Shown: one piece after another, positions 1 through 64,000 of the stretch
Numbering within the stretch: position 1 is the stretch's first letter
How the letters are laid out: every line of letters begins with the position of its first letter
NCBI RefSeq assembly: GCF_001695855.1
Contig: NZ_MBSS01000001.1
Location: forward strand, 1 to 64,000
DNA length: 64,000 nt
Origin: Ensifer sp. LC163
GTDB lineage: Bacteria; Pseudomonadota; Alphaproteobacteria; Rhizobiales; Rhizobiaceae
Direction: 5' to 3'
Program-made: the position numbers and the translations under genes
Notes under the pieces: generated by a model
What the model saw: the letters and a program-made list of their open reading frames with translations, nothing else
Database searches by the model: none
What the model was told of the DNA's origin: nothing

Positions 1-293
1 ATGTCGCCCTTGGCGAGGTAGGGCTTGAGGATTTCCATCTGCTGGTCGACCGGCTCGCCGGCCTTGATCATGATGATGATCGGGCGCGGCGGGCGGATGG
101 CGGCGACGAACTCCTCGATGGTGTCGCAGGGCACGATCTGGCCCTGAAGCGCGCCGGCTTCCGCGTAGAATTTGTGCGTCGCCTCGACGGTGCGGTTGAA
201 GACCGCGATCTTGTTGCCTTTTTCAGCGATGTTGAGCGCCAGGTTCGAGCCCATGACGCCGAGACCGATAAGGCCGATTTCCGCCTGTGACAC
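1..293 (-). CDS. gnd: 6-phosphogluconate dehydrogenase, N-terminal part (cut by window edge)
   Basis: Only the first 97 or so codons are present; the rest lies left of the window. The product oxidatively decarboxylates 6-phosphogluconate to ribulose 5-phosphate in the cytosolic pentose phosphate pathway. The reading begins at a GTG codon (291-293) giving VSQAEIGLIGLGVMGSNLAL, which holds the Rossmann GxGxMG nucleotide-binding motif typical of the family's extreme N-terminus, so this start is well supported. A conserved VFNRT segment, the end of the second beta strand, follows. It lies 180 bases downstream of fixS on the same strand and probably has its own promoter. A 3-hydroxyisobutyrate dehydrogenase-type relative is possible but the motif order fits Gnd best. 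Confidence 0.85.
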   Translation of the reverse strand, partial: MSQAEIGLIGLGVMGSNLALNIAEKGNKIAVFNRTVEATHKFYAEAGALQGQIVPCDTIEEFVAAIRPPRPIIIMIKAGEPVDQQMEILKPYLAKGD

Positions 294-473
294 GTGATTG
301 CCTCCATTGGACAGGAGAGCCGGACGCGATCGGGATAAACGCGTGGGAGCCGGCCCCTCGAATTGAACTTCGCCCGCTCGCTTTACCCCTCGGGAAAGGG
401 GCGGACGCGAGATGCGACGGCGGAGGCTGTTTTGGCATTCAAATCGATTAACGACAAGCCATTCCTAAGAAAA

Positions 474-632
474 TCACTCCTTTTCGGGCTTGCCGTCGCC
501 ATCGTCGAGCACGCGCCACGAGGCTCCGTCGAGGTCTTCGTACTGGCCGCTCTTCAGCGCCCAGAGGAAGGCGACGAGACCAAGCCCGCCTAAGAACAAT
601 GCGATCGGAATAAGATAGATCAGCGTGTTCAT
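474..632 (-). CDS. fixS: cbb3 oxidase maturation protein FixS/CcoS
   Basis: A 52-residue protein with one N-terminal membrane helix (about residues 4-26) followed by a short acidic cytoplasmic tail containing the YEDLDGASWRVL segment seen in the CcoS family. CcoS is needed for cofactor insertion, copper or heme, into the cbb3-type cytochrome oxidase. The start codon at 630-632 overlaps the fixI stop by four bases (ATGA), so translation is coupled. It is the last gene of fixGHIS. Its size is usual for the family. Confidence 0.92.
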   Translation of the reverse strand: MNTLIYLIPIALFLGGLGLVAFLWALKSGQYEDLDGASWRVLDDGDGKPEKE

Positions 633-2920
633 GAAGCGGTTCCGATCGCGTCCAGCGCTGTCGGTGTCTGTCGCACGGCCGGTGCCGCCTCCGTCTTGGC
701 CATCCTCGTGCGCAGCCGCAGCGCATTGGCGACGACGATCACCGACGATGTCGACATGGCGACCGCTGCAATCAGCGGCGTGGCGTAGCCCAGAATGGCG
801 ATCGGAACGGCGATGATGTTGTAGCCGATCGCCAGCGCGAAGTTCTGGCGGATCAGCCGGCCGGCCCGGCGCGCCGTGTCGATCGCCATCGGCACGGCGG
901 AAAGCCCCTGATGCAGGAAGACGAAGTCGGCGGCCTGCCGGCCGACATCGGCGGCTGTCGCCGGCGCCATCGACACATGGGCCGCACGCAAGGCCGGCGC
1001 GTCGTTGATGCCATCGCCGACCATCAGCACGCGGTGGCCGCCTTCGGCCGCCGCCGCGCATTCGTCAACCTTGCCGCGCGGCGACAACTCGGAACGCCAG
1101 CTGGCAATGCCGAGCCTGCCGGCAAGTGCTGACACCACCGGCTCGCGGTCGCCCGAGAGAATACCGGTCGCAAACCCCATGCGGGTCAGGCTCTCAACGC
1201 TTTCGTGCGCTAGCGGCCGCAGCCGGTCTTCAAAGCGGAAGCAGGCAAGCTCGCGTCCGTCGAGAGAAAGAATCGCCTCCGACTGGCCGCTCGCCTCACC
1301 GGCGTCCCCGCAGGCAAAGGCGCGACTGCCAAGGCGGTAGACACCGTCTGCCGTCGCCGCCTCAATGCCGGCGCCCGGGATTTCGCGGATATCACCGGAG
1401 AGCACCGGCGCGATCACAGCGGCATTGTGGATCGCGATCGCCAGCGGGTGGCGTGAATGCACGGCAAGACCCGCGGCCGTCGCCAGCACATCCGGCTTGA
1501 TCTCCGCACCATTGGTAAGGCGCGGCTCGCCGACCGTCAGGGTGCCCGTCTTGTCGAACAGCACCGTGTCGATCTCGGCCAACCGCTCCATGGCCGAGCC
1601 GTCCTTGACCATAACGCCGTTCTGGAAGAGCCGTCCGGCGGCGATCACCTGCACGACCGGCACCGCCAGCCCAAGCGCACAGGGGCAGGTGATGATCAGC
1701 ACTGCGACGGCAACCAGCATCGCATGATGGAAATCGCCGTCGACGAACATCCAGCCGATGAAGCTCAAGAACGCCAGTAGGTGAACCGCCGGCGAGTAAT
1801 ACTGCGCCGCGCGATCGGCGATGCGGCGATAGCGCGCCCTGCCCCCTTCGGCCGCCTCCATCAGGCCCATGATTTCGGCCAGCAGCGAGTCGCGGACAGC
1901 GGCCGTCGCCTCGATCGTTAGAGGACCGGTGAGATTGAGCGTGCCCGCCTCGACCATATCGCCGATATGTACCGGCGCGGGCGCGCTCTCGCCGTTGACG
2001 ATCGAGCGGTCGAGGTCGCTGGAACCGATGAGGACCCGCCCGTCGACCGGAATGCGCTCGCCAGCCGCGATCGCCAGCCGTTCGCCCGGCTTGATCTCGT
2101 CGACCGGCCGGTATTCACGGGCACCATCCGCATCGACCACCATCGCTCCGCGTGGCGACAGGCGCGCCAGGCTGCTGATCGCCGAACGGGCGCGGCCGCG
2201 CATCATGTGATCGAGCGTGCGGCCGATCAGCAGGAAGAACAGAAGCATCACCGTGCCGTCGAACCAGGCATGGGTGCCGTGGGTGATCGTCTCATAGAGC
2301 GAGATGCCGTAGGACAGCGTGATCGCCAGAGCGATCGGCACGTCCATGTTGGTGCGGCCATGCTTCAGCGCATTCCAGGCGGACGCGTAGAAGAACCGGC
2401 CGGCATAGATCAGCGTCGGCGCGGCGATCAGCGCCGAAATCCAATGGAAGAGATCGCGTGTCGCCGCCTCGGCACCGGACCAGACCGAGACCGAGAGCAG
2501 CATGATGTTGGTGGAGGCAAAGCCGGCGACGGCAACGGCGCGCACCAGCTGCTTCAGCAGCGTGTCGCCTTCCTCCTCGCCGGGGGCGAACAGATGCGTC
2601 TCGTAGCCGCGCTCGCGGATCGCGCGCGCCAGTTGGCGCGGGTCGGTGCGCTGGCCAGCGACATCTTCCTTCCAGACGATCGACACCCGGCGCGAGGAAA
2701 GGTTGACGCGGGCACGCTCCACCTCCGGCCTCGTCTTCAGCGCTGCCTCGATCGTGGTGATGCAGGCGCCGCAGTGGATGCCGGGCACGCTGAGGTCGGT
2801 CTGGCGAAGGCCGCCGCCGAGCGCGCGGCTGGTCAGCCACAGCTCCTCCGAACTCGGCAGGCCCTGGCCACTTCTCTCGATCTCCAGCGCGGTCTCGGCG
2901 CCGGCAGCGCAGCAGCTCAT
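629..2920 (-). CDS. fixI: P1B-type copper-transporting ATPase FixI/CcoI
   Basis: A 763-residue P-type ATPase that exports Cu(I) across the inner membrane for assembly of the cbb3 oxidase. Features in order: an N-terminal CC pair, a heavy-metal-associated domain with GIHCGAC (Cys50, Cys53), paired membrane helices from about residue 120, the actuator-loop motif NGES (309-312), the transmembrane CPC motif (412-414), the phosphorylation motif DKTGT (456-460), and a GDGINDAP hinge near residue 640. I chose ATG at 2918-2920 because it overlaps the fixH stop by four bases; a longer reading upstream would run into fixH and lacks family similarity. Family and position next to FixG, FixH and FixS make the assignment secure. 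Confidence 0.95.
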   Translation of the reverse strand: MSCCAAGAETALEIERSGQGLPSSEELWLTSRALGGGLRQTDLSVPGIHCGACITTIEAALKTRPEVERARVNLSSRRVSIVWKEDVAGQRTDPRQLARAIRERGYETHLFAPGEEEGDTLLKQLVRAVAVAGFASTNIMLLSVSVWSGAEAATRDLFHWISALIAAPTLIYAGRFFYASAWNALKHGRTNMDVPIALAITLSYGISLYETITHGTHAWFDGTVMLLFFLLIGRTLDHMMRGRARSAISSLARLSPRGAMVVDADGAREYRPVDEIKPGERLAIAAGERIPVDGRVLIGSSDLDRSIVNGESAPAPVHIGDMVEAGTLNLTGPLTIEATAAVRDSLLAEIMGLMEAAEGGRARYRRIADRAAQYYSPAVHLLAFLSFIGWMFVDGDFHHAMLVAVAVLIITCPCALGLAVPVVQVIAAGRLFQNGVMVKDGSAMERLAEIDTVLFDKTGTLTVGEPRLTNGAEIKPDVLATAAGLAVHSRHPLAIAIHNAAVIAPVLSGDIREIPGAGIEAATADGVYRLGSRAFACGDAGEASGQSEAILSLDGRELACFRFEDRLRPLAHESVESLTRMGFATGILSGDREPVVSALAGRLGIASWRSELSPRGKVDECAAAAEGGHRVLMVGDGINDAPALRAAHVSMAPATAADVGRQAADFVFLHQGLSAVPMAIDTARRAGRLIRQNFALAIGYNIIAVPIAILGYATPLIAAVAMSTSSVIVVANALRLRTRMAKTEAAPAVRQTPTALDAIGTAS

Positions 2921-3414
2921 GGACGCTCTCCCGGCGCAATGAAGCGGATGGCCTGGCGATAGACGACCTTGTCGCCCGACGTCGCGGTGATATCGGCGAT
3001 CCATTGGCCGCGCTTGAGGTCAGTCGCGGCCACGAAGACGCCGTCGCCCTGCTGCGCCATCTCGACCCGCACGTCCTCGTGCTCCTCGACCGGACGCTTG
3101 AACACGGCAACGACCTTGTCGGCCGAGGTTTCGGCCTTCCCCTGCCGTGTCAGCGTGTAACGCACCGCGCCCGGCTCCAGGTCGAGCTTGCCGTCGAGAC
3201 CGCTTGCCGCAAAGGCGCGCGCCTCCTTCACCTTGCCGTTGAACTGTTGGCTGGCGACATAGGTGTTCTGGACGACGAGGCCGCTCCAGCTATGGCTGGC
3301 GTTCCAGGCCATGATCAGGTTGACGGTGATGATGGTGCCGAAGAACAGCACCATCACGCCGAGCATGTGCCATCCGGTGAAGACACGGGGTTGTCTGCCC
3401 TGGTCAGCGGTCAT
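2917..3414 (-). CDS. fixH: cbb3 oxidase assembly protein FixH/CcoH
   Basis: A 165-residue protein with one N-terminal membrane helix (about residues 15-38, VMLFFGTIITVNLIM) and a periplasmic domain with NTYVASQQFN, characteristic of FixH. In other bacteria CcoH associates with and stabilises cbb3 oxidase subunits. It overlaps fixG upstream and fixI downstream by four bases each, so the four genes form a tightly coupled operon. Nothing is truncated. Confidence 0.93.
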   Translation of the reverse strand: MTADQGRQPRVFTGWHMLGVMVLFFGTIITVNLIMAWNASHSWSGLVVQNTYVASQQFNGKVKEARAFAASGLDGKLDLEPGAVRYTLTRQGKAETSADKVVAVFKRPVEEHEDVRVEMAQQGDGVFVAATDLKRGQWIADITATSGDKVVYRQAIRFIAPGERP

Positions 3415-4985
3415 TTCGCGGCTCCCGGTGCGTTGAAGTTGGCCTTGTAGACGTCGCGCTCATGGCTCGATGGGTCCTCCGCAATCAGGCTAAAGCCGTC
3501 CTCCGCCTCGCCGAGTTTTTCCTTCGGCAGCGTCACGAACACCTTCAGCGCCGTCACCTTGTCCGGATCGACGCCGACGGCGAAGCTGCGGCCGTCGCCC
3601 GGCGCCTGACCGGCGATGCGCATCATCGCCGACGGCAGGCCGTCAATGGTCAGCATAACCGTGCGTTGTTCAGGGATCATGTTCAAGAGCTTGACCATGT
3701 AGCCGTTGCGCACCGATCCATCAGATTCGAGCACGAATTGCGGGTTGCGGTCATGCAGCACGTTAAGCTCAAGCCGGTCGCGCGCCAAAAGCGCATAGAG
3801 CAGGCCGATGCCGACCAGGGTCCAGACGCCGAGATAGACGAGCACGCGCGGGCGGAAGACGATCTTCCAGTTGAAATGCCTGACCTTGTCGACGAACGTG
3901 CCATCGGCATCGCGCACCCGGGCCGGGTCGATCGCCTTCGTGCCGCCGTCGGTGGCAAGCGCCATGTTGGCGGCATAGTCGCTGAGTGTCGCATAGGCGA
4001 TCAGCCCGCGCTCGCGGCCGAGCTTGTCCATGACGTTGTCGCAGGCGTCGATACAGAGCGCACAGGTAATGCATTCGAGCTGCTGACCGTCGCGGATGTC
4101 GATGCCCATCGGACAGACGACGACGCAGGCATTGCAATCGACGCAATCGCCAACGGTCTCCCCGGCCGCTGCGGCCTTCTTCTGGTGGCGCGAACGCGGC
4201 TCGCCGCGCCAGTCGTTATAGGTGACGACGAGCGAATTCTCGTCGAGCATCGCCGCCTGGATGCGCGGCCACGGGCACATATAGGTGCAGACCTGTTCGC
4301 GCATCAGCCCGCCGAAGACATAGGTCGTGGCTGTCAGGATCGCGACGGTCATATAGGCGATCGCCGGAGCCTCGAGCGATATGAAGCTCTTCAGCAATGC
4401 CGGCGCGTCGGCAAAATAGAAGATCCAGGCGCCGCCGGTGGCAATGCCGATCAGGATCCAGATCGAGTGCTTGACGACCCTCTTGCCCACCTTGTTGAGT
4501 GTCCACGGCCCGGCGTCCAGCTTCATGCGCGCGTTGCGGTCACCCTCGATGAAGCGTTCGACGACGAGGAAGAGATCGACCCAGACGGTCTGCGGACAGG
4601 TGTAGCCGCACCAGGCGCGGCCAACGGCTGACGTCACCAGGAAGAGGCCGAAACCCGCCATGACCAGAAGCCCGGCCACGAAGAAGAATTCCTGCGGCCA
4701 GATCTCGATGAAGAAGAAATAGAACCGGCGGGCGGCGATATCGACGAGCACCGCCTGGTCGGGCGCATGTTCTCCGCGGTCCCAGCGGATCCATGGCGTC
4801 AGATAATAGATGCCGAGCGTCACCAGCATCACCAGCCATTTGAACTGGCGGAATCGTCCCTCGGCCCGCTTCGGGAAGATCTTCTTGCGCTTTTCGTAAA
4901 GCGGCTTGCGCACATGCGCCGCGTTGACCGCCTCGGCCTCGTGGCGTTCGACGATAGGGGCGTTTGTGGCGGATTGAGGCTGCAT
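3411..4985 (-). CDS. fixG: cbb3 oxidase maturation ferredoxin FixG/CcoG
   Basis: A 524-residue membrane-bound iron-sulfur protein. FixG/CcoG proteins are linked to copper reduction or redox steps during cbb3 assembly. Membrane segments are visible near residues 48-66, 100-120, 173-192 and 372-390. Two [4Fe-4S] ferredoxin motifs lie at Cys281-284-287-291 and Cys305-308-311-315, and additional Cys pairs (WCGYTCPQ near 125-130, CTYMCPW near 233-239) are also typical. The C-terminal part is a periplasmic immunoglobulin-like domain. It is the first gene of fixGHIS; an anaerobox lies 67 bases upstream of its start, implying induction by FNR/FixK-type regulators at low oxygen. Confidence 0.95.
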   Translation of the reverse strand: MQPQSATNAPIVERHEAEAVNAAHVRKPLYEKRKKIFPKRAEGRFRQFKWLVMLVTLGIYYLTPWIRWDRGEHAPDQAVLVDIAARRFYFFFIEIWPQEFFFVAGLLVMAGFGLFLVTSAVGRAWCGYTCPQTVWVDLFLVVERFIEGDRNARMKLDAGPWTLNKVGKRVVKHSIWILIGIATGGAWIFYFADAPALLKSFISLEAPAIAYMTVAILTATTYVFGGLMREQVCTYMCPWPRIQAAMLDENSLVVTYNDWRGEPRSRHQKKAAAAGETVGDCVDCNACVVVCPMGIDIRDGQQLECITCALCIDACDNVMDKLGRERGLIAYATLSDYAANMALATDGGTKAIDPARVRDADGTFVDKVRHFNWKIVFRPRVLVYLGVWTLVGIGLLYALLARDRLELNVLHDRNPQFVLESDGSVRNGYMVKLLNMIPEQRTVMLTIDGLPSAMMRIAGQAPGDGRSFAVGVDPDKVTALKVFVTLPKEKLGEAEDGFSLIAEDPSSHERDVYKANFNAPGAAK

Positions 4986-5051
4986 GTGTGGGAAGTCCCC
5001 GAATGTATCGCGTATTGGCCGATGTTTTGCCCGATTTGGCCGCGGGAAACG

Positions 5052-5065
5052 TTGATCTGTGTCAA
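5052..5065 (-). promoter_or_regulatory. FNR/FixK anaerobox upstream of fixG
   Basis: TTGACACAGATCAA when read on the minus strand matches TTGA-N6-TCAA, the site for FNR, FnrN and FixK proteins. It sits 67 bases before the fixG start, compatible with an activator site near -41. The only gene it clearly serves is fixGHIS. Confidence 0.8.
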
Positions 5066-5292
5066 GTTTGCGCGCTAATGCGGCCGCATGCGTCGAAACG
5101 CCCGGGCCTCGTGCCGCGCGACCCCGATGACGATCGCAGTTTCCGGAATCCAGGGCCCTGCGGAGATGCCGCCGCCCCCGTCGCGGCGCCTTCGAGGAAC
5201 CGTGACAGCGGCCAGCCCCTTTGCCATCCTCCTCCGGTCCAGTACCGTGAGGAAACGGGCGAACGGCAGTCTTGCCATGGCAAACCGGCCAT
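5066..5292. other. Intergenic stretch without a supported gene
   Basis: Between the fixG promoter and repeat copy A I see only short open frames with Arg-rich compositions and no recognisable domain or good ribosome binding site. The stretch presumably holds the fixG upstream region and non-coding spacer. Confidence 0.4.
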
Positions 5293-5396
5293 CTACAGCG
5301 CCGCGCGTCTTATCAGAGGCGCAAAGGTCGCTGTAGCACTTTGAATTGCTGCATGTTTTTATCCTTAAATCGAATGCGATTTAAGGAAACATGCAG
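5293..5396. repeat. Rhizobial intergenic palindromic repeat, family 1, copy A
   Basis: Two adjacent palindromes. The first (5293-5336) begins CTACAGCG and ends CGCTGTAG and contains an inner CGCGCGTC/GGCGC stem. The second (5349-5396) begins CTGCATGTTT and ends AAACATGCAG around TCCTTAAATCG/CGATTTAAGGA. The same two-palindrome unit recurs at 29762-29863 and 40148-40253, and the first palindrome alone recurs at 36393-36437. It resembles the mosaic intergenic elements known in rhizobia; I cannot assign it to a named family by eye. Confidence 0.85.
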
Positions 5397-5416
5397 TAGG
5401 CGACGAAGGAAAAAAC

Positions 5417-6202
5417 GTGCACGGCTCGCTTGAACCTCTGACGCTAGCCAAGCGGCGCGGCACCTATCGTGAGCGGCCGGCTCCTGCGTCGCTTGCGGCC
5501 CATGTGGAGTGCCTCTGGAGCCATGTCATGCCCGAGGGGCAAGCGTCGCGCATGGCCGTGGTCCCCGATGGCAGCGTCGACATCATCTGGTCGCACAGTG
5601 GACTTGCACTTGCCGGACCGGACCGCGTGGCCGCCTTCCCCGTGATCGGCTCCGGCGAAACCCTGATCGGGCTGAGATTTCGAACCGGCATCGCCGCCTG
5701 CTGGCTACGCACGCCGCTTTCACAGATAACCGGTACGATCGTCCCTCTCGACGACCTATGGGGGCGAGACGCTCGGGACCTCGACGCACGGATGACCGAG
5801 GCTGCGGATACTTCAGCGCGCAGCGCCATCCTCGCCGAAGTGGTGAAACGCCGGATCCCGATGGTAGCAGCCCCGCCGTGCGAGGTCTCCGCGTGCCTCG
5901 ACCTTCTCCGACATGGCCGCTCCGCGTCGGACAACCCAATCCGGTCGCTCGCTCAGACCACCGGCACAAGCGAGCGAACGCTTCGCCGCCGTTGCCACGA
6001 GCACTTCGGCTATGGCGCCAAGACGCTCGATCGCGTCCTTCGCCTGCAGCGTTTTCTCGCGGCCTGCGATGCGCAGGCCGGGGCAAGCCTGACGGCACTG
6101 GCGCTCGAGTGCGGATACGCCGATCAGGCGCATCTCACACGCGAGGCAAGGGAATTGACCTCGCTCTCGCCGCGCGAAATCCAGCGTCAACTCGCGGGCT
6201 AG
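5417..6202 (+). CDS. AraC-family transcriptional regulator
   Basis: A 261-residue protein. The N-terminal part (about 20-110, with VPDGSVDIIW and a GLRFRTG segment) resembles the DUF6597-type sensor domain of some AraC regulators. The C-terminal part (about 165-255) carries the double helix-turn-helix: SLAQTTGTSERTLRRRCHEH and then ALECGYADQAHLTREARE. It lies on the plus strand together with an SRPBCC protein and a VOC protein, which are its likely targets. The ligand is unknown. The ATG used gives the full-length sensor domain. Confidence 0.85.
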   Translation: MHGSLEPLTLAKRRGTYRERPAPASLAAHVECLWSHVMPEGQASRMAVVPDGSVDIIWSHSGLALAGPDRVAAFPVIGSGETLIGLRFRTGIAACWLRTPLSQITGTIVPLDDLWGRDARDLDARMTEAADTSARSAILAEVVKRRIPMVAAPPCEVSACLDLLRHGRSASDNPIRSLAQTTGTSERTLRRRCHEHFGYGAKTLDRVLRLQRFLAACDAQAGASLTALALECGYADQAHLTREARELTSLSPREIQRQLAG

Positions 6203-6282
6203 CTGGCCGTTTCGTTCAAGACGGCGACGCCGTGCAGTGCTACCCCGTTGACTTCAACAGCAAACGCAAAGCGATGGAACGC

Positions 6283-6705
6283 ATGACGACACTAGCAGCG
6301 AAAATCGTCCACATCTCGATCGAGCGCGACTGGAACGAAGTCTATGCCTTCATGGCCAAGCCGGAAAACATGCCGCTCTGGGCATCGGGCCTGTCGTCCG
6401 GCCTGACGCAGGACGGCGACGAATGGGTCGCCCCCGGTCCCCTCGGTAATGCTCGTGTGCGCTTTGCCCCTGACAATGCCTTCGGCGTCGTCGACCATCT
6501 GGTGACGCTGGAAAACGGCGTGAAGGTGCAAAACGCCTTGCGCGTCGTGCCGAACGGCGATGGCGCCGAGGTGATGTTCACCCTGCTGCGGCAACCCGAA
6601 ATGAGCGACGGGCAATCCGCCGGCGATGCCGAATGGGTGGCAAAGGATCTCGCCACACTGAAATCAATCTTGGAATCGGAAAGCGACAGGACACATCATG
6701 GGTAA
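6283..6705 (+). CDS. SRPBCC-fold polyketide cyclase/START-like protein
   Basis: A 140-residue single-domain protein with the SRPBCC layout: an N-terminal strand (KIVHISIERDWNEVYAFMAK), the sequence ENMPLWASG, and a long C-terminal helix after WVAKDLATLKSILESE. The fold binds hydrophobic ligands; the ligand here is unknown. I chose ATG at 6283, preceded by GGAA; an in-frame ATG at 6274 would add three residues. Its stop overlaps the next gene's start by eight bases, so it is coupled to the VOC gene and lies 80 bases behind the AraC gene, likely one operon. Confidence 0.75.
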   Translation: MTTLAAKIVHISIERDWNEVYAFMAKPENMPLWASGLSSGLTQDGDEWVAPGPLGNARVRFAPDNAFGVVDHLVTLENGVKVQNALRVVPNGDGAEVMFTLLRQPEMSDGQSAGDAEWVAKDLATLKSILESESDRTHHG

Positions 6706-7051
6706 CAAGGGCAACGATCGCCGCATCGACTATGTCGAGTTCAACGTCTCCGACATCGCCGCCAGCAAGGCGTTCTATGGCAGCGCCTTCGGCTGGACCT
6801 TCACGGACTACGGCCCGGAATACTGCGAGTTCCAGGACGGAAGGCTGACCGGCGGCTTCACCACAACGGGCCCGGTCAGAACTGGCGGGCCGTTGATCAT
6901 CATCTATGCCGACAACCTGGAAGATACACAGGCCCGCGTCGAAAAGGCGGGCGGCAAGATCGTCAAGCCGATCTTCTCTTTCCCCGGCGGCCGCCGTTTT
7001 CACTTCGCAGACCCTGACGGATACGAGCTGGCGGCCTGGTCGGCACAGTAA
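6698..7051 (+). CDS. VOC-family protein (glyoxalase/bleomycin-resistance fold)
   Basis: A 117-residue protein of the vicinal oxygen chelate fold: DYVEFNVSDIAASKAFYGSA at the N-terminus and the C-terminal HFADPDGYELAAWS signature. Such proteins are metal-dependent lyases, dioxygenases or binding proteins; the substrate cannot be inferred. Its start overlaps the SRPBCC stop by eight bases. A GC-rich hairpin 25 bases after the stop may end the transcript. Confidence 0.85.
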   Translation: MGNKGNDRRIDYVEFNVSDIAASKAFYGSAFGWTFTDYGPEYCEFQDGRLTGGFTTTGPVRTGGPLIIIYADNLEDTQARVEKAGGKIVKPIFSFPGGRRFHFADPDGYELAAWSAQ

Positions 7052-7075
7052 CGAAACAAGGCTGGAATGACAAAG

Positions 7076-7095
7076 GCCGCGTCTTTCGACGCGGC
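7076..7095 (+). terminator. Hairpin after the VOC gene
   Basis: GCCGCGTC TTTC GACGCGGC is a perfect 8-bp stem just after the VOC stop. No U-tract follows, so it is a weak intrinsic terminator or a 3'-end stabiliser. Confidence 0.45.
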
Positions 7096-7141
7096 TCCAT
7101 GACTCAACCAGAAATTCGTAGTTAACGCGTTTCGCGGGCGC

Positions 7142-7304
7142 GCCCCTCACTGTCCTGCCGGACATCTCTCCCCGCAAGCGGGGAGAGAGACGCTGGGCGC
7201 AACGTCATCGCCAATCACCAACGTGGATGATTGGCGGCGTCGGTGGAGCTTGCGCCCTTCTCCCCGCAGCCGGGGAGAAGGTGCCGGCAGGCGGATGAGG
7301 GGCA
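7142..7304. repeat. Compound inverted repeat unit (CCCCTCA...TGAGGGG family)
   Basis: Two related units in opposite orientation: the left one starts GCCCCTCAC and contains a CTCCCCGC/GCGGGGAG stem; the right one contains a TTCTCCCCG/CGGGGAGAA stem and ends GGATGAGGGGCA. About 50 bases separate them. The same end sequences recur at 55898-56170. It fills most of the gap between the VOC gene and ccoP. Confidence 0.75.
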
Positions 7305-7331
7305 GCCAGGGCCACAATTTCCCCTTCAGCC

Positions 7332-8195
7332 TTACTCGCCGCCACCGAGCGAATGCACGAACACGGCCAGCTGCTTGACCGTGGTGTCACCGAGGCGTGG
7401 CAGCCAGGCCGGCATGACGCCGTGCTTGGGTGCCTTCATCTGCGCGATGATCGCCTGCTCGCTGTCGCCGTTGAGCCAGAGCGCATCCGCCAGATCAGGC
7501 GAACCGAACTCGCGGTTGCCCTTGGCGTCGGCGCCGTGGCACGACGCACAATTGGCTTCGAACAGCGCCTTGCCCGGCTCGACCAGCGCCGCATCCGAAG
7601 GCGTGCCGGTCAGGCTGACGACGTAAGCCGCCGTCTCCTTGATCTCTTCCAGCTTCAGGATCTCGGCAAAGGACGGCATTTCGGAGACGCGCGTGTCGTC
7701 GTCGCCGGTGTAACGGATGCCGTGCGCCACCGTCTGGTAGATCTCCTCAGGCTTGCCACCCCAGAGCCAGTCGTCGTCGTTGAGGTTGGGGAAGCCGGCC
7801 GAACCGGCAGCACCCGAACCGTGGCACTGCGCACAGTTGACCTTGAAGGCCGAGGCGCCCGCCGCAACCGCGAACTGGTGAAGCTGCGGATCGGCGATGA
7901 TCTGATCGAGCGAGCTCGCGGCGATCTTTTCCAGATTGCCGGCCTGCGCCGTCTTCGCATCGGCAAGCTCCGCGCTCAGTTCCGCGCGGCTGGAGTAGCC
8001 GATCACGCCCTTGCTCGCATCCGTCAACAACGGCACGGCGGGATAGACGATCATGTAGCCGATCGCCCAAACGATGGTGGCGTAGAAGGTATAGACCCAC
8101 CAGCGCGGCATCGGGTTGTTGAGCTCGCGGATCCCGTCCCATTCGTGGCCGGTTGTTTCGACGCCGCTGATCTCGTCGACATGTTTGTCCGCCAT
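7332..8195 (-). CDS. ccoP: cbb3 cytochrome c oxidase subunit III (diheme)
   Basis: A 287-residue membrane-anchored diheme cytochrome c (FixP) that passes electrons to the catalytic subunit. One membrane helix lies near residues 33-55; the periplasmic part has two heme-binding motifs, CAQCH (121-125) and CASCH (216-220), with axial Met candidates in SEMPSF and GVMPAW. AAGGAGG lies 8 bases before the ATG, inside the end of ccoQ. It is the last gene of ccoNOQP. Confidence 0.96.
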   Translation of the reverse strand: MADKHVDEISGVETTGHEWDGIRELNNPMPRWWVYTFYATIVWAIGYMIVYPAVPLLTDASKGVIGYSSRAELSAELADAKTAQAGNLEKIAASSLDQIIADPQLHQFAVAAGASAFKVNCAQCHGSGAAGSAGFPNLNDDDWLWGGKPEEIYQTVAHGIRYTGDDDTRVSEMPSFAEILKLEEIKETAAYVVSLTGTPSDAALVEPGKALFEANCASCHGADAKGNREFGSPDLADALWLNGDSEQAIIAQMKAPKHGVMPAWLPRLGDTTVKQLAVFVHSLGGGE

Positions 8196-8198
8196 GGA

Positions 8199-8432
8199 TC
8201 AATCCTCCTTACGAGCGGCATGAGGAAAAGTGCGCAGCGGTTTTCCGCCCGCATGCCGCTCTGATTTCTGAGTGTCGATCACATCGTGATCGAAGGGGAT
8301 GGCTGCGGCCCGATCGGCGGCCTTCTTGGCGCCGGGCCGGAAGATGAAGGCGACGACGCCCAGGAAGAAAAGCACCATGCCGAGCAGCGCCCAGCTGTCG
8401 GCGAACTGGCGCATGGCCGTGTAGGTTTCCAT
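8199..8432 (-). CDS. ccoQ: cbb3 oxidase subunit CcoQ/FixQ
   Basis: A 77-residue protein with one membrane helix (about residues 14-32, ALLGMVLFFLGVVAFIFRPG) followed by a charged tail. CcoQ helps stabilise the oxidase. At 77 residues it is longer than many FixQ proteins (about 50); the extra part is the hydrophilic C-terminus ending in PHAARKED, which overlaps the ccoP ribosome binding site. The start is preceded by AAAGGAGGG. It sits between ccoO and ccoP in the standard order. Confidence 0.9.
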   Translation of the reverse strand: METYTAMRQFADSWALLGMVLFFLGVVAFIFRPGAKKAADRAAAIPFDHDVIDTQKSERHAGGKPLRTFPHAARKED

Positions 8433-8446
8433 GTCCGTGCCCTCCT

Positions 8447-9178
8447 TTAGCGATAGCCTGTGGTGTCGTCATAGGTGGAGAAGTCGACCAGCGTACCGAG
8501 CATCTGGAGATAGGCGACGAGCGCATCCATCTCCGTCAGCTTCTGCGGATCGCCGTCGAAGTCGCCGAGCTTGGCCTTGGGATAGCGCCCCTCGACGCCC
8601 GACGTGTCCGCATTCGGATCGGCCTGCGCCTTGATGTCGGCGGCAGCGTTTTCGATCATCTCGTCCGAATATGGCACGCCGACGGCCCTGTTGGCCTTCA
8701 GCGATGCCGCAACGTTCCTGACGTCGAGCGGCGTCGACTTGAGGAACGCATAGCTCGGCATCACCGATTCCGGCACCACCGAGCGCGGCTCGATCATGTG
8801 CTGCACGTGCCACTCGTTGGAGTAGCGGTCGCCGACGCGGGCGAGATCCGGCCCGGTGCGCTTCGAGCCCCACTGGAACGGATGGTCGTACATGGATTCC
8901 GCCGCCAGCGAATAGTGACCGTAGCGCTCCACCTCGTCGCGGAACGGCCGGATCATCTGGCTGTGACAGACGTAGCAACCTTCACGCACGTAGATGTCGC
9001 GGCCGGCGAGTTCCAGCGGCGAATAGGGCCGCATGCCTTCGACCTTCTCGATGGTGTTTTCGAGATAGAACAGCGGCGCGATTTCGACGATGCCGCCGAT
9101 CGAGACGACGAGAAGCGAGCCGACGAGCAGCAGCGTTGCGTTGCGTTCCAGGGTGGCGTGTTTGTCGAGAATGGACAT
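8447..9178 (-). CDS. ccoO: cbb3 cytochrome c oxidase subunit II (monoheme)
   Basis: A 243-residue monoheme cytochrome c (FixO), part of the catalytic core. An N-terminal membrane helix (about 15-37) anchors the protein. The heme c motif is CYVCH (68-72), within the highly conserved [12 protein letters not shown], and the axial Met is likely in SVMPSYAFL. It follows ccoN after 13 bases and precedes ccoQ after 14, in one operon. Confidence 0.97.
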
Positions 9179-9191
9179 GGTCTATGCCCTC

Positions 9192-10814
9192 CTATTCCGC
9201 AGCCTTGAGCGCGGGCGTCGCACCGAAGATCGGAGCTTCGTCACGCACGCGGCCGAGGATGGTCATTGTTACGTTGAAGGCCATGAGCAGGGCGCCGGCG
9301 AGGAACAGGGCACCGCCCAGTGCACGCAGCACGTAGTAGGGCAGCATGGCCGCGACCGATTCCGCGAAGGAATAGACGAGGAAACCCTGGTCGTCGTATT
9401 CGCGCCACATCAGGCCCTGCTGGATACCGGCAACCCACATGACGGCGGCGTAGACGACGATGCCGAGCGTGGCGAGCCAGAAGTGCCAGTTGACCATACG
9501 CACGCTATAGAGCCGCTCGCGGTTCCACAGCTTCGGCGTGAGGTAGTAGATGGCGCCGAAGGTGATCAGGCCGTTCCAGCCGAGCGCACCCGAATGCACG
9601 TGGCCGATCGTCCAGTCCGTGTAGTGGCTGAGCGAGTTGACCGTCTTGATCGACATCATCGGGCCTTCGAAGGTCGCCATGCCGTAGAAGGCGACGGCCA
9701 TGACCATCATGCGGATGATCGGGTCGGTACGGATCTTGTCCCAGGCGCCCGAGAGCGTCATGAGGCCGTTGATCATGCCGCCCCAGGACGGCATCCACAG
9801 CATGATGGAGAAGACCATGCCGAGCGTCTGCGCCCAGTCAGGCAGCGCCGTATAGTGCAGGTGGTGCGGACCGGCCCAGATATACATGAAGATCAGCGAC
9901 CAGAAGTGGATGATCGACAGGCGGTAGGAATAGACCGGGCGGTTGGCCTGCTTGGGAATGAAGTAATACATCATGCCGAGGAAGCCAGCCGTCAGGAAGA
10001 AGCCGACGGCGTTATGGCCGTACCACCATTGCGTCAGCGCGTCCTGGACGCCGGCGAAGGCCGAGTAGCTCTTGGAGCCCAGGAACGACACCGGGACCGC
10101 CAGGTTGTTGACGATGTGCAGCATCGCGATCGTGACGATGAAGGCCAGATAGAACCAGTTCGCCACGTAGATATGCGGCTCCTTGCGCACGAGCAGCGTG
10201 CCGAGGAACACGGCGAGATAGGCGACCCAGACGATCGTCAGCCACAGGTCGACATACCACTCAGGCTCCGCATATTCCTTCGACTGGGTGATCCCGAGGA
10301 GATAGCCGGTGGCGGCCATGACGATGAAGAGCTGGTAGCCCCAGAACACGAACCAGGCGAGATTGCCGCCGAACAGGCGGGCACGGCTGGTGCGCTGGAC
10401 GATGTAGAACGAGGTCGCGATCAGGGCGTTGCCACCGAAGGCGAAGATCACCGCCGAGGTGTGCAGCGGCCGCATGCGGCCAAAGTTGAACCAAGGCTCG
10501 ATGTTGAGGTCCGGAAAGGCCAGTTGGAGCGCAACCACGACGCCCACGAGGAAGCCGACAACGCCCCAGAACACAGTGGCGATGACGCCATACTTCACCA
10601 CCTCGTCGGAGTATTCCGACCTCGGTGCGGCCGCCTTGCCGGCGGATGCCGGGCTGAAATCGAGGCGCCGCAACAAAACGATGGTGCCGCCGAGCAGCAC
10701 GAAGAACAGCACCCACATATGGGCTTCGAACTGCCGGTCCTGTGCAAATCCGGCGCCTAGAAGCGCCAGGAAAGCACCGACCCCGAGCAGGATCATTTCG
10801 AAAGTGTATTTCAT
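9192..10814 (-). CDS. ccoN: cbb3 cytochrome c oxidase subunit I (catalytic)
   Basis: A 540-residue polytopic membrane protein of the heme-copper oxidase superfamily that reduces oxygen to water at the heme b3-CuB centre and pumps protons. Recognisable segments are [34 protein letters not shown] and [14 protein letters not shown], the last carrying conserved His residues. I chose ATG at 10812-10814 (MKYTFEMIL), with GGGGA upstream; a longer reading adds 19 residues with no similarity. The gene heads ccoNOQP and has an anaerobox about 104 bases upstream, so expression at low oxygen is expected. Confidence 0.97.
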
Positions 10815-10917
10815 GGTTGGGTCCCCAACTTTGTCCTGATGCAGACGTGTGCACACGCCTAAAGGCGGCATGCCAGCGCAGCTTGGCGGAACCTGTCAGA
10901 ATCGCGATTCCCTCACC

Positions 10918-10931
10918 TTGATTCAGATCAA
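10918..10931 (-). promoter_or_regulatory. FNR/FixK anaerobox between ccoN and a hemerythrin-like gene
   Basis: TTGATTCAGATCAA is a full match to TTGAT-N4-ATCAA. It lies 104 bases upstream of ccoN on the minus strand and 74 bases upstream of the divergent gene at 11005, so it could serve either or both. Confidence 0.88.
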
Positions 10932-11004
10932 GGCCGGCGGCGCCGACTTGCGTCACCCTCAGGAAACAATGAGGGAGCGCCATAGGAGCTGGCGTGAAAA
11001 CAGC

Positions 11005-11529
11005 ATGAAGAGAACAAATGATAGTGGAATGATCCGGGTCTGGACGGGTTTGCGATCTCGCCCTGCCCCGATCGGCGAGCCGCGGGCCTGGCTGGCGCGC
11101 GCGCATCAGGAACAGCTCGCCCTCTGCAACAGCCTGGAGGAAATCGCCGACAGCCTGCCGGCGGAAATCGACCGGCAGAAATGCGCCTATGCCGCCAAGA
11201 TGCTGGAGCCGCTGATACGCGAACTGCATTCGGGCGAAGAGAGCGCGGTGTTCCGTTGGGTCGAGCAGAACTTCGGCGACGACCCGTCGATCGAAGCCAC
11301 GCTCGCGCGTCTCAAATACGAGCATTGCGAGGACGAGTGCTTCGCCGAGGAGCTGACGGAGTTGCTGGTCAAGCTCGGCGCCGCCGACGAGAGCGTCAAT
11401 GCGGAGACCGCCGGCTACATGCTGCGCGGCTTCTTCACCAATCTGCGGCGGCACATCGGCTTCGAGCAGGAATGTCTTCGCACGTTGCTTCCGGCCAGTC
11501 CGGACATCACCAGCGCGGACATCAATTGA
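11005..11529 (+). CDS. Hemerythrin-like (HHE) domain protein
   Basis: A 174-residue helical cytoplasmic protein. Candidate metal ligands of a hemerythrin-like four-helix bundle are the His and Glu residues in ARAHQEQLALCNSLEEIAD, IRELHSGEESAVF, YEHCEDECFAEEL and LRRHIGFEQECL. Hemerythrin-like proteins bind a di-iron centre and sense or store oxygen or respond to nitric oxide. The start is uncertain: ATG at 11005 is used, but the frame opens upstream. It is divergent from ccoN and shares an anaerobox, which fits a low-oxygen role. Fold assignment is by motif reading only. Confidence 0.6.
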   Translation: MKRTNDSGMIRVWTGLRSRPAPIGEPRAWLARAHQEQLALCNSLEEIADSLPAEIDRQKCAYAAKMLEPLIRELHSGEESAVFRWVEQNFGDDPSIEATLARLKYEHCEDECFAEELTELLVKLGAADESVNAETAGYMLRGFFTNLRRHIGFEQECLRTLLPASPDITSADIN

Positions 11530-11532
11530 ACG

Positions 11533-11558
11533 AACGGCGGCTCGAAAGGGCCGCCGTT
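11533..11558. terminator. Bidirectional hairpin between convergent genes
   Basis: AACGGCGGC and GCCGCCGTT form a perfect 9-bp stem around an 8-base loop, between the hemerythrin-like gene and the convergent PAS gene. It can serve as the transcript end for both. The T-run is short. Confidence 0.55.
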
Positions 11559-11586
11559 TCGGTATTGCGATGCAAGCGACAGAGGT

Positions 11587-12297
11587 TCAGGCGGCGATGG
11601 CCCGGCGCCTGTCCGCATGCTCCTGGATCACCAGGATCGCGCCGATGAGCTTGCCGCTGCTCGACATGCAGGGCGTCAGCCGGCAGCGCACCACGACGGT
11701 TCGTCCGTCAACGGTCTTGGCGAAGGTATAGTCGACCACCTCGCCGGCAAAACAGCGGTCGAGATAGCTCTTCACGCGCAGTTCGAAGCGCTGGATGCCG
11801 ATGAACTCGACGATATGCCGGCCGATGAGGTCCATCGGGCGGCTTTCGAGATGGTTGGCATTGAGCGGATTGGTATAGAGATACCGATAGTCCGGCGTGA
11901 TCACGGCGATGCGGTCCGGGAAACTGTCGAGGATCGCCTCGTTGAGCAGGCCCTCATCCGCCCGTCCCTTATGCGGCAAGGCAGGCGGACGCTCCAATCG
12001 CAACTCGGCAGCGTTGACCGCGCCCGTAGCTGCGAAATAGCGATTGATCAGCGACTGCAAAAGCTGTGAATGGCGCAGCACGCAGGAAATGTCGTCGGCC
12101 TCGACGCGCAGAATATCGATCAGAAACTGGAACTGAAGGCGGGCATCTTCGACACTGACGGCCTTCTCATCATAGACCGACTTCAGAATAGGATCGAGTT
12201 CACGATCCAGAAGTCCGATCAGATGCTCGTCTGCTGTACGGACAGCATACTGCAATTGTGAATACTTGAACCAGAACAGCTCAATCAGTGCGTTCAA
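11587..12297 (-). CDS. PAS-domain protein
   Basis: About 236 residues. The N-terminal half is helical and unrecognised; the C-terminal half (about residues 120-230) reads as a PAS sensor domain: SFPDRIAVITPDYRYLYTNPLNANHL, then a HIVEFIG segment and a five-strand sheet ending GAILVIQEHADRR. There is no output domain, so it may act by protein contacts. The start is uncertain: a TTG at 12295-12297 with GGGG upstream is used because no ATG lies near; the frame is open to 12435 but that extension is Arg/Pro-rich and unlikely. Its ligand is unknown. Confidence 0.6.
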   Translation of the reverse strand: MNALIELFWFKYSQLQYAVRTADEHLIGLLDRELDPILKSVYDEKAVSVEDARLQFQFLIDILRVEADDISCVLRHSQLLQSLINRYFAATGAVNAAELRLERPPALPHKGRADEGLLNEAILDSFPDRIAVITPDYRYLYTNPLNANHLESRPMDLIGRHIVEFIGIQRFELRVKSYLDRCFAGEVVDYTFAKTVDGRTVVVRCRLTPCMSSSGKLIGAILVIQEHADRRRAIAA

Positions 12298-12583
12298 TTC
12301 GAAACCCCAATTCCCCCACGGCCGAGGCCGCGCCGATGCACTTAAATGACAGGCTTTGATGGTGTAGACGCTGATCCAGGTTTTGACGGCTCCCCCCACA
12401 TCTCTCGCGAAAACCACGTGACTTTGGTCACCCAAAGCGCTTGCAGTTTGCCCCCACGATACAACGATGAGTTTACACTCATTGCCGCCCCGTTCAACAT
12501 CAGAAAGGGAAGCTTGCGGTTTCGAAGCGCTTTCAGCCGCGCAAAGGCGACGATTTTCTCAGGGAAATGCGGGAGGAAAGCAC

Positions 12584-12618
12584 AAAAAGGGCGCTGCCGC
12601 TCTATGGCGGCAACGCCC
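12584..12618 (-). terminator. Intrinsic terminator after lpxXL
   Basis: On the minus strand a 12-bp stem (GGGCGTTGCCGC against GCGGCAGCGCCC, one mismatch) with a 6-base loop is followed by TTTTT. It lies 20 bases beyond the lpxXL stop and ends the acpXL cluster transcript. Confidence 0.85.
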
Positions 12619-12637
12619 TTTTCGGGTCCGAAGAGAA

Positions 12638-13567
12638 TCAGTCTTTCAGGTGGCGCTTGATGTGCCAGCGGTCGTGATACCACAGCCACTGCCCGGGATA
12701 TTCCCTGACCCAGCTCTCGACCTTGTCGTTGAGAACCTGGGCGGTAGCATTGACGTCGACGGCGCCATCGGGCTTGCGCGGGATGTCGATCGCCGGCTCC
12801 AGCTCCAGCCGGAAACGGCCACCGGGCAGCCGGATGCAGCGGGCGGGATAGACCTCGCAATTAAACTGGCGCACGAGTTTGGCGAGCAGCGGATTGGTCT
12901 GCACGTCCTGCCCGAAGAACTTGGTCTTCAGGCCCTTGCGGAACTTCTGGTCGACCAGGACGCCGACGCCGTTGCCGCGCTCGAGCTGGCGCGCGAGAGC
13001 AAAGGACGAACCCGCATGCGACGGCACGAGGTTGCCCATGCGCTCCTTGCGGAACTCGAAGACCTTCTCGGCGACGTAAGGGTTGTTCGGCGGGCGGAAG
13101 AGCACCGTTACCTCAAGCCCGAAGGCGGAGCCTGCGACCGGCAGCATCTCGAAATTGCCGCTATGGGCGGTAAAGACGATGAAGGGCCGTGGATTGTCGC
13201 GCAGCTCGAGAAAGAGCGGGACGCCCGAAACTTCGACGCGACCGGGCGCGGTCGCCTCGGGATCGAAATCGAACAGCCGGTCGAGAAAGACATATTCGGC
13301 CGCCATGCGGCCCATATTGCCCCAGCTCTCCATGGCGATCGCTTCGATCTCGGCCTCGCTCTTTTCGGGAAAGGCGTTGCGCAGATTGGTCAGCGTCAGC
13401 TTGTGTCGGCCGGTCTTCGGGCCGATGAAGCGCGCGACGCGATCCATGAAGCGGATGGCGCCATCGGCCGGAAACAGTTTCAGGATCGTCAGAAGCAGGA
13501 AGACGAGTTGCGCTATCAGCCACTGCCGGAAATGATCCGCCGCCAGAACCAGCCGTGTGATCAGCAT
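12638..13567 (-). CDS. lpxXL: Lipid A VLCFA acyltransferase LpxXL
   Basis: A membrane-associated acyltransferase of the LpxL/HtrB family (about 309 residues) that transfers an acyl chain to lipid A. In rhizobia the member encoded beside acpXL attaches the 27-hydroxyoctacosanoate chain. The catalytic HX4(D/E)-type motif is visible in FTAHSGNFEM, and the family block GNGVGVLVDQKFRKG follows. The N-terminus carries a hydrophobic helix (WLIAQLVFLLLTILKLF). Start: ATG at 13567 is used; a TTG at 13582 overlapping the adhXL stop by four bases would add five residues. Last gene of the cluster, followed by a strong terminator. Confidence 0.9.
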   Translation of the reverse strand: MLITRLVLAADHFRQWLIAQLVFLLLTILKLFPADGAIRFMDRVARFIGPKTGRHKLTLTNLRNAFPEKSEAEIEAIAMESWGNMGRMAAEYVFLDRLFDFDPEATAPGRVEVSGVPLFLELRDNPRPFIVFTAHSGNFEMLPVAGSAFGLEVTVLFRPPNNPYVAEKVFEFRKERMGNLVPSHAGSSFALARQLERGNGVGVLVDQKFRKGLKTKFFGQDVQTNPLLAKLVRQFNCEVYPARCIRLPGGRFRLELEPAIDIPRKPDGAVDVNATAQVLNDKVESWVREYPGQWLWYHDRWHIKRHLKD

Positions 13568-13578
13568 GCGCACCTGGA

Positions 13579-14607
13579 TCAATCCATCTTCAGGATGATC
13601 TTGCCGAAGATCTGGCGCGATTCCATCCGCTCCAGAGCCCTGTCAATCTCGTCGAAGCCGACTTCAGTGTCGATCACCGGATGCACCAGGCCCCGCGCCA
13701 TCTTCTGCATGGCGTTGGCCATGTTCTCCATGCGGCAGCCGAAGGAGCCGAGCAGCTTCAGCTGCTGCTGGAACAGCATCATCAGGTTCATGTCGGTCGA
13801 CACGCCGGAGGTCGAGCCGCAGGTGACCAGGCGGCCTCCCCGCTTCATGCAGAGCATGGAACCGGCCCAGGTGTCCTTGCCGACGTGCTCGAACACGACG
13901 TCGACGCCCTTCTTCTTGGTGAGCTTGCGCACGACGCCTTCGAAGCGGTCGGTGCGGTAGTTGATGACGTGGTCGGCGCCAAGCGCCTTCGCCTTCTCGA
14001 TCTTGTCGTCCGAGCCGACGGTGGTGATGACCGTGCAGCCGATCTTCTTGGCAAGCTGGATCGCCGCCGAGCCGATGCCGGAACCGCCGGCATGAACGAG
14101 AATGGTTTCGCCGGGTTCGAGCTTGGCGTTGTCGAACAGCATGTGCTCGACCGTTCCGAAGGTGACGGGCGCAAGCGCCGCTGCGACGGCATCGATACCG
14201 GGGGGGGCCGGAACCAGCAGGCGGGCGGGAAGATTGATCTTCTCCTGCGCGAAGCCGTCGAGGTGGAAGCCGTGCACGCCGCCGACATGTTCGCAGAGAT
14301 TGTCGCGGCCTTCGCGGCACGGGCGGCAGAGGCCGCAGGTGCGCGCACCGTAGATCGACACGAGCTGGCCCGGAAGGACGCTCGCCACACCAGGACCGAT
14401 GCTTTCGACGACACCGGCCGCCTCGGCGCCGATGACAAGCGGCATCTTGCGCTTGGCGAAGGCCATGCCGCGCCAACCCCACACATCGATGTGGTTGAGT
14501 GCCACGGCCTTGACCCGGAGCGTCACTTCACCCGGGCCGGGCGCTTCCGGCTCGGGAACGTCGGTGATTTCGAGCTTGCGGTCATCGAGCAGTTGCAGGG
14601 CGCGCAT
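13579..14607 (-). CDS. adhXL: Zinc-type alcohol dehydrogenase of the VLCFA cluster
   Basis: A 342-residue medium-chain dehydrogenase/reductase. It has the GroES-like N-terminus (VALNHIDVWGWRGM, GAEAAGVVESIGPGV), a structural-zinc-type Cys set (CGLCRPCREGRDNLC), and a Rossmann NAD(P) motif, VHAGGSGIGSAAIQLAK. In rhizobia the gene lies in the acpXL cluster and is thought to act on the VLCFA or its omega-1 hydroxyl; the exact reaction is not evident from sequence. It starts 54 bases after fabF1XL and runs into lpxXL. Confidence 0.9.
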   Translation of the reverse strand: MRALQLLDDRKLEITDVPEPEAPGPGEVTLRVKAVALNHIDVWGWRGMAFAKRKMPLVIGAEAAGVVESIGPGVASVLPGQLVSIYGARTCGLCRPCREGRDNLCEHVGGVHGFHLDGFAQEKINLPARLLVPAPPGIDAVAAALAPVTFGTVEHMLFDNAKLEPGETILVHAGGSGIGSAAIQLAKKIGCTVITTVGSDDKIEKAKALGADHVINYRTDRFEGVVRKLTKKKGVDVVFEHVGKDTWAGSMLCMKRGGRLVTCGSTSGVSTDMNLMMLFQQQLKLLGSFGCRMENMANAMQKMARGLVHPVIDTEVGFDEIDRALERMESRQIFGKIILKMD

Positions 14608-14661
14608 GATCTTTCCTCTGCCTTGTCGGCATCATTTCGTCTGAAGTTTCGGACCGCCGGC

Positions 14662-15948
14662 TTAGGCCGGCTCGGCGGTCATGACAAGGCTGGCGTTCTG
14701 TCCGCCGAAGCCGAAGGAGTTCGACAGCACGGCAGAAACCTGCTGGCTGCGCTTCACGTTCGGCACGACGTCGAGCACGATGGCCGGGTCGGGATTCTGG
14801 TAGTTGATCGTCGGCGGCAAGGTGCCGGTGAGCATCGTCTGGATCGAGAACACCGCCTCGACCGCGCCTGCGGCCGTCAGGGTGTGGCCGATCATCGACT
14901 TGTTCGACGAGACCGGGATCGACGGCAGATGCTCGCCGAAGACGGCCGACATCGACAGATATTCCATCTTGTCGTTTTCCGGCGTCGAGGTGCCATGAGC
15001 GTTGATATAGCCGATGCCGCCTTCGTCGATGCCGGCGTCGGCAAGCGCCGCGCGGATCGTCGCGATCGCCGGGCCGCCATCGGGCGAGGACCGGGTGCGA
15101 TGGAAGAGATCGGCCTTCTCGCCGCAACCCTTCAGGATGCCGTAGACGCGGGCGCCACGGGCAACAGCGGCCTCAAGCGACTCCAGCACCAGAGTTGCTG
15201 CACCTTCGGCGATGACGAAGCCGTCACGGTCCTTGGTGAAGGGCTTGGAAGCCTTCTCCGGCGGGTCGTTCTGGGTCGACAGTGCCGACAGGAGCGCAAA
15301 GCGGATGAGCGCTTCGGCGCTGACCGAACCGTCGGTCGCAACCGTCAGGGCGCGATCGGTGCGGCCCTGGCGAATGGCCTCGACGCCGAGCTGGATCGCG
15401 GTTGCGCCCGAGGCGCAGGCCGTCGACAGCGTCACCGGCAGGCCGCGGGTGCCGAAGCGATCGGCAAGCCGTTCGGAGATCGCGCCGAAGAGCACGGCTT
15501 CATGGAACACCGGATCGGCCTTCTCGCGCATCGCGGCAAGAAAGCGATTGTAGGCGTCGCCCGGCTGGGTGGACGGCGGCGACCGATCGGCAAGTTCGAA
15601 GCGCGCGCTCCATTCCGGCTCGATCGGCGGGGCTGCGAGAAACAGCGGGCCGTTGAAATCGCCGGAGAGGCCCGCCTGCGCCAGCGCCTCGAGCGTCGTC
15701 TCGCGCGCCATGGCATAGGAACGCTCGACAGAGTTCGCCGCCGGGATCTCGATGAAATCGACCATGCCTGAAATGCGCGTGTTCAGGCCTTCGGTCGGGA
15801 AACGGGTGATCTTGTGGATGCCGGAGACGCCACCGGTCAGCGCTGCCCAGTTGTCTTCGAGACCCTGGCCGAGCGAGGTGATGACGCCCATGCCGGTGAC
15901 GGCGACAATCGGACGGCCGAGATGATCCTTGTAAGCGTTGCTCATCAA
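14662..15948 (-). CDS. fabF1XL: Beta-ketoacyl-ACP synthase FabF1XL (catalytic)
   Basis: A 428-residue thiolase-fold condensing enzyme that elongates acyl chains on AcpXL. The full Cys-His-His set is present: Cys178 in TACASG, His318 in NAHGTSTPEND, His355 in NKSMIGHTL, with the C-terminal glycine loop NSFGFGGQNASLV. It follows fabF2XL after nine bases. The neighbour lacks the catalytic Cys, so this is the only active condensing enzyme of the cluster and may work as a heterodimer with it. Confidence 0.94.
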   Translation of the reverse strand: MMSNAYKDHLGRPIVAVTGMGVITSLGQGLEDNWAALTGGVSGIHKITRFPTEGLNTRISGMVDFIEIPAANSVERSYAMARETTLEALAQAGLSGDFNGPLFLAAPPIEPEWSARFELADRSPPSTQPGDAYNRFLAAMREKADPVFHEAVLFGAISERLADRFGTRGLPVTLSTACASGATAIQLGVEAIRQGRTDRALTVATDGSVSAEALIRFALLSALSTQNDPPEKASKPFTKDRDGFVIAEGAATLVLESLEAAVARGARVYGILKGCGEKADLFHRTRSSPDGGPAIATIRAALADAGIDEGGIGYINAHGTSTPENDKMEYLSMSAVFGEHLPSIPVSSNKSMIGHTLTAAGAVEAVFSIQTMLTGTLPPTINYQNPDPAIVLDVVPNVKRSQQVSAVLSNSFGFGGQNASLVMTAEPA

Positions 15949-15957
15949 TCGTTCCTC

Positions 15958-17166
15958 TTATTCGGCCGAAAGGACCGCGACGCCTTCGCCGCGTGAATGA
16001 CCGATGGTCGTCACGACCGCCGTCCTGGCGGCAGCCGTCATCGGCTTTTCGAAGCTTGCATCAAAGGCGGGAACCTTGGCGCCGTGGCCGAGCGTGAGCG
16101 CGGCAAGCGCCAGGCCCGCCGGAAACTGTGCTTCGATGCTGTGGCCGACGAGGCCACCATAGGCGCGAACCGGCGCGTTCGCGAGCTTTGCGTCCAGAAA
16201 CGCCTTTTCGCTGCCGACGAGGTCATGGAGACCTGACGTACCGGAGAAGACCACCGTCTGTGCCGGATCGAGCTTTTCGGCCGGTTTTGCCAGGTCCGCA
16301 AGGCGCGCTTCCAGCTTGCCGTCGGTGCGGCTGCCGCGGTCGCTGCCGATCGCGTCGATGGTCGCATAGATACGGGCGCCGCGCGCTTCGGCATATTCAC
16401 GCGATTCCAGCACCAGGAAGGCGCCGACCGAACCAAGGATCATGCCGCCGCCGTCCTGCCGCTTGCGCGACCAGATCGGGTGCCAGTCGCCGGTTGCCTG
16501 CCCCTGGATCGCCTCGATCATAAGCATGATGTCCAGGCGCTCGGCCGAAAACGCGCCGCCCACCAGCGTGTGTGTCGATTGTCCCGCCTTGATGCGGAAG
16601 AAAGCCGTCTCGATCGCCGAGATGCCGGCCGCCTCTTCGCCCATGAAGGTGCGCGAAGACCCCGTAACCTTGTGCACGATCGAGATATTGCCGGCGAGAA
16701 GGTTGGAAAGCTGGGCCAGGAACAGCGTCGGGCGCAGTTCGGTGGTCAGCTTCTCGTTCAGCACCTGCTCGCGGTCGTTGCGCTTCAGCGCCTCGTCGAC
16801 GATCAGCGAATCGACATTGATGTCGCGCTCGCCGCCGCCGGCCGCCACGATCATGTCCATGCTGCCGCAGGCGTCGAGATTGTCCTTGAGGCCGGCATCA
16901 TCGAGCGCCAGGCCGGCTGCGAACACACCGAGGCGCTGCCAGTTTTCCATCTGGCGCTGGTCGCCACGCTTGGCGATCTGCTGCGACCAGTCGATCTCCG
17001 GCAGCGGATGCACCGGATAGGGCTTGAACTTTTCGGTCTCGACGCGCGTCGCCGGCGTCTCGGCCGCGCTCAAAAGCACGACATGCGGCTCGACACCGAC
17101 ACCCTGGCTCGTGACGATACCGACGCCGGTGATGACCACGTCGTTTGCGGATTTGCTCATCTTCAC
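15958..17166 (-). CDS. fabF2XL: Beta-ketoacyl-ACP synthase homologue FabF2XL lacking the active-site Cys
   Basis: A 402-residue thiolase-fold protein of the KS family. The nucleophile loop reads SSRTFMGEEAAGISAI instead of TACASG: by spacing to the downstream VGG, Glu178 occupies the Cys position. The first His motif is also lost (SGTSG at 308-312 in place of HGTST), while the second is kept (VGHS, His342). It is therefore unlikely to condense on its own and resembles a chain-length-factor-type partner. It overlaps fabZXL by four bases and precedes the intact fabF1XL. The whole frame is open and family-like, so this is not a pseudogene. Confidence 0.9.
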   Translation of the reverse strand: MKMSKSANDVVITGVGIVTSQGVGVEPHVVLLSAAETPATRVETEKFKPYPVHPLPEIDWSQQIAKRGDQRQMENWQRLGVFAAGLALDDAGLKDNLDACGSMDMIVAAGGGERDINVDSLIVDEALKRNDREQVLNEKLTTELRPTLFLAQLSNLLAGNISIVHKVTGSSRTFMGEEAAGISAIETAFFRIKAGQSTHTLVGGAFSAERLDIMLMIEAIQGQATGDWHPIWSRKRQDGGGMILGSVGAFLVLESREYAEARGARIYATIDAIGSDRGSRTDGKLEARLADLAKPAEKLDPAQTVVFSGTSGLHDLVGSEKAFLDAKLANAPVRAYGGLVGHSIEAQFPAGLALAALTLGHGAKVPAFDASFEKPMTAAARTAVVTTIGHSRGEGVAVLSAE

Positions 17167-17648
17167 TTCTCCGAAGCGGCGTCCGCCGCAAGTGCCGCCA
17201 TCAGGCCCACCTCGTCGGCGCGCTTGCGCACGATATCGCCGAGCGGCACCTGATCGAACGGCATCGTTCTGAGTTTCAATTGTGCGTCGCAGACCTTCTT
17301 GCCCGCAGACGTGATCTTCGCCTTGGTGACGGCGAAACCGGAGCCATCGTGTTCGAGAAAGGCTTCGATATCGAGTTCCGCCGAAGGCTCGACGAAGGTC
17401 CGCATCTTGGCGCCATCGACCGACATCAGAAATGGCATCGCCGCGAAATTGGTCGCGGCCAGCACGAGAAATCCCGAAGCCTGCGCCATCGTCTCGATCA
17501 GAAGCACGCCCGGCACCAGCGGATAACCTGGGAAGTGGCCCTCGAATACCGGGCTCTTTTCGGGAACGACGGATCGCGCCGTCAGCCGGCCAGCCGAAAG
17601 ATCGACCGTTTCGACACGATCGATCATCTGGAAGTATTCAAGGAGCAT
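17163..17648 (-). CDS. fabZXL: 3-hydroxyacyl-ACP dehydratase FabZXL
   Basis: A 161-residue hot-dog-fold dehydratase. The active-site His38 lies in FEGHFPGYPLVPG and the acidic partner Glu52 in VLLIETMAQ. It would dehydrate 3-hydroxyacyl-AcpXL during VLCFA elongation in the cytosol. Its stop overlaps the fabF2XL start by four bases. A strong hairpin with a T-run lies between acpXL and this gene, so it is probably made at lower levels than AcpXL. Confidence 0.93.
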   Translation of the reverse strand: MLLEYFQMIDRVETVDLSAGRLTARSVVPEKSPVFEGHFPGYPLVPGVLLIETMAQASGFLVLAATNFAAMPFLMSVDGAKMRTFVEPSAELDIEAFLEHDGSGFAVTKAKITSAGKKVCDAQLKLRTMPFDQVPLGDIVRKRADEVGLMAALAADAASEK

Positions 17649-17680
17649 GGAGGCTCACCCCGTTGGTTTCGGGCTCAAGT

Positions 17681-17730
17681 AAAAACGCCAATGCCGCCTG
17701 TCAAGCGCGGGGCGCGACCGGCGGCATTGG
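17681..17730 (-). terminator. Partial terminator/attenuator between acpXL and fabZXL
   Basis: CCAATGCCGCC and GGCGGCATTGG form a perfect 11-bp stem; on the minus strand it is followed by CGTTTTTAC. Because the downstream cluster lacks another obvious promoter, it may let only part of the transcripts through, giving more AcpXL than enzyme. Confidence 0.65.
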
Positions 17731-17764
17731 AAATCGAGTGAAAAGGCTTGAACCTTGGCCTCAA

Positions 17765-18049
17765 TCAGGCCTTGGCAGCCCGCAGCTCATCGATCTTGGC
17801 ACAGAGGTTCTTGAGAACGAAGTATTCTTCGGTCGAAACCTTGCCTTCGTTGACCTGCTGCGTCCACTGTTCCAGCGGAATCTTGATGCCGAATTCCTTG
17901 TCGATCGCAAAGACGATGTCGAGGAAGTCCAGGCTGTCGATGCCGAGATCGTCGATCGTGTGGCTTTCCTGCGTAATCGTCTCGCGATCGATCTCGCTCG
18001 TTTCCGCGATGATGTCGGCAACCTTGTCGAATGTAGCTGTCACGCGCAT
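17765..18049 (-). CDS. acpXL: Acyl carrier protein AcpXL
   Basis: A 94-residue acidic carrier protein. The phosphopantetheine attachment Ser lies in [15 protein letters not shown]. The tail after residue 60 ([20 protein letters not shown]) distinguishes AcpXL from housekeeping AcpP. It carries the very-long-chain hydroxy fatty acid during synthesis and delivers it to LpxXL. First gene of the cluster; the roughly 100 bases upstream, up to the hemN stop, must hold its promoter. Confidence 0.96.
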
Positions 18050-18153
18050 ACCTCTTTATTATTTTATTCCGAGTCTCGGCGATCCTATAGGTAAATGCGC
18101 CGCAAAAGCCAATGGCCTTGATAGCAACCACTGCGATTTGAAAAGCGGTGTTG

Positions 18154-19503
18154 CTAAACGGCGACCGAATGGCGCCCGCGTCCCGATTGAAGATGAGCGT
18201 CGAAAATCGCCGCCACCGACCGGGCAAATGGCCGGCCGCGTTCGGTAAGGCTGAAGACGCCATCCTCGATCGTCGTCAGCCCGTCGACATCCCGTGCACG
18301 CAAGAGCTTTGCCTCCTCGACGACGGCCCCGGCGAGATCCGGAAACTCCGCCTTGATTCGTGAGAAGGAGAAAGCGAAGTCGCACATGATCGACGCGATC
18401 ACCCGCGCCCGCAGACGATCGTCGGGCGTCAGCCTATAGCCGCGCACCGCCGCCAGACCCGCGTTCTCCACCTGGCGCAGATATTCGCCGGTTGCCGGCA
18501 TGTTCTGGACGTAGCCTTGACGGAACTGGCCGATCGCCGAAGCGCCGAGGCCGATCAGGGTTTCGGCGCCATCGCTGGTATAGCCCTGGAAATTCCGGCG
18601 CAGGCGCCCTTCCCGGCTGGCAATGGCCAGACTGTCGCCGGGCTTGGCGAAATGGTCGATGCCGATCGCCTCGTATCCGGCGGCAACAAGCATTTCGGCC
18701 GCGCGGCTCATCTGGGCAAAGCGTTCGACGATGCCGGGCAGGCTTTCGCCTGATATCATCGACTGGTGTTTCTTCATCCACGGCACATGAGCATAGCCGA
18801 AGAGCGCGATACGATCGGGCGAAAGCGACAGCACGGCGTCGATGGTGGCCTCCAGCGACGACAGGCTCTGATAGGGCAAGCCGTAGAGCACATCGCAATT
18901 GACCGAACGCACGCCGCGCGCCCGCGAAGCCTCGATCGCGTCGCGCGTCTGCTCATAGGTCTGGATGCGGTTGATCGCCTTCTGCACGACGGGGTCAAAA
19001 TCCTGGACGCCGAAACTCGCCCGCGTCATGCCGATCGCTGCCAGCGCATCGTGCCGCGCCTCGTCGAGGTCGTTCGGATCCATCTCGACGCTGATTTCGC
19101 AGTCACCGGAAAACTCGAAATGACTGCTGAAGGCCCGCTTGAGCGCAATCAGATCATCCGGTCTGAGCAATGTCGGCGATCCGCCACCCAGATGCAGCGC
19201 CGTGACCTTCGCTTGGCCGTTCACCCGCCCGCCGATCGACGCGATCTCGCGATGCAGCCCGTTCAGGTAGCTCGCCACCGGCTCGTAGCGCAGCGTCTGC
19301 TTGGTGTGACAGGCACAGAACCAGCACAGCCGGTCGCAATAGGGCACATGGGCGTAAAGCGACAGCGCCTCACCCGGTCCGATGGCCTCAAGCCAGGACT
19401 GGTATTCGGCACGGCCGACCGCTTCCGAGAAATGCGGCGCGGTGGGATAGCTGGTATAGCGCGGCACGGGGCTCGCATATTTCAGGATCAGAGCGTCGTT
19501 CAT
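18154..19503 (-). CDS. hemN: Oxygen-independent coproporphyrinogen III oxidase
   Basis: A 449-residue radical-SAM enzyme that decarboxylates coproporphyrinogen III to protoporphyrinogen IX without oxygen, so heme can be made when oxygen is scarce. The cluster-binding motif is HVPYCDRLCWFCAC (Cys56, Cys60, Cys63), followed by LHLGGGSPTLL. The start at 19501-19503 (MNDALILKYASPVPRYTSYP) matches the family N-terminus; the longer frame adds 22 unlike residues. An anaerobox lies 53 bases upstream. Confidence 0.95.
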   Translation of the reverse strand: MNDALILKYASPVPRYTSYPTAPHFSEAVGRAEYQSWLEAIGPGEALSLYAHVPYCDRLCWFCACHTKQTLRYEPVASYLNGLHREIASIGGRVNGQAKVTALHLGGGSPTLLRPDDLIALKRAFSSHFEFSGDCEISVEMDPNDLDEARHDALAAIGMTRASFGVQDFDPVVQKAINRIQTYEQTRDAIEASRARGVRSVNCDVLYGLPYQSLSSLEATIDAVLSLSPDRIALFGYAHVPWMKKHQSMISGESLPGIVERFAQMSRAAEMLVAAGYEAIGIDHFAKPGDSLAIASREGRLRRNFQGYTSDGAETLIGLGASAIGQFRQGYVQNMPATGEYLRQVENAGLAAVRGYRLTPDDRLRARVIASIMCDFAFSFSRIKAEFPDLAGAVVEEAKLLRARDVDGLTTIEDGVFSLTERGRPFARSVAAIFDAHLQSGRGRHSVAV

Positions 19504-19555
19504 CGGTCTCTCCGTCACGATGGCCAAGGCATAGGACGGATGGCAAAGGACGCCT

Positions 19556-19569
19556 TTGATTTTGATCAA
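19556..19569 (-). promoter_or_regulatory. FNR/FixK anaerobox upstream of hemN
   Basis: TTGATTTTGATCAA matches TTGAT-N4-ATCAA exactly and lies 53 bases upstream of hemN. It implies hemN induction by FnrN, encoded divergently nearby. Confidence 0.88.
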
Positions 19570-19590
19570 GTCGCCGAATTAACACGTCAG

Positions 19591-19747
19591 AGTCTCGGAT
19601 GGTTGTTCGCATCCATTCTGTTGGCTCAAACCGGCCGCTCCACGCGAAGGGTGGCGCAGAGCGATGCCCACGCATCGGTCAAGCCATCCGACAAAGTGGG
19701 CGGCCGGTTTCAGCCAACAGAATGGATACGAACAACCATCCGAGGCT
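19591..19747. repeat. Long inverted repeat between hemN and fnrN
   Basis: Two 48-base arms (19591-19638 and 19700-19747), starting CTCGGATGGTTGTTCG and ending in its complement, match with about three differences and enclose 61 bases. No coding potential is seen. The shape is that of a MITE-like element or a large hairpin; I see no other copy in the window. Confidence 0.8.
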
Positions 19748-19753
19748 CTGAAA

Positions 19754-19767
19754 TTGACAATGCTCAA
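19754..19767 (+). promoter_or_regulatory. Candidate anaerobox upstream of fnrN
   Basis: TTGACAATGCTCAA fits TTGA-N6-TCAA, 113 bases before fnrN. Autoregulation of fnrN by such sites is known in other rhizobia. The flanks are less canonical than the other boxes. Confidence 0.6.
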
Positions 19768-19879
19768 TTCAACATGAGACATTGTTTCGCGCTTCCGGAA
19801 TTAGCACCTGTCAACTCTTGATTTAACCGCCCGCATCCTCTTTGGTCCCCAAGACAAACCCGATGCAGGGAAGAAAGAT

Positions 19880-20617
19880 TTGCAGATCGTGACCGAACAA
19901 CGCCGCAAGGATATCCACAATTCGGACGTTCCGGCCGTCTGCGCTGCCTGCGAAGCGCGCCATGGCGGCGTTTGCGGCACGCTGACCCCCGACCAGCTTC
20001 TCGACCTTAGCCGACATTCGACCCGCCGCCGCGTCGAGCCCGGCCGCGAGGTCGTCGGACAGGGCGAAATTTCGGACAGCTATGCCAACATCATCAGCGG
20101 CGTCGTCAAGCTCAGCAAGGTTCTTGCCGACGGGCGCCAGCAGATCGTCGGCCTGCAGTTCGCGCCCGATTTCATGGGGCGGCCCTTCACGCGCGAAAGC
20201 GCGCTGACCGCGGAAGCGGCGATCGACACCGACATCTGTTCGTTCCCACGCAATGTCATCGAGCGGCTCGTCGCCGAGGCGCCGGGGCTTGAACACCGCC
20301 TGCACGAACAGGCGCTGAAGGAACTGGACGAAGCGCGCGACTGGATGCTGACGCTCGGCCGCAAGACCGCGCAGGAAAAGGTGGCGAGTTTTCTCTATAT
20401 CATCGCCACCCACATCGATCCGGAAAACGGCACGGCGACGGAGTTCGACCTGCCGCTGTCGCGCGCCGACATCGCCGATTATCTCGGCCTGACGATCGAG
20501 ACCGTCAGCAGGCAGATCACCAAGCTGCGCAAGGACAATGTCATCCGCATCGAAAGCAGCCGCCGCGTCACCGTGCCCAGCATGGACCGGCTGATCCACG
20601 TCGCCGGCATCGATTGA
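19880..20617 (+). CDS. fnrN: FNR-type oxygen-responsive regulator
   Basis: A 245-residue CRP/FNR-family regulator. N-terminal Cys21, Cys24 and Cys32 (CAACEARHGGVC) plus Cys120 (IDTDICSF) are the usual [4Fe-4S] ligands, so it should sense oxygen directly, unlike FixK proteins that lack the N-terminal Cys. A cNMP-like beta-barrel and dimer helix follow, then a helix-turn-helix near 194-220 (LSRADIADYLGLTIETVSRQ). The first codon is TTG at 19880 with GGAAGAAAG upstream; GTG at 19889 is an alternative. It probably controls hemN, ccoNOQP, fixGHIS and itself through the anaeroboxes in this window. Confidence 0.93.
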   Translation: MQIVTEQRRKDIHNSDVPAVCAACEARHGGVCGTLTPDQLLDLSRHSTRRRVEPGREVVGQGEISDSYANIISGVVKLSKVLADGRQQIVGLQFAPDFMGRPFTRESALTAEAAIDTDICSFPRNVIERLVAEAPGLEHRLHEQALKELDEARDWMLTLGRKTAQEKVASFLYIIATHIDPENGTATEFDLPLSRADIADYLGLTIETVSRQITKLRKDNVIRIESSRRVTVPSMDRLIHVAGID

Positions 20618-20652
20618 GCCCCAGCGTTCGGGGCCTCAACGTTCGGGGCCTC

Positions 20653-20757
20653 AGCGCGTTTCCGGTTTAACGCAGTCGCAGAAACGCTCTATCTCTTTGT
20701 TTTTACGCATTCCCTGACGGAAAACCGCCTCGCACTTTTCCTGGAAATGCTCTAACG
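20653..20757. repeat. Rhizobial intergenic repeat, family 2 (RIME-like), copy 1
   Basis: About 105 bases with two hairpins: a GCGTTTCC/GAAACGCT stem, then GACGGAAAACCGC and CACTTTTCCTGGAAATGCTCTA. The element is nearly the same as 51337-51441, and part recurs at 30596-30653. Its right end GCTCTA supplies the TAG stop of the L,D-transpeptidase. It resembles the RIME1 type of rhizobial mosaic element. Confidence 0.8.
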
Positions 20758-21180
20758 CGTGATGACGATCCGCGTGTTGCTCAACCCGTACTCGCGAGCA
20801 AGCGCGAAGAATTCCGCCGCATTGTTGGGATGCAGCCGCACGCAGCCGTGCGAGGCCGGTCGGCCGAGTCGCTTCACGTCATAGGTCGCGTGAACGGCAT
20901 AGCCACCGTTGAAGAATACCGCGTAAGGCATTGGCGCATTATCATATTTTCGCGAACGATGATTTCGCGAGAGCCACTTCGCCTTCCAGCTTCCCCTTGG
21001 AGTGACATAGCCCTTGCGCGCCGTGGAGACCTTCCAGCGATACATCACGACGCCGTTCTGCTTCACGACCATTGTCTGGGAGGATAAGCTGATATTGACA
21101 ACGAGGTTGGCGGCGCTCACCGGCTGAACGGGAAACTGCATCAGAGCGGTAATCAGCACAGTCAGGAATGCATGTCGCAT
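20752..21180 (-). CDS. Exported L,D-transpeptidase (YkuD domain)
   Basis: A 142-residue protein with an N-terminal signal sequence (LTVLITALMQFPVQPVSA). The YkuD catalytic signature is complete: His in YAVHATYDV and then SHGCVRLHP with the nucleophilic Cys. Such enzymes make 3-3 crosslinks in peptidoglycan or attach outer-membrane proteins to it. It is a single domain with no LysM. It ends at a TAG supplied by a RIME-like repeat. It stands alone, downstream of the cobD end on the minus strand. Confidence 0.88.
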   Translation of the reverse strand: MRHAFLTVLITALMQFPVQPVSAANLVVNISLSSQTMVVKQNGVVMYRWKVSTARKGYVTPRGSWKAKWLSRNHRSRKYDNAPMPYAVFFNGGYAVHATYDVKRLGRPASHGCVRLHPNNAAEFFALAREYGLSNTRIVITR

Positions 21181-21419
21181 GCTTCACTCCCCGCGCGCGA
21201 AACCTCGACTGCATGTCTCCGAGCCACCGAGAAGATTGTGCAGCAGGTTTCAGGCATTGCAGGGCTGCTTGTGTGTCATGCCTGACGAGCAGCGCTGCAA
21301 TCGGTGGAACCAAACGCCCGCAGAGAATAACCGGTCCGTAACGATACAAGTGTAATACACATGGAAAGAAAAGTCTTAGCACCAAGATCAACTTGCCGTG
21401 GATACGCGGCAGCAGCGGA

Positions 21420-22394
21420 TCAAATCATGGCGATCAGAAGAACAACCAAAGTCATCGCCGAACAGGCGCCATAGAATACAGCGATGCCAGCATCGATGTC
21501 TTCGCTCCCGGCAACCGAACGACCGGGAGCATTGATCATCGGCTCGCTGACTTTAACGCCGCCATAAACCCGGGGGCCTGCAAGCTGCAGGTCCAGCGCA
21601 CCGGCCATCGCCGCTTCCGGCCAGCCGGAATTGGGTGAGCGGTGCAGCCCATGGTCGCGCCGCGCCACGCCGATCGCATCGGCCGCGGCACGGCGGCCAC
21701 GGTGCAGCAAGGCGCCGGCGGCGATGAGGAGAATGGATAGCCTTGCCGCCGGCAGGTTGGCGACGTCGTCGAGCCGGGCTGAGGCCCAGCCGAAATTGAG
21801 GTACTTCGGCGATTTGTGGCCGATCATCGAATCGGCGGTATTCAGCATCTTGTAGGCGAGCACGCCTGGAAGACCGGCAACCGCATACCAGAAGGCAGGG
21901 GCCACCACCCCGTCGGAAAAGTTCTCGGCAAGGCTCTCGATCGCGGCGCGGCAGACAGCAGGCGCATCGAGCGTCTTCGGATCGCGCCCGACGATCATCG
22001 ACACGGCGGTGCGCCCACCTTCCAGTCCACCCCGCTGCAAGCCTTCGGCGACACGCCGGACGTGATCGCCAAGGCTCTTTTGTGCGAGGAACACCGCCAC
22101 GACGATAGCCTCGAGCAGATAGCCGAGCAGCCCCATCACGCCGAACAATCGATGCAGGACGAACCCGACAACCACACCTGCAAGCAGCAGCAAGCCGATC
22201 GTCGCCACGCCACGAAGCTTCAATGCCTTTGCATCGAAGGTGTCATGCTTGTTGAGCGCCCCATCCAAGAACGCAATCGCCTTGCCGAAGAACACCACGG
22301 GATGCGGTAGCCGCGACCAGAGCCAGTCCGGATCACCGACGAGGCGATCAAGCAGCAGGGCGGCCACAAGAATGAGAAGGATCTCGCTCGACAC
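21420..22394 (-). CDS. cobD: Adenosylcobinamide-phosphate synthase CobD/CbiB
   Basis: A 324-residue integral membrane protein that attaches the aminopropanol-type side chain to adenosylcobyric acid. Family blocks include LDRLVGDPDWLWSRLPHPVV at the N-terminus, FSDGVVAPAFWYAVAGLPG and HRSPNSGWPEAAMAGAL. Several hydrophobic helices are seen. The start is GTG at 22392-22394, directly abutting the cobC stop. It is the last gene of the cobE-A-B-C-D order. The name follows the Pseudomonas denitrificans nomenclature. Confidence 0.93.
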   Translation of the reverse strand: MSSEILLILVAALLLDRLVGDPDWLWSRLPHPVVFFGKAIAFLDGALNKHDTFDAKALKLRGVATIGLLLLAGVVVGFVLHRLFGVMGLLGYLLEAIVVAVFLAQKSLGDHVRRVAEGLQRGGLEGGRTAVSMIVGRDPKTLDAPAVCRAAIESLAENFSDGVVAPAFWYAVAGLPGVLAYKMLNTADSMIGHKSPKYLNFGWASARLDDVANLPAARLSILLIAAGALLHRGRRAAADAIGVARRDHGLHRSPNSGWPEAAMAGALDLQLAGPRVYGGVKVSEPMINAPGRSVAGSEDIDAGIAVFYGACSAMTLVVLLIAMI

Positions 22395-23450
22395 TCAGCA
22401 CTCCCCAGGGCGTAACACGTCCCCGGGGTGCCAGGCATCCCCGCGGCGCAATGCATCCGCCTGGTGCAGCGCATCCGCCAGCCGCCGGTCGCCTTCTGCG
22501 TCGGGCGCAAGCCCGATCCGCAGCCAGCGGGGCTCGTAGTCGAATTTGCGCGTCAGGATCTGTGCCTCGCAGAGATGACGGTGCAAGGCGCCGGCATCGG
22601 GATGTTCCACCAGCACGAACAGGCCGGTTCCACCGATGCGTTTGAGACCGGCATGGTCAAGAACCGCATCGAGGCCCGCGCGACGATCGAGAATGCCCGC
22701 GGCAATGGCCCCGGTATCAGCGGACATCAATGCCCTGGAAATGACCAGCGCCGGCCCGGACACCGCCCAGGGGCCGAGCCATTCGCGCAATGCCTCGAGC
22801 ACGGCGTCGCTTGCAATGACGAAGCCGAGCCGCAGGCCAGCCAGACCGAAGAATTTCCCGAAGGAGCGGAAAACGATGAGATTGCCGTCGGCACCCACAT
22901 GGCCGGCGACGCTGAAGTCCGGCTCCAGATCGCCGAAGGCCTCGTCGACGACAAGCACGCCGCCATTCGCCTTCATCGTCGCCGCCACTGCCAGGATTTC
23001 TGCTGGCTGGAAGGCGCGGCCGGTCGGATTGTTCGGATTGACCACCACACAGAGGCCGTGATTGGGCCCAAGATCCTCGGCGCGCTCCACCCGATCGACG
23101 GCAAAGCCGGCCGCCGTCAGCACCCGCGCATATTCGCCATAGGTCGGGCCGAAGACGGCAATGCCGCGTCCGGACGGAACCAGCCGCGGCAACAGCTGGA
23201 TCACCGACTGGGTGCCGGGAACAGGCAAGGGCTGGATGCCGTTGGTCCTGTAGTAGCTGGCGGCAGCCGCGCGCGCGCCATCGATCGTCAGCTTGTCGGG
23301 CAACCTGTGCCAGGCCTGCTGCGGCACCGGCGGCAGTTCGACCGGACGCGGATTGATGCCGGTCGACAGGTCGAGCCAGTCCTCGAAGCGACCGCCGAAG
23401 CGGGCGGCGGCCTCGGTGATCCCGCCGCCGTGCACGATCGGGGCGCTCAT
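22395..23450 (-). CDS. cobC: CobC, PLP-dependent aminopropanol-arm enzyme
   Basis: A 351-residue class I/II aminotransferase-fold protein. The PLP-binding Lys lies in FRSFGKFFGLAGLRLGF, and NPNNPTGR is the usual phosphate/substrate segment. CobC acts with CobD in forming the cobinamide side chain, probably as a threonine-phosphate decarboxylase-type enzyme. The start ATG (23448-23450) overlaps the cobB stop by four bases. The frame is open further upstream but only in cobB shadow. Confidence 0.92.
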   Translation of the reverse strand: MSAPIVHGGGITEAAARFGGRFEDWLDLSTGINPRPVELPPVPQQAWHRLPDKLTIDGARAAAASYYRTNGIQPLPVPGTQSVIQLLPRLVPSGRGIAVFGPTYGEYARVLTAAGFAVDRVERAEDLGPNHGLCVVVNPNNPTGRAFQPAEILAVAATMKANGGVLVVDEAFGDLEPDFSVAGHVGADGNLIVFRSFGKFFGLAGLRLGFVIASDAVLEALREWLGPWAVSGPALVISRALMSADTGAIAAGILDRRAGLDAVLDHAGLKRIGGTGLFVLVEHPDAGALHRHLCEAQILTRKFDYEPRWLRIGLAPDAEGDRRLADALHQADALRRGDAWHPGDVLRPGEC

Positions 23451-24748
23451 GGCCGACCCGCGATGTCGATGAGATGCATGAAGGAGCCGGCGACATTGCC
23501 GCGCCGCAAACCCGCCTGCCCCAGATCGACGCCGGCGGCATCGCTGACCGAAAACAGCCGGTCGGCAGCACCTTCCGAGACGATGGTCGCGTAGTGGAAT
23601 TCGTGCGCCGTCATGGGTCCATCGAAGAACGTGTTGTCGAGGGGCACGACACGGCGGTAGCCGAGGTGCCGCCTGCGCTCGGCAAAACTTGACGTGAGCG
23701 GCAGCAGGCCGAGCATTTCGTAGCGCGCACCATCGGCCGCGACAAGTCCCTCGCCCAGCACCATGTAGCCGCCGCACTCGCCGAAGATCCGCGCGCGCCG
23801 CTTCACCGCCGCTCCCATGCCCGATCGGAAGCCCCCAGCCGCCCCCAGCCGCCCGGCGTGAAGCTCGGGATAGCCCCCCGGCAGATAGACCGCATCGGCC
23901 GCCGCGTCGGGGCCTTCGTCGGCAAGCGGCGAAAAGAAGGAGATTTCCGCCCCAGCGCGGCGCCAGCCGAACAGCAGGTGTTCGTAGCAGAAGGCGAAAG
24001 CCACATCGCGCGCCACGGCGATATGCTGGCCGAGCGGCCTGAACCGCGTGACCTCAGCCATCGCCTGTTCACCCGGCGAAAGTGCTGCGGCCGCGCGGAT
24101 CGCGTCGAGATCGCAGGTCGCCTCGACACGGTCCGCCGCATAGTCGATGAAGGTCTCGAGCGTGCCGTGTTCGCCGGCCTGCACCAGGCCGAGGTGCCGC
24201 TCGGGCAGCTTCAGGGCACTATCCTGCCGCAACACGCCGAATACGGGCATGCCGACACGCGTCAGCGCATCGCGCAGCATCATCTCGTGGCGGTCGCTTC
24301 CGACCTTGTTGAGAATGACGCCGGCAACCCGGATATCTCCGCGGTGATCGGCATAACCGCGCACGAGTGCCGCCACCGAATGGGACATGCGGGCACAGTC
24401 GACCACCAGGATCACGGCAAGATCGAGGGCCGCAGCGAGATCGGCCGGCGTTCCGCTGCCATCGGCAGCTCCATCATGCAAGCCCATCATCGCCTCGACG
24501 ATGAGCGTGCGCCGATCGGCGGCGTGCGCTGCGTTTGCCGCCAGCAGCGCGGGGCGCATGGCCCACGGGTCATAGTTGAGGCAAGGTTCACCGCTTGCGG
24601 CGGTATGAAAAGCCGGATCGATATAGTCCGGCCCCGCCTTGCCCGGCGCGATCGCCATGCCGCGCCGCCGCATGGCGCGCATCAGGCCGAGTGTCACCGT
24701 AGTCTTGCCGGAGCCCGAACAGGGCGCGGCGATCAGCAATCCGCTCAT
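23447..24748 (-). CDS. cobB: Hydrogenobyrinic acid a,c-diamide synthase CobB
   Basis: A 433-residue glutamine-dependent ATP amidotransferase that amidates side chains a and c of hydrogenobyrinic acid. An N-terminal dethiobiotin-synthetase-like ATP domain (APCSGSGKTTVTLGLM) is followed by a class I glutamine amidotransferase domain with nucleophilic Cys in FGECGGYMVLG. It overlaps cobA and cobC by four bases each. Confidence 0.94.
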   Translation of the reverse strand: MSGLLIAAPCSGSGKTTVTLGLMRAMRRRGMAIAPGKAGPDYIDPAFHTAASGEPCLNYDPWAMRPALLAANAAHAADRRTLIVEAMMGLHDGAADGSGTPADLAAALDLAVILVVDCARMSHSVAALVRGYADHRGDIRVAGVILNKVGSDRHEMMLRDALTRVGMPVFGVLRQDSALKLPERHLGLVQAGEHGTLETFIDYAADRVEATCDLDAIRAAAALSPGEQAMAEVTRFRPLGQHIAVARDVAFAFCYEHLLFGWRRAGAEISFFSPLADEGPDAAADAVYLPGGYPELHAGRLGAAGGFRSGMGAAVKRRARIFGECGGYMVLGEGLVAADGARYEMLGLLPLTSSFAERRRHLGYRRVVPLDNTFFDGPMTAHEFHYATIVSEGAADRLFSVSDAAGVDLGQAGLRRGNVAGSFMHLIDIAGRP

Positions 24749-25587
24749 GCGGGATCCTTGAGCTCGCGGCTTGCGAAGGGATCGGCCACAAGCTGCCGCC
24801 CGCCGAGCGCCCCGATCCAGTCGAGCGACGCCCGCAGCCGCACGACCTCACCGACGACGACGATCGCCGGCGGCTCCAGGCCGGAGGCGATGACATCGGC
24901 TTCGGCGCGTGCCAGCGTCGTTTCGAGCACTGTCTGCTTCGCCGTCGCCGCGTTGCAGACAAAGGCGACCGGCTCCTCCGGCGAACGTCCGCCGGCAATC
25001 AGATTGGCGGCAATAGTGCCGATATGCTTCATCGCCATGTACATGACGATCACGGACGAGCCCGAGGCAATCCCCTGCCAATTGATCCGATCGGGCACCA
25101 GGCCGGAGGAATCGTGACCGGTCAGGAAGGTGACGGCATGATTGACCTCGCGATGGGTGACCGGAATGCCGGCATAGGCAAGCCCGCCGATACCGGCGGT
25201 AATGCCCGGCACGATGCGGAACGGAATGCGGTTTTCGACCAGCGTCAGCGCCTCCTCGCCGCCCCGCCCGAAGACGAAGGGATCGCCGCCCTTGAGACGC
25301 AGCACCCGCTGGCCGGCGCGCGCCAGTTCCACGAGCCTGAGCGAAATATCGCGTTGCTTCGGCGAAGGCTTGCCGCCGCGCTTTCCCGCAAATTCCAGCG
25401 CGGCACCAAGCCGGGCGAGCTTCAGGCAATCCTCGTTGACCAGCGCGTCGTGCACGATGACGTCGGCCTGCCGCAGCGCGTTGGCGGCGTGCAGCGTCAG
25501 CAGGCCGGTGTCGCCGGGACCCGCGCCGACAAGCCACACGTGGCCGGGCTCAAGCTCAGGCAGGCCGGAAAAGATCGTGTCGCTCAT
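24745..25587 (-). CDS. cobA: Uroporphyrinogen-III C-methyltransferase CobA
   Basis: A 280-residue SAM-dependent methylase converting uroporphyrinogen III to precorrin-2, the entry to B12 and siroheme. Family motifs are VGAGPGDTGLLTLHA near the N-terminus, GGDPFVFGRGGEE, and VPGITAG. It is the single-domain form, not fused to CysG or HemD domains. It is translationally coupled to cobB and lies 136 bases behind cobE. Confidence 0.95.
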   Translation of the reverse strand: MSDTIFSGLPELEPGHVWLVGAGPGDTGLLTLHAANALRQADVIVHDALVNEDCLKLARLGAALEFAGKRGGKPSPKQRDISLRLVELARAGQRVLRLKGGDPFVFGRGGEEALTLVENRIPFRIVPGITAGIGGLAYAGIPVTHREVNHAVTFLTGHDSSGLVPDRINWQGIASGSSVIVMYMAMKHIGTIAANLIAGGRSPEEPVAFVCNAATAKQTVLETTLARAEADVIASGLEPPAIVVVGEVVRLRASLDWIGALGGRQLVADPFASRELKDPA

Positions 25588-25723
25588 GCCGTGTCTCCCG
25601 CCATTCTCTCAACGGCCATCGCTGAATTGCGTTGGCAACAAGCGGATTCAGATTCGCAGCAATTCCGCATAGGCATTTGAAATATTTGGCACATTTTTTC
25701 CATATCGTGATCCGGTGCATCGC

Positions 25724-26173
25724 TCATGGCGCAGCCGTCGCCAAGGTTGCCGGGCGCTGTTCGGCTGGTCCGGCAATTGCCACTGTTGCATGCGACGAGG
25801 TGATCTTGGCAACGAGCAGCACGCTTGCCGACCCCGCGCCGACGAGAGCGGCACCCTCGGCAACGCCGTGGCAACCGGTATGGGCAAAGACGATCGCCGA
25901 CGGGTTCTGCAGCCGGGGCGCCTCGGCCTCGAGCGTCGCTGCATCGAAGAAGCGCGCCTCGACGGAAAAATGGTCGGCGGCAGCATGGATCGCCGGCTCG
26001 CCGCGCCTTGCGTCGAGCGAGGCGACGAAGCCGATATCGGCTTTGTCAGCGCCCGCCTGCACCAACGCCTTCTCGGCAAGGGTGATCACCTCTTCGGCCG
26101 GCGTGCCGCGCTCGCAGCCAAGACCAAGGACGAGCGGCCCCGGCGGTCGCTCCGCTATGCTGGATGATATCAT
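25724..26173 (-). CDS. cobE: Cobalamin biosynthesis protein CobE
   Basis: A 149-residue protein of the CobE/GbiG-like family: LVLGLGCERGTPAEEV near the N-terminus, IGFVASLDARRGEPAI, and a GCHGVAEGAAL segment. The related CbiG C-terminal domain takes part in ring contraction in the anaerobic pathway; CobE's role in the aerobic pathway is still poorly defined. I chose ATG at 26171-26173; an alternative start 11 codons upstream exists. It is the first gene of the cobE-A-B-C-D run. Confidence 0.82.
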   Translation of the reverse strand: MISSSIAERPPGPLVLGLGCERGTPAEEVITLAEKALVQAGADKADIGFVASLDARRGEPAIHAAADHFSVEARFFDAATLEAEAPRLQNPSAIVFAHTGCHGVAEGAALVGAGSASVLLVAKITSSHATVAIAGPAEQRPATLATAAP

Positions 26174-26500
26174 GGTCGACCTCGGCCCCCTCGCGCCAAT
26201 CCACACGAAGCGCCGCCCTGGCTCGAATATCCCGGGTCGGTCTGGACAGCACCGGCTGAAGGCCCCCTGAATGGGTCGGCCGCACCGGACGCTCTTTCAG
26301 TCCGCCTGAAGCGGACGCCGTCGCACATCTGTCATTTTTACCGGAGGCAACTGCAAGGGTCAAACCGGATTGCGGCGTCGCCGTGTCGCTATTCGCCAAA
26401 TCATCCGGATCGACCGACCGGGCGACCGATGCGCCTGGAAACGCCGCGACACCCCGAAAACAAGGGCTTTGCATTTCCCCTTATGCTCTGACACAAGGCG
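26174..26500. other. Divergent intergenic region between cobE and the TauE-like gene
   Basis: About 330 bases with no supported gene. I looked for a B12 box and did not find one. It presumably holds the promoters of cobE and the TauE-like gene. Confidence 0.4.
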
Positions 26501-27325
26501 ATGACGCTCTCCCACAATCATTCGCTCCCGAGTCCTCCCGTGCCAGATCTCGCCCTTCACCTGCTCGCCTTCCTGTTCTTTGCCGCCTTCCTTGCCGGAT
26601 TCATCGATTCGATTGCCGGCGGCGGCGGTATGGTGACCATTCCGGCGATGCTGTTGGCCGGCATTCCGCCGCTGCAAACGCTCGGCACGAACAAGCTGCA
26701 GTCGCTGTTCGGCTCGGCTTCCGCCAGCCTGACCTATGCCCGCCACGGTCACGTGAACCTGAAGGCGCAGCTGCCGATGGCGCTGATGTCGGCGCTCGGC
26801 TCCGTCTTCGGAGCGCTGCTGGCGACCGTCGTGCCGGGTGACGTGCTGAAGGCCGTCCTGCCCTTTCTGCTGATCGCCATCGCGCTCTACTTCGCGCTGA
26901 AGCCGAATATCGGCGACATCGACCTGCATCGCCGGATCACGCCTTTCATGTTCGGCCTGACCTTCGTGCCGGTCATCGGCTTTTACGATGGCGTTTTCGG
27001 TCCCGGCACCGGCTCGTTCTTCATGCTCGGCTTCGTCACGCTGGCCGGCTTCGGCATCCTCAAGGCGACGGCGCATACCAAGTTCCTGAACTTCGGCTCG
27101 AATGTCGGCGCCTTCGCCGTCTTCCTGTTCTTCGGCGCCGTTCTGTGGAAAATCGGCCTGATGATGGGCGTCGGCCAGTTTCTCGGCGCCCAGCTCGGCT
27201 CGCGCTACGCGATGGCGAAAGGCGCCAAGATCATCAAGCCGCTGCTGGTCATCGTCTCGATCGCGCTCGCCCTGCGCCTGCTGGCCGACCCGACGCATCC
27301 GCTGAGGATTTGGCTCGGGCTTTGA
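26501..27325 (+). CDS. TauE/SafE-family membrane transporter
   Basis: A 274-residue integral membrane protein with two repeats typical of the family: AGFIDSIAGGGGMVTIPAML in the first half and GFYDGVFGPGTGSFFMLGFV in the second. About eight membrane helices are visible. The family exports or imports sulfonates, sulfite or other small anions; the substrate here is unknown. It is divergent from cobE and otherwise isolated. Confidence 0.9.
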   Translation: MTLSHNHSLPSPPVPDLALHLLAFLFFAAFLAGFIDSIAGGGGMVTIPAMLLAGIPPLQTLGTNKLQSLFGSASASLTYARHGHVNLKAQLPMALMSALGSVFGALLATVVPGDVLKAVLPFLLIAIALYFALKPNIGDIDLHRRITPFMFGLTFVPVIGFYDGVFGPGTGSFFMLGFVTLAGFGILKATAHTKFLNFGSNVGAFAVFLFFGAVLWKIGLMMGVGQFLGAQLGSRYAMAKGAKIIKPLLVIVSIALALRLLADPTHPLRIWLGL

Positions 27326-27436
27326 GGCGGGCCGCAGCGTCGCGGAAACATGGAGGCTGCCGCTCATTTGCCCGTCGCATGAGGACTCAGAGTGGAACAG
27401 CTGCTAACAATAAGACAGTTGATCTCGGAGAAACCA

Positions 27437-27583
27437 ATGGCTGAGAAGGCTAGCGATGAACCGGCCGAGCCAAAGAAGGGCCCTCGTTACGCGTATGGAG
27501 AGCCGTTGCCTCGGGGACACGATATGATTGTCCTGTTCTATAGGTTTTTGATCGCCCTCAAGTCAGCCTTCCCAAAACGATAA
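27437..27583 (+). CDS. Small hypothetical protein
   Basis: A 48-residue frame, MAEKASDEPAEPKKGPRYAY at its N-terminus, then a short hydrophobic stretch (MIVLFYRFLIALKSAF). GGAG lies 8 bases upstream of the ATG. I do not recognise it. An upstream in-frame start would add 15 residues. Kept because of its ribosome binding site and coherent amphipathic C-terminus. Confidence 0.4.
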   Translation: MAEKASDEPAEPKKGPRYAYGEPLPRGHDMIVLFYRFLIALKSAFPKR

Positions 27584-27985
27584 CTGACAACTGGTTCAGG
27601 CTCCACGGTTCGAACGTGGATGTCAGTACCGAATACCCGATGCCTTACCGCCTGGCTGCGCCTGAAATCTAATGCATGGTGACATGCATCAGAGATGACA
27701 CCTTGGGCGAACTATAGGCGACCAAAAGAACCGTGAAACCAGATCCCCGGCGCGGGACAAGCAATTGTAGTATGACACAAGTTGAGACATCGGGGGAACC
27801 GGGCCAGTGGTCCGGCTCCCTATTCAGGCATGCGGGCTCAGCAACGCATTCGCCCGGGATCGAGACTGAGGCCGTGGATCAACAGCGCACGTAAGCGTCT
27901 GTCCGGTGAGGACTTTACTTTATCGAAACGGCTCACGCGATAACTTGGAGTCTGATCACGTCAGAACATCAGCCAACATCGACGA
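27584..27985. other. Intergenic region without a supported gene
   Basis: About 400 bases. One GC-rich hairpin (GGAACCGGGCC...GGTCCGGCTCC, near 27795-27822) is visible. No convincing coding frame. Confidence 0.4.
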
Positions 27986-28411
27986 ATGCCTAGAACAAGG
28001 AAACAGCTGCTGGATAGACTCCGACAGGTCGAAGCTCTCGGAGGCGTCGATCGCCCACCATCTCCTGGGATGCTGTCAAGATTCGGAAAGGGTATGGTGG
28101 CCTTTTTGCGGGATTATGTCCGTATTCTCGCGTATTGTCTCTCAGCCGGGCCATTTCCCCGCCTCACTCAAATTATTGTTGCAATCGGTCTAGCTGTGTC
28201 TGGTCCCGGAATCCTCTACACGGCTATCGAGGCGATGATTACCGGCGAAGTCCGCAGTCGCGGGGCGGTCATAGCAACCGCCAAAGAACAACCTTTCGAA
28301 TTCTACACCGTGGCGCTCATTCATGGATTGGGGGCTGCCTTCCTTACCGTCTTGTTTGGTGCCGCCTTCCTGTTCCTGCTGTTCAAAGGCCGCGCTTCGC
28401 GACGCGGGTGA
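27986..28411 (+). CDS. Hypothetical membrane protein with two helices
   Basis: A 141-residue protein: a charged N-terminus (RKQLLDRLRQVEALGG), a membrane helix near residues 61-80 (TQIIVAIGLAVSGPGILYTA) and another near 110-134 (LIHGLGAAFLTVLFGAAFLFLLF), with a basic tail. I do not recognise the family. The frame is coherent and hydrophobicity is non-random, which favours a real gene. Neighbouring sequence is otherwise empty. Confidence 0.5.
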   Translation: MPRTRKQLLDRLRQVEALGGVDRPPSPGMLSRFGKGMVAFLRDYVRILAYCLSAGPFPRLTQIIVAIGLAVSGPGILYTAIEAMITGEVRSRGAVIATAKEQPFEFYTVALIHGLGAAFLTVLFGAAFLFLLFKGRASRRG

Positions 28412-28733
28412 TCTATTGCCGGATTCATCCACCTCTCCGGCCGGAGGCAAAGGTCGCCACGACCAATGTCGCTGGATCTGAAACTGTCGGCAATTTATCG
28501 CTAGGCAGGAGGCCGTGACGTCCTCGCCAAGGTCGCGCGGGTGTCACCTTTCACCAGCAACTCGCTGGTCAAGTTCTGGTAACCAGGACGTAAGTCGATT
28601 GAGCCAGCCCCTTGAACCTCTAGTCGCTAGAGATCGTAACCTGCGAAAAATGCGTCGCGGATAGTGGGTGGAGATCAGACAGGCCGCCTGACCACAAGCG
28701 CCGTCCTGTCATCCCGCTCACCCGGAGGTTCCG
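28412..28733. other. Intergenic region without a supported gene
   Basis: About 320 bases before the methyltransferase-like membrane protein. I see no clear structure or gene apart from the GGAGG ribosome binding site at its end. Confidence 0.35.
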
Positions 28734-29327
28734 ATGTTCACCACCCTTCCCGCCATCCTGATGCTTGTCGTCGGCCTGTTTACCCTGGCGCTCGCAATCC
28801 TGCGCCGCCTGCAATCCGGCCGCTCGCCCGTGGTTTTGACCTATGGCGACGATGCGGAAGGGTTTGCCGGCAAACTCTTTCGCGTGATCGTCGCGGCGCT
28901 GGTGGTCCATCTGCTGGCAATTGCCGCCTTTCCGGAAGCTGTCAGCGCCTCGCTAGGCCGAATCCCGGCGCTCGACGCGCCAATTCTCCACACTGTCGGC
29001 CTCGTGCTGATGGCGCTTGGCGGCGGGCTGACGATGCTGTCGCAATGGGCGATGCGCCACTCCTGGAAGATCGGCATACCCGAGGAGCAGGACGCGCCGC
29101 TCGTCACATCGGGCCTCTACGCTTTTTCCCGCAATCCGATCTATGTCGGCATGGTCGCGGCGATGATCGGCACCGTGCTCGCCGTTCCCAACGTCGTCTC
29201 GGTGGCACTGGCGCTTTCCGCCTGGATCTCGATCTCCTATCAGATCCGCATGGAGGAAGCGCATCTCTCCCGCGCCTTCGGCGAAGCTTATAGCGCCTAT
29301 TGCAAGCGCGTCCGCCGGTGGATCTGA
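28734..29327 (+). CDS. ICMT/PEMT-like membrane methyltransferase
   Basis: A 197-residue membrane protein with about four or five helices. The C-terminal block [19 protein letters not shown] and then [19 protein letters not shown] is the SAM-binding signature of the isoprenylcysteine carboxyl methyltransferase and phospholipid methyltransferase superfamily. The substrate in bacteria is usually unknown. CGGAGG precedes the ATG. Confidence 0.82.
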
Positions 29328-29356
29328 AATCACACGGCTGGATCCGCGGTCAGGCG

Positions 29357-29767
29357 TCAAAACACCGCCAGCAGCAGCGCCCCGACAGCAATGAACGCAA
29401 CCCCGAGCCAGTTCAGCAGGTTGAGCTTCTCGCCGAGGAACAGCACGCCGAAGATGGCGACCATGACGATCGACAGCTTGTCGATCGGCGCCACCCGCGC
29501 CGCATCGCCGAGCTTCAACGCGCGGAAGTAGGCCAGCCAGGAGGCGCCGGTGGCAAGGCCGGAGAGCGCCAGGAACAGCCATGTCCGGCCCGGGATTTCC
29601 GAGGGCTTCTGCCATTGGCCGGTTGCCGCGACGATGCCGGCGAGCACGAAGAGGATGACGACGGTGCGGATGAGCGTCGCGAAGTCGGAGTTGATCTGTG
29701 CAACCCCGACCTTGGCGAACACCGCCGTCAAGGCCGCGAAAGCGGCCGAAAGCAGCGCCCACTGCAT
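29357..29767 (-). CDS. Half-size EamA-type transporter
   Basis: A 136-residue protein with four membrane helices matching one EamA repeat (LRTVVILFVLAGIVAATG; APIDKLSIVMVAIFGVLFLGEKL). Full EamA permeases have two repeats, so this one must dimerise as small multidrug-resistance-type proteins do. Its ATG (29765-29767) lies inside the edge of a palindromic repeat (29762-29863), and no good ribosome binding site lies beyond the hairpin. It follows cobO on the same strand; a link with cobalamin is not shown. Confidence 0.75.
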   Translation of the reverse strand: MQWALLSAAFAALTAVFAKVGVAQINSDFATLIRTVVILFVLAGIVAATGQWQKPSEIPGRTWLFLALSGLATGASWLAYFRALKLGDAARVAPIDKLSIVMVAIFGVLFLGEKLNLLNWLGVAFIAVGALLLAVF

Positions 29768-29863
29768 GATTCCTTAAATCGGCATCGATTTAAGGACAAA
29801 ATCATGCAGAACTCTAAGTGCTACAGCGACCTTTGCGCGTCCAAGGGACGCGCGGCGCTGTAG
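29762..29863. repeat. Rhizobial intergenic palindromic repeat, family 1, copy B
   Basis: Same two palindromes as copy A in reverse order: CTGCATGAT...ATCATGCAG around TCCTTAAATCG, and CTACAGCG...CGCTGTAG around GCGCGTC. The left end provides the start codon of the EamA-type gene. Confidence 0.85.
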
Positions 29864-29882
29864 AGCTGCCAGCTCTGGCTCA

Positions 29883-30527
29883 TCAGAACTCGACGCCCTT
29901 CTGCGCCTTGATGCCGGAGCGGAAGGGATGCTTGATCAGTTCCATCTCGGTCACCAGATCGGCGGCCTCGATCAGGTCTTCCTTGGCGTTGCGGCCGGTC
30001 AGCACCACATGGGTCATGTGCGGCTTTTCTTCCTTCAGGAAGCGCACGACCTCGGCCACGTCGATATAGTCGTAGCGCAGCGCGATGTTGATTTCGTCGA
30101 GCAGCACCATCGAGTTGCGCTCGTCGCGGATCAGTTCCTTGGCCTTTTCCCAGGCCTTTTCCGCCATCGCCACGTCGCGGGCGCGGTCCTGCGTTTCCCA
30201 GGTAAAACCTTCGCCAAGGGTATAGAACTGGCAGACGTCGCCGAAATGCTTCTCGATCAGGTCGCGCTCGCCGGTCTCCCATGCGCCCTTGATGAACTGC
30301 ACGACGGCGCAGGGCATGCCATGGGCGATATGGCGGAAGATCATGCCGAAGCCGGCGGTCGACTTGCCCTTGCCCTTGCCGGTGTTGACGATGATCAGAC
30401 CTTTCTCGTCGGTCTTTGTCGCCATGATCTTTTCGCGCGCCGTCTTCTTCTTCGCCATCTTCATGGCATGGCGCGCATCGTCCTTCTCGGCGACGCCCTC
30501 ACCCGTGTTGGCCACATCTTCGCTCAT
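29883..30527 (-). CDS. cobO: Cob(I)yrinic acid a,c-diamide adenosyltransferase CobO
   Basis: A 214-residue CobA/BtuR-type adenosyltransferase that adds the 5'-deoxyadenosyl group to cob(I)alamin precursors. The ATP loop is VNTGKGKGKSTAGFG, with FIKGAWETGE and LLDEINIALRYDY, all characteristic. The N-terminal 45 residues are hydrophilic, rich in Lys. I chose ATG at 30525-30527 because AGGAGAG precedes it; a longer frame adds 35 residues of repeat sequence. Last cob gene in cobP-W-N-O. Confidence 0.94.
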   Translation of the reverse strand: MSEDVANTGEGVAEKDDARHAMKMAKKKTAREKIMATKTDEKGLIIVNTGKGKGKSTAGFGMIFRHIAHGMPCAVVQFIKGAWETGERDLIEKHFGDVCQFYTLGEGFTWETQDRARDVAMAEKAWEKAKELIRDERNSMVLLDEINIALRYDYIDVAEVVRFLKEEKPHMTHVVLTGRNAKEDLIEAADLVTEMELIKHPFRSGIKAQKGVEF

Positions 30528-30595
30528 GACGCTCTCCTGGATCCGTATGTTTCTATCGCGGGATGCGGACGTAATACCGCCCGCGCTCTCATTCT

Positions 30596-30653
30596 TTGCA
30601 ATTGCGCAACTCCGGACGGAAAACGGTCTCACGCCTTTCCGGGAACTGCTCTA
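30596..30653. repeat. Rhizobial intergenic repeat, family 2, partial copy
   Basis: Related to the right half of the RIME-like repeats at 20653 and 51337 (GACGGAAAACGGTCTC, then CTTTCCGGGAACTGCTCTA). Its right end GCTCTA contains the complement of the cobN TAG stop. Confidence 0.65.
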
Positions 30654-33600
30654 TTCGTTTCCGGCGCGAAGCCGCATTGCAGCCGTCGTGTGGCCGCTCA
30701 GTTCGAATCGCGCCGAGTTCGAGCGCGGGGTCCAGAGATTGCGGTCGATCGCCTCCAGCAGGCGCTCCGAAAGCTCGACGAGTGCCGCCGGGTTCTTCTC
30801 GCGCAGGAAGCTCGACACGCGCTCATCGACGATGAAGGCCTGGTAGGCGGCCTCGAAATGGTGGTCGCGCACGGCACCGGTGGTCGCGGCAAAGGCAAAC
30901 ATGTAGTCGACCGTGGCGGCGATCTCGAAGGCGCCCTTGTAGCCGTGGCGCATGACGCCGTCGATCCACTTCGGATTGACGACGCGGGCCCGGACCACAC
31001 GGCCGATCTCCTCTTCCAGCGAGCGGATAACCGGCTTTTCCGGCCGCGAATGGTCGTTGTGGTAGATCGCCGGCCGGGCGCCGCTGAGGTGCTCGGCGGC
31101 AAGGCTCATGCCGCCTTCGAACTGGTAGTAGTCATCACTGTCGAGCAAATCATGTTCGCGATTGTCCTGGTTCTGCACCACCGCCTCGATCGTGCGCAAC
31201 CGCTCCTCGAACAGATCGCGCTCGGCCTTGCCCTCCTCGCCGGCGCCATAGGCATAGGCGCCCCAGGTGAGATAGGCGTCGGCGAGATCGGCTTGGCTGT
31301 CCCAACCCTTTTCGTCGATCAGCGCCTGCAGTCCGGCGCCGTAGGCTCCGGGCTTCGCACCGAAGACGCGGTAGGAGGCGCGGCGGGCGGCTTCTGGCGG
31401 TTCGACGCCGGTAGCCTCCAGCCGTTGCATCTCGGCGCGCATGCGCGCGGCGATCATGTTGTCGGCGTCGTCTTCCTCAAGCGCGCCGACGGCGCGGATC
31501 GCCTTGTCGAACAGCGCGATCTGGTCCGGGAAGGCATCGCGGAAGAAGCCGGAAATCCGCAGCGTCACGTCCACACGCGGTCGCCCAAGCACGGCGAGAG
31601 GTATGATTTCGTAGCCCATCACCCGGCGCGAGACCATGTCCCAAACGGGCTTGGTGCCGATCAGCGCCAGGGCCTGGGCAATGTCGTCGCCGCCGGTGCG
31701 CATGTTCGCCGTGCCCCAGGCCGTCAGGCCGAAGGACGACGGCCATTCGCCGTGGTCCTGCAGATAGCGGCGGATCAAAAGCTCGGCGGATTTCTTGCCG
31801 AGCTCGTAGGCCGCCGGCGTCGGCACGGAGCGGCTGTCGACGGAATAGAAATTGCGCCCCGTCGGCAGCACGTCCGGACGGCCGCGGGTCGGCGCGCCGG
31901 AAGGTCCCGGCGCCACGAAGCACCCATCAAGGCCGGTGAGAAAGCCGGTCATTTCGGCAGCGCCGGAATTGACGATCGACGGTTTCAGCCGCGCCTCGAT
32001 CTCGCCGAGCACGGCGCGGGTCGCGGCCCAGCCCTCGGGCGCGAGCGTCTCGCCGGAAACGAACGCCGCCGCCAGCAGTTCGATGCGCTCGACCGTATCG
32101 CCGGCCGTGCGCCATGGCGCATCGGAAACATCGGCAAGCACATCCGGCCGCAAACCGGCCCAGGCATCGGACATCACGCAATCGAGCGGATCGAATCCGA
32201 GCCCTGAATCAGCGGCTATCGCCCGCTGCAGGCTCTGGTCGCCGCCTTCGCCGAGGCCGCGCGGCACGCGTGCCAGCGCCACCGTCAGGTCGGTCAGGAG
32301 CCGGCCTTCGGGCGCCACGCCGAAGATGTGCAAGCCGTCGCGGATCTGCATTTCCTTGAGATCGCAGAGATAGGCGTCGAGCTTCTCCAGTGCCTTGTCG
32401 TCGCTGTCGCCCTTGTCGATGCCGGCGTCGTGGTCGAGGCCGATGTCGCGCACCAGATCGAGGATCTGCCGGCTCAAGAGCCTGAGCCGCCGCGGATCGC
32501 CGCCGGCCGCGTCGTAATATTCGTCGACCAGCGCCTCGAGGTCCTTGAGCGGCCCATAGGATTCCGCCCGCGTCAGCGGCGGCGTCAGATGGTCGATGAT
32601 AACGGCGCTGGTGCGGCGCTTGGCCTGCGTTCCCTCGCCGGGATCGTTGACGATGAAGGGATAGACATGCGGCAGCGGCCCGAAGATCGCCTCGGGATAA
32701 CAGGTCTCCGACAGCGCTAAGGCCTTGCCCGGCAGCCATTCCAGATTGCCGTGTTTGCCCATATGCACGATGGCCTGCGCCCCGAACGTGTTGCGCAGGA
32801 AGGCATAGAAGGCGAGGTAGCCATGCGGTGGCACCAGATCCGGCGAGTGATAGCTTTCCTTCGGATCGATGTTGTAGCCGCGCGCCGGCTGGATACCGAC
32901 GACAACCTCGCCGAAGCGGGCGAGCGGCAGCGCGAAAGCGCCATCGAGGAAGAACGGATCGGTTTCGGGCGCGCCCCAGCGGCCGCCGACCTCATCCTGA
33001 ATCTGTTTCGGAAGCGAATCGAAGAACGCCTTGTAATCGCTGAGTGAAATGACTTCGCGGATCTCGCGGTCGCGGCTCGCCGCATTGGTCGGCCCGGCCA
33101 TCAGATAGCGGATCAATGCGTCGCCGTCCTCCGGCACGCCGGCAACCGGGTAGCCTTCGCCCGCCATGGCGCGCAGCACCTCGACGGTGCCCGCCGGCGT
33201 ATCGAGCCCGACGCCGTTGCCGAGCCTGCCGTCGCGGTTCGGGTAGTTGGCCATGACGATGGCGATGCGCCGCTCCGCCGGCCTGGCGCGGCGCAGCTTT
33301 GCCCAGTTGACGGCGAGCCTGGCGGCAAAACGCACCCGGTCGGAAAGCGGCTCATGGCCGACGATATTGGCTTCCACCTTGGGATCGTAGATCGAAGCCG
33401 CCTTGAACGAGACGGCGCGCGCAAGGATGCGGCCATCAACCTCGGGCAAGGCGACGTTCATCGCCAGGTCGCGTGCCATCAGCCCCTGCGGCGAGGCCTG
33501 CCATTGGGCGCGCGACGAGGCGGAGAAGATCACCTGCAACACCGGCGCGCCGGTCGATTCCAGCACGGTCGGCTGCCTGTCGGCGCCGGGGGACGAGACG

Positions 33601-34427
33601 GCAAAGCCGGTGGCGTTCATCACCACGTCGGGTGCGACCTCGGAAAAAATCGATTGCAGCGTGCCGACCGAAACGGCATCCTTGAGGCTGGCCACGAACA
33701 GCGGCAGCACGCGCATGCCTTCTGCGGCAAGCGCATCGATCAGCGCCTCGACCGGCCGCGTCTCGCCGCTCTGAACGAGGGCACGGTAAAAGCAGATCGC
33801 GACGGTCGGGGGTTCGAATCCCTCCTCCGCTACCACGCCCCCTTGAACGCACCCCAGCCATTCCCGGACGCCGATGACGCCCGCACCCGGCCACCAGATA
33901 CCGGCCTTTAGGAGCGGCTTTGCCGGTTGTGGCTTCCCTGCGCCCGAGATCAGCGCCTCGGCATAGTCGAGGAACAGCCCAGCATTATCGGCGCCGCCCT
34001 CGGTGAAATAGGCCCAGAGGCGCTGCCGGTCGTCGGGCTCGACGGTCGAAAACGGCTCGAGGCCAGGGTCCGGCTTGTCGTCGCCGGGCAGCACCGCGAT
34101 CTGGAAACGGTGGGTGACGGCGGCGGCATGCAATGCTTCCAGCACATAACGGAAATAGCTGGCGCCACCGAGCGGCCTGACCACGATGAGCTTCGCATGC
34201 CTTGCCGTGCGTTCGACATAGGTGTCGACCGACATCGGATGCATCAGGTTCATCAGGCTGGCGATGCGCAGGCCCCGATCTCCGTCGCGCCGGCCATGGG
34301 CCGCTGCGATCGACGAAAGCTCGGTGTCGGCGGCCGACAGGAAAAGGATGTCCGCCGGCGTTTGCCCCAGGTCGATCGCCTCGTTGCCGTCGGCGATCGT
34401 TCCTTTCTGGGCGAGAAGCAGATGCAT
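30651..34427 (-). CDS. cobN: Cobaltochelatase subunit CobN
   Basis: A 1258-residue large subunit of the ATP-dependent cobaltochelatase, which inserts Co2+ into hydrogenobyrinic acid a,c-diamide together with CobS and CobT (not in this window). Family landmarks are the N-terminus MHLLLAQKGTIADGNEAIDL, ALCFYRALVQSG-like block near residue 210, HMGKHGNLEWLPGK, LTAWGTANMRTGGDDIAQAL and SRVFGAKPGAYGAG-like RVFGAKPGAYGAGLQALID. Around residues 196-206 the sequence reads VVAEEGFEPPTVA, whose DNA matches a tRNA T-arm and acceptor end in antisense. The stop TAG is supplied by a repeat. It lies 101 bases behind cobW. Confidence 0.96.
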   Translation of the reverse strand: MHLLLAQKGTIADGNEAIDLGQTPADILFLSAADTELSSIAAAHGRRDGDRGLRIASLMNLMHPMSVDTYVERTARHAKLIVVRPLGGASYFRYVLEALHAAAVTHRFQIAVLPGDDKPDPGLEPFSTVEPDDRQRLWAYFTEGGADNAGLFLDYAEALISGAGKPQPAKPLLKAGIWWPGAGVIGVREWLGCVQGGVVAEEGFEPPTVAICFYRALVQSGETRPVEALIDALAAEGMRVLPLFVASLKDAVSVGTLQSIFSEVAPDVVMNATGFAVSSPGADRQPTVLESTGAPVLQVIFSASSRAQWQASPQGLMARDLAMNVALPEVDGRILARAVSFKAASIYDPKVEANIVGHEPLSDRVRFAARLAVNWAKLRRARPAERRIAIVMANYPNRDGRLGNGVGLDTPAGTVEVLRAMAGEGYPVAGVPEDGDALIRYLMAGPTNAASRDREIREVISLSDYKAFFDSLPKQIQDEVGGRWGAPETDPFFLDGAFALPLARFGEVVVGIQPARGYNIDPKESYHSPDLVPPHGYLAFYAFLRNTFGAQAIVHMGKHGNLEWLPGKALALSETCYPEAIFGPLPHVYPFIVNDPGEGTQAKRRTSAVIIDHLTPPLTRAESYGPLKDLEALVDEYYDAAGGDPRRLRLLSRQILDLVRDIGLDHDAGIDKGDSDDKALEKLDAYLCDLKEMQIRDGLHIFGVAPEGRLLTDLTVALARVPRGLGEGGDQSLQRAIAADSGLGFDPLDCVMSDAWAGLRPDVLADVSDAPWRTAGDTVERIELLAAAFVSGETLAPEGWAATRAVLGEIEARLKPSIVNSGAAEMTGFLTGLDGCFVAPGPSGAPTRGRPDVLPTGRNFYSVDSRSVPTPAAYELGKKSAELLIRRYLQDHGEWPSSFGLTAWGTANMRTGGDDIAQALALIGTKPVWDMVSRRVMGYEIIPLAVLGRPRVDVTLRISGFFRDAFPDQIALFDKAIRAVGALEEDDADNMIAARMRAEMQRLEATGVEPPEAARRASYRVFGAKPGAYGAGLQALIDEKGWDSQADLADAYLTWGAYAYGAGEEGKAERDLFEERLRTIEAVVQNQDNREHDLLDSDDYYQFEGGMSLAAEHLSGARPAIYHNDHSRPEKPVIRSLEEEIGRVVRARVVNPKWIDGVMRHGYKGAFEIAATVDYMFAFAATTGAVRDHHFEAAYQAFIVDERVSSFLREKNPAALVELSERLLEAIDRNLWTPRSNSARFELSGHTTAAMRLRAGNE
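33808..33835 (+). other. tRNA 3'-end-like segment inside cobN (antisense to cobN)
   Basis: On the plus strand GGGGGTTCGAATCCC and then TCCTCCGCTACCA has the form of a T-stem, TTCGAAT loop, acceptor 3' strand and terminal CCA, as in serine-type tRNAs. No D-arm or anticodon arm precedes it, so it is not an intact tRNA. In the cobN frame it encodes VAEEGFEPP. It could be a remnant of site-specific recombination or chance similarity. Confidence 0.55.
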
Positions 34428-34443
34428 TGTTCTGTCCGTTCAA

Positions 34444-34530
34444 GCAATTCCAGGAAAGGTGTGAAACGGCCTTCCTGGAATTGCGTTGCTTCAAGGAGTT
34501 AGATCATTTCGTTGTTTCAACGAAATGATC
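34444..34530. repeat. Two palindromes between cobN and cobW
   Basis: GCAATTCCAGGAA pairs with TTCCTGGAATTGC (34444-34484), and GATCATTTCGTTG pairs with CAACGAAATGATC (34502-34530). The second overlaps the cobW stop codon (TGA, 34529-34531). These appear to be another type of rhizobial intergenic palindrome; they could also act as an intercistronic stabiliser. Confidence 0.7.
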
Positions 34531-35593
34531 AGGCGAGCGCGGTGATGGCGGCGCGCACCGCTGCTTCGTCCATATCGTGCAGGCCGATGACGACGAGGCG
34601 CGTGCCGCGCTTTTCGCCGGTCGCCCAGGCACGGTCGTAATATTGGTCGATACGCGCGCCAACGGCCTGGATCAGGAGACGCATCGGCTTGCCGGGCACA
34701 TCGGCAAAGCCCTTCAGGCGCAGCACGTCATGCTCGGCGATCACGCCCTTGAGGCGATCGATGAAGGCTGCCGGATCGGCGATCGCGCCGAGCTCGACGA
34801 CGAAGCTGTCGAACTCGTCGTGATCATGCTCCTCGCCGGCCTCATGCTCCATCTCGTGGTGAGACTTGCGGTTGGCGATATCGCTTTCCGTGCCGACACC
34901 GAGGCCGAGCAGGATGGCAGCGGCCACTTCGCCGTTCTTTGCCTCGATCATCGTTGGCTTGCGGCTGGTGCGCGAGGAGACCTCGTCGCGTACGGCTTTG
35001 AGGCCGGAAGCATCGATCAGATCGGTCTTGTTGAGCACGATCAGGTCGGCAGCGGTCAGTTGGTCCTCGAACAGTTCCTCGATCGGGCTTTCGTGGTCGA
35101 GATTGTCGTCCTCGACGCGAAGTGCATCGACCTTGTCGTGATCATCGGCAAAGCGCCCGGCGGCAACTGCGGCGCTGTCGACCACGGTGACGACACCATC
35201 GACGGTCACTTCGCTGCGAATGTCCGGCCAATTGAAGGCGGCGATCAGCGGTTGCGGCAAGGCAAGACCCGAGGTTTCGATGATGATGTGATCCGGACGC
35301 TTTTCGCGCTCGAGCAGCTTGGTCATGGTCGGGATGAAATCATCGGCAACCGTGCAGCAGATGCAGCCATTGGTGAGCTCGATGATGTCGTCCTCCGAGC
35401 AGGCCTCCGCGCCGCAGCCCTTCAGCACGTCGCCGTCAACGCCGAGATCGCCGAACTCGTTGATGATCAGCGCGATGCGCTTGCCGTCGGCGTTCTGCAG
35501 CAGGTTGCGGATCATCGTCGTCTTGCCGGCGCCAAGGAAGCCGGTGATGACGGTCGCCGGGATCTTGCCCTGGTTGGCTCTCGCAGTGGTCAT
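34529..35593 (-). CDS. cobW: CobW, G3E-family metal-chaperone GTPase
   Basis: A 354-residue G3E GTPase. Walker A is GFLGAGKTT near residue 18, the metal-binding CxCC motif is TNGCICCTV, and the guanine-specifying motif is LNKTDLID. A His/acidic stretch (HHEMEHEAGEEHDHDEFD, near residues 244-262) may bind metal. CobW is thought to deliver Co2+ to the chelatase. It follows cobP by 3 bases and precedes cobN. Confidence 0.94.
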   Translation of the reverse strand: MTTARANQGKIPATVITGFLGAGKTTMIRNLLQNADGKRIALIINEFGDLGVDGDVLKGCGAEACSEDDIIELTNGCICCTVADDFIPTMTKLLEREKRPDHIIIETSGLALPQPLIAAFNWPDIRSEVTVDGVVTVVDSAAVAAGRFADDHDKVDALRVEDDNLDHESPIEELFEDQLTAADLIVLNKTDLIDASGLKAVRDEVSSRTSRKPTMIEAKNGEVAAAILLGLGVGTESDIANRKSHHEMEHEAGEEHDHDEFDSFVVELGAIADPAAFIDRLKGVIAEHDVLRLKGFADVPGKPMRLLIQAVGARIDQYYDRAWATGEKRGTRLVVIGLHDMDEAAVRAAITALA

Positions 35594-35596
35594 GGA

Positions 35597-36121
35597 TCAA
35601 CCCTTCATTTTCAGCGGCAAACCGGCCGCGACAAAGTAAACTTCCGCAGATTTCTCCGCAACGATCTGGTGAAGCCGGCCGGCATGGTCGCGGAAGTCGC
35701 GGGCCATGCGGTTCTCGGGCACGATGCCGAGGCCGACTTCGTTGGAAACAAGGATCAGGCGCGCCCGCGCCTCAGGCAGAAAGGCGGCCAGGGCGGCGAA
35801 CTCCGCCGCCATGTCGCGTCCTTCCATCATCAGGTTGGTAACCCACAGCGTCAGGCAGTCGACGAGAACCACGCGGTTTCCGTCATCGATGCGTGTCAGC
35901 AGCGAAACGAGATCGAGCGGCTCCTCATGCGTCGTCCAGCCTTCGCCGCGCCTCGCCCGGTGATGGTCGATGCGCTCGCGCATCTCGTCGTCCCAGGCAC
36001 GGCCGGTCGCGACATAGTGCATGTTTAGCCCCGAGGCTTCGACGAGCCTTTCGGAAAAGCTGGATTTGCCGGAACGGGCACCGCCGAGGACGAGAACCGG
36101 CCCGGCATTGGAATTGCTCAT
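35597..36121 (-). CDS. cobP: Adenosylcobinamide kinase/guanylyltransferase CobP
   Basis: A 174-residue bifunctional enzyme phosphorylating adenosylcobinamide and transferring GMP to it. The P-loop is [28 protein letters not shown] and [17 protein letters not shown] are family blocks. It is the first gene of cobP-W-N-O, following a long cobalamin riboswitch, so it should be repressed by adenosylcobalamin. Confidence 0.95.
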
Positions 36122-36229
36122 GTGCGTTGCGGCCTCATGTGCTTGGTAGCGAATTCGAGCGGCAACAGGATTTCACCGCGCCTAAGGCGCGTTCGGGAAA
36201 CGATCTATGAGCCAAGACAACCTCCGTGA

Positions 36230-36700
36230 TGGCGTGGGAAGCGGGCTTCCCTTCGGGCGGAATGCCCCTGTCGGACGGCAGGTCTCCTGGCTCACGGCGT
36301 CACGGGTCCACCGCATCGTGCCCCGCGTTATGACGCGAACACCGATGCCTGGGCCCGAACGGCCCGCCTCACCTTCCCGGCGCTTTCCGGTGCCACAGCG
36401 AACCTTTGCGCGTCGTCTCCGACGCGCGGCGCTGTGGGCGGTTTCGTGAAAGGCGGACGATTCGTAGAAGAAGAGGCGTCCAACCCGGCTGATCACGAAG
36501 CCACGCCAGTGGCTTTTCCGACTGATTTCCAAACCACCTGCGATTGCCCCATGCAATCGAACGGAAGCCGGCCTTCAGCCCGATGGCGAACCCTGACCGT
36601 TCTACAGTCGCGGGGTCGGCTGCGATAAGGATGCCCGATTTGGGTCCATCCGTCACATTCCCAATTATTCCCCCGCATCGCCACGATCCGGGGAAACCAT
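36230..36700 (-). ncRNA. Cobalamin riboswitch upstream of cobPWNO, with an embedded repeat
   Basis: On the minus strand the conserved elements follow in order: GGGAATGTGACGG (near 36650-36662), GCCGACCCCGCGACTGTAG (near 36602-36620), AAAGCCACTGGCG (near 36502-36514), CCGGGAAGG (near 36372-36380) and the B12 box AGCCAGGAGACCTGCC (36278-36293). The total span of about 420 bases is roughly twice the usual aptamer. Between the ACTG element and GGGAAGG lies a 45-base copy of the family 1 palindrome (36393-36437). After the B12 box, GC-rich complementary segments could form the expression platform before cobP. Confidence 0.9.
36393..36437. repeat. Rhizobial palindromic repeat, family 1, copy D (inside the riboswitch)
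   Basis: CCACAGCG pairs with CGCTGTGG, and inside it GCGCGTCG pairs with CGACGCGC, with the AACCTTT/GG internal bulge seen in copies A to C. Only the first palindrome of the two-part unit is present. Confidence 0.85.
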
Positions 36701-37010
36701 CCAACATCCGATGATTAGGAAGCGGGCGCACCAAAGTCAATCGACGCGTGCGACACGCCACCCATCGAGATGCGGCACGCGACAATTCGCCAGCATTCAG
36801 TCGCACATGCCACCAATCAAGGCCGGGGCGCAAAGACACCCTGGCTCCGAATGCGATCGCGAAAGTTGTGCGGGCGCGGAGAGGTTTCCCGCGATACGAA
36901 CTCGATCTCAGGAAACGGAGGATATTCCGCAGCAAATGAAGTATATTTTAGCAATACAAGATATTTCGACAAAGTAATCGACAAAGCGACTTCGTTTATC
37001 CGGAAGGCAA
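36701..37010. other. Intergenic region between the riboswitch and the cyclase-like gene
   Basis: About 300 bases with the promoter of the cob operon and the upstream region of the divergent plus-strand gene. No gene is supported; the last 80 bases are AT-richer. Confidence 0.35.
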
Positions 37011-39248
37011 ATGGAACGCAGGCTTGCTGCCGTGATGATTGCCGACGTTTCCGGCTATGGGCTACTCAGCCAAGCCGACGAGGAGGGCACTTGCGCGCGC
37101 TTTCAGGCCGATCTGCACGAACTGTTCGAACAAAGGATTGCCGCGCATCGCGGGCGGTTGATCAAGACCATGGGCGACGGCTTGCTGGTCGAGTTCCACA
37201 GTGTCGTCGAGGCGGTCCGCTGTGCGGTGGAGGTGCAGCGGGCGAAGTCCGAGAGCCGCGGCGTCGATGAGCGCCGGCTGGAATTCCGTATCGGCATCAA
37301 TCTCGGCGACGTTATCGTTGAGGGCGACGACATCCAAGGCGATGGCGTCATCATCGCCGAGCGGCTGCAGAGCCTGGCCGAACCCGGCGGAATAGTCATC
37401 TCCGGCACCGCTTACGACCAAGTTGAGAAGCACCTGGACGTCGGCTTCGTCTTTCTCGGCGAACAGCGCCTGAAGCATATCGAAAAGCCGGTGCGGACCT
37501 ACCGCCTCTGGCTGGGCGAAGCTCGCCCCAGCGGTGCAACCGTCACGGGACGCCGCATAAGACGCTGGGCAACGCTCGTAACGCTTGCTGTGGTGCTCGG
37601 CGTCGCTGGCGGTGTGGCTTGGTGGCGGTCGTGGGAGCCGGCCATGGAAGCAGCCTCGAGCCAACGCTCGGACCTGAGCCCGCCGGATAAGCCGTCGATC
37701 GCAGTGCTCCCGTTTGCTAATGTGAGCGATGATCCCAAGCAGGAATATTTCGCCGACGGCATGACCGACGGCCTCGTTACCGAGCTGGCCCAGGTGTCCG
37801 GTTTGTTTGTCATCGCGCGCAACTCGACCTTCACCTACAAGGGTAAGGCGGTGACGCCCAGGCAGGTGTCCGAGGAACTCGGTGTCAGATATGTCCTCGA
37901 AGGCAGTGTGCAGCGCGCCGGAGAACAACTCCGCATCAATGCCCAGCTCATCGACTCACTCAGCGGAGGACACGTTTGGGCCGGAAAGTTCGACGGTTCA
38001 CTCGCCGATGTCTTTGCGCTGCAAGACGAAGTGACGCGCGGGATTGCGGATGCTCTTGCACTTCGGCTGAATCCCGACGAGCAGATGGCCTTTGGGCGCA
38101 AGGAAACGACGGTCCCGGCGGCGTTCGATGCGTTCCTGCGCGGCTGGGAGCATCACCGACGCACGACTCCCGAAGACTTCGCAAAGGCGGTGCCCTATTT
38201 CGAGCAGGCGATTGCGCTCGATCCTGCGTATGGTCGCGCTTACGCAGCGGCGGCCATGGTCTACGCACGCATCTACCTGTGGCGTTGGCATTATCGTTTG
38301 GGCATCTCGCGGTTCGAAGCGCGAGCCAAGGCGACGCAGTATCTCCGGACCGCGCCGAAGCAAAAAACGGCGCTGGCCTATCAGGCGGCCGGTGTCCTGT
38401 CCGAAGCCGACTGGCAGCACGCCGCAGCGCTTGCCGAGCTCAAGGAAGCCATCACGCTCGAACCCGGCGATTCCTGGAGCTACGCGTTGATGGCATTCGT
38501 CCTTACCTCCGCCGGACGGCCGGCAGAGGCCCTGCCTTATATCCGCACTGCAATCCGCCTCGACCCGCATTCCCCGTCGTTTTTCATCTACGTCCTCGGA
38601 TTGACGGAGTTCAGCCTGGAGAATTTCGAGGCGGCGGCGGTGGCAGCCAAGAGCAGCACCGAACTCAATCCTCAGGATGACGGCTCCTTCCTTCTTCTCG
38701 CCGCCGCATCCGGGCATCTGGGTCACCGAGCGGAAGCCGAGGCTGCAGTCGCCCGTTTCAACGCGCTTCGCGTCGGACGCGGTGGAGTTGCCGCCACCAT
38801 CTCAACCTGCCCGCCACTGGACCTGGCGCGGCCGGAGGACAGCGCTCGGCTCTACCAGGGACTTCGCCTGGCGGGCGTGCCTGAGACCCTGACGAGCAGC
38901 GACTTCAGCGGCAGGAACGGGCTGACGGCCGGCGAAATCCGTTCGCTGTTCCTGGGACATCGACTGCGTGGACGCGTGTTGGACTCTGGCGAGGGACATG
39001 AGGCAATCATTTCAACTGGCGGCATAGCCACCCTGTCGGGAGGCTGGGCCTCCATGGGCGGTGGTCGCATGGCCGACGTCGAAGTCCGATTTGAGGGAGG
39101 CGAGGTTTGCTTCCTGTGGCGCAAAACCACGAACCTATGCGGCGTCGTGCTGCAAAACCCCGGAGGACTAAGCACCAAAGAGAACGAGTTTATCTGGCAC
39201 CACGGGGACAGGGCCTTCACGTTCTCACCGGTGCGGCAAGCTCCTTGA
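37011..39248 (+). CDS. Class III adenylate-cyclase-like protein with TolB-like and TPR domains
   Basis: A 745-residue protein. Residues 1-170 form a class III nucleotidyl cyclase domain with metal-binding Asp12 (MIADVSGYG) and Asp56 (TMGDGLLVEF). A membrane helix lies near 186-205. Residues 225-345 (IAVLPFANVSDDPKQEYFADGM and then VRYVLEGSVQ) match the TolB/FlgO-like domain common in rhizobial cyclases, followed by TPR-like helices to about 600 and an unassigned C-terminal part. In the catalytic segment GDGVIIAERL the usual Asn is Ile114 while Arg118 is kept, so cyclase activity is doubtful. Upstream and downstream genes give no functional hint. Confidence 0.85.
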   Translation: MERRLAAVMIADVSGYGLLSQADEEGTCARFQADLHELFEQRIAAHRGRLIKTMGDGLLVEFHSVVEAVRCAVEVQRAKSESRGVDERRLEFRIGINLGDVIVEGDDIQGDGVIIAERLQSLAEPGGIVISGTAYDQVEKHLDVGFVFLGEQRLKHIEKPVRTYRLWLGEARPSGATVTGRRIRRWATLVTLAVVLGVAGGVAWWRSWEPAMEAASSQRSDLSPPDKPSIAVLPFANVSDDPKQEYFADGMTDGLVTELAQVSGLFVIARNSTFTYKGKAVTPRQVSEELGVRYVLEGSVQRAGEQLRINAQLIDSLSGGHVWAGKFDGSLADVFALQDEVTRGIADALALRLNPDEQMAFGRKETTVPAAFDAFLRGWEHHRRTTPEDFAKAVPYFEQAIALDPAYGRAYAAAAMVYARIYLWRWHYRLGISRFEARAKATQYLRTAPKQKTALAYQAAGVLSEADWQHAAALAELKEAITLEPGDSWSYALMAFVLTSAGRPAEALPYIRTAIRLDPHSPSFFIYVLGLTEFSLENFEAAAVAAKSSTELNPQDDGSFLLLAAASGHLGHRAEAEAAVARFNALRVGRGGVAATISTCPPLDLARPEDSARLYQGLRLAGVPETLTSSDFSGRNGLTAGEIRSLFLGHRLRGRVLDSGEGHEAIISTGGIATLSGGWASMGGGRMADVEVRFEGGEVCFLWRKTTNLCGVVLQNPGGLSTKENEFIWHHGDRAFTFSPVRQAP

Positions 39249-39389
39249 GCCTTGCCCCTTTCCAACGCCTGCAGCCGCTTCGGGCGGCCCAAAGCTGGCA
39301 CTGGTCGCATTTGGCGCCGAGTGGCACGATTTGCCCGCTTTCATTTGCTCCGCCGACCGCAGGCGCAGAACCCGTGAGCGACACCGGCG

Positions 39390-40016
39390 CTACCGCGTCA
39401 CCCGCTGCAGCACGCTGAACTGAAAGGCCTGGGTAGAGCCCGAGGGGGTCGCGTGGATATGCCGGCGCTCCTCCACAAGCCGGAAGGACGGCCCGATGAG
39501 GCCGGCGAGTGTCGCCGGGTCATAGCGCATGACCGGCAATCCGCTGCAACGTTCAGGGCCATCAAGCGCGAAGGTGGCGATGATGGCATGGCCGCCCGGC
39601 TTTACCGCGGCGTGAAGCCGGTCGATATAGGCGGCGCGATCATCCGGCTCGGTCAGAAAATGAAAAGCCGCTCGATCATGCCAGACGTCATACGATCGGG
39701 TGGGTCGCCACTCGGTCACGTCAGCAGCAATCCATTCCACATCATCGCCGCGCGTGCCAAGCCTTGCTTTTGCGGCGCTGAGAGCGGCGGGCGACAGATC
39801 GAGCACTGTAATTGCACGCATGCCTTCGCCAAGGAGTTTGTCGACCAGACGTGATGCGCCGCCGCCGATGTCGATCAAGGAGGCATCCGCAATCGCCACA
39901 CATTGCCGGATGAGATCGAACGAGACTAACGGCGCATCCTCGAACCAGCTTACGCCCGCCTCGCCCTTGGACGCGTACGCGTTGTCCCAATGGGTCCGTC
40001 TGTCTTCGTCGCTCAT
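39390..40016 (-). CDS. Class I SAM-dependent methyltransferase
   Basis: A 208-residue protein. Motif I is SLIDIGGGASRLVD, followed by ITVLDLSPAALSAAK and a VEWIAADV segment. THWDNAYASKGE at the N-terminus and HDRAAFHFLTEPDDR resemble small methyltransferases of the thiopurine/tellurite type, but the substrate is unknown. I chose ATG at 40014-40016 (MSDEDRRTHW). Convergent with the cyclase-like gene; a 130-base gap and repeat copy C separate it from cobQ. Confidence 0.85.
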   Translation of the reverse strand: MSDEDRRTHWDNAYASKGEAGVSWFEDAPLVSFDLIRQCVAIADASLIDIGGGASRLVDKLLGEGMRAITVLDLSPAALSAAKARLGTRGDDVEWIAADVTEWRPTRSYDVWHDRAAFHFLTEPDDRAAYIDRLHAAVKPGGHAIIATFALDGPERCSGLPVMRYDPATLAGLIGPSFRLVEERRHIHATPSGSTQAFQFSVLQRVTR

Positions 40017-40147
40017 CAAAACGCCTTCTTTCCGGAGCCGGACAGCCAAACCGCCTTCGAACTCGATTTCAGCGCGCCGGCGTCCCGCCGCTGCTGCATT
40101 CTACGGCGCATGGCGCCCTTGGTTCAACGGCGCGACATCCCGACCCT

Positions 40148-40253
40148 ACTGCATAATTCCTTAAATCGGATCCGATTTAAGGATGAAATTATACAGCGAG
40201 TTTAAAGCGTTACAGCGTCCTTTGCGCGTCATATATGACGCGCGGCGCTGTAG
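40148..40253. repeat. Rhizobial palindromic repeat, family 1, copy C
   Basis: Palindrome CTGCATAATTCC...GGATGAAATTATACAG followed by TTACAGCG...CGCTGTAG. The cobQ frame runs into it and stops at 40229-40231, so the last codons of cobQ (YSAARHI) are repeat sequence. Confidence 0.85.
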
Positions 40254-41707
40254 CCGCCGAGCAGTCCCTCCAGCCAAGCACGGTCGAGAACCGCCTCGAG
40301 CTCGGCAGCGACATCATCGAGCGCCGTGTCGACCGACTGGCGGTAATTGCCGATACCGCCTTCGATGCCGAAGCTTTTAAGCAGGGCCGCGCGATAGGCG
40401 TCGCTGGAAAACAGCCCGTGCAGGTATGTTCCCATCACCCGGCCATCGGCCGAAAGGGCGCCGTCGACGCGACCGTCGATGCGGATCGACGGCCGGTCGC
40501 AATCGGCACCGGTGGTGCGGCCAAGATGGATCTCGTAGCCTTCAAGCGCCACATCGTGTTCCAGCGACCAGGCCCGGCTGTTGCGCAGGGTCTTTTCCGG
40601 CGCCATCTCGGTTTCGACGTCGAGCAGTCCGAGCCCCGCGATTTCCCGTTCGCCACCCTCGATACCGAGCGGATCGGTGACACGGGCGCCAAGCATCTGG
40701 TAGCCGCCGCAGATACCGATCACCCGGCCGCCGCGCCGCACGTGGCGCTTGAGGTCCTCGTCCCAACCCTGCGCCCTGAAATCCTTGAGATCGCCGATGG
40801 TCGATTTCGAGCCGGGGATGACCACGAGCGCGGCGTCCGCCGGGATCGGGCTGCCTGGCTTGACGAAGACGAGATCGACGTCCGGTTCGGCCGCGAGTGG
40901 ATCGAGATCGTCAAAATTGGCAATTCTCGACAGCACCGGCACGGCAATCTTGAGCGCCCGCCCCTCGCCGCGCGCCAGCTTTTCAAGCACGACCGAATCC
41001 TCCGCCGGCAACCGACCTGCCGCCTTCAGCCACGGCACCACGCCGAAGCAGGGCCAGCCGGTGTAGCGGCCGATCGCGGCAATGCCATCGTCGAACAGCG
41101 TGACGTCGCCGCGAAACTTGTTGATCAAATAACCCGACACCATGCGTCGATCCTCGTCGGGCAGGATCGCATGCGTGCCCACCAGCGAGGCGATGACGCC
41201 GCCGCGGTCGATATCGCCGACGAGGACGACAGGTACATCGGCGCGCGTCGCAAAACCCATATTGGCGATGTCGCCCGCCCTCAGGTTGATTTCGGCCGGC
41301 GACCCGGCACCCTCGACGACGACGAGATCGGCGCCGGCTGCGATCTGCTCGAAGCTTTCCATCACCGCGCCGAGCAGCTTCGGCTTCAGCGCCTGATATT
41401 CCCGGCCCCTCGCCTGACCGGCGACCTTGCCCTGCACGACGATCTGGCTGCCGACATCCGACTGCGGCTTCAACAGCACCGGGTTCATGTGCACCGAAGA
41501 CGGCACGCGGGCGGCCAGCGCCTGCAGCCATTGCGCCCGGCCGATTTCGCCGCCGTCATCCGACACGGCGGCATTGTTCGACATGTTCTGCGGCTTGAAC
41601 GGCCTGACCTTCAACCCGCGATTGGAGGCGAGCCGGCAGAGGCCCGCCACCAATACCGATTTTCCGACATCAGAGCCGGTTCCCTGCAGCATGATCTTGC
41701 GTGTCAT
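40229..41707 (-). CDS. cobQ: Cobyric acid synthase CobQ
   Basis: A 492-residue glutamine- and ATP-dependent amidotransferase that amidates side chains b, d, e and g of adenosylcobyrinic acid a,c-diamide. N-terminal dethiobiotin-synthetase-like domain: [21 protein letters not shown]-terminal GATase domain: nucleophile Cys in [11 protein letters not shown] and a His in GTYLHGLF. I chose ATG at 41705-41707; the longer frame adds 55 unlike residues. The C-terminal seven residues come from a repeat. It stands alone, away from both cob clusters. Confidence 0.95.
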
Positions 41708-41951
41708 GGCGCCACCGGTAACATCGATTTGACCGGCAGCAAAGAGCTGTTTTGACACGATTTCGCCGCATTTGCGGCGCGTCGATGACAGACTGTTTCG
41801 GTCGCTTATCAAGCTTGTCGAGTTTCTCTCCGAAACCAGCGTAAATGCGACATCCTGTGACGAGTTTGGCATTCAATTTCGTGAGGCGCGAGCCTATATC
41901 AGCGCCACCGAAACACACACCGGACCACAGACGTCCGGCCTCTCAAGGTCC

Positions 41952-42101
41952 ATGTCCATGCTGTACATTTTCAGCAAACCGAATTTCGTTCAGATCGCCT
42001 GGAATTCCAAGTCACCGGTCAGCCAGTCGCGCGTTCGCAACGTCGTTCTCGACGCTCCCTTCGGACCGCTCGGCTTCATCCGCACGTCCAACGTCGGCTG
42101 A
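41952..42101 (+). CDS. Small hypothetical protein followed by a terminator
   Basis: A 49-residue frame (MSMLYIFSKPNFVQIAWNSK at its N-terminus), basic and without recognised domains. A strong intrinsic terminator lies about 75 bases downstream, which supports transcription of this stretch. It is divergent from cobQ. No family recognised. Confidence 0.35.
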   Translation: MSMLYIFSKPNFVQIAWNSKSPVSQSRVRNVVLDAPFGPLGFIRTSNVG

Positions 42102-42914
42102 CCCATCCGGCCCGCGGATCGGGCCCCTATCGGCCACGGCTTTGCATTCCAGCAGCTAACGCCTTCTCCTCCAGCCGTCTCCCCTCGTGGAGGCGGTTTT
42201 TTTTCGCCGGATGACCGTGAAATCGCGGGACAAAAACGCGAAAACCGCATCGACCTCCTATCGAGGGATGCGGCTTCCAAAAAACGCTGGTCACTCCGGA
42301 AACACACACCGAAGGTTCGCTCAAACCCGGGACGCAATACCTTGATCCGGGCCGGCGGCAGTTGCCCGCCGCGCCACAACAATTAGCCGGACATCGTTAC
42401 CGGATGGTTATTGAGGATTTAACGAAAGATGAATCGTGGCTTTTTTTGATTTTTTTTCGCGACATCTGCGGAAAATACCAGTGACGCATTCACGACAGGA
42501 AAGGTCCTGATTGCAACAGATCAAAAACGAGCATCGCGGCGACCGCTATATTTTGCGGCACTAATTGTCGCAAATGCTTAAATTTGGGACCTCCGAAGCC
42601 GAAAAAATCCCCTTCGGTCATGTCGCAGACAGACGCCGCCACCAGCCAGACCCGGCTGTTTTCCGATTCAAGAGGTTGATTTCCCAACGAGAATACTTAG
42701 GCTTGCAACGCGGTACAGAGGAGATCCGGCCGGCGACAGGGTTCCGCGGCCAGGACAAAACGAACTCCCAGATCGCCGCAGCGGGGGCTACCCTTGGCTT
42801 GTCATTTGCCGAACCCCAGGCTGCTAATTTGGTTCGGGTGACGGGGATGCGAGGGCGTCCCGATGACGCCCGTTTGATCGTTGGCTGCAGTTAAAGACTG
42901 GGAGGTCTTGCAAC
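42102..42914. other. Long intergenic region before the ABC transporter
   Basis: About 800 bases. It contains an intrinsic terminator (42175-42204) and AT-rich stretches (near 42440-42460), and ends with the promoter region of the substrate-binding-protein gene. Open frames are short and domainless. Confidence 0.45.
42175..42204 (+). terminator. Intrinsic terminator
   Basis: CCGTCTCC and GGAGGCGG form an 8-bp stem with one G-U pair, a 6-base loop, and then eight T residues. Classic rho-independent structure on the plus strand after the 49-residue frame. Confidence 0.85.
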
Positions 42915-43913
42915 ATGAAGAAACTCCTCGCTTCCACCATTCTCGCCGCGGGTCTGTATACGCTCGCGGGTTCCGCGCAGGCCGCGGAATGCGGTGAGGT
43001 CAGCATTGCCGAGATGAACTGGGCGTCGGCGGGCGTCGCCGCACACGTGGACAAGTTCATTCTGGAAAACGGGTACGGTTGCACCGTGACGCTGGTCACC
43101 GGCGACACCATGCCGACCTTTGCCTCCATGAACGAAAAGGCCCAGCCGGACATGGCGCCGGAACTCTGGGTCAACTCCGTTCGCACGCCGCTTGACGCGG
43201 CCATCAAGGAAGGCCGGCTGATCGAAGCCGCCAAGATCCTGAGCGAAGGCGGTGTCGAAGGCTGGTGGATTCCGAAATTCCTCGCCGATGCCAACCCCGA
43301 CATCAAGACCGTCCAGGATGCGCTCAAGCATCCCGACCTGTTCCCGGCGCCGGAAGACCCCTCGAAGGCCGCCATTCACAATTGCCCATCGGGCTGGAAC
43401 TGCCAGGTTTCGACCGCCAATCTCTACAAGGCGATAGATGCCGAAAAGGCCGGCTTCCAGCTGATCGACACCGGTTCTGCGGCCGGCCTCGACGGCTCGA
43501 TCGCCAATGCCTTTGCCAAGAAGACCGGCTGGCTCGGCTACTACTGGGCACCGACCGCCATCCTCGGCAAGTACGAGATGACCCGCCTCTCCTTCGGCGT
43601 CGATCACGACAAGAAGGAATGGGACGCCTGCTCGGCCGTGCCGGATTGCCCGGCCCCGAAGGTGAACTCGTACCCGGTCTCCGACGTCTTCACTGTCGTG
43701 ACCAAGTCCTTCGCCGAAAAGGCCGGCGTCGCCATGGACTACGTCAAGGCGCGCAAGTGGGACAACGGCACCGTCAACAAGGTTCTCGCCTGGATGGATG
43801 AGAACCAGGGCACGAACGAGGATGCCGCAAAGCACTTCCTCGAGGAGTTCCCCGACATGTGGACCACCTGGGTAAGCCCTGATGTGGCCGAGAAGGTTAA
43901 GGCTGCGCTCTGA
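42915..43913 (+). CDS. Betaine/choline-type ABC transporter substrate-binding protein
   Basis: A 332-residue periplasmic protein with a signal peptide (KLLASTILAAGLYTLAGSAQA). It belongs to the glycine betaine/choline/proline-betaine (OpuAC-type) binding-protein family, judged from its operon partners and the SIAEMNWASAGVAAHVDKFI start, with Trp/Tyr-rich pocket segments (GWWIPKF, GWLGYYWAPTAILGKYEM). Four Cys residues suggest disulfides. The ligand is a quaternary amine by inference only. A 10-bp hairpin follows the stop. Confidence 0.85.
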   Translation: MKKLLASTILAAGLYTLAGSAQAAECGEVSIAEMNWASAGVAAHVDKFILENGYGCTVTLVTGDTMPTFASMNEKAQPDMAPELWVNSVRTPLDAAIKEGRLIEAAKILSEGGVEGWWIPKFLADANPDIKTVQDALKHPDLFPAPEDPSKAAIHNCPSGWNCQVSTANLYKAIDAEKAGFQLIDTGSAAGLDGSIANAFAKKTGWLGYYWAPTAILGKYEMTRLSFGVDHDKKEWDACSAVPDCPAPKVNSYPVSDVFTVVTKSFAEKAGVAMDYVKARKWDNGTVNKVLAWMDENQGTNEDAAKHFLEEFPDMWTTWVSPDVAEKVKAAL

Positions 43914-43924
43914 TTCTGGCTGGT

Positions 43925-43961
43925 GATGCAGGCGCCCGCATGAAAAGCGGTCGCCTGCATC
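43925..43961 (+). terminator. Hairpin after the binding-protein gene
   Basis: GATGCAGGCG and CGCCTGCATC form a perfect 10-bp stem. No T-run follows, so it more likely protects the 3' end of the binding-protein mRNA, raising its level over the permease. Confidence 0.5.
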
Positions 43962-44189
43962 GGCGTCTTCGCCCGCCGGAAAGATTGCCGGGCGTGGCGA
44001 CCGATGCTCAGGGCGACGAACGGGCTCAGTTCGCGTCGCATTCAGTAAAGCGGGCGTCACGTTCCGCTGTCACATTCCTCACGCCGGGACCCGAAGAGGT
44101 CACCAGCCAAGTCTGCGCAAGGACCGGCAACGACCGGTCTCGAAGACGCAGTCGGCGTTATAAGACTTCAGGCCAAGAAGGGGAAAAAT

Positions 44190-45101
44190 ATGGCATCCAT
44201 CTGCAGTGTCTTGCCAGAGTTGCTCTGCAAGTTCCCTGCCATTGACGACGGAACGATCCGCCTGGCTCGCAAGACAATCGACGATGGCTTCAAAGGTTTC
44301 GTCCGCTCCTATGGCGACGCCATCGACACGGTCGTGCAGCCGCTTCAATGGTTTCTGAACTATCTCGAAAGCCTGTTCGTCGGCTCGCCGTGGATCGTCA
44401 TCCTCGTGCTCATGGTCGCAGTCGTCTATCTCGGCAGCCGCAACATCAACATCACGATCGGCACGGCGCTGTCGATGATCGCCATCGGCCTCGTCGGCCT
44501 GTGGAACGACACGATGATCACGCTGGCGATGGTCACCGTCTGCACGCTGATCTCGATCCTGATCGGCATTCCGATCGGCATTCTGATGGCCCGCTCGGAT
44601 CGGGTGCAATCGATCGTCAATCCGGTGCTCGACGTGATGCAGACGATGCCGAGCTTCGTCTACCTGATCCCGGTCGTGATGATCTTCGGCATCGGCAAGG
44701 TTCCGGGCCTGATCGCCGTCGTCATCTACGCCGTGCCGCCGATGATCCGGCTCACCAATCTCGGCATTCGCCTCGTCGACCAGGAAGTGCTGGAAGCCGC
44801 CGACGCCTTTGGTTCCTCGGCCTGGCAGAAGCTGAAGAACGTGCAGATGCCGCTGGCGCTGCCCACCATCATGGCCGGCATCAACCAGACCATCATGATG
44901 TCGCTGGCGATGGTCGTCGTCGCATCGATGATCGGCGTCGGCGGTCTCGGCAAGAACGTGCTGCAGGCGATCGCCAACCAGTTCTTCACCGTCGGTTTCC
45001 TCAATGGCTTCGCCCTTGTCGGTATCGCCATCATTTTCGACCGTACCAGCCAGGCCTTCGGCAGGCGGCTGCAGAAGCATTCGGAGGTTATCCATGGCTA
45101 G
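44190..45101 (+). CDS. Betaine/choline-type ABC transporter permease
   Basis: A 303-residue inner-membrane permease of the ProW/OpuAB family, with the N-terminal cytoplasmic-to-membrane region and seven or so helices. The ATPase-contact EAA motif lies in EVLEAADAFGSSAWQKLKNVQMPLALP. It begins 276 bases after the binding-protein gene and its stop overlaps the ATPase start by eight bases. Confidence 0.92.
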   Translation: MASICSVLPELLCKFPAIDDGTIRLARKTIDDGFKGFVRSYGDAIDTVVQPLQWFLNYLESLFVGSPWIVILVLMVAVVYLGSRNINITIGTALSMIAIGLVGLWNDTMITLAMVTVCTLISILIGIPIGILMARSDRVQSIVNPVLDVMQTMPSFVYLIPVVMIFGIGKVPGLIAVVIYAVPPMIRLTNLGIRLVDQEVLEAADAFGSSAWQKLKNVQMPLALPTIMAGINQTIMMSLAMVVVASMIGVGGLGKNVLQAIANQFFTVGFLNGFALVGIAIIFDRTSQAFGRRLQKHSEVIHG

Positions 45102-46143
45102 TCACGCGATCGAGGTGAAGAACCTCTACAAGATCTTCGGGCCCAACGGCGGCGACTATGTCGATGCGGTCAAGCGGGGCCTGGGCAAGGCGGAACTCAA
45201 CGAGAAGCACGGCCACGTGCTCGGCCTGCAGGACATCAACATCTCGATGCCGGCCGGCGGCGTGATGGTGGTCATGGGACTGTCGGGTTCGGGCAAGTCG
45301 ACGCTCATCCGCCACATCAACCGGCTGATCGACCCGACCGCAGGCGAAGTGCTCTATGACGGCGTCGACGTCTGCAAGATGAGCGACAACGACCTGCGCG
45401 AATTCCGCCGCCACAAGACGGCGATGGTGTTCCAGAAATTCGCCCTTTTGCCGCACCGGACCGTTCTCGACAACACCGTCTACGGCCTGGAAATCCAGGG
45501 CGTCGGCAAGGCGGAAAGCGAAAAGCGCGCGCGCGGCTGGATCGAGCGTGTCGGCCTCAAGGGCTTCGAGAACCACTATCCGAACCAGCTTTCCGGCGGC
45601 ATGCAGCAGCGCGTCGGCCTGGCCCGGGCACTCACCAACGATGCCGACATCCTGTTGATGGACGAAGCCTATTCGGCGCTCGATCCGCTGATCCGCGTCG
45701 ATATGCAGACCGTGCTTCTCGACCTGCAGAAGGAGTTGAAGAAGACCGTCGTCTTCATCACCCACGACCTCGACGAGGCGCTGCGGCTCGGCGACAAGAT
45801 CGCCATCCTGCGCGACGGCCGCGTCGTGCAGCAGGGGACGGGCCAGCAGATCGTGCTGTCGCCGGCCGACGACTACATCACAGCCTTCGTCAAGGAAGTG
45901 AACCGCGGGCGCGTCATAAATGTCGAGACGATCATGCGGCCGCTTTCCGGCAACCCCGAGGGCATGCCGCTGGCGATGGGCACGGTGCTGGAATCGGCGG
46001 CCCGCGCCATGACCGGCGCCCACGTCAACGCGGCCCATGTCGTCGACGAGAACGGCCGCCCGATCGGCGCACTCGATCTGCCGACGATCATCTCGGCCAT
46101 GGTCACGCCCACCAGCCACGAGGACAAGCGAGCCGCCGCGTAA
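45094..46143 (+). CDS. Betaine/choline-type ABC transporter ATPase
   Basis: A 349-residue ATPase of the ProV/OpuAA family. Walker A is GLSGSGKST (62-70), the signature is LSGGMQQR, Walker B is ILLMDEAYSALD and the switch is FITHDLDEA. A C-terminal extension after about residue 265 resembles the CBS-like regulatory region of ProV proteins. I chose ATG at 45094 (MASHAIEVKNLYKIFG) because it overlaps the permease stop and gives the family start. An AGGAGG-like GGAGG precedes it. Confidence 0.94.
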   Translation: MASHAIEVKNLYKIFGPNGGDYVDAVKRGLGKAELNEKHGHVLGLQDINISMPAGGVMVVMGLSGSGKSTLIRHINRLIDPTAGEVLYDGVDVCKMSDNDLREFRRHKTAMVFQKFALLPHRTVLDNTVYGLEIQGVGKAESEKRARGWIERVGLKGFENHYPNQLSGGMQQRVGLARALTNDADILLMDEAYSALDPLIRVDMQTVLLDLQKELKKTVVFITHDLDEALRLGDKIAILRDGRVVQQGTGQQIVLSPADDYITAFVKEVNRGRVINVETIMRPLSGNPEGMPLAMGTVLESAARAMTGAHVNAAHVVDENGRPIGALDLPTIISAMVTPTSHEDKRAAA

Positions 46144-46331
46144 GGCAGGCAAAAGAGGCCGACCAAGGGCGCCCGGCATTTCCTCCTGGAGGAGCTCGCC
46201 GCGGCGCCCGTCGCATTTCAGGCCCGGTAACATCGGCTACTGCGGCTCAGGAGGAGCCGCCTGCTGTCAGGACTTTTTGCGCGCGGCTGATATCAGCCTC
46301 GGCATGCCCGGCTATCTGCCGGCCGCGATCC

Positions 46332-47198
46332 TCAGTTGGTCTTCGTCGTTTCCGCAGCAGCCGGCTCGACGGTGCTTGCGGACGAAAGCGTGTCGCTGGT
46401 CGCCGGGAAATATTTGTCGAGCAGGCCCATCATCTGATTGTCACGCTTTTCGGCGGTCTCGCCGCCCATGACGACGCCGACGAGGCGTTTGCCGTCGCGC
46501 GTCGCCGAGGTGACGACGTTGTAGCCCGATGCGGTGGTGTAGCCGGTCTTGATGCCGTCCGCTCCGGCATAGCGGTTCATCACGTTGTTGTGGCCGCGAA
46601 GCTTCATGCCCCGGAATTCGATGGTGCGGTTCGAAAACAGCGCGAACTCTTCCGGGAAGTCGCGCATGAGCGCAATACCGAGTGTCGCCATGTCTCGCGC
46701 CGTCGTCACCTGCTGCGGATCGGGCAGGCCGTTGGCATTCTTGAACACGGTGCTGGCCATGCCGAGTTGATGGGCCTTCTCGGTCATCACCTTGGCAAAA
46801 CCCGCTTCCGTGCCGGCCAGCTGTTCGCCAATGGCGACGGCGGCATCATTGGCCGACAGCACGATCATACCCATGACCGCTTCGCGGACGGAAACAGTGC
46901 GGCCGACGCCGACGGCCAGCTTGAAGGGCTCCTTGCCATTGGCATTTTCCGACATCGTCAGCCGTTGATCCCAGGTCAGCGTGCCGTTCTGAAGCCCCTC
47001 GAACGCCAGATAGAGCGTCATCATCTTGGTCAGCGACGCGGGATAGTTGAGCACGTCGGCATTGTCGGCCTCGAGAACCGTGCCGGTCTGCGCGTCGAGA
47101 ACCACATGGGCCTTGCCGGCGAAAGCGTAGGAAGCACCGCCGAGCAACAGACCGAGTGAAACCGCCGCCGACGCGAGTGTCCGGATAGTGAAATGCAT
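46332..47198 (-). CDS. D-alanyl-D-alanine carboxypeptidase (S11, DacA-like)
   Basis: A 288-residue exported penicillin-binding protein that trims the terminal D-Ala of peptidoglycan. Signal peptide residues 1-27; catalytic SxxK is SLTK (55-58), SxN is SAN (115-117), KTG is 217-219. The usual C-terminal membrane-anchoring domain is missing; the tail is Ser/Ala/Thr-rich. Convergent with the ABC operon. Confidence 0.92.
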   Translation of the reverse strand: MHFTIRTLASAAVSLGLLLGGASYAFAGKAHVVLDAQTGTVLEADNADVLNYPASLTKMMTLYLAFEGLQNGTLTWDQRLTMSENANGKEPFKLAVGVGRTVSVREAVMGMIVLSANDAAVAIGEQLAGTEAGFAKVMTEKAHQLGMASTVFKNANGLPDPQQVTTARDMATLGIALMRDFPEEFALFSNRTIEFRGMKLRGHNNVMNRYAGADGIKTGYTTASGYNVVTSATRDGKRLVGVVMGGETAEKRDNQMMGLLDKYFPATSDTLSSASTVEPAAAETTKTN

Positions 47199-47401
47199 GA
47201 TGTTCTTCTCGTTTGAGGCTATCGATCAGCGCGCGATATTCGCGGGCAAGCGAGCGACGACATAGGTGCGGCCTTTTACAGCGATCGCAAGCGAGCCGCA
47301 ATCGCCCATAGGCTGCGGCTTTTCGTCATGAGCACCCGCCCCCCATTTCGGCCAAAATGGCTTCACCGGACAACGGGGCTTCCGCGCGAAATCGAACCTG
47401 C

Positions 47402-48517
47402 CTAGCCGTTGCGCGGCGCGACCGCCCTCGCCCCGAAGGGCCAGCCCGACAGAAAGGGTCTCTCGATGAAACGGAAGGTCAGATAGGAGACAACCAGCAC
47501 CCCCGCCATGGCGACGAGCGTCACCAGCGTTCCGAACCCTTGGCCGAGCGTCAGAACCGTGTCCCCATCGGAAGCGACGTGGGTTGGAAGCTTCAGGCCG
47601 AAGCGCAGACCCTGGGTGACCACCCAACCGACAATGGAATGGGTCAAGTACACGCTGTAGCTGACGGTGCCCAACCAGACGAAGGACGGCCACTCGAGAA
47701 AGCGGCGCAACGCGGTACCCTCCTGCAGGTTCGCAACCGCCACGACCGTCACTGCGAAAAGAGGTGGCAGAAAAATCTCCGCACGGCTTCCGCCGAGACC
47801 CCAGATTGCCAAGACGACGAGCGCCAGCGCGGCTGCAGCCATCGGCGCCGCCGCCTTTCGGGGAAGCCGGATGTGGAGCGAAGCGGCCCAAGCCCCCAGG
47901 AAAAAGGAAAATATGCAGCGGATGATCGCAAAGATCGGATCGGTTTCGAGCCGCCCTCCCTCCAGGGCAAGCAGGATGATGGCCGCTCCACCCGAGAGAA
48001 CAAGGCACCAGCGCATCGGCAACCGCAGGAGGCCCATGGTCAAGGCGAAGATCAGATAGGTCCAGAACTCCACAGAGATGGACCAACTGGGGATGTTGAA
48101 CCCGAGCTCGCGCAGAACCACGCCCTGCAGCAGAAAAAGATTGGCAAGGAATGCCTTCGCGTCGGACACGATAAAGGCAGGGTTGTTGGAAACGATACCG
48201 GTCTTCTGCTCGAAGACGTATTTGAGACACTCTATGCCGAGGAAAACCAGGAGCGTGAACAGGTGAAGCGGATAGAGGCGCCAGAACCGCCGGCGCTGGA
48301 AGCTTGCCAGATCCGCTGGGCTCGACAATCTGTTCGCATAATTGAGAGCGATCACGAAGCCGCTGAGCACGAAGAAGAAGTCGACCATAAGGTAACCGTG
48401 CCGGATGAAGGCGTTTTCGCTCAGCAGGCTGCCGTAACGGAAATGGTGCAGAGCAACGGCTAAAGCCGCGAAACCCCGCAAGGATTCGAGCGCCAGAAGT
48501 TTGGGTTTCTTCGCCAT
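47402..48517 (-). CDS. Acyltransferase family 3 membrane protein (OafA/ExoZ-like)
   Basis: A 371-residue polytopic membrane protein. The N-terminal block LESLRGFAALAVALHHFRYG contains the conserved Arg and the catalytic-type His, and MVDFFFVLSGFVIA is characteristic. About ten helices. Such enzymes acetylate or succinylate surface polysaccharides. Start: ATG at 48515-48517; another at 48556 would add 13 residues. It is divergent from an O-antigen ligase-like gene, supporting a role in surface polysaccharide. Confidence 0.88.
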   Translation of the reverse strand: MAKKPKLLALESLRGFAALAVALHHFRYGSLLSENAFIRHGYLMVDFFFVLSGFVIALNYANRLSSPADLASFQRRRFWRLYPLHLFTLLVFLGIECLKYVFEQKTGIVSNNPAFIVSDAKAFLANLFLLQGVVLRELGFNIPSWSISVEFWTYLIFALTMGLLRLPMRWCLVLSGGAAIILLALEGGRLETDPIFAIIRCIFSFFLGAWAASLHIRLPRKAAAPMAAAALALVVLAIWGLGGSRAEIFLPPLFAVTVVAVANLQEGTALRRFLEWPSFVWLGTVSYSVYLTHSIVGWVVTQGLRFGLKLPTHVASDGDTVLTLGQGFGTLVTLVAMAGVLVVSYLTFRFIERPFLSGWPFGARAVAPRNG

Positions 48518-48889
48518 TGGGGAGAATGCTCCGTCCCTGACAGCTTGCGCCGCCATTTCATCTCGCTGCGCCCGTAGTTTGGATTTTCTGCTTCGAAGGA
48601 GGCAGGCTCCGCAAGGACTGTCGTGCGGCAGTTTCGCCCGGGAAGGCTTAAAATCCGGTAATGAGCGTCCTGCGCAACCCAGAAGGGATTGGGCGCCGCT
48701 TGTCGGGGCAAGGCGCTTTTGCAAAAAGATGCCGGATTTAGCCAATGCCTCGTTTCATTCGACCTTAACCCAATTGCGCCATCCTCCAAGCCAGGTCCCG
48801 GCCCGCTCTTAGCGGTGCAGACAGGGACCGCGAAACAGGAGGCGGCGTCGTGTCGGCGGCGTCCTCGCCCCAGCAATCTCGGCGCCCTC

Positions 48890-50239
48890 ATGCAACGGAT
48901 CCCCGCCACGGCAGACTTTCCTACGCGAAGGCATCAGGTGCCGGCGCGGTTAAGCTACGACGCGGGGCTCGCACAGCTGACGCGTCATCTGGCTTCGCTT
49001 CTGTCCGGCCTCGGGCTTTTCCTCATGGTCTTCACACTGATGCCCTTTCAGGGCGCCACGGAGACCGATCCGAATGCCGCCAACGACGGCAACATCATCA
49101 ACCAGGTCGGCTACCTCGTGCTCGGCGCGGTCTATCTGTTCGCGATGCTGCTCGTTGTCGACAAACGGGTGCTGGCGCGGCTCGTCTCACCGGCCTGGGC
49201 GGCGATCTTCGCCATCGCCTACTTCTCCTGCCTGCAGTCCTACGATCCGGCGGCTTCCGCCCGCGGTCTGACGCTCAGCCTCGTGGCGATGATCATGGTG
49301 GCAGGCGTGCTGGTGCTGCCGCGGAGCGAGGAGGATTTCGTTCATGCCGGGGCAAACGCCATCCTGCTCCTCATCCTGATCGACTATGCGGCGCTCATCG
49401 TGGCGCCGGACCTGGCCATTCACTCGGCGGCCGGCGGCGAACCCTGGCATGCCGGCTTCTGGCGCGGCCATCTCCTGCACAAGAACGTCTCGGCGCCGGT
49501 ATTTTCGATCCTGTGCATGTTCGGCATCTACTGCCTGCGCGCTGGCGCCACGCTTCGCGGCTGGGCGATCACCCTGCTCGCGGCGAATTTCGTGCTGCAC
49601 ACCGGCTCGAAGACCACCATCGGCTTCCTGCCGATCGCGATCACGCTGGTGCTTGCCGGACGCGTCGTTCGCAGTCCAGGCCTGATGATCGTCGCCCACC
49701 TCGCCATGTCGGCGGTGATCTTCGGGTTGACGCTCGGCACGATCTATTCCGACACCATGTTGTCGATCACCAAGGCGATCATCGATGACCCTACCTTCAC
49801 CGGTCGCGATGACATCTGGAAATTCGCCAGCGAAAGCATCGCCGAGCACCCGTGGTTCGGTCAGGGTTACTCCAGCTTCTGGCTCTCGCCTGTCATCATG
49901 GGGCTCGAGGCCAATTTCGAAGCGAACTGGGACGTGCGCGGCATCGTCGCCGGCCACAACAGCTATCTCGACGCGGCGCTGACGTTCGGCCTGCCCGGCG
50001 GCATCCTCATGAGCCTGCTTCTCTTCGTCAAACCGCTCTTCGACTACATCAGCGCCTCGCGGCGGCCGGAGGGACGTGCGTTTGCCGACTTCTGCGTCAT
50101 GGTCGTCATCTTCATGACCTACAACGCCATGCTCGAAAGCTTCTTCCTCAACCGCGCCGACCCGATGTGGCTGCTGACGGCGCTTGCCATCTTCGGGCTC
50201 GGCCTTGCCGGGCGCATGGGCCTGCGCCGCCAACAATAG
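48890..50239 (+). CDS. O-antigen ligase/polymerase-like membrane protein
   Basis: A 449-residue membrane protein with about ten to twelve helices. The large loop contains WRGHLLHKNVSAPVFSILCM and the DDPTFTGRDDIWKFASESIA segment, followed by HPWFGQGYSSFW and NSYLDAALTFGLPGG, typical of the Wzy/ExoQ/WaaL superfamily. It joins or polymerises glycan units at the periplasmic face. Start at 48890; the frame is open upstream but has no hydrophobic segment there. Confidence 0.88.
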   Translation: MQRIPATADFPTRRHQVPARLSYDAGLAQLTRHLASLLSGLGLFLMVFTLMPFQGATETDPNAANDGNIINQVGYLVLGAVYLFAMLLVVDKRVLARLVSPAWAAIFAIAYFSCLQSYDPAASARGLTLSLVAMIMVAGVLVLPRSEEDFVHAGANAILLLILIDYAALIVAPDLAIHSAAGGEPWHAGFWRGHLLHKNVSAPVFSILCMFGIYCLRAGATLRGWAITLLAANFVLHTGSKTTIGFLPIAITLVLAGRVVRSPGLMIVAHLAMSAVIFGLTLGTIYSDTMLSITKAIIDDPTFTGRDDIWKFASESIAEHPWFGQGYSSFWLSPVIMGLEANFEANWDVRGIVAGHNSYLDAALTFGLPGGILMSLLLFVKPLFDYISASRRPEGRAFADFCVMVVIFMTYNAMLESFFLNRADPMWLLTALAIFGLGLAGRMGLRRQQ

Positions 50240-50268
50240 TCGCGGGCCGATCGCGCGAATGCTTGCAA

Positions 50269-50292
50269 AGATATAAAGATATCTTTATATCT
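50269..50292 (+). promoter_or_regulatory. Perfect 24-bp palindrome upstream of bmt
   Basis: The half-site AGATATAAAGAT is followed directly by its complement. It lies 31 bases before bmt. AT-rich palindromes of this kind are used by ArsR-type regulators of methionine and S-adenosylhomocysteine metabolism (SahR) in proteobacteria; that link is inferred. It could also form an RNA hairpin. Confidence 0.65.
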
Positions 50293-50322
50293 CACTGCAT
50301 TCATTCTAGCCGGGAAAAGCCG

Positions 50323-51339
50323 ATGACCGCTGCAGCCAATGTTCTCTCCGACCTCATCGCCGAAAAGGGCGTACTTCTCGCCGATGGCGCCACCGGAACC
50401 TCGCTGTTCGCGATGGGCCTCGAAGCTGGCGAAGCGCCGGAAATCTGGAACGAGACCAGGCCGGAGAACATCACCAAGCTGCATCAGGACTTCGTCGATG
50501 CCGGCGCTGATATCATCCTGACCAATTCCTTCGGCGGCACCCGCCATCGCCTGAAGCTGCACCACGCCCAGGACCGCGTGCACGAACTCAACAAGCGCGC
50601 AGCCGAAATCGCCCGCGCCGTTGCCGACAAGGCACCGCGCAAGGTCATCACCGCCGGCTCCGTCGGCCCGACCGGCGAGCTGCTGATCCCGCTTGGCGCA
50701 CTGTCCTACGAGGATGCCGTCTCGGCTTTCGTCGAACAGATCGAGGGCCTGAAGGCCGGCGGCGCCGAAGTCGCCTGGATCGAGACCATGTCCTCGCCGG
50801 ACGAGATCCGCGCTGCCGCCGAAGCCGCTACCAAGGTCGGTTTGCCCTATGTCTATACCGGCTCCTTCGACACCGCCGGCAAGACCATGATGGGCCTGCA
50901 TCCCAAGGACATCCACGATGTCGCCAAGGATCTCGGCGATGGCCCGGTTGCCGTCGGCGCCAATTGCGGCGTTGGCGCGTCTGACATCCTGTCCTCCCTG
51001 CTCGACATGACCTCGGCAAACCCCGAGGCAACCGTGATCGTCAAGGGCAATTGCGGCATTCCGGAATTCCGCGGCTCCGAGATCCACTACTCCGGCACGC
51101 CGCCGCTGATGGCGGAATATGCACGGCTGGCAGCCGACGCCGGCGCCAAGATCATCGGCGGCTGCTGCGGCACCACCTGCGGGCACCTGGCCGCCATGCG
51201 GATTGCGCTCGACGAGCATTCGCTGCGCGACCGCCCGACGCTCGACGTGATCATCGAAAGGATCGGCCCGTTGCGCAACAAGACGGCCAACGAAGGTCCG
51301 TCGGCCCCGGCCCGCGAACGGCGCAGCCGTCGCGGCTAG
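50323..51339 (+). CDS. bmt: Betaine-homocysteine S-methyltransferase
   Basis: A 338-residue zinc-dependent S-methyltransferase with the homocysteine-binding barrel: LLADGATGTSLFAMG at the N-terminus, zinc ligands Cys215 (GANCGVG), Cys281 and Cys282 (GGCCGTT). It moves a methyl group from glycine betaine to homocysteine, giving methionine and dimethylglycine. In rhizobia the enzyme is named Bmt. The stop TAG is the first base triplet of a RIME-like repeat. A 24-bp palindrome lies upstream. Confidence 0.88.
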   Translation: MTAAANVLSDLIAEKGVLLADGATGTSLFAMGLEAGEAPEIWNETRPENITKLHQDFVDAGADIILTNSFGGTRHRLKLHHAQDRVHELNKRAAEIARAVADKAPRKVITAGSVGPTGELLIPLGALSYEDAVSAFVEQIEGLKAGGAEVAWIETMSSPDEIRAAAEAATKVGLPYVYTGSFDTAGKTMMGLHPKDIHDVAKDLGDGPVAVGANCGVGASDILSSLLDMTSANPEATVIVKGNCGIPEFRGSEIHYSGTPPLMAEYARLAADAGAKIIGGCCGTTCGHLAAMRIALDEHSLRDRPTLDVIIERIGPLRNKTANEGPSAPARERRSRRG

Positions 51340-51441
51340 AGCGTTTTCCTGTTTGCACGGAGTCGCAGAAACGCTCTAGCGCCTTGTTTTCACGCATTTC
51401 CTGACGGAAAACCGCTCCGCACTTTTCCTGGAAATGCTCTA
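51337..51441. repeat. Rhizobial intergenic repeat, family 2 (RIME-like), copy 2
   Basis: About 105 bases, bounded by TAGAGC and GCTCTA, nearly the same as 20653-20757. The left end supplies the bmt stop codon. Confidence 0.85.
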
Positions 51442-51532
51442 ACGGCACGCAAAATCTAAAAGAATAAAACGCTCCGGCATCGTCTGATCCGGAGCGTTTT
51501 CATTTGTGAGTTCTGCCGTGGCCGCGAAGCGC

Positions 51533-53039
51533 TCAATCCTGTCGAAAAAGGCCAGCAGGCGCCATTCGAGGCGCTGCAAGGTTGGCGACGGCAAAAGCCA
51601 GGGCCGGTGTCCTTCGCTGCGAAAGCACATCACTCTCAGCCGCACCGATAAAGGTTCGGTAGAAATCGAACGAGCGGCCGATCTGCCGCGAACCCTGCGC
51701 CGAGAAGTGACCATGGTCTTCGAACAGGGTGACCCCCTTGTCCTCGATTTGCAGGAGTCCTCGTCGCAGAGATAGCCTCTGAAGCTGACGACGGGATATT
51801 CGTCGGCGATGTCGGCAAGCACAGACAGCATGTCCTTGTCGTTGGTCATCACATCGCGCAGCGGCAGTTCGCAACGCTCGATCGGATCTCCGAGAAGCCG
51901 CACGCGCGCAACGCAAAGCCCGGTGTCACGACCGTTCCGCGGCGGCGCCGCGACGAAGACGGTTTCAAAGCCGTTCGCCTCCAGCCAGGCGAGCGTCGCG
52001 CGGAAATTGTCGGTGAGCGTCTTGAGCTCCGACGGCATCTCCCTGATGCCGCCGACAAGCACCTTGTCCTCGATCAGATACTGGCTGAGCTGCGACGACA
52101 GCACGACATAGCGGATCGACTTGTTGGCGAGCAGGAACCGCTTGACCTCGGCATTGTGCTTAGCACAGGCCAGCGGCCATTGCTGCCCCAGCCGGGGAAC
52201 CACAGGTGCGAGATCGAAAAACGGTCCGCAGTTGTTCTTCGTCAGCTGCACCAGCTTCACATCGGGCTTCGATGCGATGATGCCGTCGACGAGGTGGCGG
52301 GCATAGGAGTCGCCCCAAACAGCGATTTCGGGCGAGCTGCCGGTGGCGCATTTGAGGTTGACGACCGCATCGCATTCCTTGCTGATGCCGACGCTGGGCT
52401 CGATCATGCGCGCGAGTTCCCGATTGCGCGAGGCGAACCCGTCGGTCCCGTCGAACCCGAAACCGACGACCAGCGCCACTGCGCCCGCCGCCAGCGTCGC
52501 CCCGAAGACGGCACCGCGACCGACCTTCGCGCGTTGACGGAACGGTTGCTCGACGAAGCGCCAGCTAAGAGTGGCAAGCGCGATGCATAGCACGATCAGA
52601 ACGACATAGCCCGCCGGCGGGATCTCATCGATCGCCCGCAGCCGGGCAAAGGCGAAGACCGGCTGATGCCAGAGATAGAGGCTGTAGCTGATCAGCCCGA
52701 TCGCCACCAGCGGCCGGACCGAAAGCAGCTTGCCGACCAGCGTATCGCGACGGCCAAAGGCCAGCACCAGCACCGTTCCAACTACGACCGGCACGGTCGC
52801 CCAGCCGGGATAGGCGGGGGCGCCAGCCGGCGGGCTCGGCGCTCGTAGAACGAGACGATGCTGAAGCTGCCCTCGCGGATTTCGCGATGAATAGTCGAGG
52901 TGATCAGGAAGCCGCTGATGACGAAGAAGACATCGACACCGGCAAAACCGCCGCCGAGAAATCCGAAACCGGCATGAAAGAGCAACACGGGCGCAACGGC
53001 AAGCGCGCGCAGTCCATCGATTTCGGGTCTGTAATGCAT
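51533..53039 (-). pseudogene. Decayed OafA-type acyltransferase with SGNH domain
   Basis: The N-terminus (MHYRPEIDGLRALAVAPVLL and FVISGFLITSTIHRE, 53039 down to about 52815) reads as acyltransferase family 3, but the frame stops at 52782. The following part is found in another frame from about 52815 (YPGWATVPVVVGTVLV), missing roughly 200 residues of the membrane core. The SGNH part is recognisable (IAVWGDSYARHLVDG). At about 51758 a second frameshift occurs: the expected end, DHGHFSAQGSRQIG with the DxxH motif, lies in another frame ending at 51533. An internal deletion and a frameshift therefore inactivate it. Confidence 0.8.
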
Positions 53040-53190
53040 GGGGAAGAAAAACCTAGGTGGGGCCGGTTGGCTAACACGGCCTTACGTAGTGGTATATCAG
53101 CCTGACGCTTAGTACCCTCGCTAGATGGCGCAAGACGACCCTGATGCGTGTGTGATATAGACTATTTGTTTCTGAGACGAGGAGCTTCCG

Positions 53191-53385
53191 ATGACCGAGA
53201 AGACCTTCTTGACGATTGCGGCCGCAATATTCGGGATCGTTGCAGTGGTGCACTTGGTTCGCATTCTCATAGGTTGGTCGGTTGTCATCGACGGCTGGAC
53301 AGTTCCTATGTGGGTAAGTTGGGTCGGCCTCATCGTCACCGGTGGCTTGAGCTACTACGGCGCCAAGCTCGCCAAGTTGATCTAA
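53191..53385 (+). CDS. Small membrane protein with two helices
   Basis: A 64-residue protein with two hydrophobic segments (LTIAAAIFGIVAVVHLVRIL and WVSWVGLIVTGGLSYYGA). GAGGAGC lies just before the ATG. The architecture is common in small inner-membrane proteins; function unknown. Confidence 0.7.
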   Translation: MTEKTFLTIAAAIFGIVAVVHLVRILIGWSVVIDGWTVPMWVSWVGLIVTGGLSYYGAKLAKLI

Positions 53386-53542
53386 GCACTGTTATCGGTA
53401 CCAAGCGTCAGGTTTTCGCCACTAGCGAGCCAACGGGTGCGCCAGCATATCCACATATATGCGCATTCTAAGGCATGGCCACAGCGTGCCGTGCTGCGCC
53501 CATGCCCCATTGGTCTTTCAGGGGGCCGAATGCCCCCGGATA

Positions 53543-54697
53543 TCAGGCGCTGCGCTTGCCGATACGGTCGGCCTGAAGATGCTGCCGCCAGGCCTCCAGC
53601 CCGACCTCGATGTTCCTGCGGCCAAAGCCTACGCGGAAACGATCCTGGGCGACCGGCAACAGCTCGGACACGAACAGGCTCGATGGCAGCAGCAGCACGC
53701 CGGACTCCCCCACCAGGCGGCGGCAATGGCTCTCGACCCCATCTGCCCCGAGATAGCGGGCAAAGCCGACGCAGCCACCGTCAGGCTCCCGCCATTCGTA
53801 AAGGTCGGAGAACTCGGCAAAGAAGGCCCCGAGCTTTTCGAGGTTCGAGGCGCAAAGCGTACGATTGCGGTCGAGCAGATGCTCGCGCGCCTTGAGTGCG
53901 ATGGTCGCCAGGACCTCGGACGGGCGCGAATTGCAGATCGACAGGTAGTGCTTCATCTTCTCCATGCGCTCGATGAGCGCATGATCGCGGCAGGCGATCC
54001 AGCCGATGCGCAGGCCCGGAAGCCCATAGGCCTTGGACATGACGTTGAGGGAGATGCCGTGCTCGAACAGCTCGGCCGCCTGCGGCAGTCTCAGCGCCGG
54101 GTCACGTTCCAGCCCGCGATAGACCTCGTCGCTGAAAAGGTGAATGCCGCGTTCGACGCAGAGCTCGGCCAGCGCCTTGAAGGTTTGCCGATCGGCGATC
54201 GAGCCGGTCGGGTTGTTGGGAAAGTTGACGGCGATCAGCCGGGTGTTCGGCTTCAGCGCCGCGCGCACGTCGGCAAGATCAAGGCGCCAGTTGTTTTCGG
54301 GGCGCAGCGGCACGCCGGTCACCGAGCCGGCGATCGTGACCGGCAGCGTCTCCATCGACTGGTAGTTGGGTACCGTTACGATCGCGTGATCCTGAGGGCC
54401 GAGCAGCGCCAGCATGGCGCAGTAAAGTCCCTCCTCCGCCCCGGCAAAGCAGAGAATGTCGGCCGCCGAAAGCCCCTGATAGGTGGACGCAATCGCCGAG
54501 CGCAATGCCGGCGCGCCGTAGGTTTCGGTATAGCCGAGCGTCAGCTTTTCCCAGGCTTGCCGGTCCGCGTCGTCGGCCAGCGCCAGCAATTCGCTCATGG
54601 CGATGGTTTCGCTGTCGCTTGCGGTCATATGGTGGCGCGCCTTGAACTCCCAACGGGAGAAATGTGTTTCGAGGCGAAAGTCTGGCAAGGTGGTCAT
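53543..54697 (-). CDS. PLP-dependent aminotransferase class I/II
   Basis: A 384-residue fold-type I PLP enzyme. The cofactor Lys is in NVMSKAYGLPGLRIGW; NFPNNPTG and SDEVYRG are conserved blocks, and FRVGFGRRN carries the carboxylate-binding Arg. The substrate is not evident. The gene lies 57 bases downstream of a regulator on the same strand and could be cotranscribed with it. Confidence 0.88.
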   Translation of the reverse strand: MTTLPDFRLETHFSRWEFKARHHMTASDSETIAMSELLALADDADRQAWEKLTLGYTETYGAPALRSAIASTYQGLSAADILCFAGAEEGLYCAMLALLGPQDHAIVTVPNYQSMETLPVTIAGSVTGVPLRPENNWRLDLADVRAALKPNTRLIAVNFPNNPTGSIADRQTFKALAELCVERGIHLFSDEVYRGLERDPALRLPQAAELFEHGISLNVMSKAYGLPGLRIGWIACRDHALIERMEKMKHYLSICNSRPSEVLATIALKAREHLLDRNRTLCASNLEKLGAFFAEFSDLYEWREPDGGCVGFARYLGADGVESHCRRLVGESGVLLLPSSLFVSELLPVAQDRFRVGFGRRNIEVGLEAWRQHLQADRIGKRSA

Positions 54698-54754
54698 ATC
54701 GGATCCTCCACTGCTTCGCCCGGCAGACGGGCGAAATCGTTGTCTTCGTCGTGT

Positions 54755-55390
54755 TCAGGAAGCGTCGCTACGGGCAGCGGCAAGATAGTTGTAGATCGAG
54801 GCGCGCGAGGTGCCGATCAGGCTGGCGAGATGGTCGACAGCGTTGCGGGTCTTGAACAGGCCGCGCTCTTCAAGGGCGGCCACCAGCGCCACGCGGTCTG
54901 TCCGCTTCAGCGCTGCAAGCGCCAGCCCCCGCTCCTTCAGCCAGTCGTGCAGCGACGCGTTTATCTCCTCGCGCCAGTCGCGTGAAAACAGCGCCTGCGG
55001 CCGCGGTTGCTCAGCGCCGGCAAAGGCGGAAAGCAGCTTCACGGCATTGTCGATCATCGAGACGTCGAGATTGATGCAAAGCAGGCCCGCCGCGTCGCCG
55101 TTGGCATCGCGAAGCACCGCCGAGACGGACTTGATGCGACGGCCGTCGGCGCCGGTCTTCTCGTAGGGTCCGAGCACGCTTTCCGCGCCCGAAACCGCGC
55201 CGAACTCTTCCTCGATCAGCGAATCCTCGCCGACCGCACGGCCGGACGAAGCATTCCAAATGCCGACGACGGTTCCGTGCCTGAGGTCGTGCAGCACGAC
55301 CTCCGCATGCGGATAGAGCAAGGCGCTGATGGCGGCGGCCGAAGGCGCATGCATGGCAATGTCAAAGGCGATAGCGGGCTCGATGTTCAT
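54755..55390 (-). CDS. YheO-like PAS/HTH transcriptional regulator
   Basis: A 211-residue protein with an N-terminal YheO-type PAS-like domain (LYPHAEVVLHDLRHGTVVGI; SVLRDANGDAAGLLCINLDV) and a C-terminal helix-turn-helix (NAVDHLASLIGTSRASIYNYL). Members include amino-acid catabolism regulators such as DauR. It likely controls the following aminotransferase. Start at 55388-55390; an AT-rich region upstream holds the promoter. Confidence 0.85.
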   Translation of the reverse strand: MNIEPAIAFDIAMHAPSAAAISALLYPHAEVVLHDLRHGTVVGIWNASSGRAVGEDSLIEEEFGAVSGAESVLGPYEKTGADGRRIKSVSAVLRDANGDAAGLLCINLDVSMIDNAVKLLSAFAGAEQPRPQALFSRDWREEINASLHDWLKERGLALAALKRTDRVALVAALEERGLFKTRNAVDHLASLIGTSRASIYNYLAAARSDAS

Positions 55391-55525
55391 GTCATTGCAA
55401 TGATCGATTCTAGATTTTTTGTCAATATTAGATATTTTGTAGCATTTCAAATATTCACCGATGCTTGCGCACCCAGCCGCCCTGGCCTATCCCGGATGGG
55501 ACAAGATTCGCCTGGAGACACTGAC

Positions 55526-55873
55526 ATGAATGCCGGCCCCGCTTCCTTTCCCGACAGGGACACCGTTGCCGACAAGCTTTCGGCATTTGGCGAAGCGGAT
55601 CAGGCCTTTGTCCGGTTGCTGATGGAAAATCCCGAGCAGGACGATCGACTGCTGGAAGGGCTCTACCGCTATCTCGATATCGCCTCCGATGCCCGCTTTC
55701 TCAACACGCTGAAGCTCGAGAAACTCGGGCATTGGCTCGGCAACGAGGCACCCGCCCGGCTGCAGATGCGGCTAATGGAAGCCGCCCGCTCCAGCCAGCA
55801 CCCGGCCTACCAGGCGTTCAGAACGGGCCTGACGAAATCCGGCGGCCTGGAACGCGCTTTTCCGAAGGCTTGA
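55526..55873 (+). CDS. Conserved hypothetical protein
   Basis: A 115-residue, mostly helical, soluble protein (FGEADQAFVRLLMENPEQDD; LYRYLDIASDARFLNTLKLE). GGAGA precedes the ATG by about 7 bases. I do not recognise the family; composition and codon use fit real genes nearby. Confidence 0.6.
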   Translation: MNAGPASFPDRDTVADKLSAFGEADQAFVRLLMENPEQDDRLLEGLYRYLDIASDARFLNTLKLEKLGHWLGNEAPARLQMRLMEAARSSQHPAYQAFRTGLTKSGGLERAFPKA

Positions 55874-55897
55874 GCGACGGTCCTTGGGCGGGAAACA

Positions 55898-56170
55898 GCC
55901 CCTCACCCTAACCCTCTCCCCGCAGGCGGGGAGAGGGGATGTGCCACGCGATAGGTCTTCGCCTGCGCCGGCCCGCTGTCACCGCTATTCCTGGCGCGTC
56001 GACTACACGAAGCCTTTCCTCAGCGCTCTGTCCTGCGCTTGAAAGTTGCCCGACGCTCCCGGTATTGCAGCCTCAGTGGTTTTCGAAGTTTTCAAGGGAA
56101 CGAAAGCATTGCCACGCGTTCCCTTCTCCCCGCAAGCGGGGACAAGGTGCCGGCAGCCGGATGAGGGGCA
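55898..56170. repeat. Compound inverted repeat unit (CCCCTCA...TGAGGGG family)
   Basis: Starts GCCCCTCACCC with a CTCTCCCCGC/GCGGGGAGAG stem and ends with TTCTCCCCGC...GCGGGGACAA, then GGATGAGGGGCA. About 160 bases between the two end hairpins are non-coding. The unit corresponds to 7142-7304. Confidence 0.7.
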
Positions 56171-56234
56171 GCACCAGGCGTTCACATCGAAGGCGTAACG
56201 CTAAGGTCCATTGCCAACCCTCCCCGCCCGACCC

Positions 56235-58277
56235 TCAATTGGCCGAGTTGCCACCGCCCGAAAGCCCCTTGGCCAGCCGGACCAGATTGACGAACTCACC
56301 GCGATAGCCGAATGGGTCCGCCCCCTTGGACGCCGCAGCAAGGTCGATGACAGCATCATAGGAATAGTCCGACAGCGCCGTCACGCCCGACAGCTTCTGC
56401 CCGAAGGCCGCCACGGCCACCGAGAAGCGCACATCGTTGGGCGCCTCTGCCAGCGACGGTACGGCGTTCGCCTCGGTGACCGGCGTGGTGATCAGTTCGC
56501 TTCTGTCGCCGTCCGGTTTCTTGTAGCGGATTTTGAGGAAGGCGAGTTCGCCGGCATTCACCGCGGCGCTGGCGACCGACTTGTCCGCCGTCTTGTAGCG
56601 CAGATCGTCGTTCAGCACCGCCGGGCTGCCCTTCGGCGTCACCTCGTAGATCGCCGTCACGCTGTGGCCCGAGCCGATGTCGCCGGCATCCACCTTGTCA
56701 TTGTTGAAATCCTCGCGCTTGAGCGCCCGGGTCTCGTAGCCGATCAGCCGGTATTCGGCGATTGCGGCTGGATTGAACTCCACCTGCAGCTTGACGTCCT
56801 TGGCGATCGGGAAGAGCGAGGAGCCCGCCTCCTCCACCAGCGTCTTCTGCGCCTCGGCCAGCGTATCGATATAGGCAGCCGTGCCGTTGCCGTTCTGGGC
56901 GATCGTCTGCATCAGCGCATCATTGTAGTTGCCACGGCCGAAGCCGAGCACCGACAGGAAGATGCCGCTCTTGCGCCTGGCCTCGATCATCTGCTTGAGT
57001 TCGTCATCGCTGGCCGGGCCGACATTGAAATCACCATCGGTCGCCAGCATCACGCGGTTGACGCCGCCCTTGACGAAAGCCTTCTCCGCCAGCCGATAGG
57101 CGGCATCGATGCCCGCGGCACCCGCGGTCGAGCCGCCCGGCTGCAGCGTATCGATCGCCGACAGGATCTTCGCCTTGTCCTTGACCGAAGTCGGCTCGAG
57201 CACCGTGCCGGCATTGCCGGCATAGGTGACGATCGACACCGTATCCTCCGGCTTCAGCTTCTCGACAAGCAGCCGGAAGGCGCTCTTCAACAGTGGCAGC
57301 TTGTCCGGCTCGTCCATGGAGCCGGAAACGTCGATCAGGAACACCAGGTTCGCCTTCGGCGCCTCTGCCGGCACCACGTCATAGCCCTTGATCGCCACAT
57401 GCATCAGCCGCGTGCCGCCGTTCCAGGGCGTCGGCATCACCGTTACCGTCGCCTTGAACGGCTCAGCAACTGTCGCCGGACGCGGCCAGTCATAGGGGAA
57501 GTAGTTGACCATCTCCTCCACCCGCACCGCATCGCGCTCCGGCATCTGGCCCTCCATCAGCGACCGGCGCACAAAGGCGTAAGATGCCGTATCGACGTCG
57601 ACCGAGAAGGTCGAAACCGGGTCGGTGGCGACGCTTTTGACCGGGTTGCTGTCGGCCTTGCCGAAGCGCTCGCGGTTTTCCTGAGGCGGGAGCTGCATCT
57701 CCTGTGTAACGACGGGCGCCGGCAGATAGGTCGGCCGCCCTTGCGCGCCACCTGCTGCCGAAAGCGGTGCGAGGCTGTCGCTCATCATCTGGTTGGCCAT
57801 GGCATCCGCCTCGGGCTCGGCGGCGGGCGCCGCGCTCTCGGTCCGCGCGACCGGCTGAGCCTCGGCCGACTTCTGCTCACGGGCACGGGCATGCGCCTCG
57901 TCGGCATCGGGCTTTGCCGTGACGACCGGCTGTGGCGCTGCCTTCTGTTTCGGCTCCTCCTTGAGCGCGATCTCCGCGCCGGTGTCGCCGGGCAGCATGG
58001 TGTTGCGCGTCAACTCAAGCGTCAGGAACGCGGCGGCGGGGATAACCAGCAGTGTGGCCAGTGCCGATCCGGCAAGCAGTTTCCTGTTCATGATGGGGCT
58101 CCATATCCGGTTGAAGATGGAGCTTTGACGAACCGGCAGCGCCGATCCTTGGGTGGCGGTCGAATTTTCTTCTGCTGCGTCGAAGGCCTGCATGGCGGCG
58201 GCAAGCGCCCGCGCCCGCGCCTCGGTCGAAGCCTTTGGCGGGGTCAGTCCGGAGAGCTTGTCGAAATCGTCGGTCAT
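56235..58277 (-). CDS. Membrane-anchored von Willebrand factor A protein (YfbK-like)
   Basis: A 680-residue protein. An N-terminal cytoplasmic stretch of about 65 residues (MTDDFDKLSGLTPPKASTEA), one membrane helix (near 66-88), an Ala/Pro/Glu-rich linker, a YfbK-type N-terminal domain (STFSVDVDTASYAFVRRSL), a VWA domain with the MIDAS motif DVSGSM, and a C-terminal domain ending SYDAVIDLAAASKG. The gene lies two bases behind an ECF sigma-factor gene, and its short cytoplasmic tail before the helix has the topology of an anti-sigma factor. Start at 58275-58277 with GGGAGG upstream. Confidence 0.87.
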   Translation of the reverse strand: MTDDFDKLSGLTPPKASTEARARALAAAMQAFDAAEENSTATQGSALPVRQSSIFNRIWSPIMNRKLLAGSALATLLVIPAAAFLTLELTRNTMLPGDTGAEIALKEEPKQKAAPQPVVTAKPDADEAHARAREQKSAEAQPVARTESAAPAAEPEADAMANQMMSDSLAPLSAAGGAQGRPTYLPAPVVTQEMQLPPQENRERFGKADSNPVKSVATDPVSTFSVDVDTASYAFVRRSLMEGQMPERDAVRVEEMVNYFPYDWPRPATVAEPFKATVTVMPTPWNGGTRLMHVAIKGYDVVPAEAPKANLVFLIDVSGSMDEPDKLPLLKSAFRLLVEKLKPEDTVSIVTYAGNAGTVLEPTSVKDKAKILSAIDTLQPGGSTAGAAGIDAAYRLAEKAFVKGGVNRVMLATDGDFNVGPASDDELKQMIEARRKSGIFLSVLGFGRGNYNDALMQTIAQNGNGTAAYIDTLAEAQKTLVEEAGSSLFPIAKDVKLQVEFNPAAIAEYRLIGYETRALKREDFNNDKVDAGDIGSGHSVTAIYEVTPKGSPAVLNDDLRYKTADKSVASAAVNAGELAFLKIRYKKPDGDRSELITTPVTEANAVPSLAEAPNDVRFSVAVAAFGQKLSGVTALSDYSYDAVIDLAAASKGADPFGYRGEFVNLVRLAKGLSGGGNSAN

Positions 58278-58279
58278 GA

Positions 58280-58834
58280 TCACACGGCCTCCCTGCCAAG
58301 CAATGTCTTCAGCCGCTTGCGTGCCTCGTGCACGTGCCACGACACGGTCGCTTCCGAACATCCGAGCACATCGGCGGCAGCGGCATGGCTCATCCCCTCG
58401 GCATAGACGAGCAGCACCGCATCGCATTGTTTTTCCGGCAGCGCCCTCACCGCCGTCCAGAGCGCCTCCTGGCGGTCGTCTTCGAGGGCCTCGCCGCCGC
58501 CGAGAACGGCCTGCTCGCTGGCATAGGCCTGCATCCTGCTGTTGTCGCGCATCTGGCGGCGCTTGTGGTCGCGGGCCGCGTTCAGCGTCAGGGTGTAGAG
58601 CCAGGTGCGGAACCGGCTGGTGCCGCGAAAGCCGCGGATGGCCGAGCCCAGCCGCACGCAGACGTCCTGGGCGATGTCTTCCGCATCCGCAGCATTGCCC
58701 GACCAGCGCCAGGCGACGGCATGGACAAAATCATAGTGCCGCTCGACCAGTTGGCCGAACGCCCGTCTGTCTCCAGACACCGCTTTCTCGACGAGTTCAG
58801 CGTCCAATGGCGTGCCCGCTCCCACCTGTTTCAA
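58280..58834 (-). CDS. ECF-type RNA polymerase sigma factor
   Basis: A 184-residue sigma-70 family protein with region 2 (FGQLVERHYDFVHAVAWRW; DAEDIAQDVCVRL) and region 4 (LPEKQCDAVLLVYAEGMSHA; LGCSEATVSWHVHEARKRL). The first codon is a TTG; a GTG three codons on is an alternative. It is cotranscribed with the VWA protein, a likely regulator or target. Confidence 0.88.
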   Translation of the reverse strand: MKQVGAGTPLDAELVEKAVSGDRRAFGQLVERHYDFVHAVAWRWSGNAADAEDIAQDVCVRLGSAIRGFRGTSRFRTWLYTLTLNAARDHKRRQMRDNSRMQAYASEQAVLGGGEALEDDRQEALWTAVRALPEKQCDAVLLVYAEGMSHAAAADVLGCSEATVSWHVHEARKRLKTLLGREAV

Positions 58835-58906
58835 ACCTTAGACGTTGCACGACGACAATTCCTTGGGGCCGTATCGAAAAAAATCTTCGTGGCCCCAAGG
58901 AAAAAA

Positions 58907-59665
58907 CTAGCGCGGGAACTTGCCGACCACGGCGATCATCGGCCCCATCGGAAACAGCCGGTCGTGCCGATTGATGTCAGGCGCGTAGAGGCTGGAGATC
59001 GTGCCGTCGAGGAAGAGCGCGTTGGGGCAATCGAGAGCGTCGCGGAACAGTGTCGCGAAATCGTGAAACCGCACCGGCCTTTTCGAGACCACGAACACTA
59101 CCTCGCCCGTCACTGTAACGCCGACGCCGTTGCGGGTCTTGAGGCTTGTGCTGTCGGGCAGGAAGCGCGGATGCAGCGCACCATCGATCACCAGCATCGG
59201 CCCGGACTGCGTGGCAAACCGCGGCCGGATATCGGCCGCGCGATAGGCGTCGGCCGAAAGCACGCCGGCCTTGCCGTTATCGACATAGAAGACACCGTTG
59301 GGCAGCAGATGGAAGTTTCCCCAGCCGGTGTTGGTGTTGAGCGGAGCCTGTTCGCGCCGCTCCTCGATATGCAGGCCGACGGGCGACAGGTCGTCGTGGT
59401 ACATGCCGCCGTTCATGGCGAAGAGCATGTATTCGTCGCGATGGCGCAGTTCCAGCGACAGCGCCCGGAACGAGCGGAAGGGAACACCGGCCTGATCCTT
59501 GTTGTAGAGGCGGATGTCGTTGTCGGCGGGGTCGACCGTGCAGGCGATATAGTCCTGCCCGAGATGGCTGACGTCGCGGCAGGCGCCGAGCGCAGGGCCG
59601 GCAAGACCTGCGGAGAGAACGGCACCGACGAGAAAAGGTTTTGGAAACAGCGGCATGAAAAACAT
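58907..59665 (-). CDS. Exported phosphodiester glycosidase-like protein (DUF2233)
   Basis: A 252-residue protein with a signal peptide (FLVGAVLSAGLAGPALG). Conserved blocks are FAMNGGMYHDDLSPVGLHIE, TGWGNFHLLPNGVFYV, ATQSGPMLVIDG and ALFLDGTISSLY, which fit the NAGPA/DUF2233 fold. Substrate unknown. An alternative start is the Met three residues in. Confidence 0.82.
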   Translation of the reverse strand: MFFMPLFPKPFLVGAVLSAGLAGPALGACRDVSHLGQDYIACTVDPADNDIRLYNKDQAGVPFRSFRALSLELRHRDEYMLFAMNGGMYHDDLSPVGLHIEERREQAPLNTNTGWGNFHLLPNGVFYVDNGKAGVLSADAYRAADIRPRFATQSGPMLVIDGALHPRFLPDSTSLKTRNGVGVTVTGEVVFVVSKRPVRFHDFATLFRDALDCPNALFLDGTISSLYAPDINRHDRLFPMGPMIAVVGKFPR

Positions 59666-59993
59666 CCAATGGAATCAGCCGCCCAGCATCATCGAGATTG
59701 CGGCGGTTCTGGCGCGGTGACAAAGAAAATGCGGCTGGCGGGCCGGTGACTTGCGGCGCAGCACGCTCCCTGCGGTAGACGGGTGGGTTTGCCTCCTTCA
59801 TCAAGACCATCGTTCCGACCACGCTCTCCCTCACCCCTGTGCTTGTCACAGAGATGAGGGAGAAGAGAGGTCAGCGTCCGTGGCCGCCGCCAAACATGGC
59901 ATGGTCGCGACGCCGCTCTCTCGCCATCGCACTCCTACGCGCACGGAGATGAGGTGAGGAAAGCGCCAGGTAGCGGCTGCAACAGCCCCGCAC
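59666..59993. other. Intergenic region with a palindromic segment
   Basis: About 330 bases. The segment 59824-59868 (CTCCCTCA...TGAGGGAG around CTGTG/CACAG) forms a long hairpin and resembles the TGAGGG-type repeats seen elsewhere. No gene supported. Confidence 0.45.
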
Positions 59994-60545
59994 TCAACCG
60001 CCGGTGAGAAATCCGGCGATGCCCGCCAGCACGAAGCAGCCGGCCGCCGCCGCAAGGCCGAAAATCGCCGCCAGGCAGGCAAGGCCAGCAACGCCGCTGC
60101 GCAGGTAGGATCTGTGATCGCCGGGCAGGATCTCGCTCGAAAGCTGGCGCAGCAAGCGCTTTTCCTGCAGCGTGAAGCGCAGATTGCTGGCGTGCTGCCG
60201 CGCCACCCGCTGCATTTCGCCGTAATTGTTGGCGATGGCAAAGAAGGTAAGCAAGAGACCGACGCAACCGACGACCAGGGCGGCCTTGCGCAGCATGTCG
60301 ATCGCTTCCGGCAAGAGATTGGCGCCCAGAACCGACCGATCGAAGAGCGCATCGAAGCCGGCGATCGAGGCGGCGATGACGGCGGCATGGGTCGCGGCAA
60401 TCGCCAGCAGCCGCTTATAAGCCTCATCGAGAAGCTGGGTGTTGGCGGCGTGGATGCTGTCCAGACGCGAGATCTGCGCGTCGACTTCCTCCCGCGACAG
60501 TCGCGGGGGAAAGTTGCTTAACGATACCACTGGGCTGCGCGTCAT
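59994..60545 (-). CDS. Hypothetical membrane protein
   Basis: A 183-residue protein with a helical N-terminus (SREEVDAQISRLDSIHAANT), membrane helices near 46-66 and 88-108, a cytoplasmic helix rich in Arg/Glu, and a further hydrophobic pair at the C-terminus (GVAGLACLAAIFGLAAAAGC). Similar in layout to DUF2721 proteins but I am not sure. Isolated on the minus strand. Confidence 0.65.
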   Translation of the reverse strand: MTRSPVVSLSNFPPRLSREEVDAQISRLDSIHAANTQLLDEAYKRLLAIAATHAAVIAASIAGFDALFDRSVLGANLLPEAIDMLRKAALVVGCVGLLLTFFAIANNYGEMQRVARQHASNLRFTLQEKRLLRQLSSEILPGDHRSYLRSGVAGLACLAAIFGLAAAAGCFVLAGIAGFLTGG

Positions 60546-60680
60546 GAGATGGTCTCCAATGCCACACCGTCCAAATCGGTATAAATTCGGAAATTTTACG
60601 TTTCCAGAAAACCTCGAATTTTAGTCATTTCCAGCATTTGCACGCTGTTCTTTCCACAGTTTGGCGGCGGCGGACAGCGC

Positions 60681-61385
60681 TCAAAGGTCAAGTGCAGCCA
60701 TGTGAAAGTGTAGCTGATCGGGCGGATAGCGATAGTCCCGCCCGACGGGACAGGCATCGCGCGCGAGGCACCCGCACTTGAGGCAGCCGCTCCCGCCCGC
60801 CTCCGTCCGGAGATAGGTCCGACAGCGACCGACATCGAACTGCAGGCGCGCGAGCGCGCCGGCGGGACAGGCGGAAACGCAGGGTTTTTCCACGCAGCCG
60901 TCGCAGGGATGCGCGGCCGAGCGATCGCCGTCGCCGGCCAACGGCTGGTCGAAAGCCAGCGCGCCGCGATAGCCGTGCCAGAGCCCATAGCGGGGGTGGA
61001 TGAGAATGCCGAGCGGTGATGCATTGATGCCTTCCGCCTGCATCGCCCATTGCTGGAACGGCTGCCAGGGCGGATCCGACGGGAAATAGGCCGTCGCCCC
61101 ATTTGCCCCGGCGATCTCGCCGATCACCACCTTCGACCAGCAATCGAGCGGATCGGTCCCACCATGATCAGGCGCTTCCTCGCGCCAGCGCAGGAAGGGC
61201 TGCCAGAGCGAGCCGCCGATATTGCCGATCAGCGCCACGCTCGCCGCCGGCCAGCCATCCGAAAGCAGCGGCGCGGCATCGGCTGAAGCAAAGTTCAGCG
61301 TGCCGCGCAAAAAAAGTCCGTGCGGCTCAAGAGCCGCACGGACGGTTTCAAGTCGAGTGTCCGCAGATGCGGAAGGCGCCGTCAT
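60681..61385 (-). CDS. Ferredoxin-type [4Fe-4S] protein linked to mttB
   Basis: A 234-residue soluble protein. The C-terminal part has two Cys sets, CDGCVEKPCVSACP and CLKCGCLARDACP, likely binding iron-sulfur clusters. The middle part (SPLGILIHPRYGLWHGYRGA) is a conserved block of an uncharacterised rhizobial family. It lies 107 bases behind mttB on the same strand, so reduction of a corrinoid is an attractive but unproven role. A perfect terminator-like hairpin with T7 lies inside codons 15-26. ATG at 61383-61385 overlaps the stop of a 19-codon frame upstream (61382-61441). Confidence 0.78.
   Translation of the reverse strand: MTAPSASADTRLETVRAALEPHGLFLRGTLNFASADAAPLLSDGWPAASVALIGNIGGSLWQPFLRWREEAPDHGGTDPLDCWSKVVIGEIAGANGATAYFPSDPPWQPFQQWAMQAEGINASPLGILIHPRYGLWHGYRGALAFDQPLAGDGDRSAAHPCDGCVEKPCVSACPAGALARLQFDVGRCRTYLRTEAGGSGCLKCGCLARDACPVGRDYRYPPDQLHFHMAALDL
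61309..61343 (-). terminator. Terminator-like hairpin inside the ferredoxin-type gene
   Basis: GTCCGTGCGGCTC and GAGCCGCACGGAC form a perfect 13-bp stem, followed on the minus strand by seven T. It lies 42-76 bases after the ferredoxin ATG and about 150 bases after the mttB stop. Confidence 0.75.
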
Positions 61386-61492
61386 TTGGGTTTCGGCCCC
61401 TGTAGATCGTAATGCGGGCGCCAGACCTCCTTCTGGATCATGTCGGCCACCTGCGCCGCGCCGCCTTGCTCCCTGGCTCGCTCGGGACCCTT

Positions 61493-63067
61493 TCAAGTGA
61501 AAGCGTCGGGCATCGAATCCTTGCGCTGAGCAATATAGGCCTTGAGCGCTTCGTCGATCGCCGGATCGAGATAAGGCGCCTCGTAATGTTCCAGCCACGT
61601 GCGGGCGAGCGCGTTGGCGCGCTGCTCGATACGCTTTTCGCCTTCCACTTCCCACTGTTCGTAGGAATTGTTGTCGGCGAGCGGCGAACGGTAGAAAGCG
61701 GTCTGGAAATTGGCCTGGGTATGGGCGCAGCCGAGATAGTGGCTGCCCGGGCCGACTTCGCGGATGGCGTCGAGCGCCTGGGCGTTCTCGGAGAGATCCA
61801 CGCCCTCGGCCATCTTCTGCATCATGCCGAGCTGGTCCTGGTCGATCATGAACTTCTCATAGGAAGAAATAAGACCGCCTTCGAGCCAGCCGGCCGCATG
61901 CAGCACGAAATTGGTGCCGGCAAGCAGCGTCATGTTCAGCGTGTTGGCCGATTCGTGGGCTGCTTGAGCGTCAGGAACCTTGGAGCCGCAGAGCGAACCG
62001 CCGGTGCGGAACGGCAGCTTGAGCCGGCGCGCGAGCTGTGCCGCGCCATAGGAGACCAGCGAAGGCTCTGGCGTGCCGAAGGTCGGCGCGCCCGACTGCA
62101 TCGAGATCGAGGCGGCAAAGGTGCCGAACAGCACCGGCGCGCCCTTGCGGATAAGCTGGGTGAACGACGCACCTGCGAGCACTTCGGCCAGAATCTGCGT
62201 CAGCGTGCCGGCGACCGTGACCGGGCTCATGGCGCCCGACAGGATGAACGGCGAAAGCACGCAGGCCTGGTTGTGGCGGGCATAGACCTTGAGCGCGCCC
62301 ACCATGGTCTCGTCGAAGACCATCGGCGAGTTGGCGTTGATCAGGTTGAGCGTGACGCAATTGTTTTCGACGAACTCGTCGCCGAAGACGAGCTTGGCCA
62401 TGGCGATCGTGTCCTCGGCGCGCTCGGGCGCCGTGACCGATCCCATGAACGGCTTGTCGGAATATTTGATGTGGCTGTAGACCATGTCGAGGTGACGCTT
62501 GTTCACCGGAATGTCGACCGGCTCGCAGACCGTGCCGCCGGACGAATGCATCGACGGCGCCATATAGGCGAGCTTCACGAAATTGCGGAAATCCTCGATG
62601 GTCGCGTAGCGCCTGACGCCTTCGAGATCGCGCACGAAGGGCGGGCCATAGACCGGCGCGAAGATCGTCGCCTTGCCGCCGACCTGGGCGCTGCGCGCCG
62701 GATTGCGGGCGTGCCAGGTAAACTCGGACGGTGCCGTTTTCAGAAGTTCGCGGCAAAGACCCTTGGGGAAGTGAACGCGCTGGCCGCGCACATCGGCGCC
62801 GGCCTGCTTCCACAGTTCGAGCGCCTCGGCGTCGTCACGAAACTCGATGCCGATTTCCTCCAGGATCGTATCGGCATTGCGCTCGATGAGCTCAAGGCCC
62901 TCCTCGTCCAGGACCTCGTATTCGCGAATCTTGCGCTGGATATAGGGCAGAGACGGCCCCGGGCCGCCGCCGGTGCGCGAGGCGCGCCGTGCCGCCGCTC
63001 CCCGCCCCTCGCCACGCGAGCGGCGACCGCCACCCTCAACCGCGTCCTGATCTGTCACGTCGCTCAT
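61493..63067 (-). CDS. Non-pyrrolysine MttB-family methyltransferase
   Basis: A 524-residue protein of the trimethylamine methyltransferase (MttB) superfamily with a TIM-barrel fold. It reads through without an in-frame amber codon, so it is the non-pyrrolysine type, like MtgB, which demethylates glycine betaine or related quaternary amines and passes the methyl to a corrinoid protein. The N-terminal 40 residues are Arg/Gly-rich and unordered. Conserved blocks: GGTVCEPVDIPVNKRHLDM, SGAMSPVTVAGTLTQ, GGSLCGSKVPDAQAAHESAN. The corrinoid protein gene is divergent at 63404. Confidence 0.9.
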   Translation of the reverse strand: MSDVTDQDAVEGGGRRSRGEGRGAAARRASRTGGGPGPSLPYIQRKIREYEVLDEEGLELIERNADTILEEIGIEFRDDAEALELWKQAGADVRGQRVHFPKGLCRELLKTAPSEFTWHARNPARSAQVGGKATIFAPVYGPPFVRDLEGVRRYATIEDFRNFVKLAYMAPSMHSSGGTVCEPVDIPVNKRHLDMVYSHIKYSDKPFMGSVTAPERAEDTIAMAKLVFGDEFVENNCVTLNLINANSPMVFDETMVGALKVYARHNQACVLSPFILSGAMSPVTVAGTLTQILAEVLAGASFTQLIRKGAPVLFGTFAASISMQSGAPTFGTPEPSLVSYGAAQLARRLKLPFRTGGSLCGSKVPDAQAAHESANTLNMTLLAGTNFVLHAAGWLEGGLISSYEKFMIDQDQLGMMQKMAEGVDLSENAQALDAIREVGPGSHYLGCAHTQANFQTAFYRSPLADNNSYEQWEVEGEKRIEQRANALARTWLEHYEAPYLDPAIDEALKAYIAQRKDSMPDAFT

Positions 63068-63403
63068 TTATTCATTCCTCTCCCGCGCATTTCGATATCT
63101 TGCGCCTTCAAGCACCAATTGGCCCTAATGCTACCAAGCCGCAGGGACTGTACGGGTCTCAATGCGCCAACGAGTGGCGCAACTCGAACACTGCGATCCG
63201 CGTCATGGCCGGCCAAAAACCGCATGGCGCGAATATATTGTTTTTGTTAAGAATATACAGGCCTCGAAAGAAGCTGCACTCCCGTCGCTTTTTGTCATAT
63301 GCGACGTCGCTTTCGAAAACAGATTTTTAGACGTCGACCGCTATTGATTGGTGAACGTGTCCGGATTTTAGCCCGGCCGTGCCAGGAACCGAGGAACCCT
63401 ACT
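63068..63403. other. Divergent intergenic region between mttB and the corrinoid-protein gene
   Basis: About 335 bases. No gene or repeat seen. It must hold both promoters; the middle (63230-63260) is AT-rich. No B12 box found. Confidence 0.4.
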
Positions 63404-64000
63404 ATGGCAGACGATGAAATCATTCTCGAGGACCTTTCCGACGAGGAACTTGTGCAGCAGATGCATGACGACCTCTATGACGGCCTCAAGGAGGAGATCG
63501 AGGACGGAACCAACATCCTGCTCAAGCGCGGTTGGACGCCCTACGACGTCCTGACCCAGGCACTGGTCGAGGGCATGCGCATCGTCGGCGTCGACTTCCG
63601 CGACGGCATCCTGTTCGTGCCGGAAGTTTTGCTGTCGGCGAATGCGATGAAGGCCGGCATGTTCATCCTGCGGCCGCTTCTCGCCGAAACCGGCGCACCG
63701 AAGCTCGGCAAGATGGTCATCGGCACCGTCAAGGGCGACATCCACGACATCGGCAAGAACCTCGTCGGCATGATGATGGAAGGCGCAGGCTTCGACGTTG
63801 TCGACCTCGGCATCAACAACCCGGTCGAAAACTACCTGGAAGCGATCGAGCGCGAGCAGCCGGACATTCTCGGCATGTCGGCGCTCTTGACCACCACCAT
63901 GCCCTACATGAAGGTTGTCATCGATACGCTGAAGGAAAAGGGACTGCGTGACGACTATGTCGTTCTCGTCGGCGGCGCGCCGCTCAACGAGGAATTCGGC
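63404..64000 (+). CDS. Corrinoid (B12-binding) methyltransferase protein, 5' part
   Basis: The first 199 codons are present; the gene runs off the right edge. An N-terminal helical cap (LSDEELVQQMHDDLYDGLKE) precedes a B12-binding domain: DIHDIGKNLV has the DxHxxG motif supplying the cobalt His ligand, and GMSALLTTTMPYMK and LVGGAPLN continue the fold. It is the likely methyl carrier for the MttB-family enzyme encoded divergently, in the manner of MttC/MtbC. Confidence 0.94.
   Translation, partial: MADDEIILEDLSDEELVQQMHDDLYDGLKEEIEDGTNILLKRGWTPYDVLTQALVEGMRIVGVDFRDGILFVPEVLLSANAMKAGMFILRPLLAETGAPKLGKMVIGTVKGDIHDIGKNLVGMMMEGAGFDVVDLGINNPVENYLEAIEREQPDILGMSALLTTTMPYMKVVIDTLKEKGLRDDYVVLVGGAPLNEEFG

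Follow-up and report, generated by a model that had tools for sequence, protein, structure and literature searches.

The leader of the cobP-cobW-cobN genes of Ensifer sp. LC163 holds, inside the peripheral arm of a cobalamin riboswitch, the first palindrome of a repeat that is dispersed through the genome, and the same site is empty in some close relatives. Comparing the leader with its orthologues, we consider it quite probable that a RIME-type repeat was inserted a single time into the internal loop of this arm before the sampled species diverged, and that it persisted as a tolerated hairpin, with losses in about five lineages. The features on which this reading rests lie in a stretch of 64,000 nt, hereafter the window, and are listed in Table 1.

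Table 1. Features of the window, with position, strand and the basis of each assignment
Feature	Position	Strand	Basis
Complete two-palindrome repeat element	5293..5399	+	pattern/coordinates
Complete two-palindrome repeat element	29759..29863	-	pattern/coordinates
cobP (adenosylcobinamide kinase / phosphate guanylyltransferase)	35597..36121	-	NF004469, E 4.5e-67
3' core GCCAGGAGACCTGCC and strand thought to close the aptamer	36269..36291	-	3' end of RF00174 match here in L017
Native peripheral arm, insert in its internal loop	36360..36519	-	64 leaders aligned (54 insert-free, 10 filled)
CGCCGGGAAGG: 3' strand of proximal helix and conserved element	36372..36382	-	alignment
Inserted stretch, 51 nt, absent from empty alleles	36390..36440	-	filled/empty alignment; coordinates
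Palindrome 1 of the dispersed repeat, predicted extra hairpin	36393..36437	-	pattern match; predicted fold
Apical hairpin GGACGCCTC..CTACGAATCGTCC of native arm, strongly conserved	36455..36481	-	arm alignment
Variable stretch V1 of the riboswitch	36520..36578	-	mean pairwise divergence 0.287, 10 filled alleles
5' half of cobalamin aptamer core, up to CCCCGCGACTGTAGAACGG	36597..36709	-	RF00174 28.0 bits, below gathering; alignment
Sigma-70-like promoter TTGACT-18-AATCAT, start of aptamer	36711..36740	-	consensus scan, 9/12 positions
Complete two-palindrome repeat element	40146..40253	-	pattern/coordinates

The cobP leader and the repeat copy within it

The minus strand from 36709 to 36269, about 440 nt upstream of cobP-cobW-cobN, is a cobalamin riboswitch. 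Its core elements follow one another in the order that the original prediction had given (GGATGGTT near 36702, CCCCGCGACTGT from 36615, CCACTGG from 36512, GGGAAGG at 36378-36372 and, as the last one, GCCAGGAGACCTGCC at 36291-36277), as in the conserved core of this riboswitch class, and the gene context is also that of the class, since the protein families encoded downstream are of the CobP/CobU type, CobW and CobN. The covariance model RF00174 gave no match in the whole window at the gathering score; at a lower threshold it matched the leader at 36716-36568 with 28.0 bits (gathering 31.5; E 4.4e-05), closing the 3' side early, and for this reason the riboswitch call rests on the lower threshold and on the relatives. 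In one insert-free relative (L017, genome G004) the model spanned 406 nt with 49.7 bits and ended on GAGCCAGGAGACC; the 3' end of that match, GAGCCAGGAGACCTGCC, is the element found at 36291-36277 in the window. The proposed RF00174 check on the minus strand thus yielded a sub-gathering score in the window itself, and its support for the placement of the core comes from the full-length match in the relative. The leaders orthologous to this one pass the gathering score in seven of the 16 same-genus genomes (four filled and three empty) and stay below it, like the window copy, in the other nine; since filled and empty leaders occur among those passing, and some insert-free leaders fail, the insert is not the sole cause of the low score. 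The model under-detects this long cobP subtype, the full aptamer being matched only in G004.

The promoter scan found a single candidate, placed where the aptamer starts, while shuffled sequences gave 0.3 on average; TTGACTTTG is invariant in 22 aligned leaders. A sub-threshold match to the Brucella sRNA family RF02570 at 36739-36806 on the minus strand (22.6 bits, gathering 112) is probably due to chance. Between the riboswitch and cobP, a reading frame of 26 codons with a TTG start after GGAGG lies at 36135-36215 on the minus strand; a frame opening in this manner (GGAGG, then TTG/GTG/ATG-GC) occurs in 75 of 82 leaders, ending at most 18 nt from the cobP start in 70 of them, and it is possible that it encodes a leader peptide or is a target of translational coupling. 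Six Rhizobium-type leaders (L057, L061, L076, L087, L089 and L095) have an aptamer-to-cobP stretch longer by about 150-230 nt, in which the short frame runs into a recurring LDSCDKHRNEG-like sequence; this suggests that another dispersed repeat lies downstream of their aptamer.

The 45-nt palindrome had been predicted at 36393-36437, and it is indeed found exactly there, fitting GCGCCGCGCGTC-N6-GACGCGCAAAGG on the minus strand with 0 mismatches. Searched with up to three mismatches, this pattern has three matches in the window, against 0.00 expected from 100 shuffles. The related copies that had been noticed at 5293, 29820 and 40210 turned out to be parts of three complete elements of 105-108 bp each, while the riboswitch copy consists of palindrome 1 only. 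A repeat finder run on 36150-36800 listed no repeat, because its 9-base seed exceeds the uninterrupted arms of the palindrome. The right half of palindrome 1, searched across the 16 genomes with at most two mismatches, gave 10 to 273 matches in each, compared with 0 to 1 for the reversed control; the highest number is that of the window's own genome. From the latter, 30 repeat loci were fetched, 29 of them in register, and the second palindrome was recognized by eye in 28 but not in L157; around 20 of these 30 copies, Rfam gave no match at gathering. Filled riboswitch sites occur in genomes at both extremes of the copy-number range.

We take this dispersed two-palindrome repeat to be of the RIME1 type, the Rhizobium-specific intergenic mosaic element. 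RIME1 was reportedly described by Osteras et al. in 1995 as a unit of about 108 bp that contains two palindromes. Both palindromes are present in the other three window copies and not in the riboswitch copy, which nevertheless is a copy of a dispersed, multicopy palindrome 1 and is intergenic, lying in the leader upstream of cobP (36121) and being overlapped only by mechanical reading frames; as described below, its site also occurs both occupied and empty. Most filled alleles carry CCACAG/CTGTGG where the repeat family has CTACAG/CTGTAG, that is, a two-sided change of one pair, and one extra T with respect to the family; in the insert of G010 the 5' side reads CTACAG and the 3' side lacks its end. 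The repeat copy beside cobN (29759-29863; L175) is present in G000, G002 and G013, in G002 without the second palindrome; therefore, palindrome 1 alone can remain at an occupied site.

Filled and empty sites in a native arm

CobP was found in all the 16 same-genus genomes, and all 16 leaders have the riboswitch landmarks in order. If the slot is taken as the stretch from the apical hairpin to CGGGAAG, it measures 73-77 nt in ten genomes, which are filled (G000, G001, G002, G003, G009, G010, G011, G013, G014 and G015), and 24 nt in six, which are empty (G004, G005, G006, G007, G008 and G012). The leader alignment confines the difference to one position, and the riboswitch elements persist both with and without the insert. 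Whether the stem is absent from some relatives had been proposed as a check, and these six empty sites show that it is.

To these 16 leaders we added 80 loci from a scan of named genomes; once 10 duplicates and four loci without landmarks (L082, L098, L103 and L106) had been dropped from the resulting 96, 82 leaders remained, the slot being measured in 79 of them (the short-form L099-L101 were left out). A loose search, which also misses the decayed copy of G010, matched neither insert nor repeat in the 66 leaders outside the 16; two of these, L034 and L104, are named Ensifer, but the cobP-cobW tree places them with Sinorhizobium rows. The exact filled-site pattern, which misses filled sites with changed flanks, occurs in seven of 394 family genomes, all of the same genus. 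Judging by match length, which the model can shorten, no second insertion was found in the other RF00174 matches of the 16 genomes. The idea that a mobile repeat has been inserted in a regulatory RNA as an extra stem is supported in part: there is a dispersed repeat in a riboswitch, and its site is empty in some relatives.

The other part of that idea, according to which the repeat accounts for the unusual length of the aptamer, is not supported: the length is mostly native and the insert contributes about 51 nt of roughly 440. The distance from ACTGT to GCCAGG is 323 nt in the window allele, about 269 nt in the insert-free L008 and 99-103 nt in L099-L101 (Oricola, Phyllobacterium). The long arm is older than the insert, because it occurs in the 68 insert-free leaders (of 82; the ten filled ones, L086 and L099-L101 were left out) used for the consensus fold.

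The arm itself was aligned from 54 of 60 distinct insert-free arms together with the ten filled ones, the arm pattern having missed 12 of the 82 leaders. Its two helices flanking the insert covary. In the 63 distinct rows, the proximal helix CTGGCG/CGCCGG is paired in 356 of 378 cells (94.2%, against 84.2% when shuffled) and the distal helix TTCGTGA/TCACGAA, counted after shifting one misplaced alignment gap, in 416 of 441 (94.3% against 83.7%); versions of the arm helices slid out of register are paired in 24-57% of cells. No covariation was found in the apical helix GGACG/CGTCC (100% paired, 100% shuffled), where pairing is uninformative because the helix is nearly invariant. The apical hairpin motif was found in five of 297 genomes of the order; all five belong to the window's family, which was represented by 13 genomes in the sample. 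Inspection suggests that the CCTC loop of this hairpin could pair with the GAGG that follows GGGAAGG.

The insert lies on the 3' strand, with the distal helix on one side of it and the proximal helix on the other. Its outer helix has a mean predicted probability of 0.79-0.95 in eight of the ten filled alleles, those with the exact motif; of the helix values, only these outer-helix figures were used, because the motif look-up may catch other copies of a motif elsewhere. Energy folds of the whole leader vary widely from one allele to another, whether or not the insert is present; they do not demonstrate that the core is preserved. Based on these data, we suggest the following scenario. A RIME-type repeat would have been inserted once into the 3' strand of the internal loop, before the divergence of the sampled species of the genus. 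The inserted RNA, probably folding as an independent, self-contained hairpin, would have converted the internal loop between two helices into a three-way junction, and the ligand-binding core and the aptamer-to-cobP stretch would have been left unchanged. The repeat would most likely have been tolerated because it folds on itself at a junction that is distant from the binding core; since the slot tolerates stems, the riboswitch may well have kept working, presumably with a ligand response that the insert leaves unchanged. The hairpin would then have been kept under mild constraint in ten sampled species and lost at little cost in about five lineages.

Constraint, origin and reuse of the slot

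The comparisons of rates of change were made on the topologies of the rpoB and cobP-cobW trees, pruned to the ten filled alleles. At 142 four-fold sites of cobP and cobW 1.14 changes per site were counted, and in the variable stretches V1 and V2 the values were 1.72 and 1.66; for the insert, measured together with three columns of its flanks, the value was 0.54 (Mann-Whitney p = 0.0007 against the four-fold sites). The corresponding mean pairwise divergences among the ten filled alleles are 0.109 in the insert and 0.236 at the cobP four-fold sites. Within the insert, the loop and the 3' strand account for five changes in 33 sites, and the left linker and the 5' strand for 24 to 26 in 21. G000 and G009 carry the same insert sequence across 53 columns, in spite of differences at 46 of 162 four-fold sites. 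This slow change, the few changes in the loop and 3' strand and the identity of these two inserts are what would be expected if the insert had been co-opted, its sequence or its stem taking part in the folding or regulation of the riboswitch, so that filled and empty alleles would regulate cobP differently. We regard such co-option as possible but rather unlikely. Indeed, the insert changes faster than the native arm (0.08 changes per site; p = 0.0007), it has been lost in about five lineages and is decayed in G010, G013 and G015, and in the ten filled alleles no covariation was found inside it (93.2% of cells paired against 92.6% when shuffled, no two-sided change); the lowest pairs of its inner stem are broken in several alleles. 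Furthermore, the division between its two sides was chosen after the data had been seen, and the C-to-U changes of the 5' strand, which retain G-U pairs, may explain part of the asymmetry. As the pairs of the insert lack covariation, despite a rate of about half that of the four-fold sites, co-option is possible rather than demonstrated.

A broader version of this idea is that a mobile palindrome has been domesticated, the hairpin being under selection, chiefly in its loop and 3' strand, and tuning the B12 response of cobP-cobW-cobN in the species that keep it, and that riboswitch arms may grow by capturing ready-made hairpins, a thought prompted by the unrelated stem that the same slot holds in other rhizobia. 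We put it forward tentatively, and find it doubtful as a whole.

A second question concerns the way in which the insert came to be distributed as it is. The diagnostic string CAAAGGTTCGCTGTRGCAC, searched with at most one mismatch, was found in nine of the 16 genomes, once in each at the cobP leader; the sole further match, in G009, is another sequence, and the allele of G010, the tenth filled one, is decayed. The alignment and these searches show one insert subtype that is specific to the cobP leader, and such a locus-specific string suggests that the insertion is old and happened once, about five losses having come later. Six changes are required to explain presence and absence on the cobP-cobW tree, which included six outgroup rows, and this number equals one gain plus five losses; the rpoB tree, with the in-group only, requires five. 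In both trees the filled alleles are mixed with the empty ones and several branches are weak, and for these two reasons the spread of the insert by homologous exchange of leader alleles, in place of one insertion with losses, remains a live rival, to which the identical inserts of G000 and G009, found in different clades, also lend weight. However, the filled alleles retain the flanks typical of their clades, for instance T...A or A...T beside the distal helix, and the variants of the insert differ between clades. On balance, exchange seems to us unlikely, and we infer that the empty sites arose by loss from a single insertion.

A stem in this slot is not restricted to the window's genus. Among the other 63 long-form leaders, the slot measures 51-53 nt in 16 and 19-25 nt in 47; those 16 (Rhizobium, Pararhizobium, Rhizobiales) hold an unrelated hairpin, typically GATTGCG-GTCA-CGCAATC, from which it follows that the slot accepts other stems. 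The pattern of this hairpin was found in eight of ten such genomes, in one place each, at the cobP leader, and we rejected it as a dispersed repeat. Hairpins thus seem to have entered the slot at least twice; because the slot is reused, a stem there is not remarkable per se, and the remarkable part is its origin from a repeat in the window's genus. The original prediction had named an unrelated stem of equal length in all relatives as the sign of a native stem, and what we observed is such a stem in part of the long-form leaders and none in the 47 others. It is highly improbable that the extra stem of the window is a native variable stem that resembles the repeat, with no insertion, as the unrelated single-place hairpin of the other rhizobia might lead one to think: the stem of the window agrees with palindrome 1 of a repeat far more abundant in every same-genus genome than its reversed control, and both in those 47 leaders and in the six empty ones of the same genus the slot is too short for such a stem.

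Comparison with known systems

The origin of the variable peripheral arms of riboswitches is hard to observe. Filled and empty alleles in close relatives, a known source repeat and an unrelated stem in other rhizobia provide a natural comparison with and without the hairpin, which makes it possible to measure how a captured hairpin affects ligand affinity, RNA stability and folding; the soil bacteria concerned belong to a genus used for vitamin B12 production (PMC9157374).

The S. meliloti cobP or cobPW leader is listed as a cobalamin riboswitch in two papers (PMC2245857, PMC2573895). The window leader shares with the RF00174 class the ordered core elements and the position upstream of cobP, and differs from it in the long native arm and the repeat insert, nine of the 16 same-genus cobP leaders scoring below gathering. 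With RIME1, the repeat shares the length of about 105-108 bp, the two palindromes and the many copies in the genus, whereas the copy in the riboswitch is reduced to palindrome 1 and is part of a structured RNA.

A review of bacterial MITEs considers the formation of riboswitches by these elements conceivable and mentions potential T-box motifs in BOX elements (PMC10969869). In the pneumococcal trp operon a BOX element lies between two T-box riboswitches; the likeness is that of a small repeat co-transcribed with riboswitches that appear still to be working, and the difference is that BOX lies between two riboswitches, whereas the window repeat lies inside one aptamer (PMC3049150). Among the literature matches listed, consisting of titles and abstract openings, with most subscription papers outside the search, no report of a repeat inside a riboswitch aptamer was found; both the repeat type and the riboswitch class are known, and their combination appears unreported in the literature searched. 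Repeat insertions in other structured RNAs include the Rickettsia palindromic elements and the repeats in cyanobacterial RNase P RNA. These resemble the window insert in being short repeats tolerated in peripheral regions of a functional RNA, and differ from it in that the RNAs hosting them are not riboswitches.
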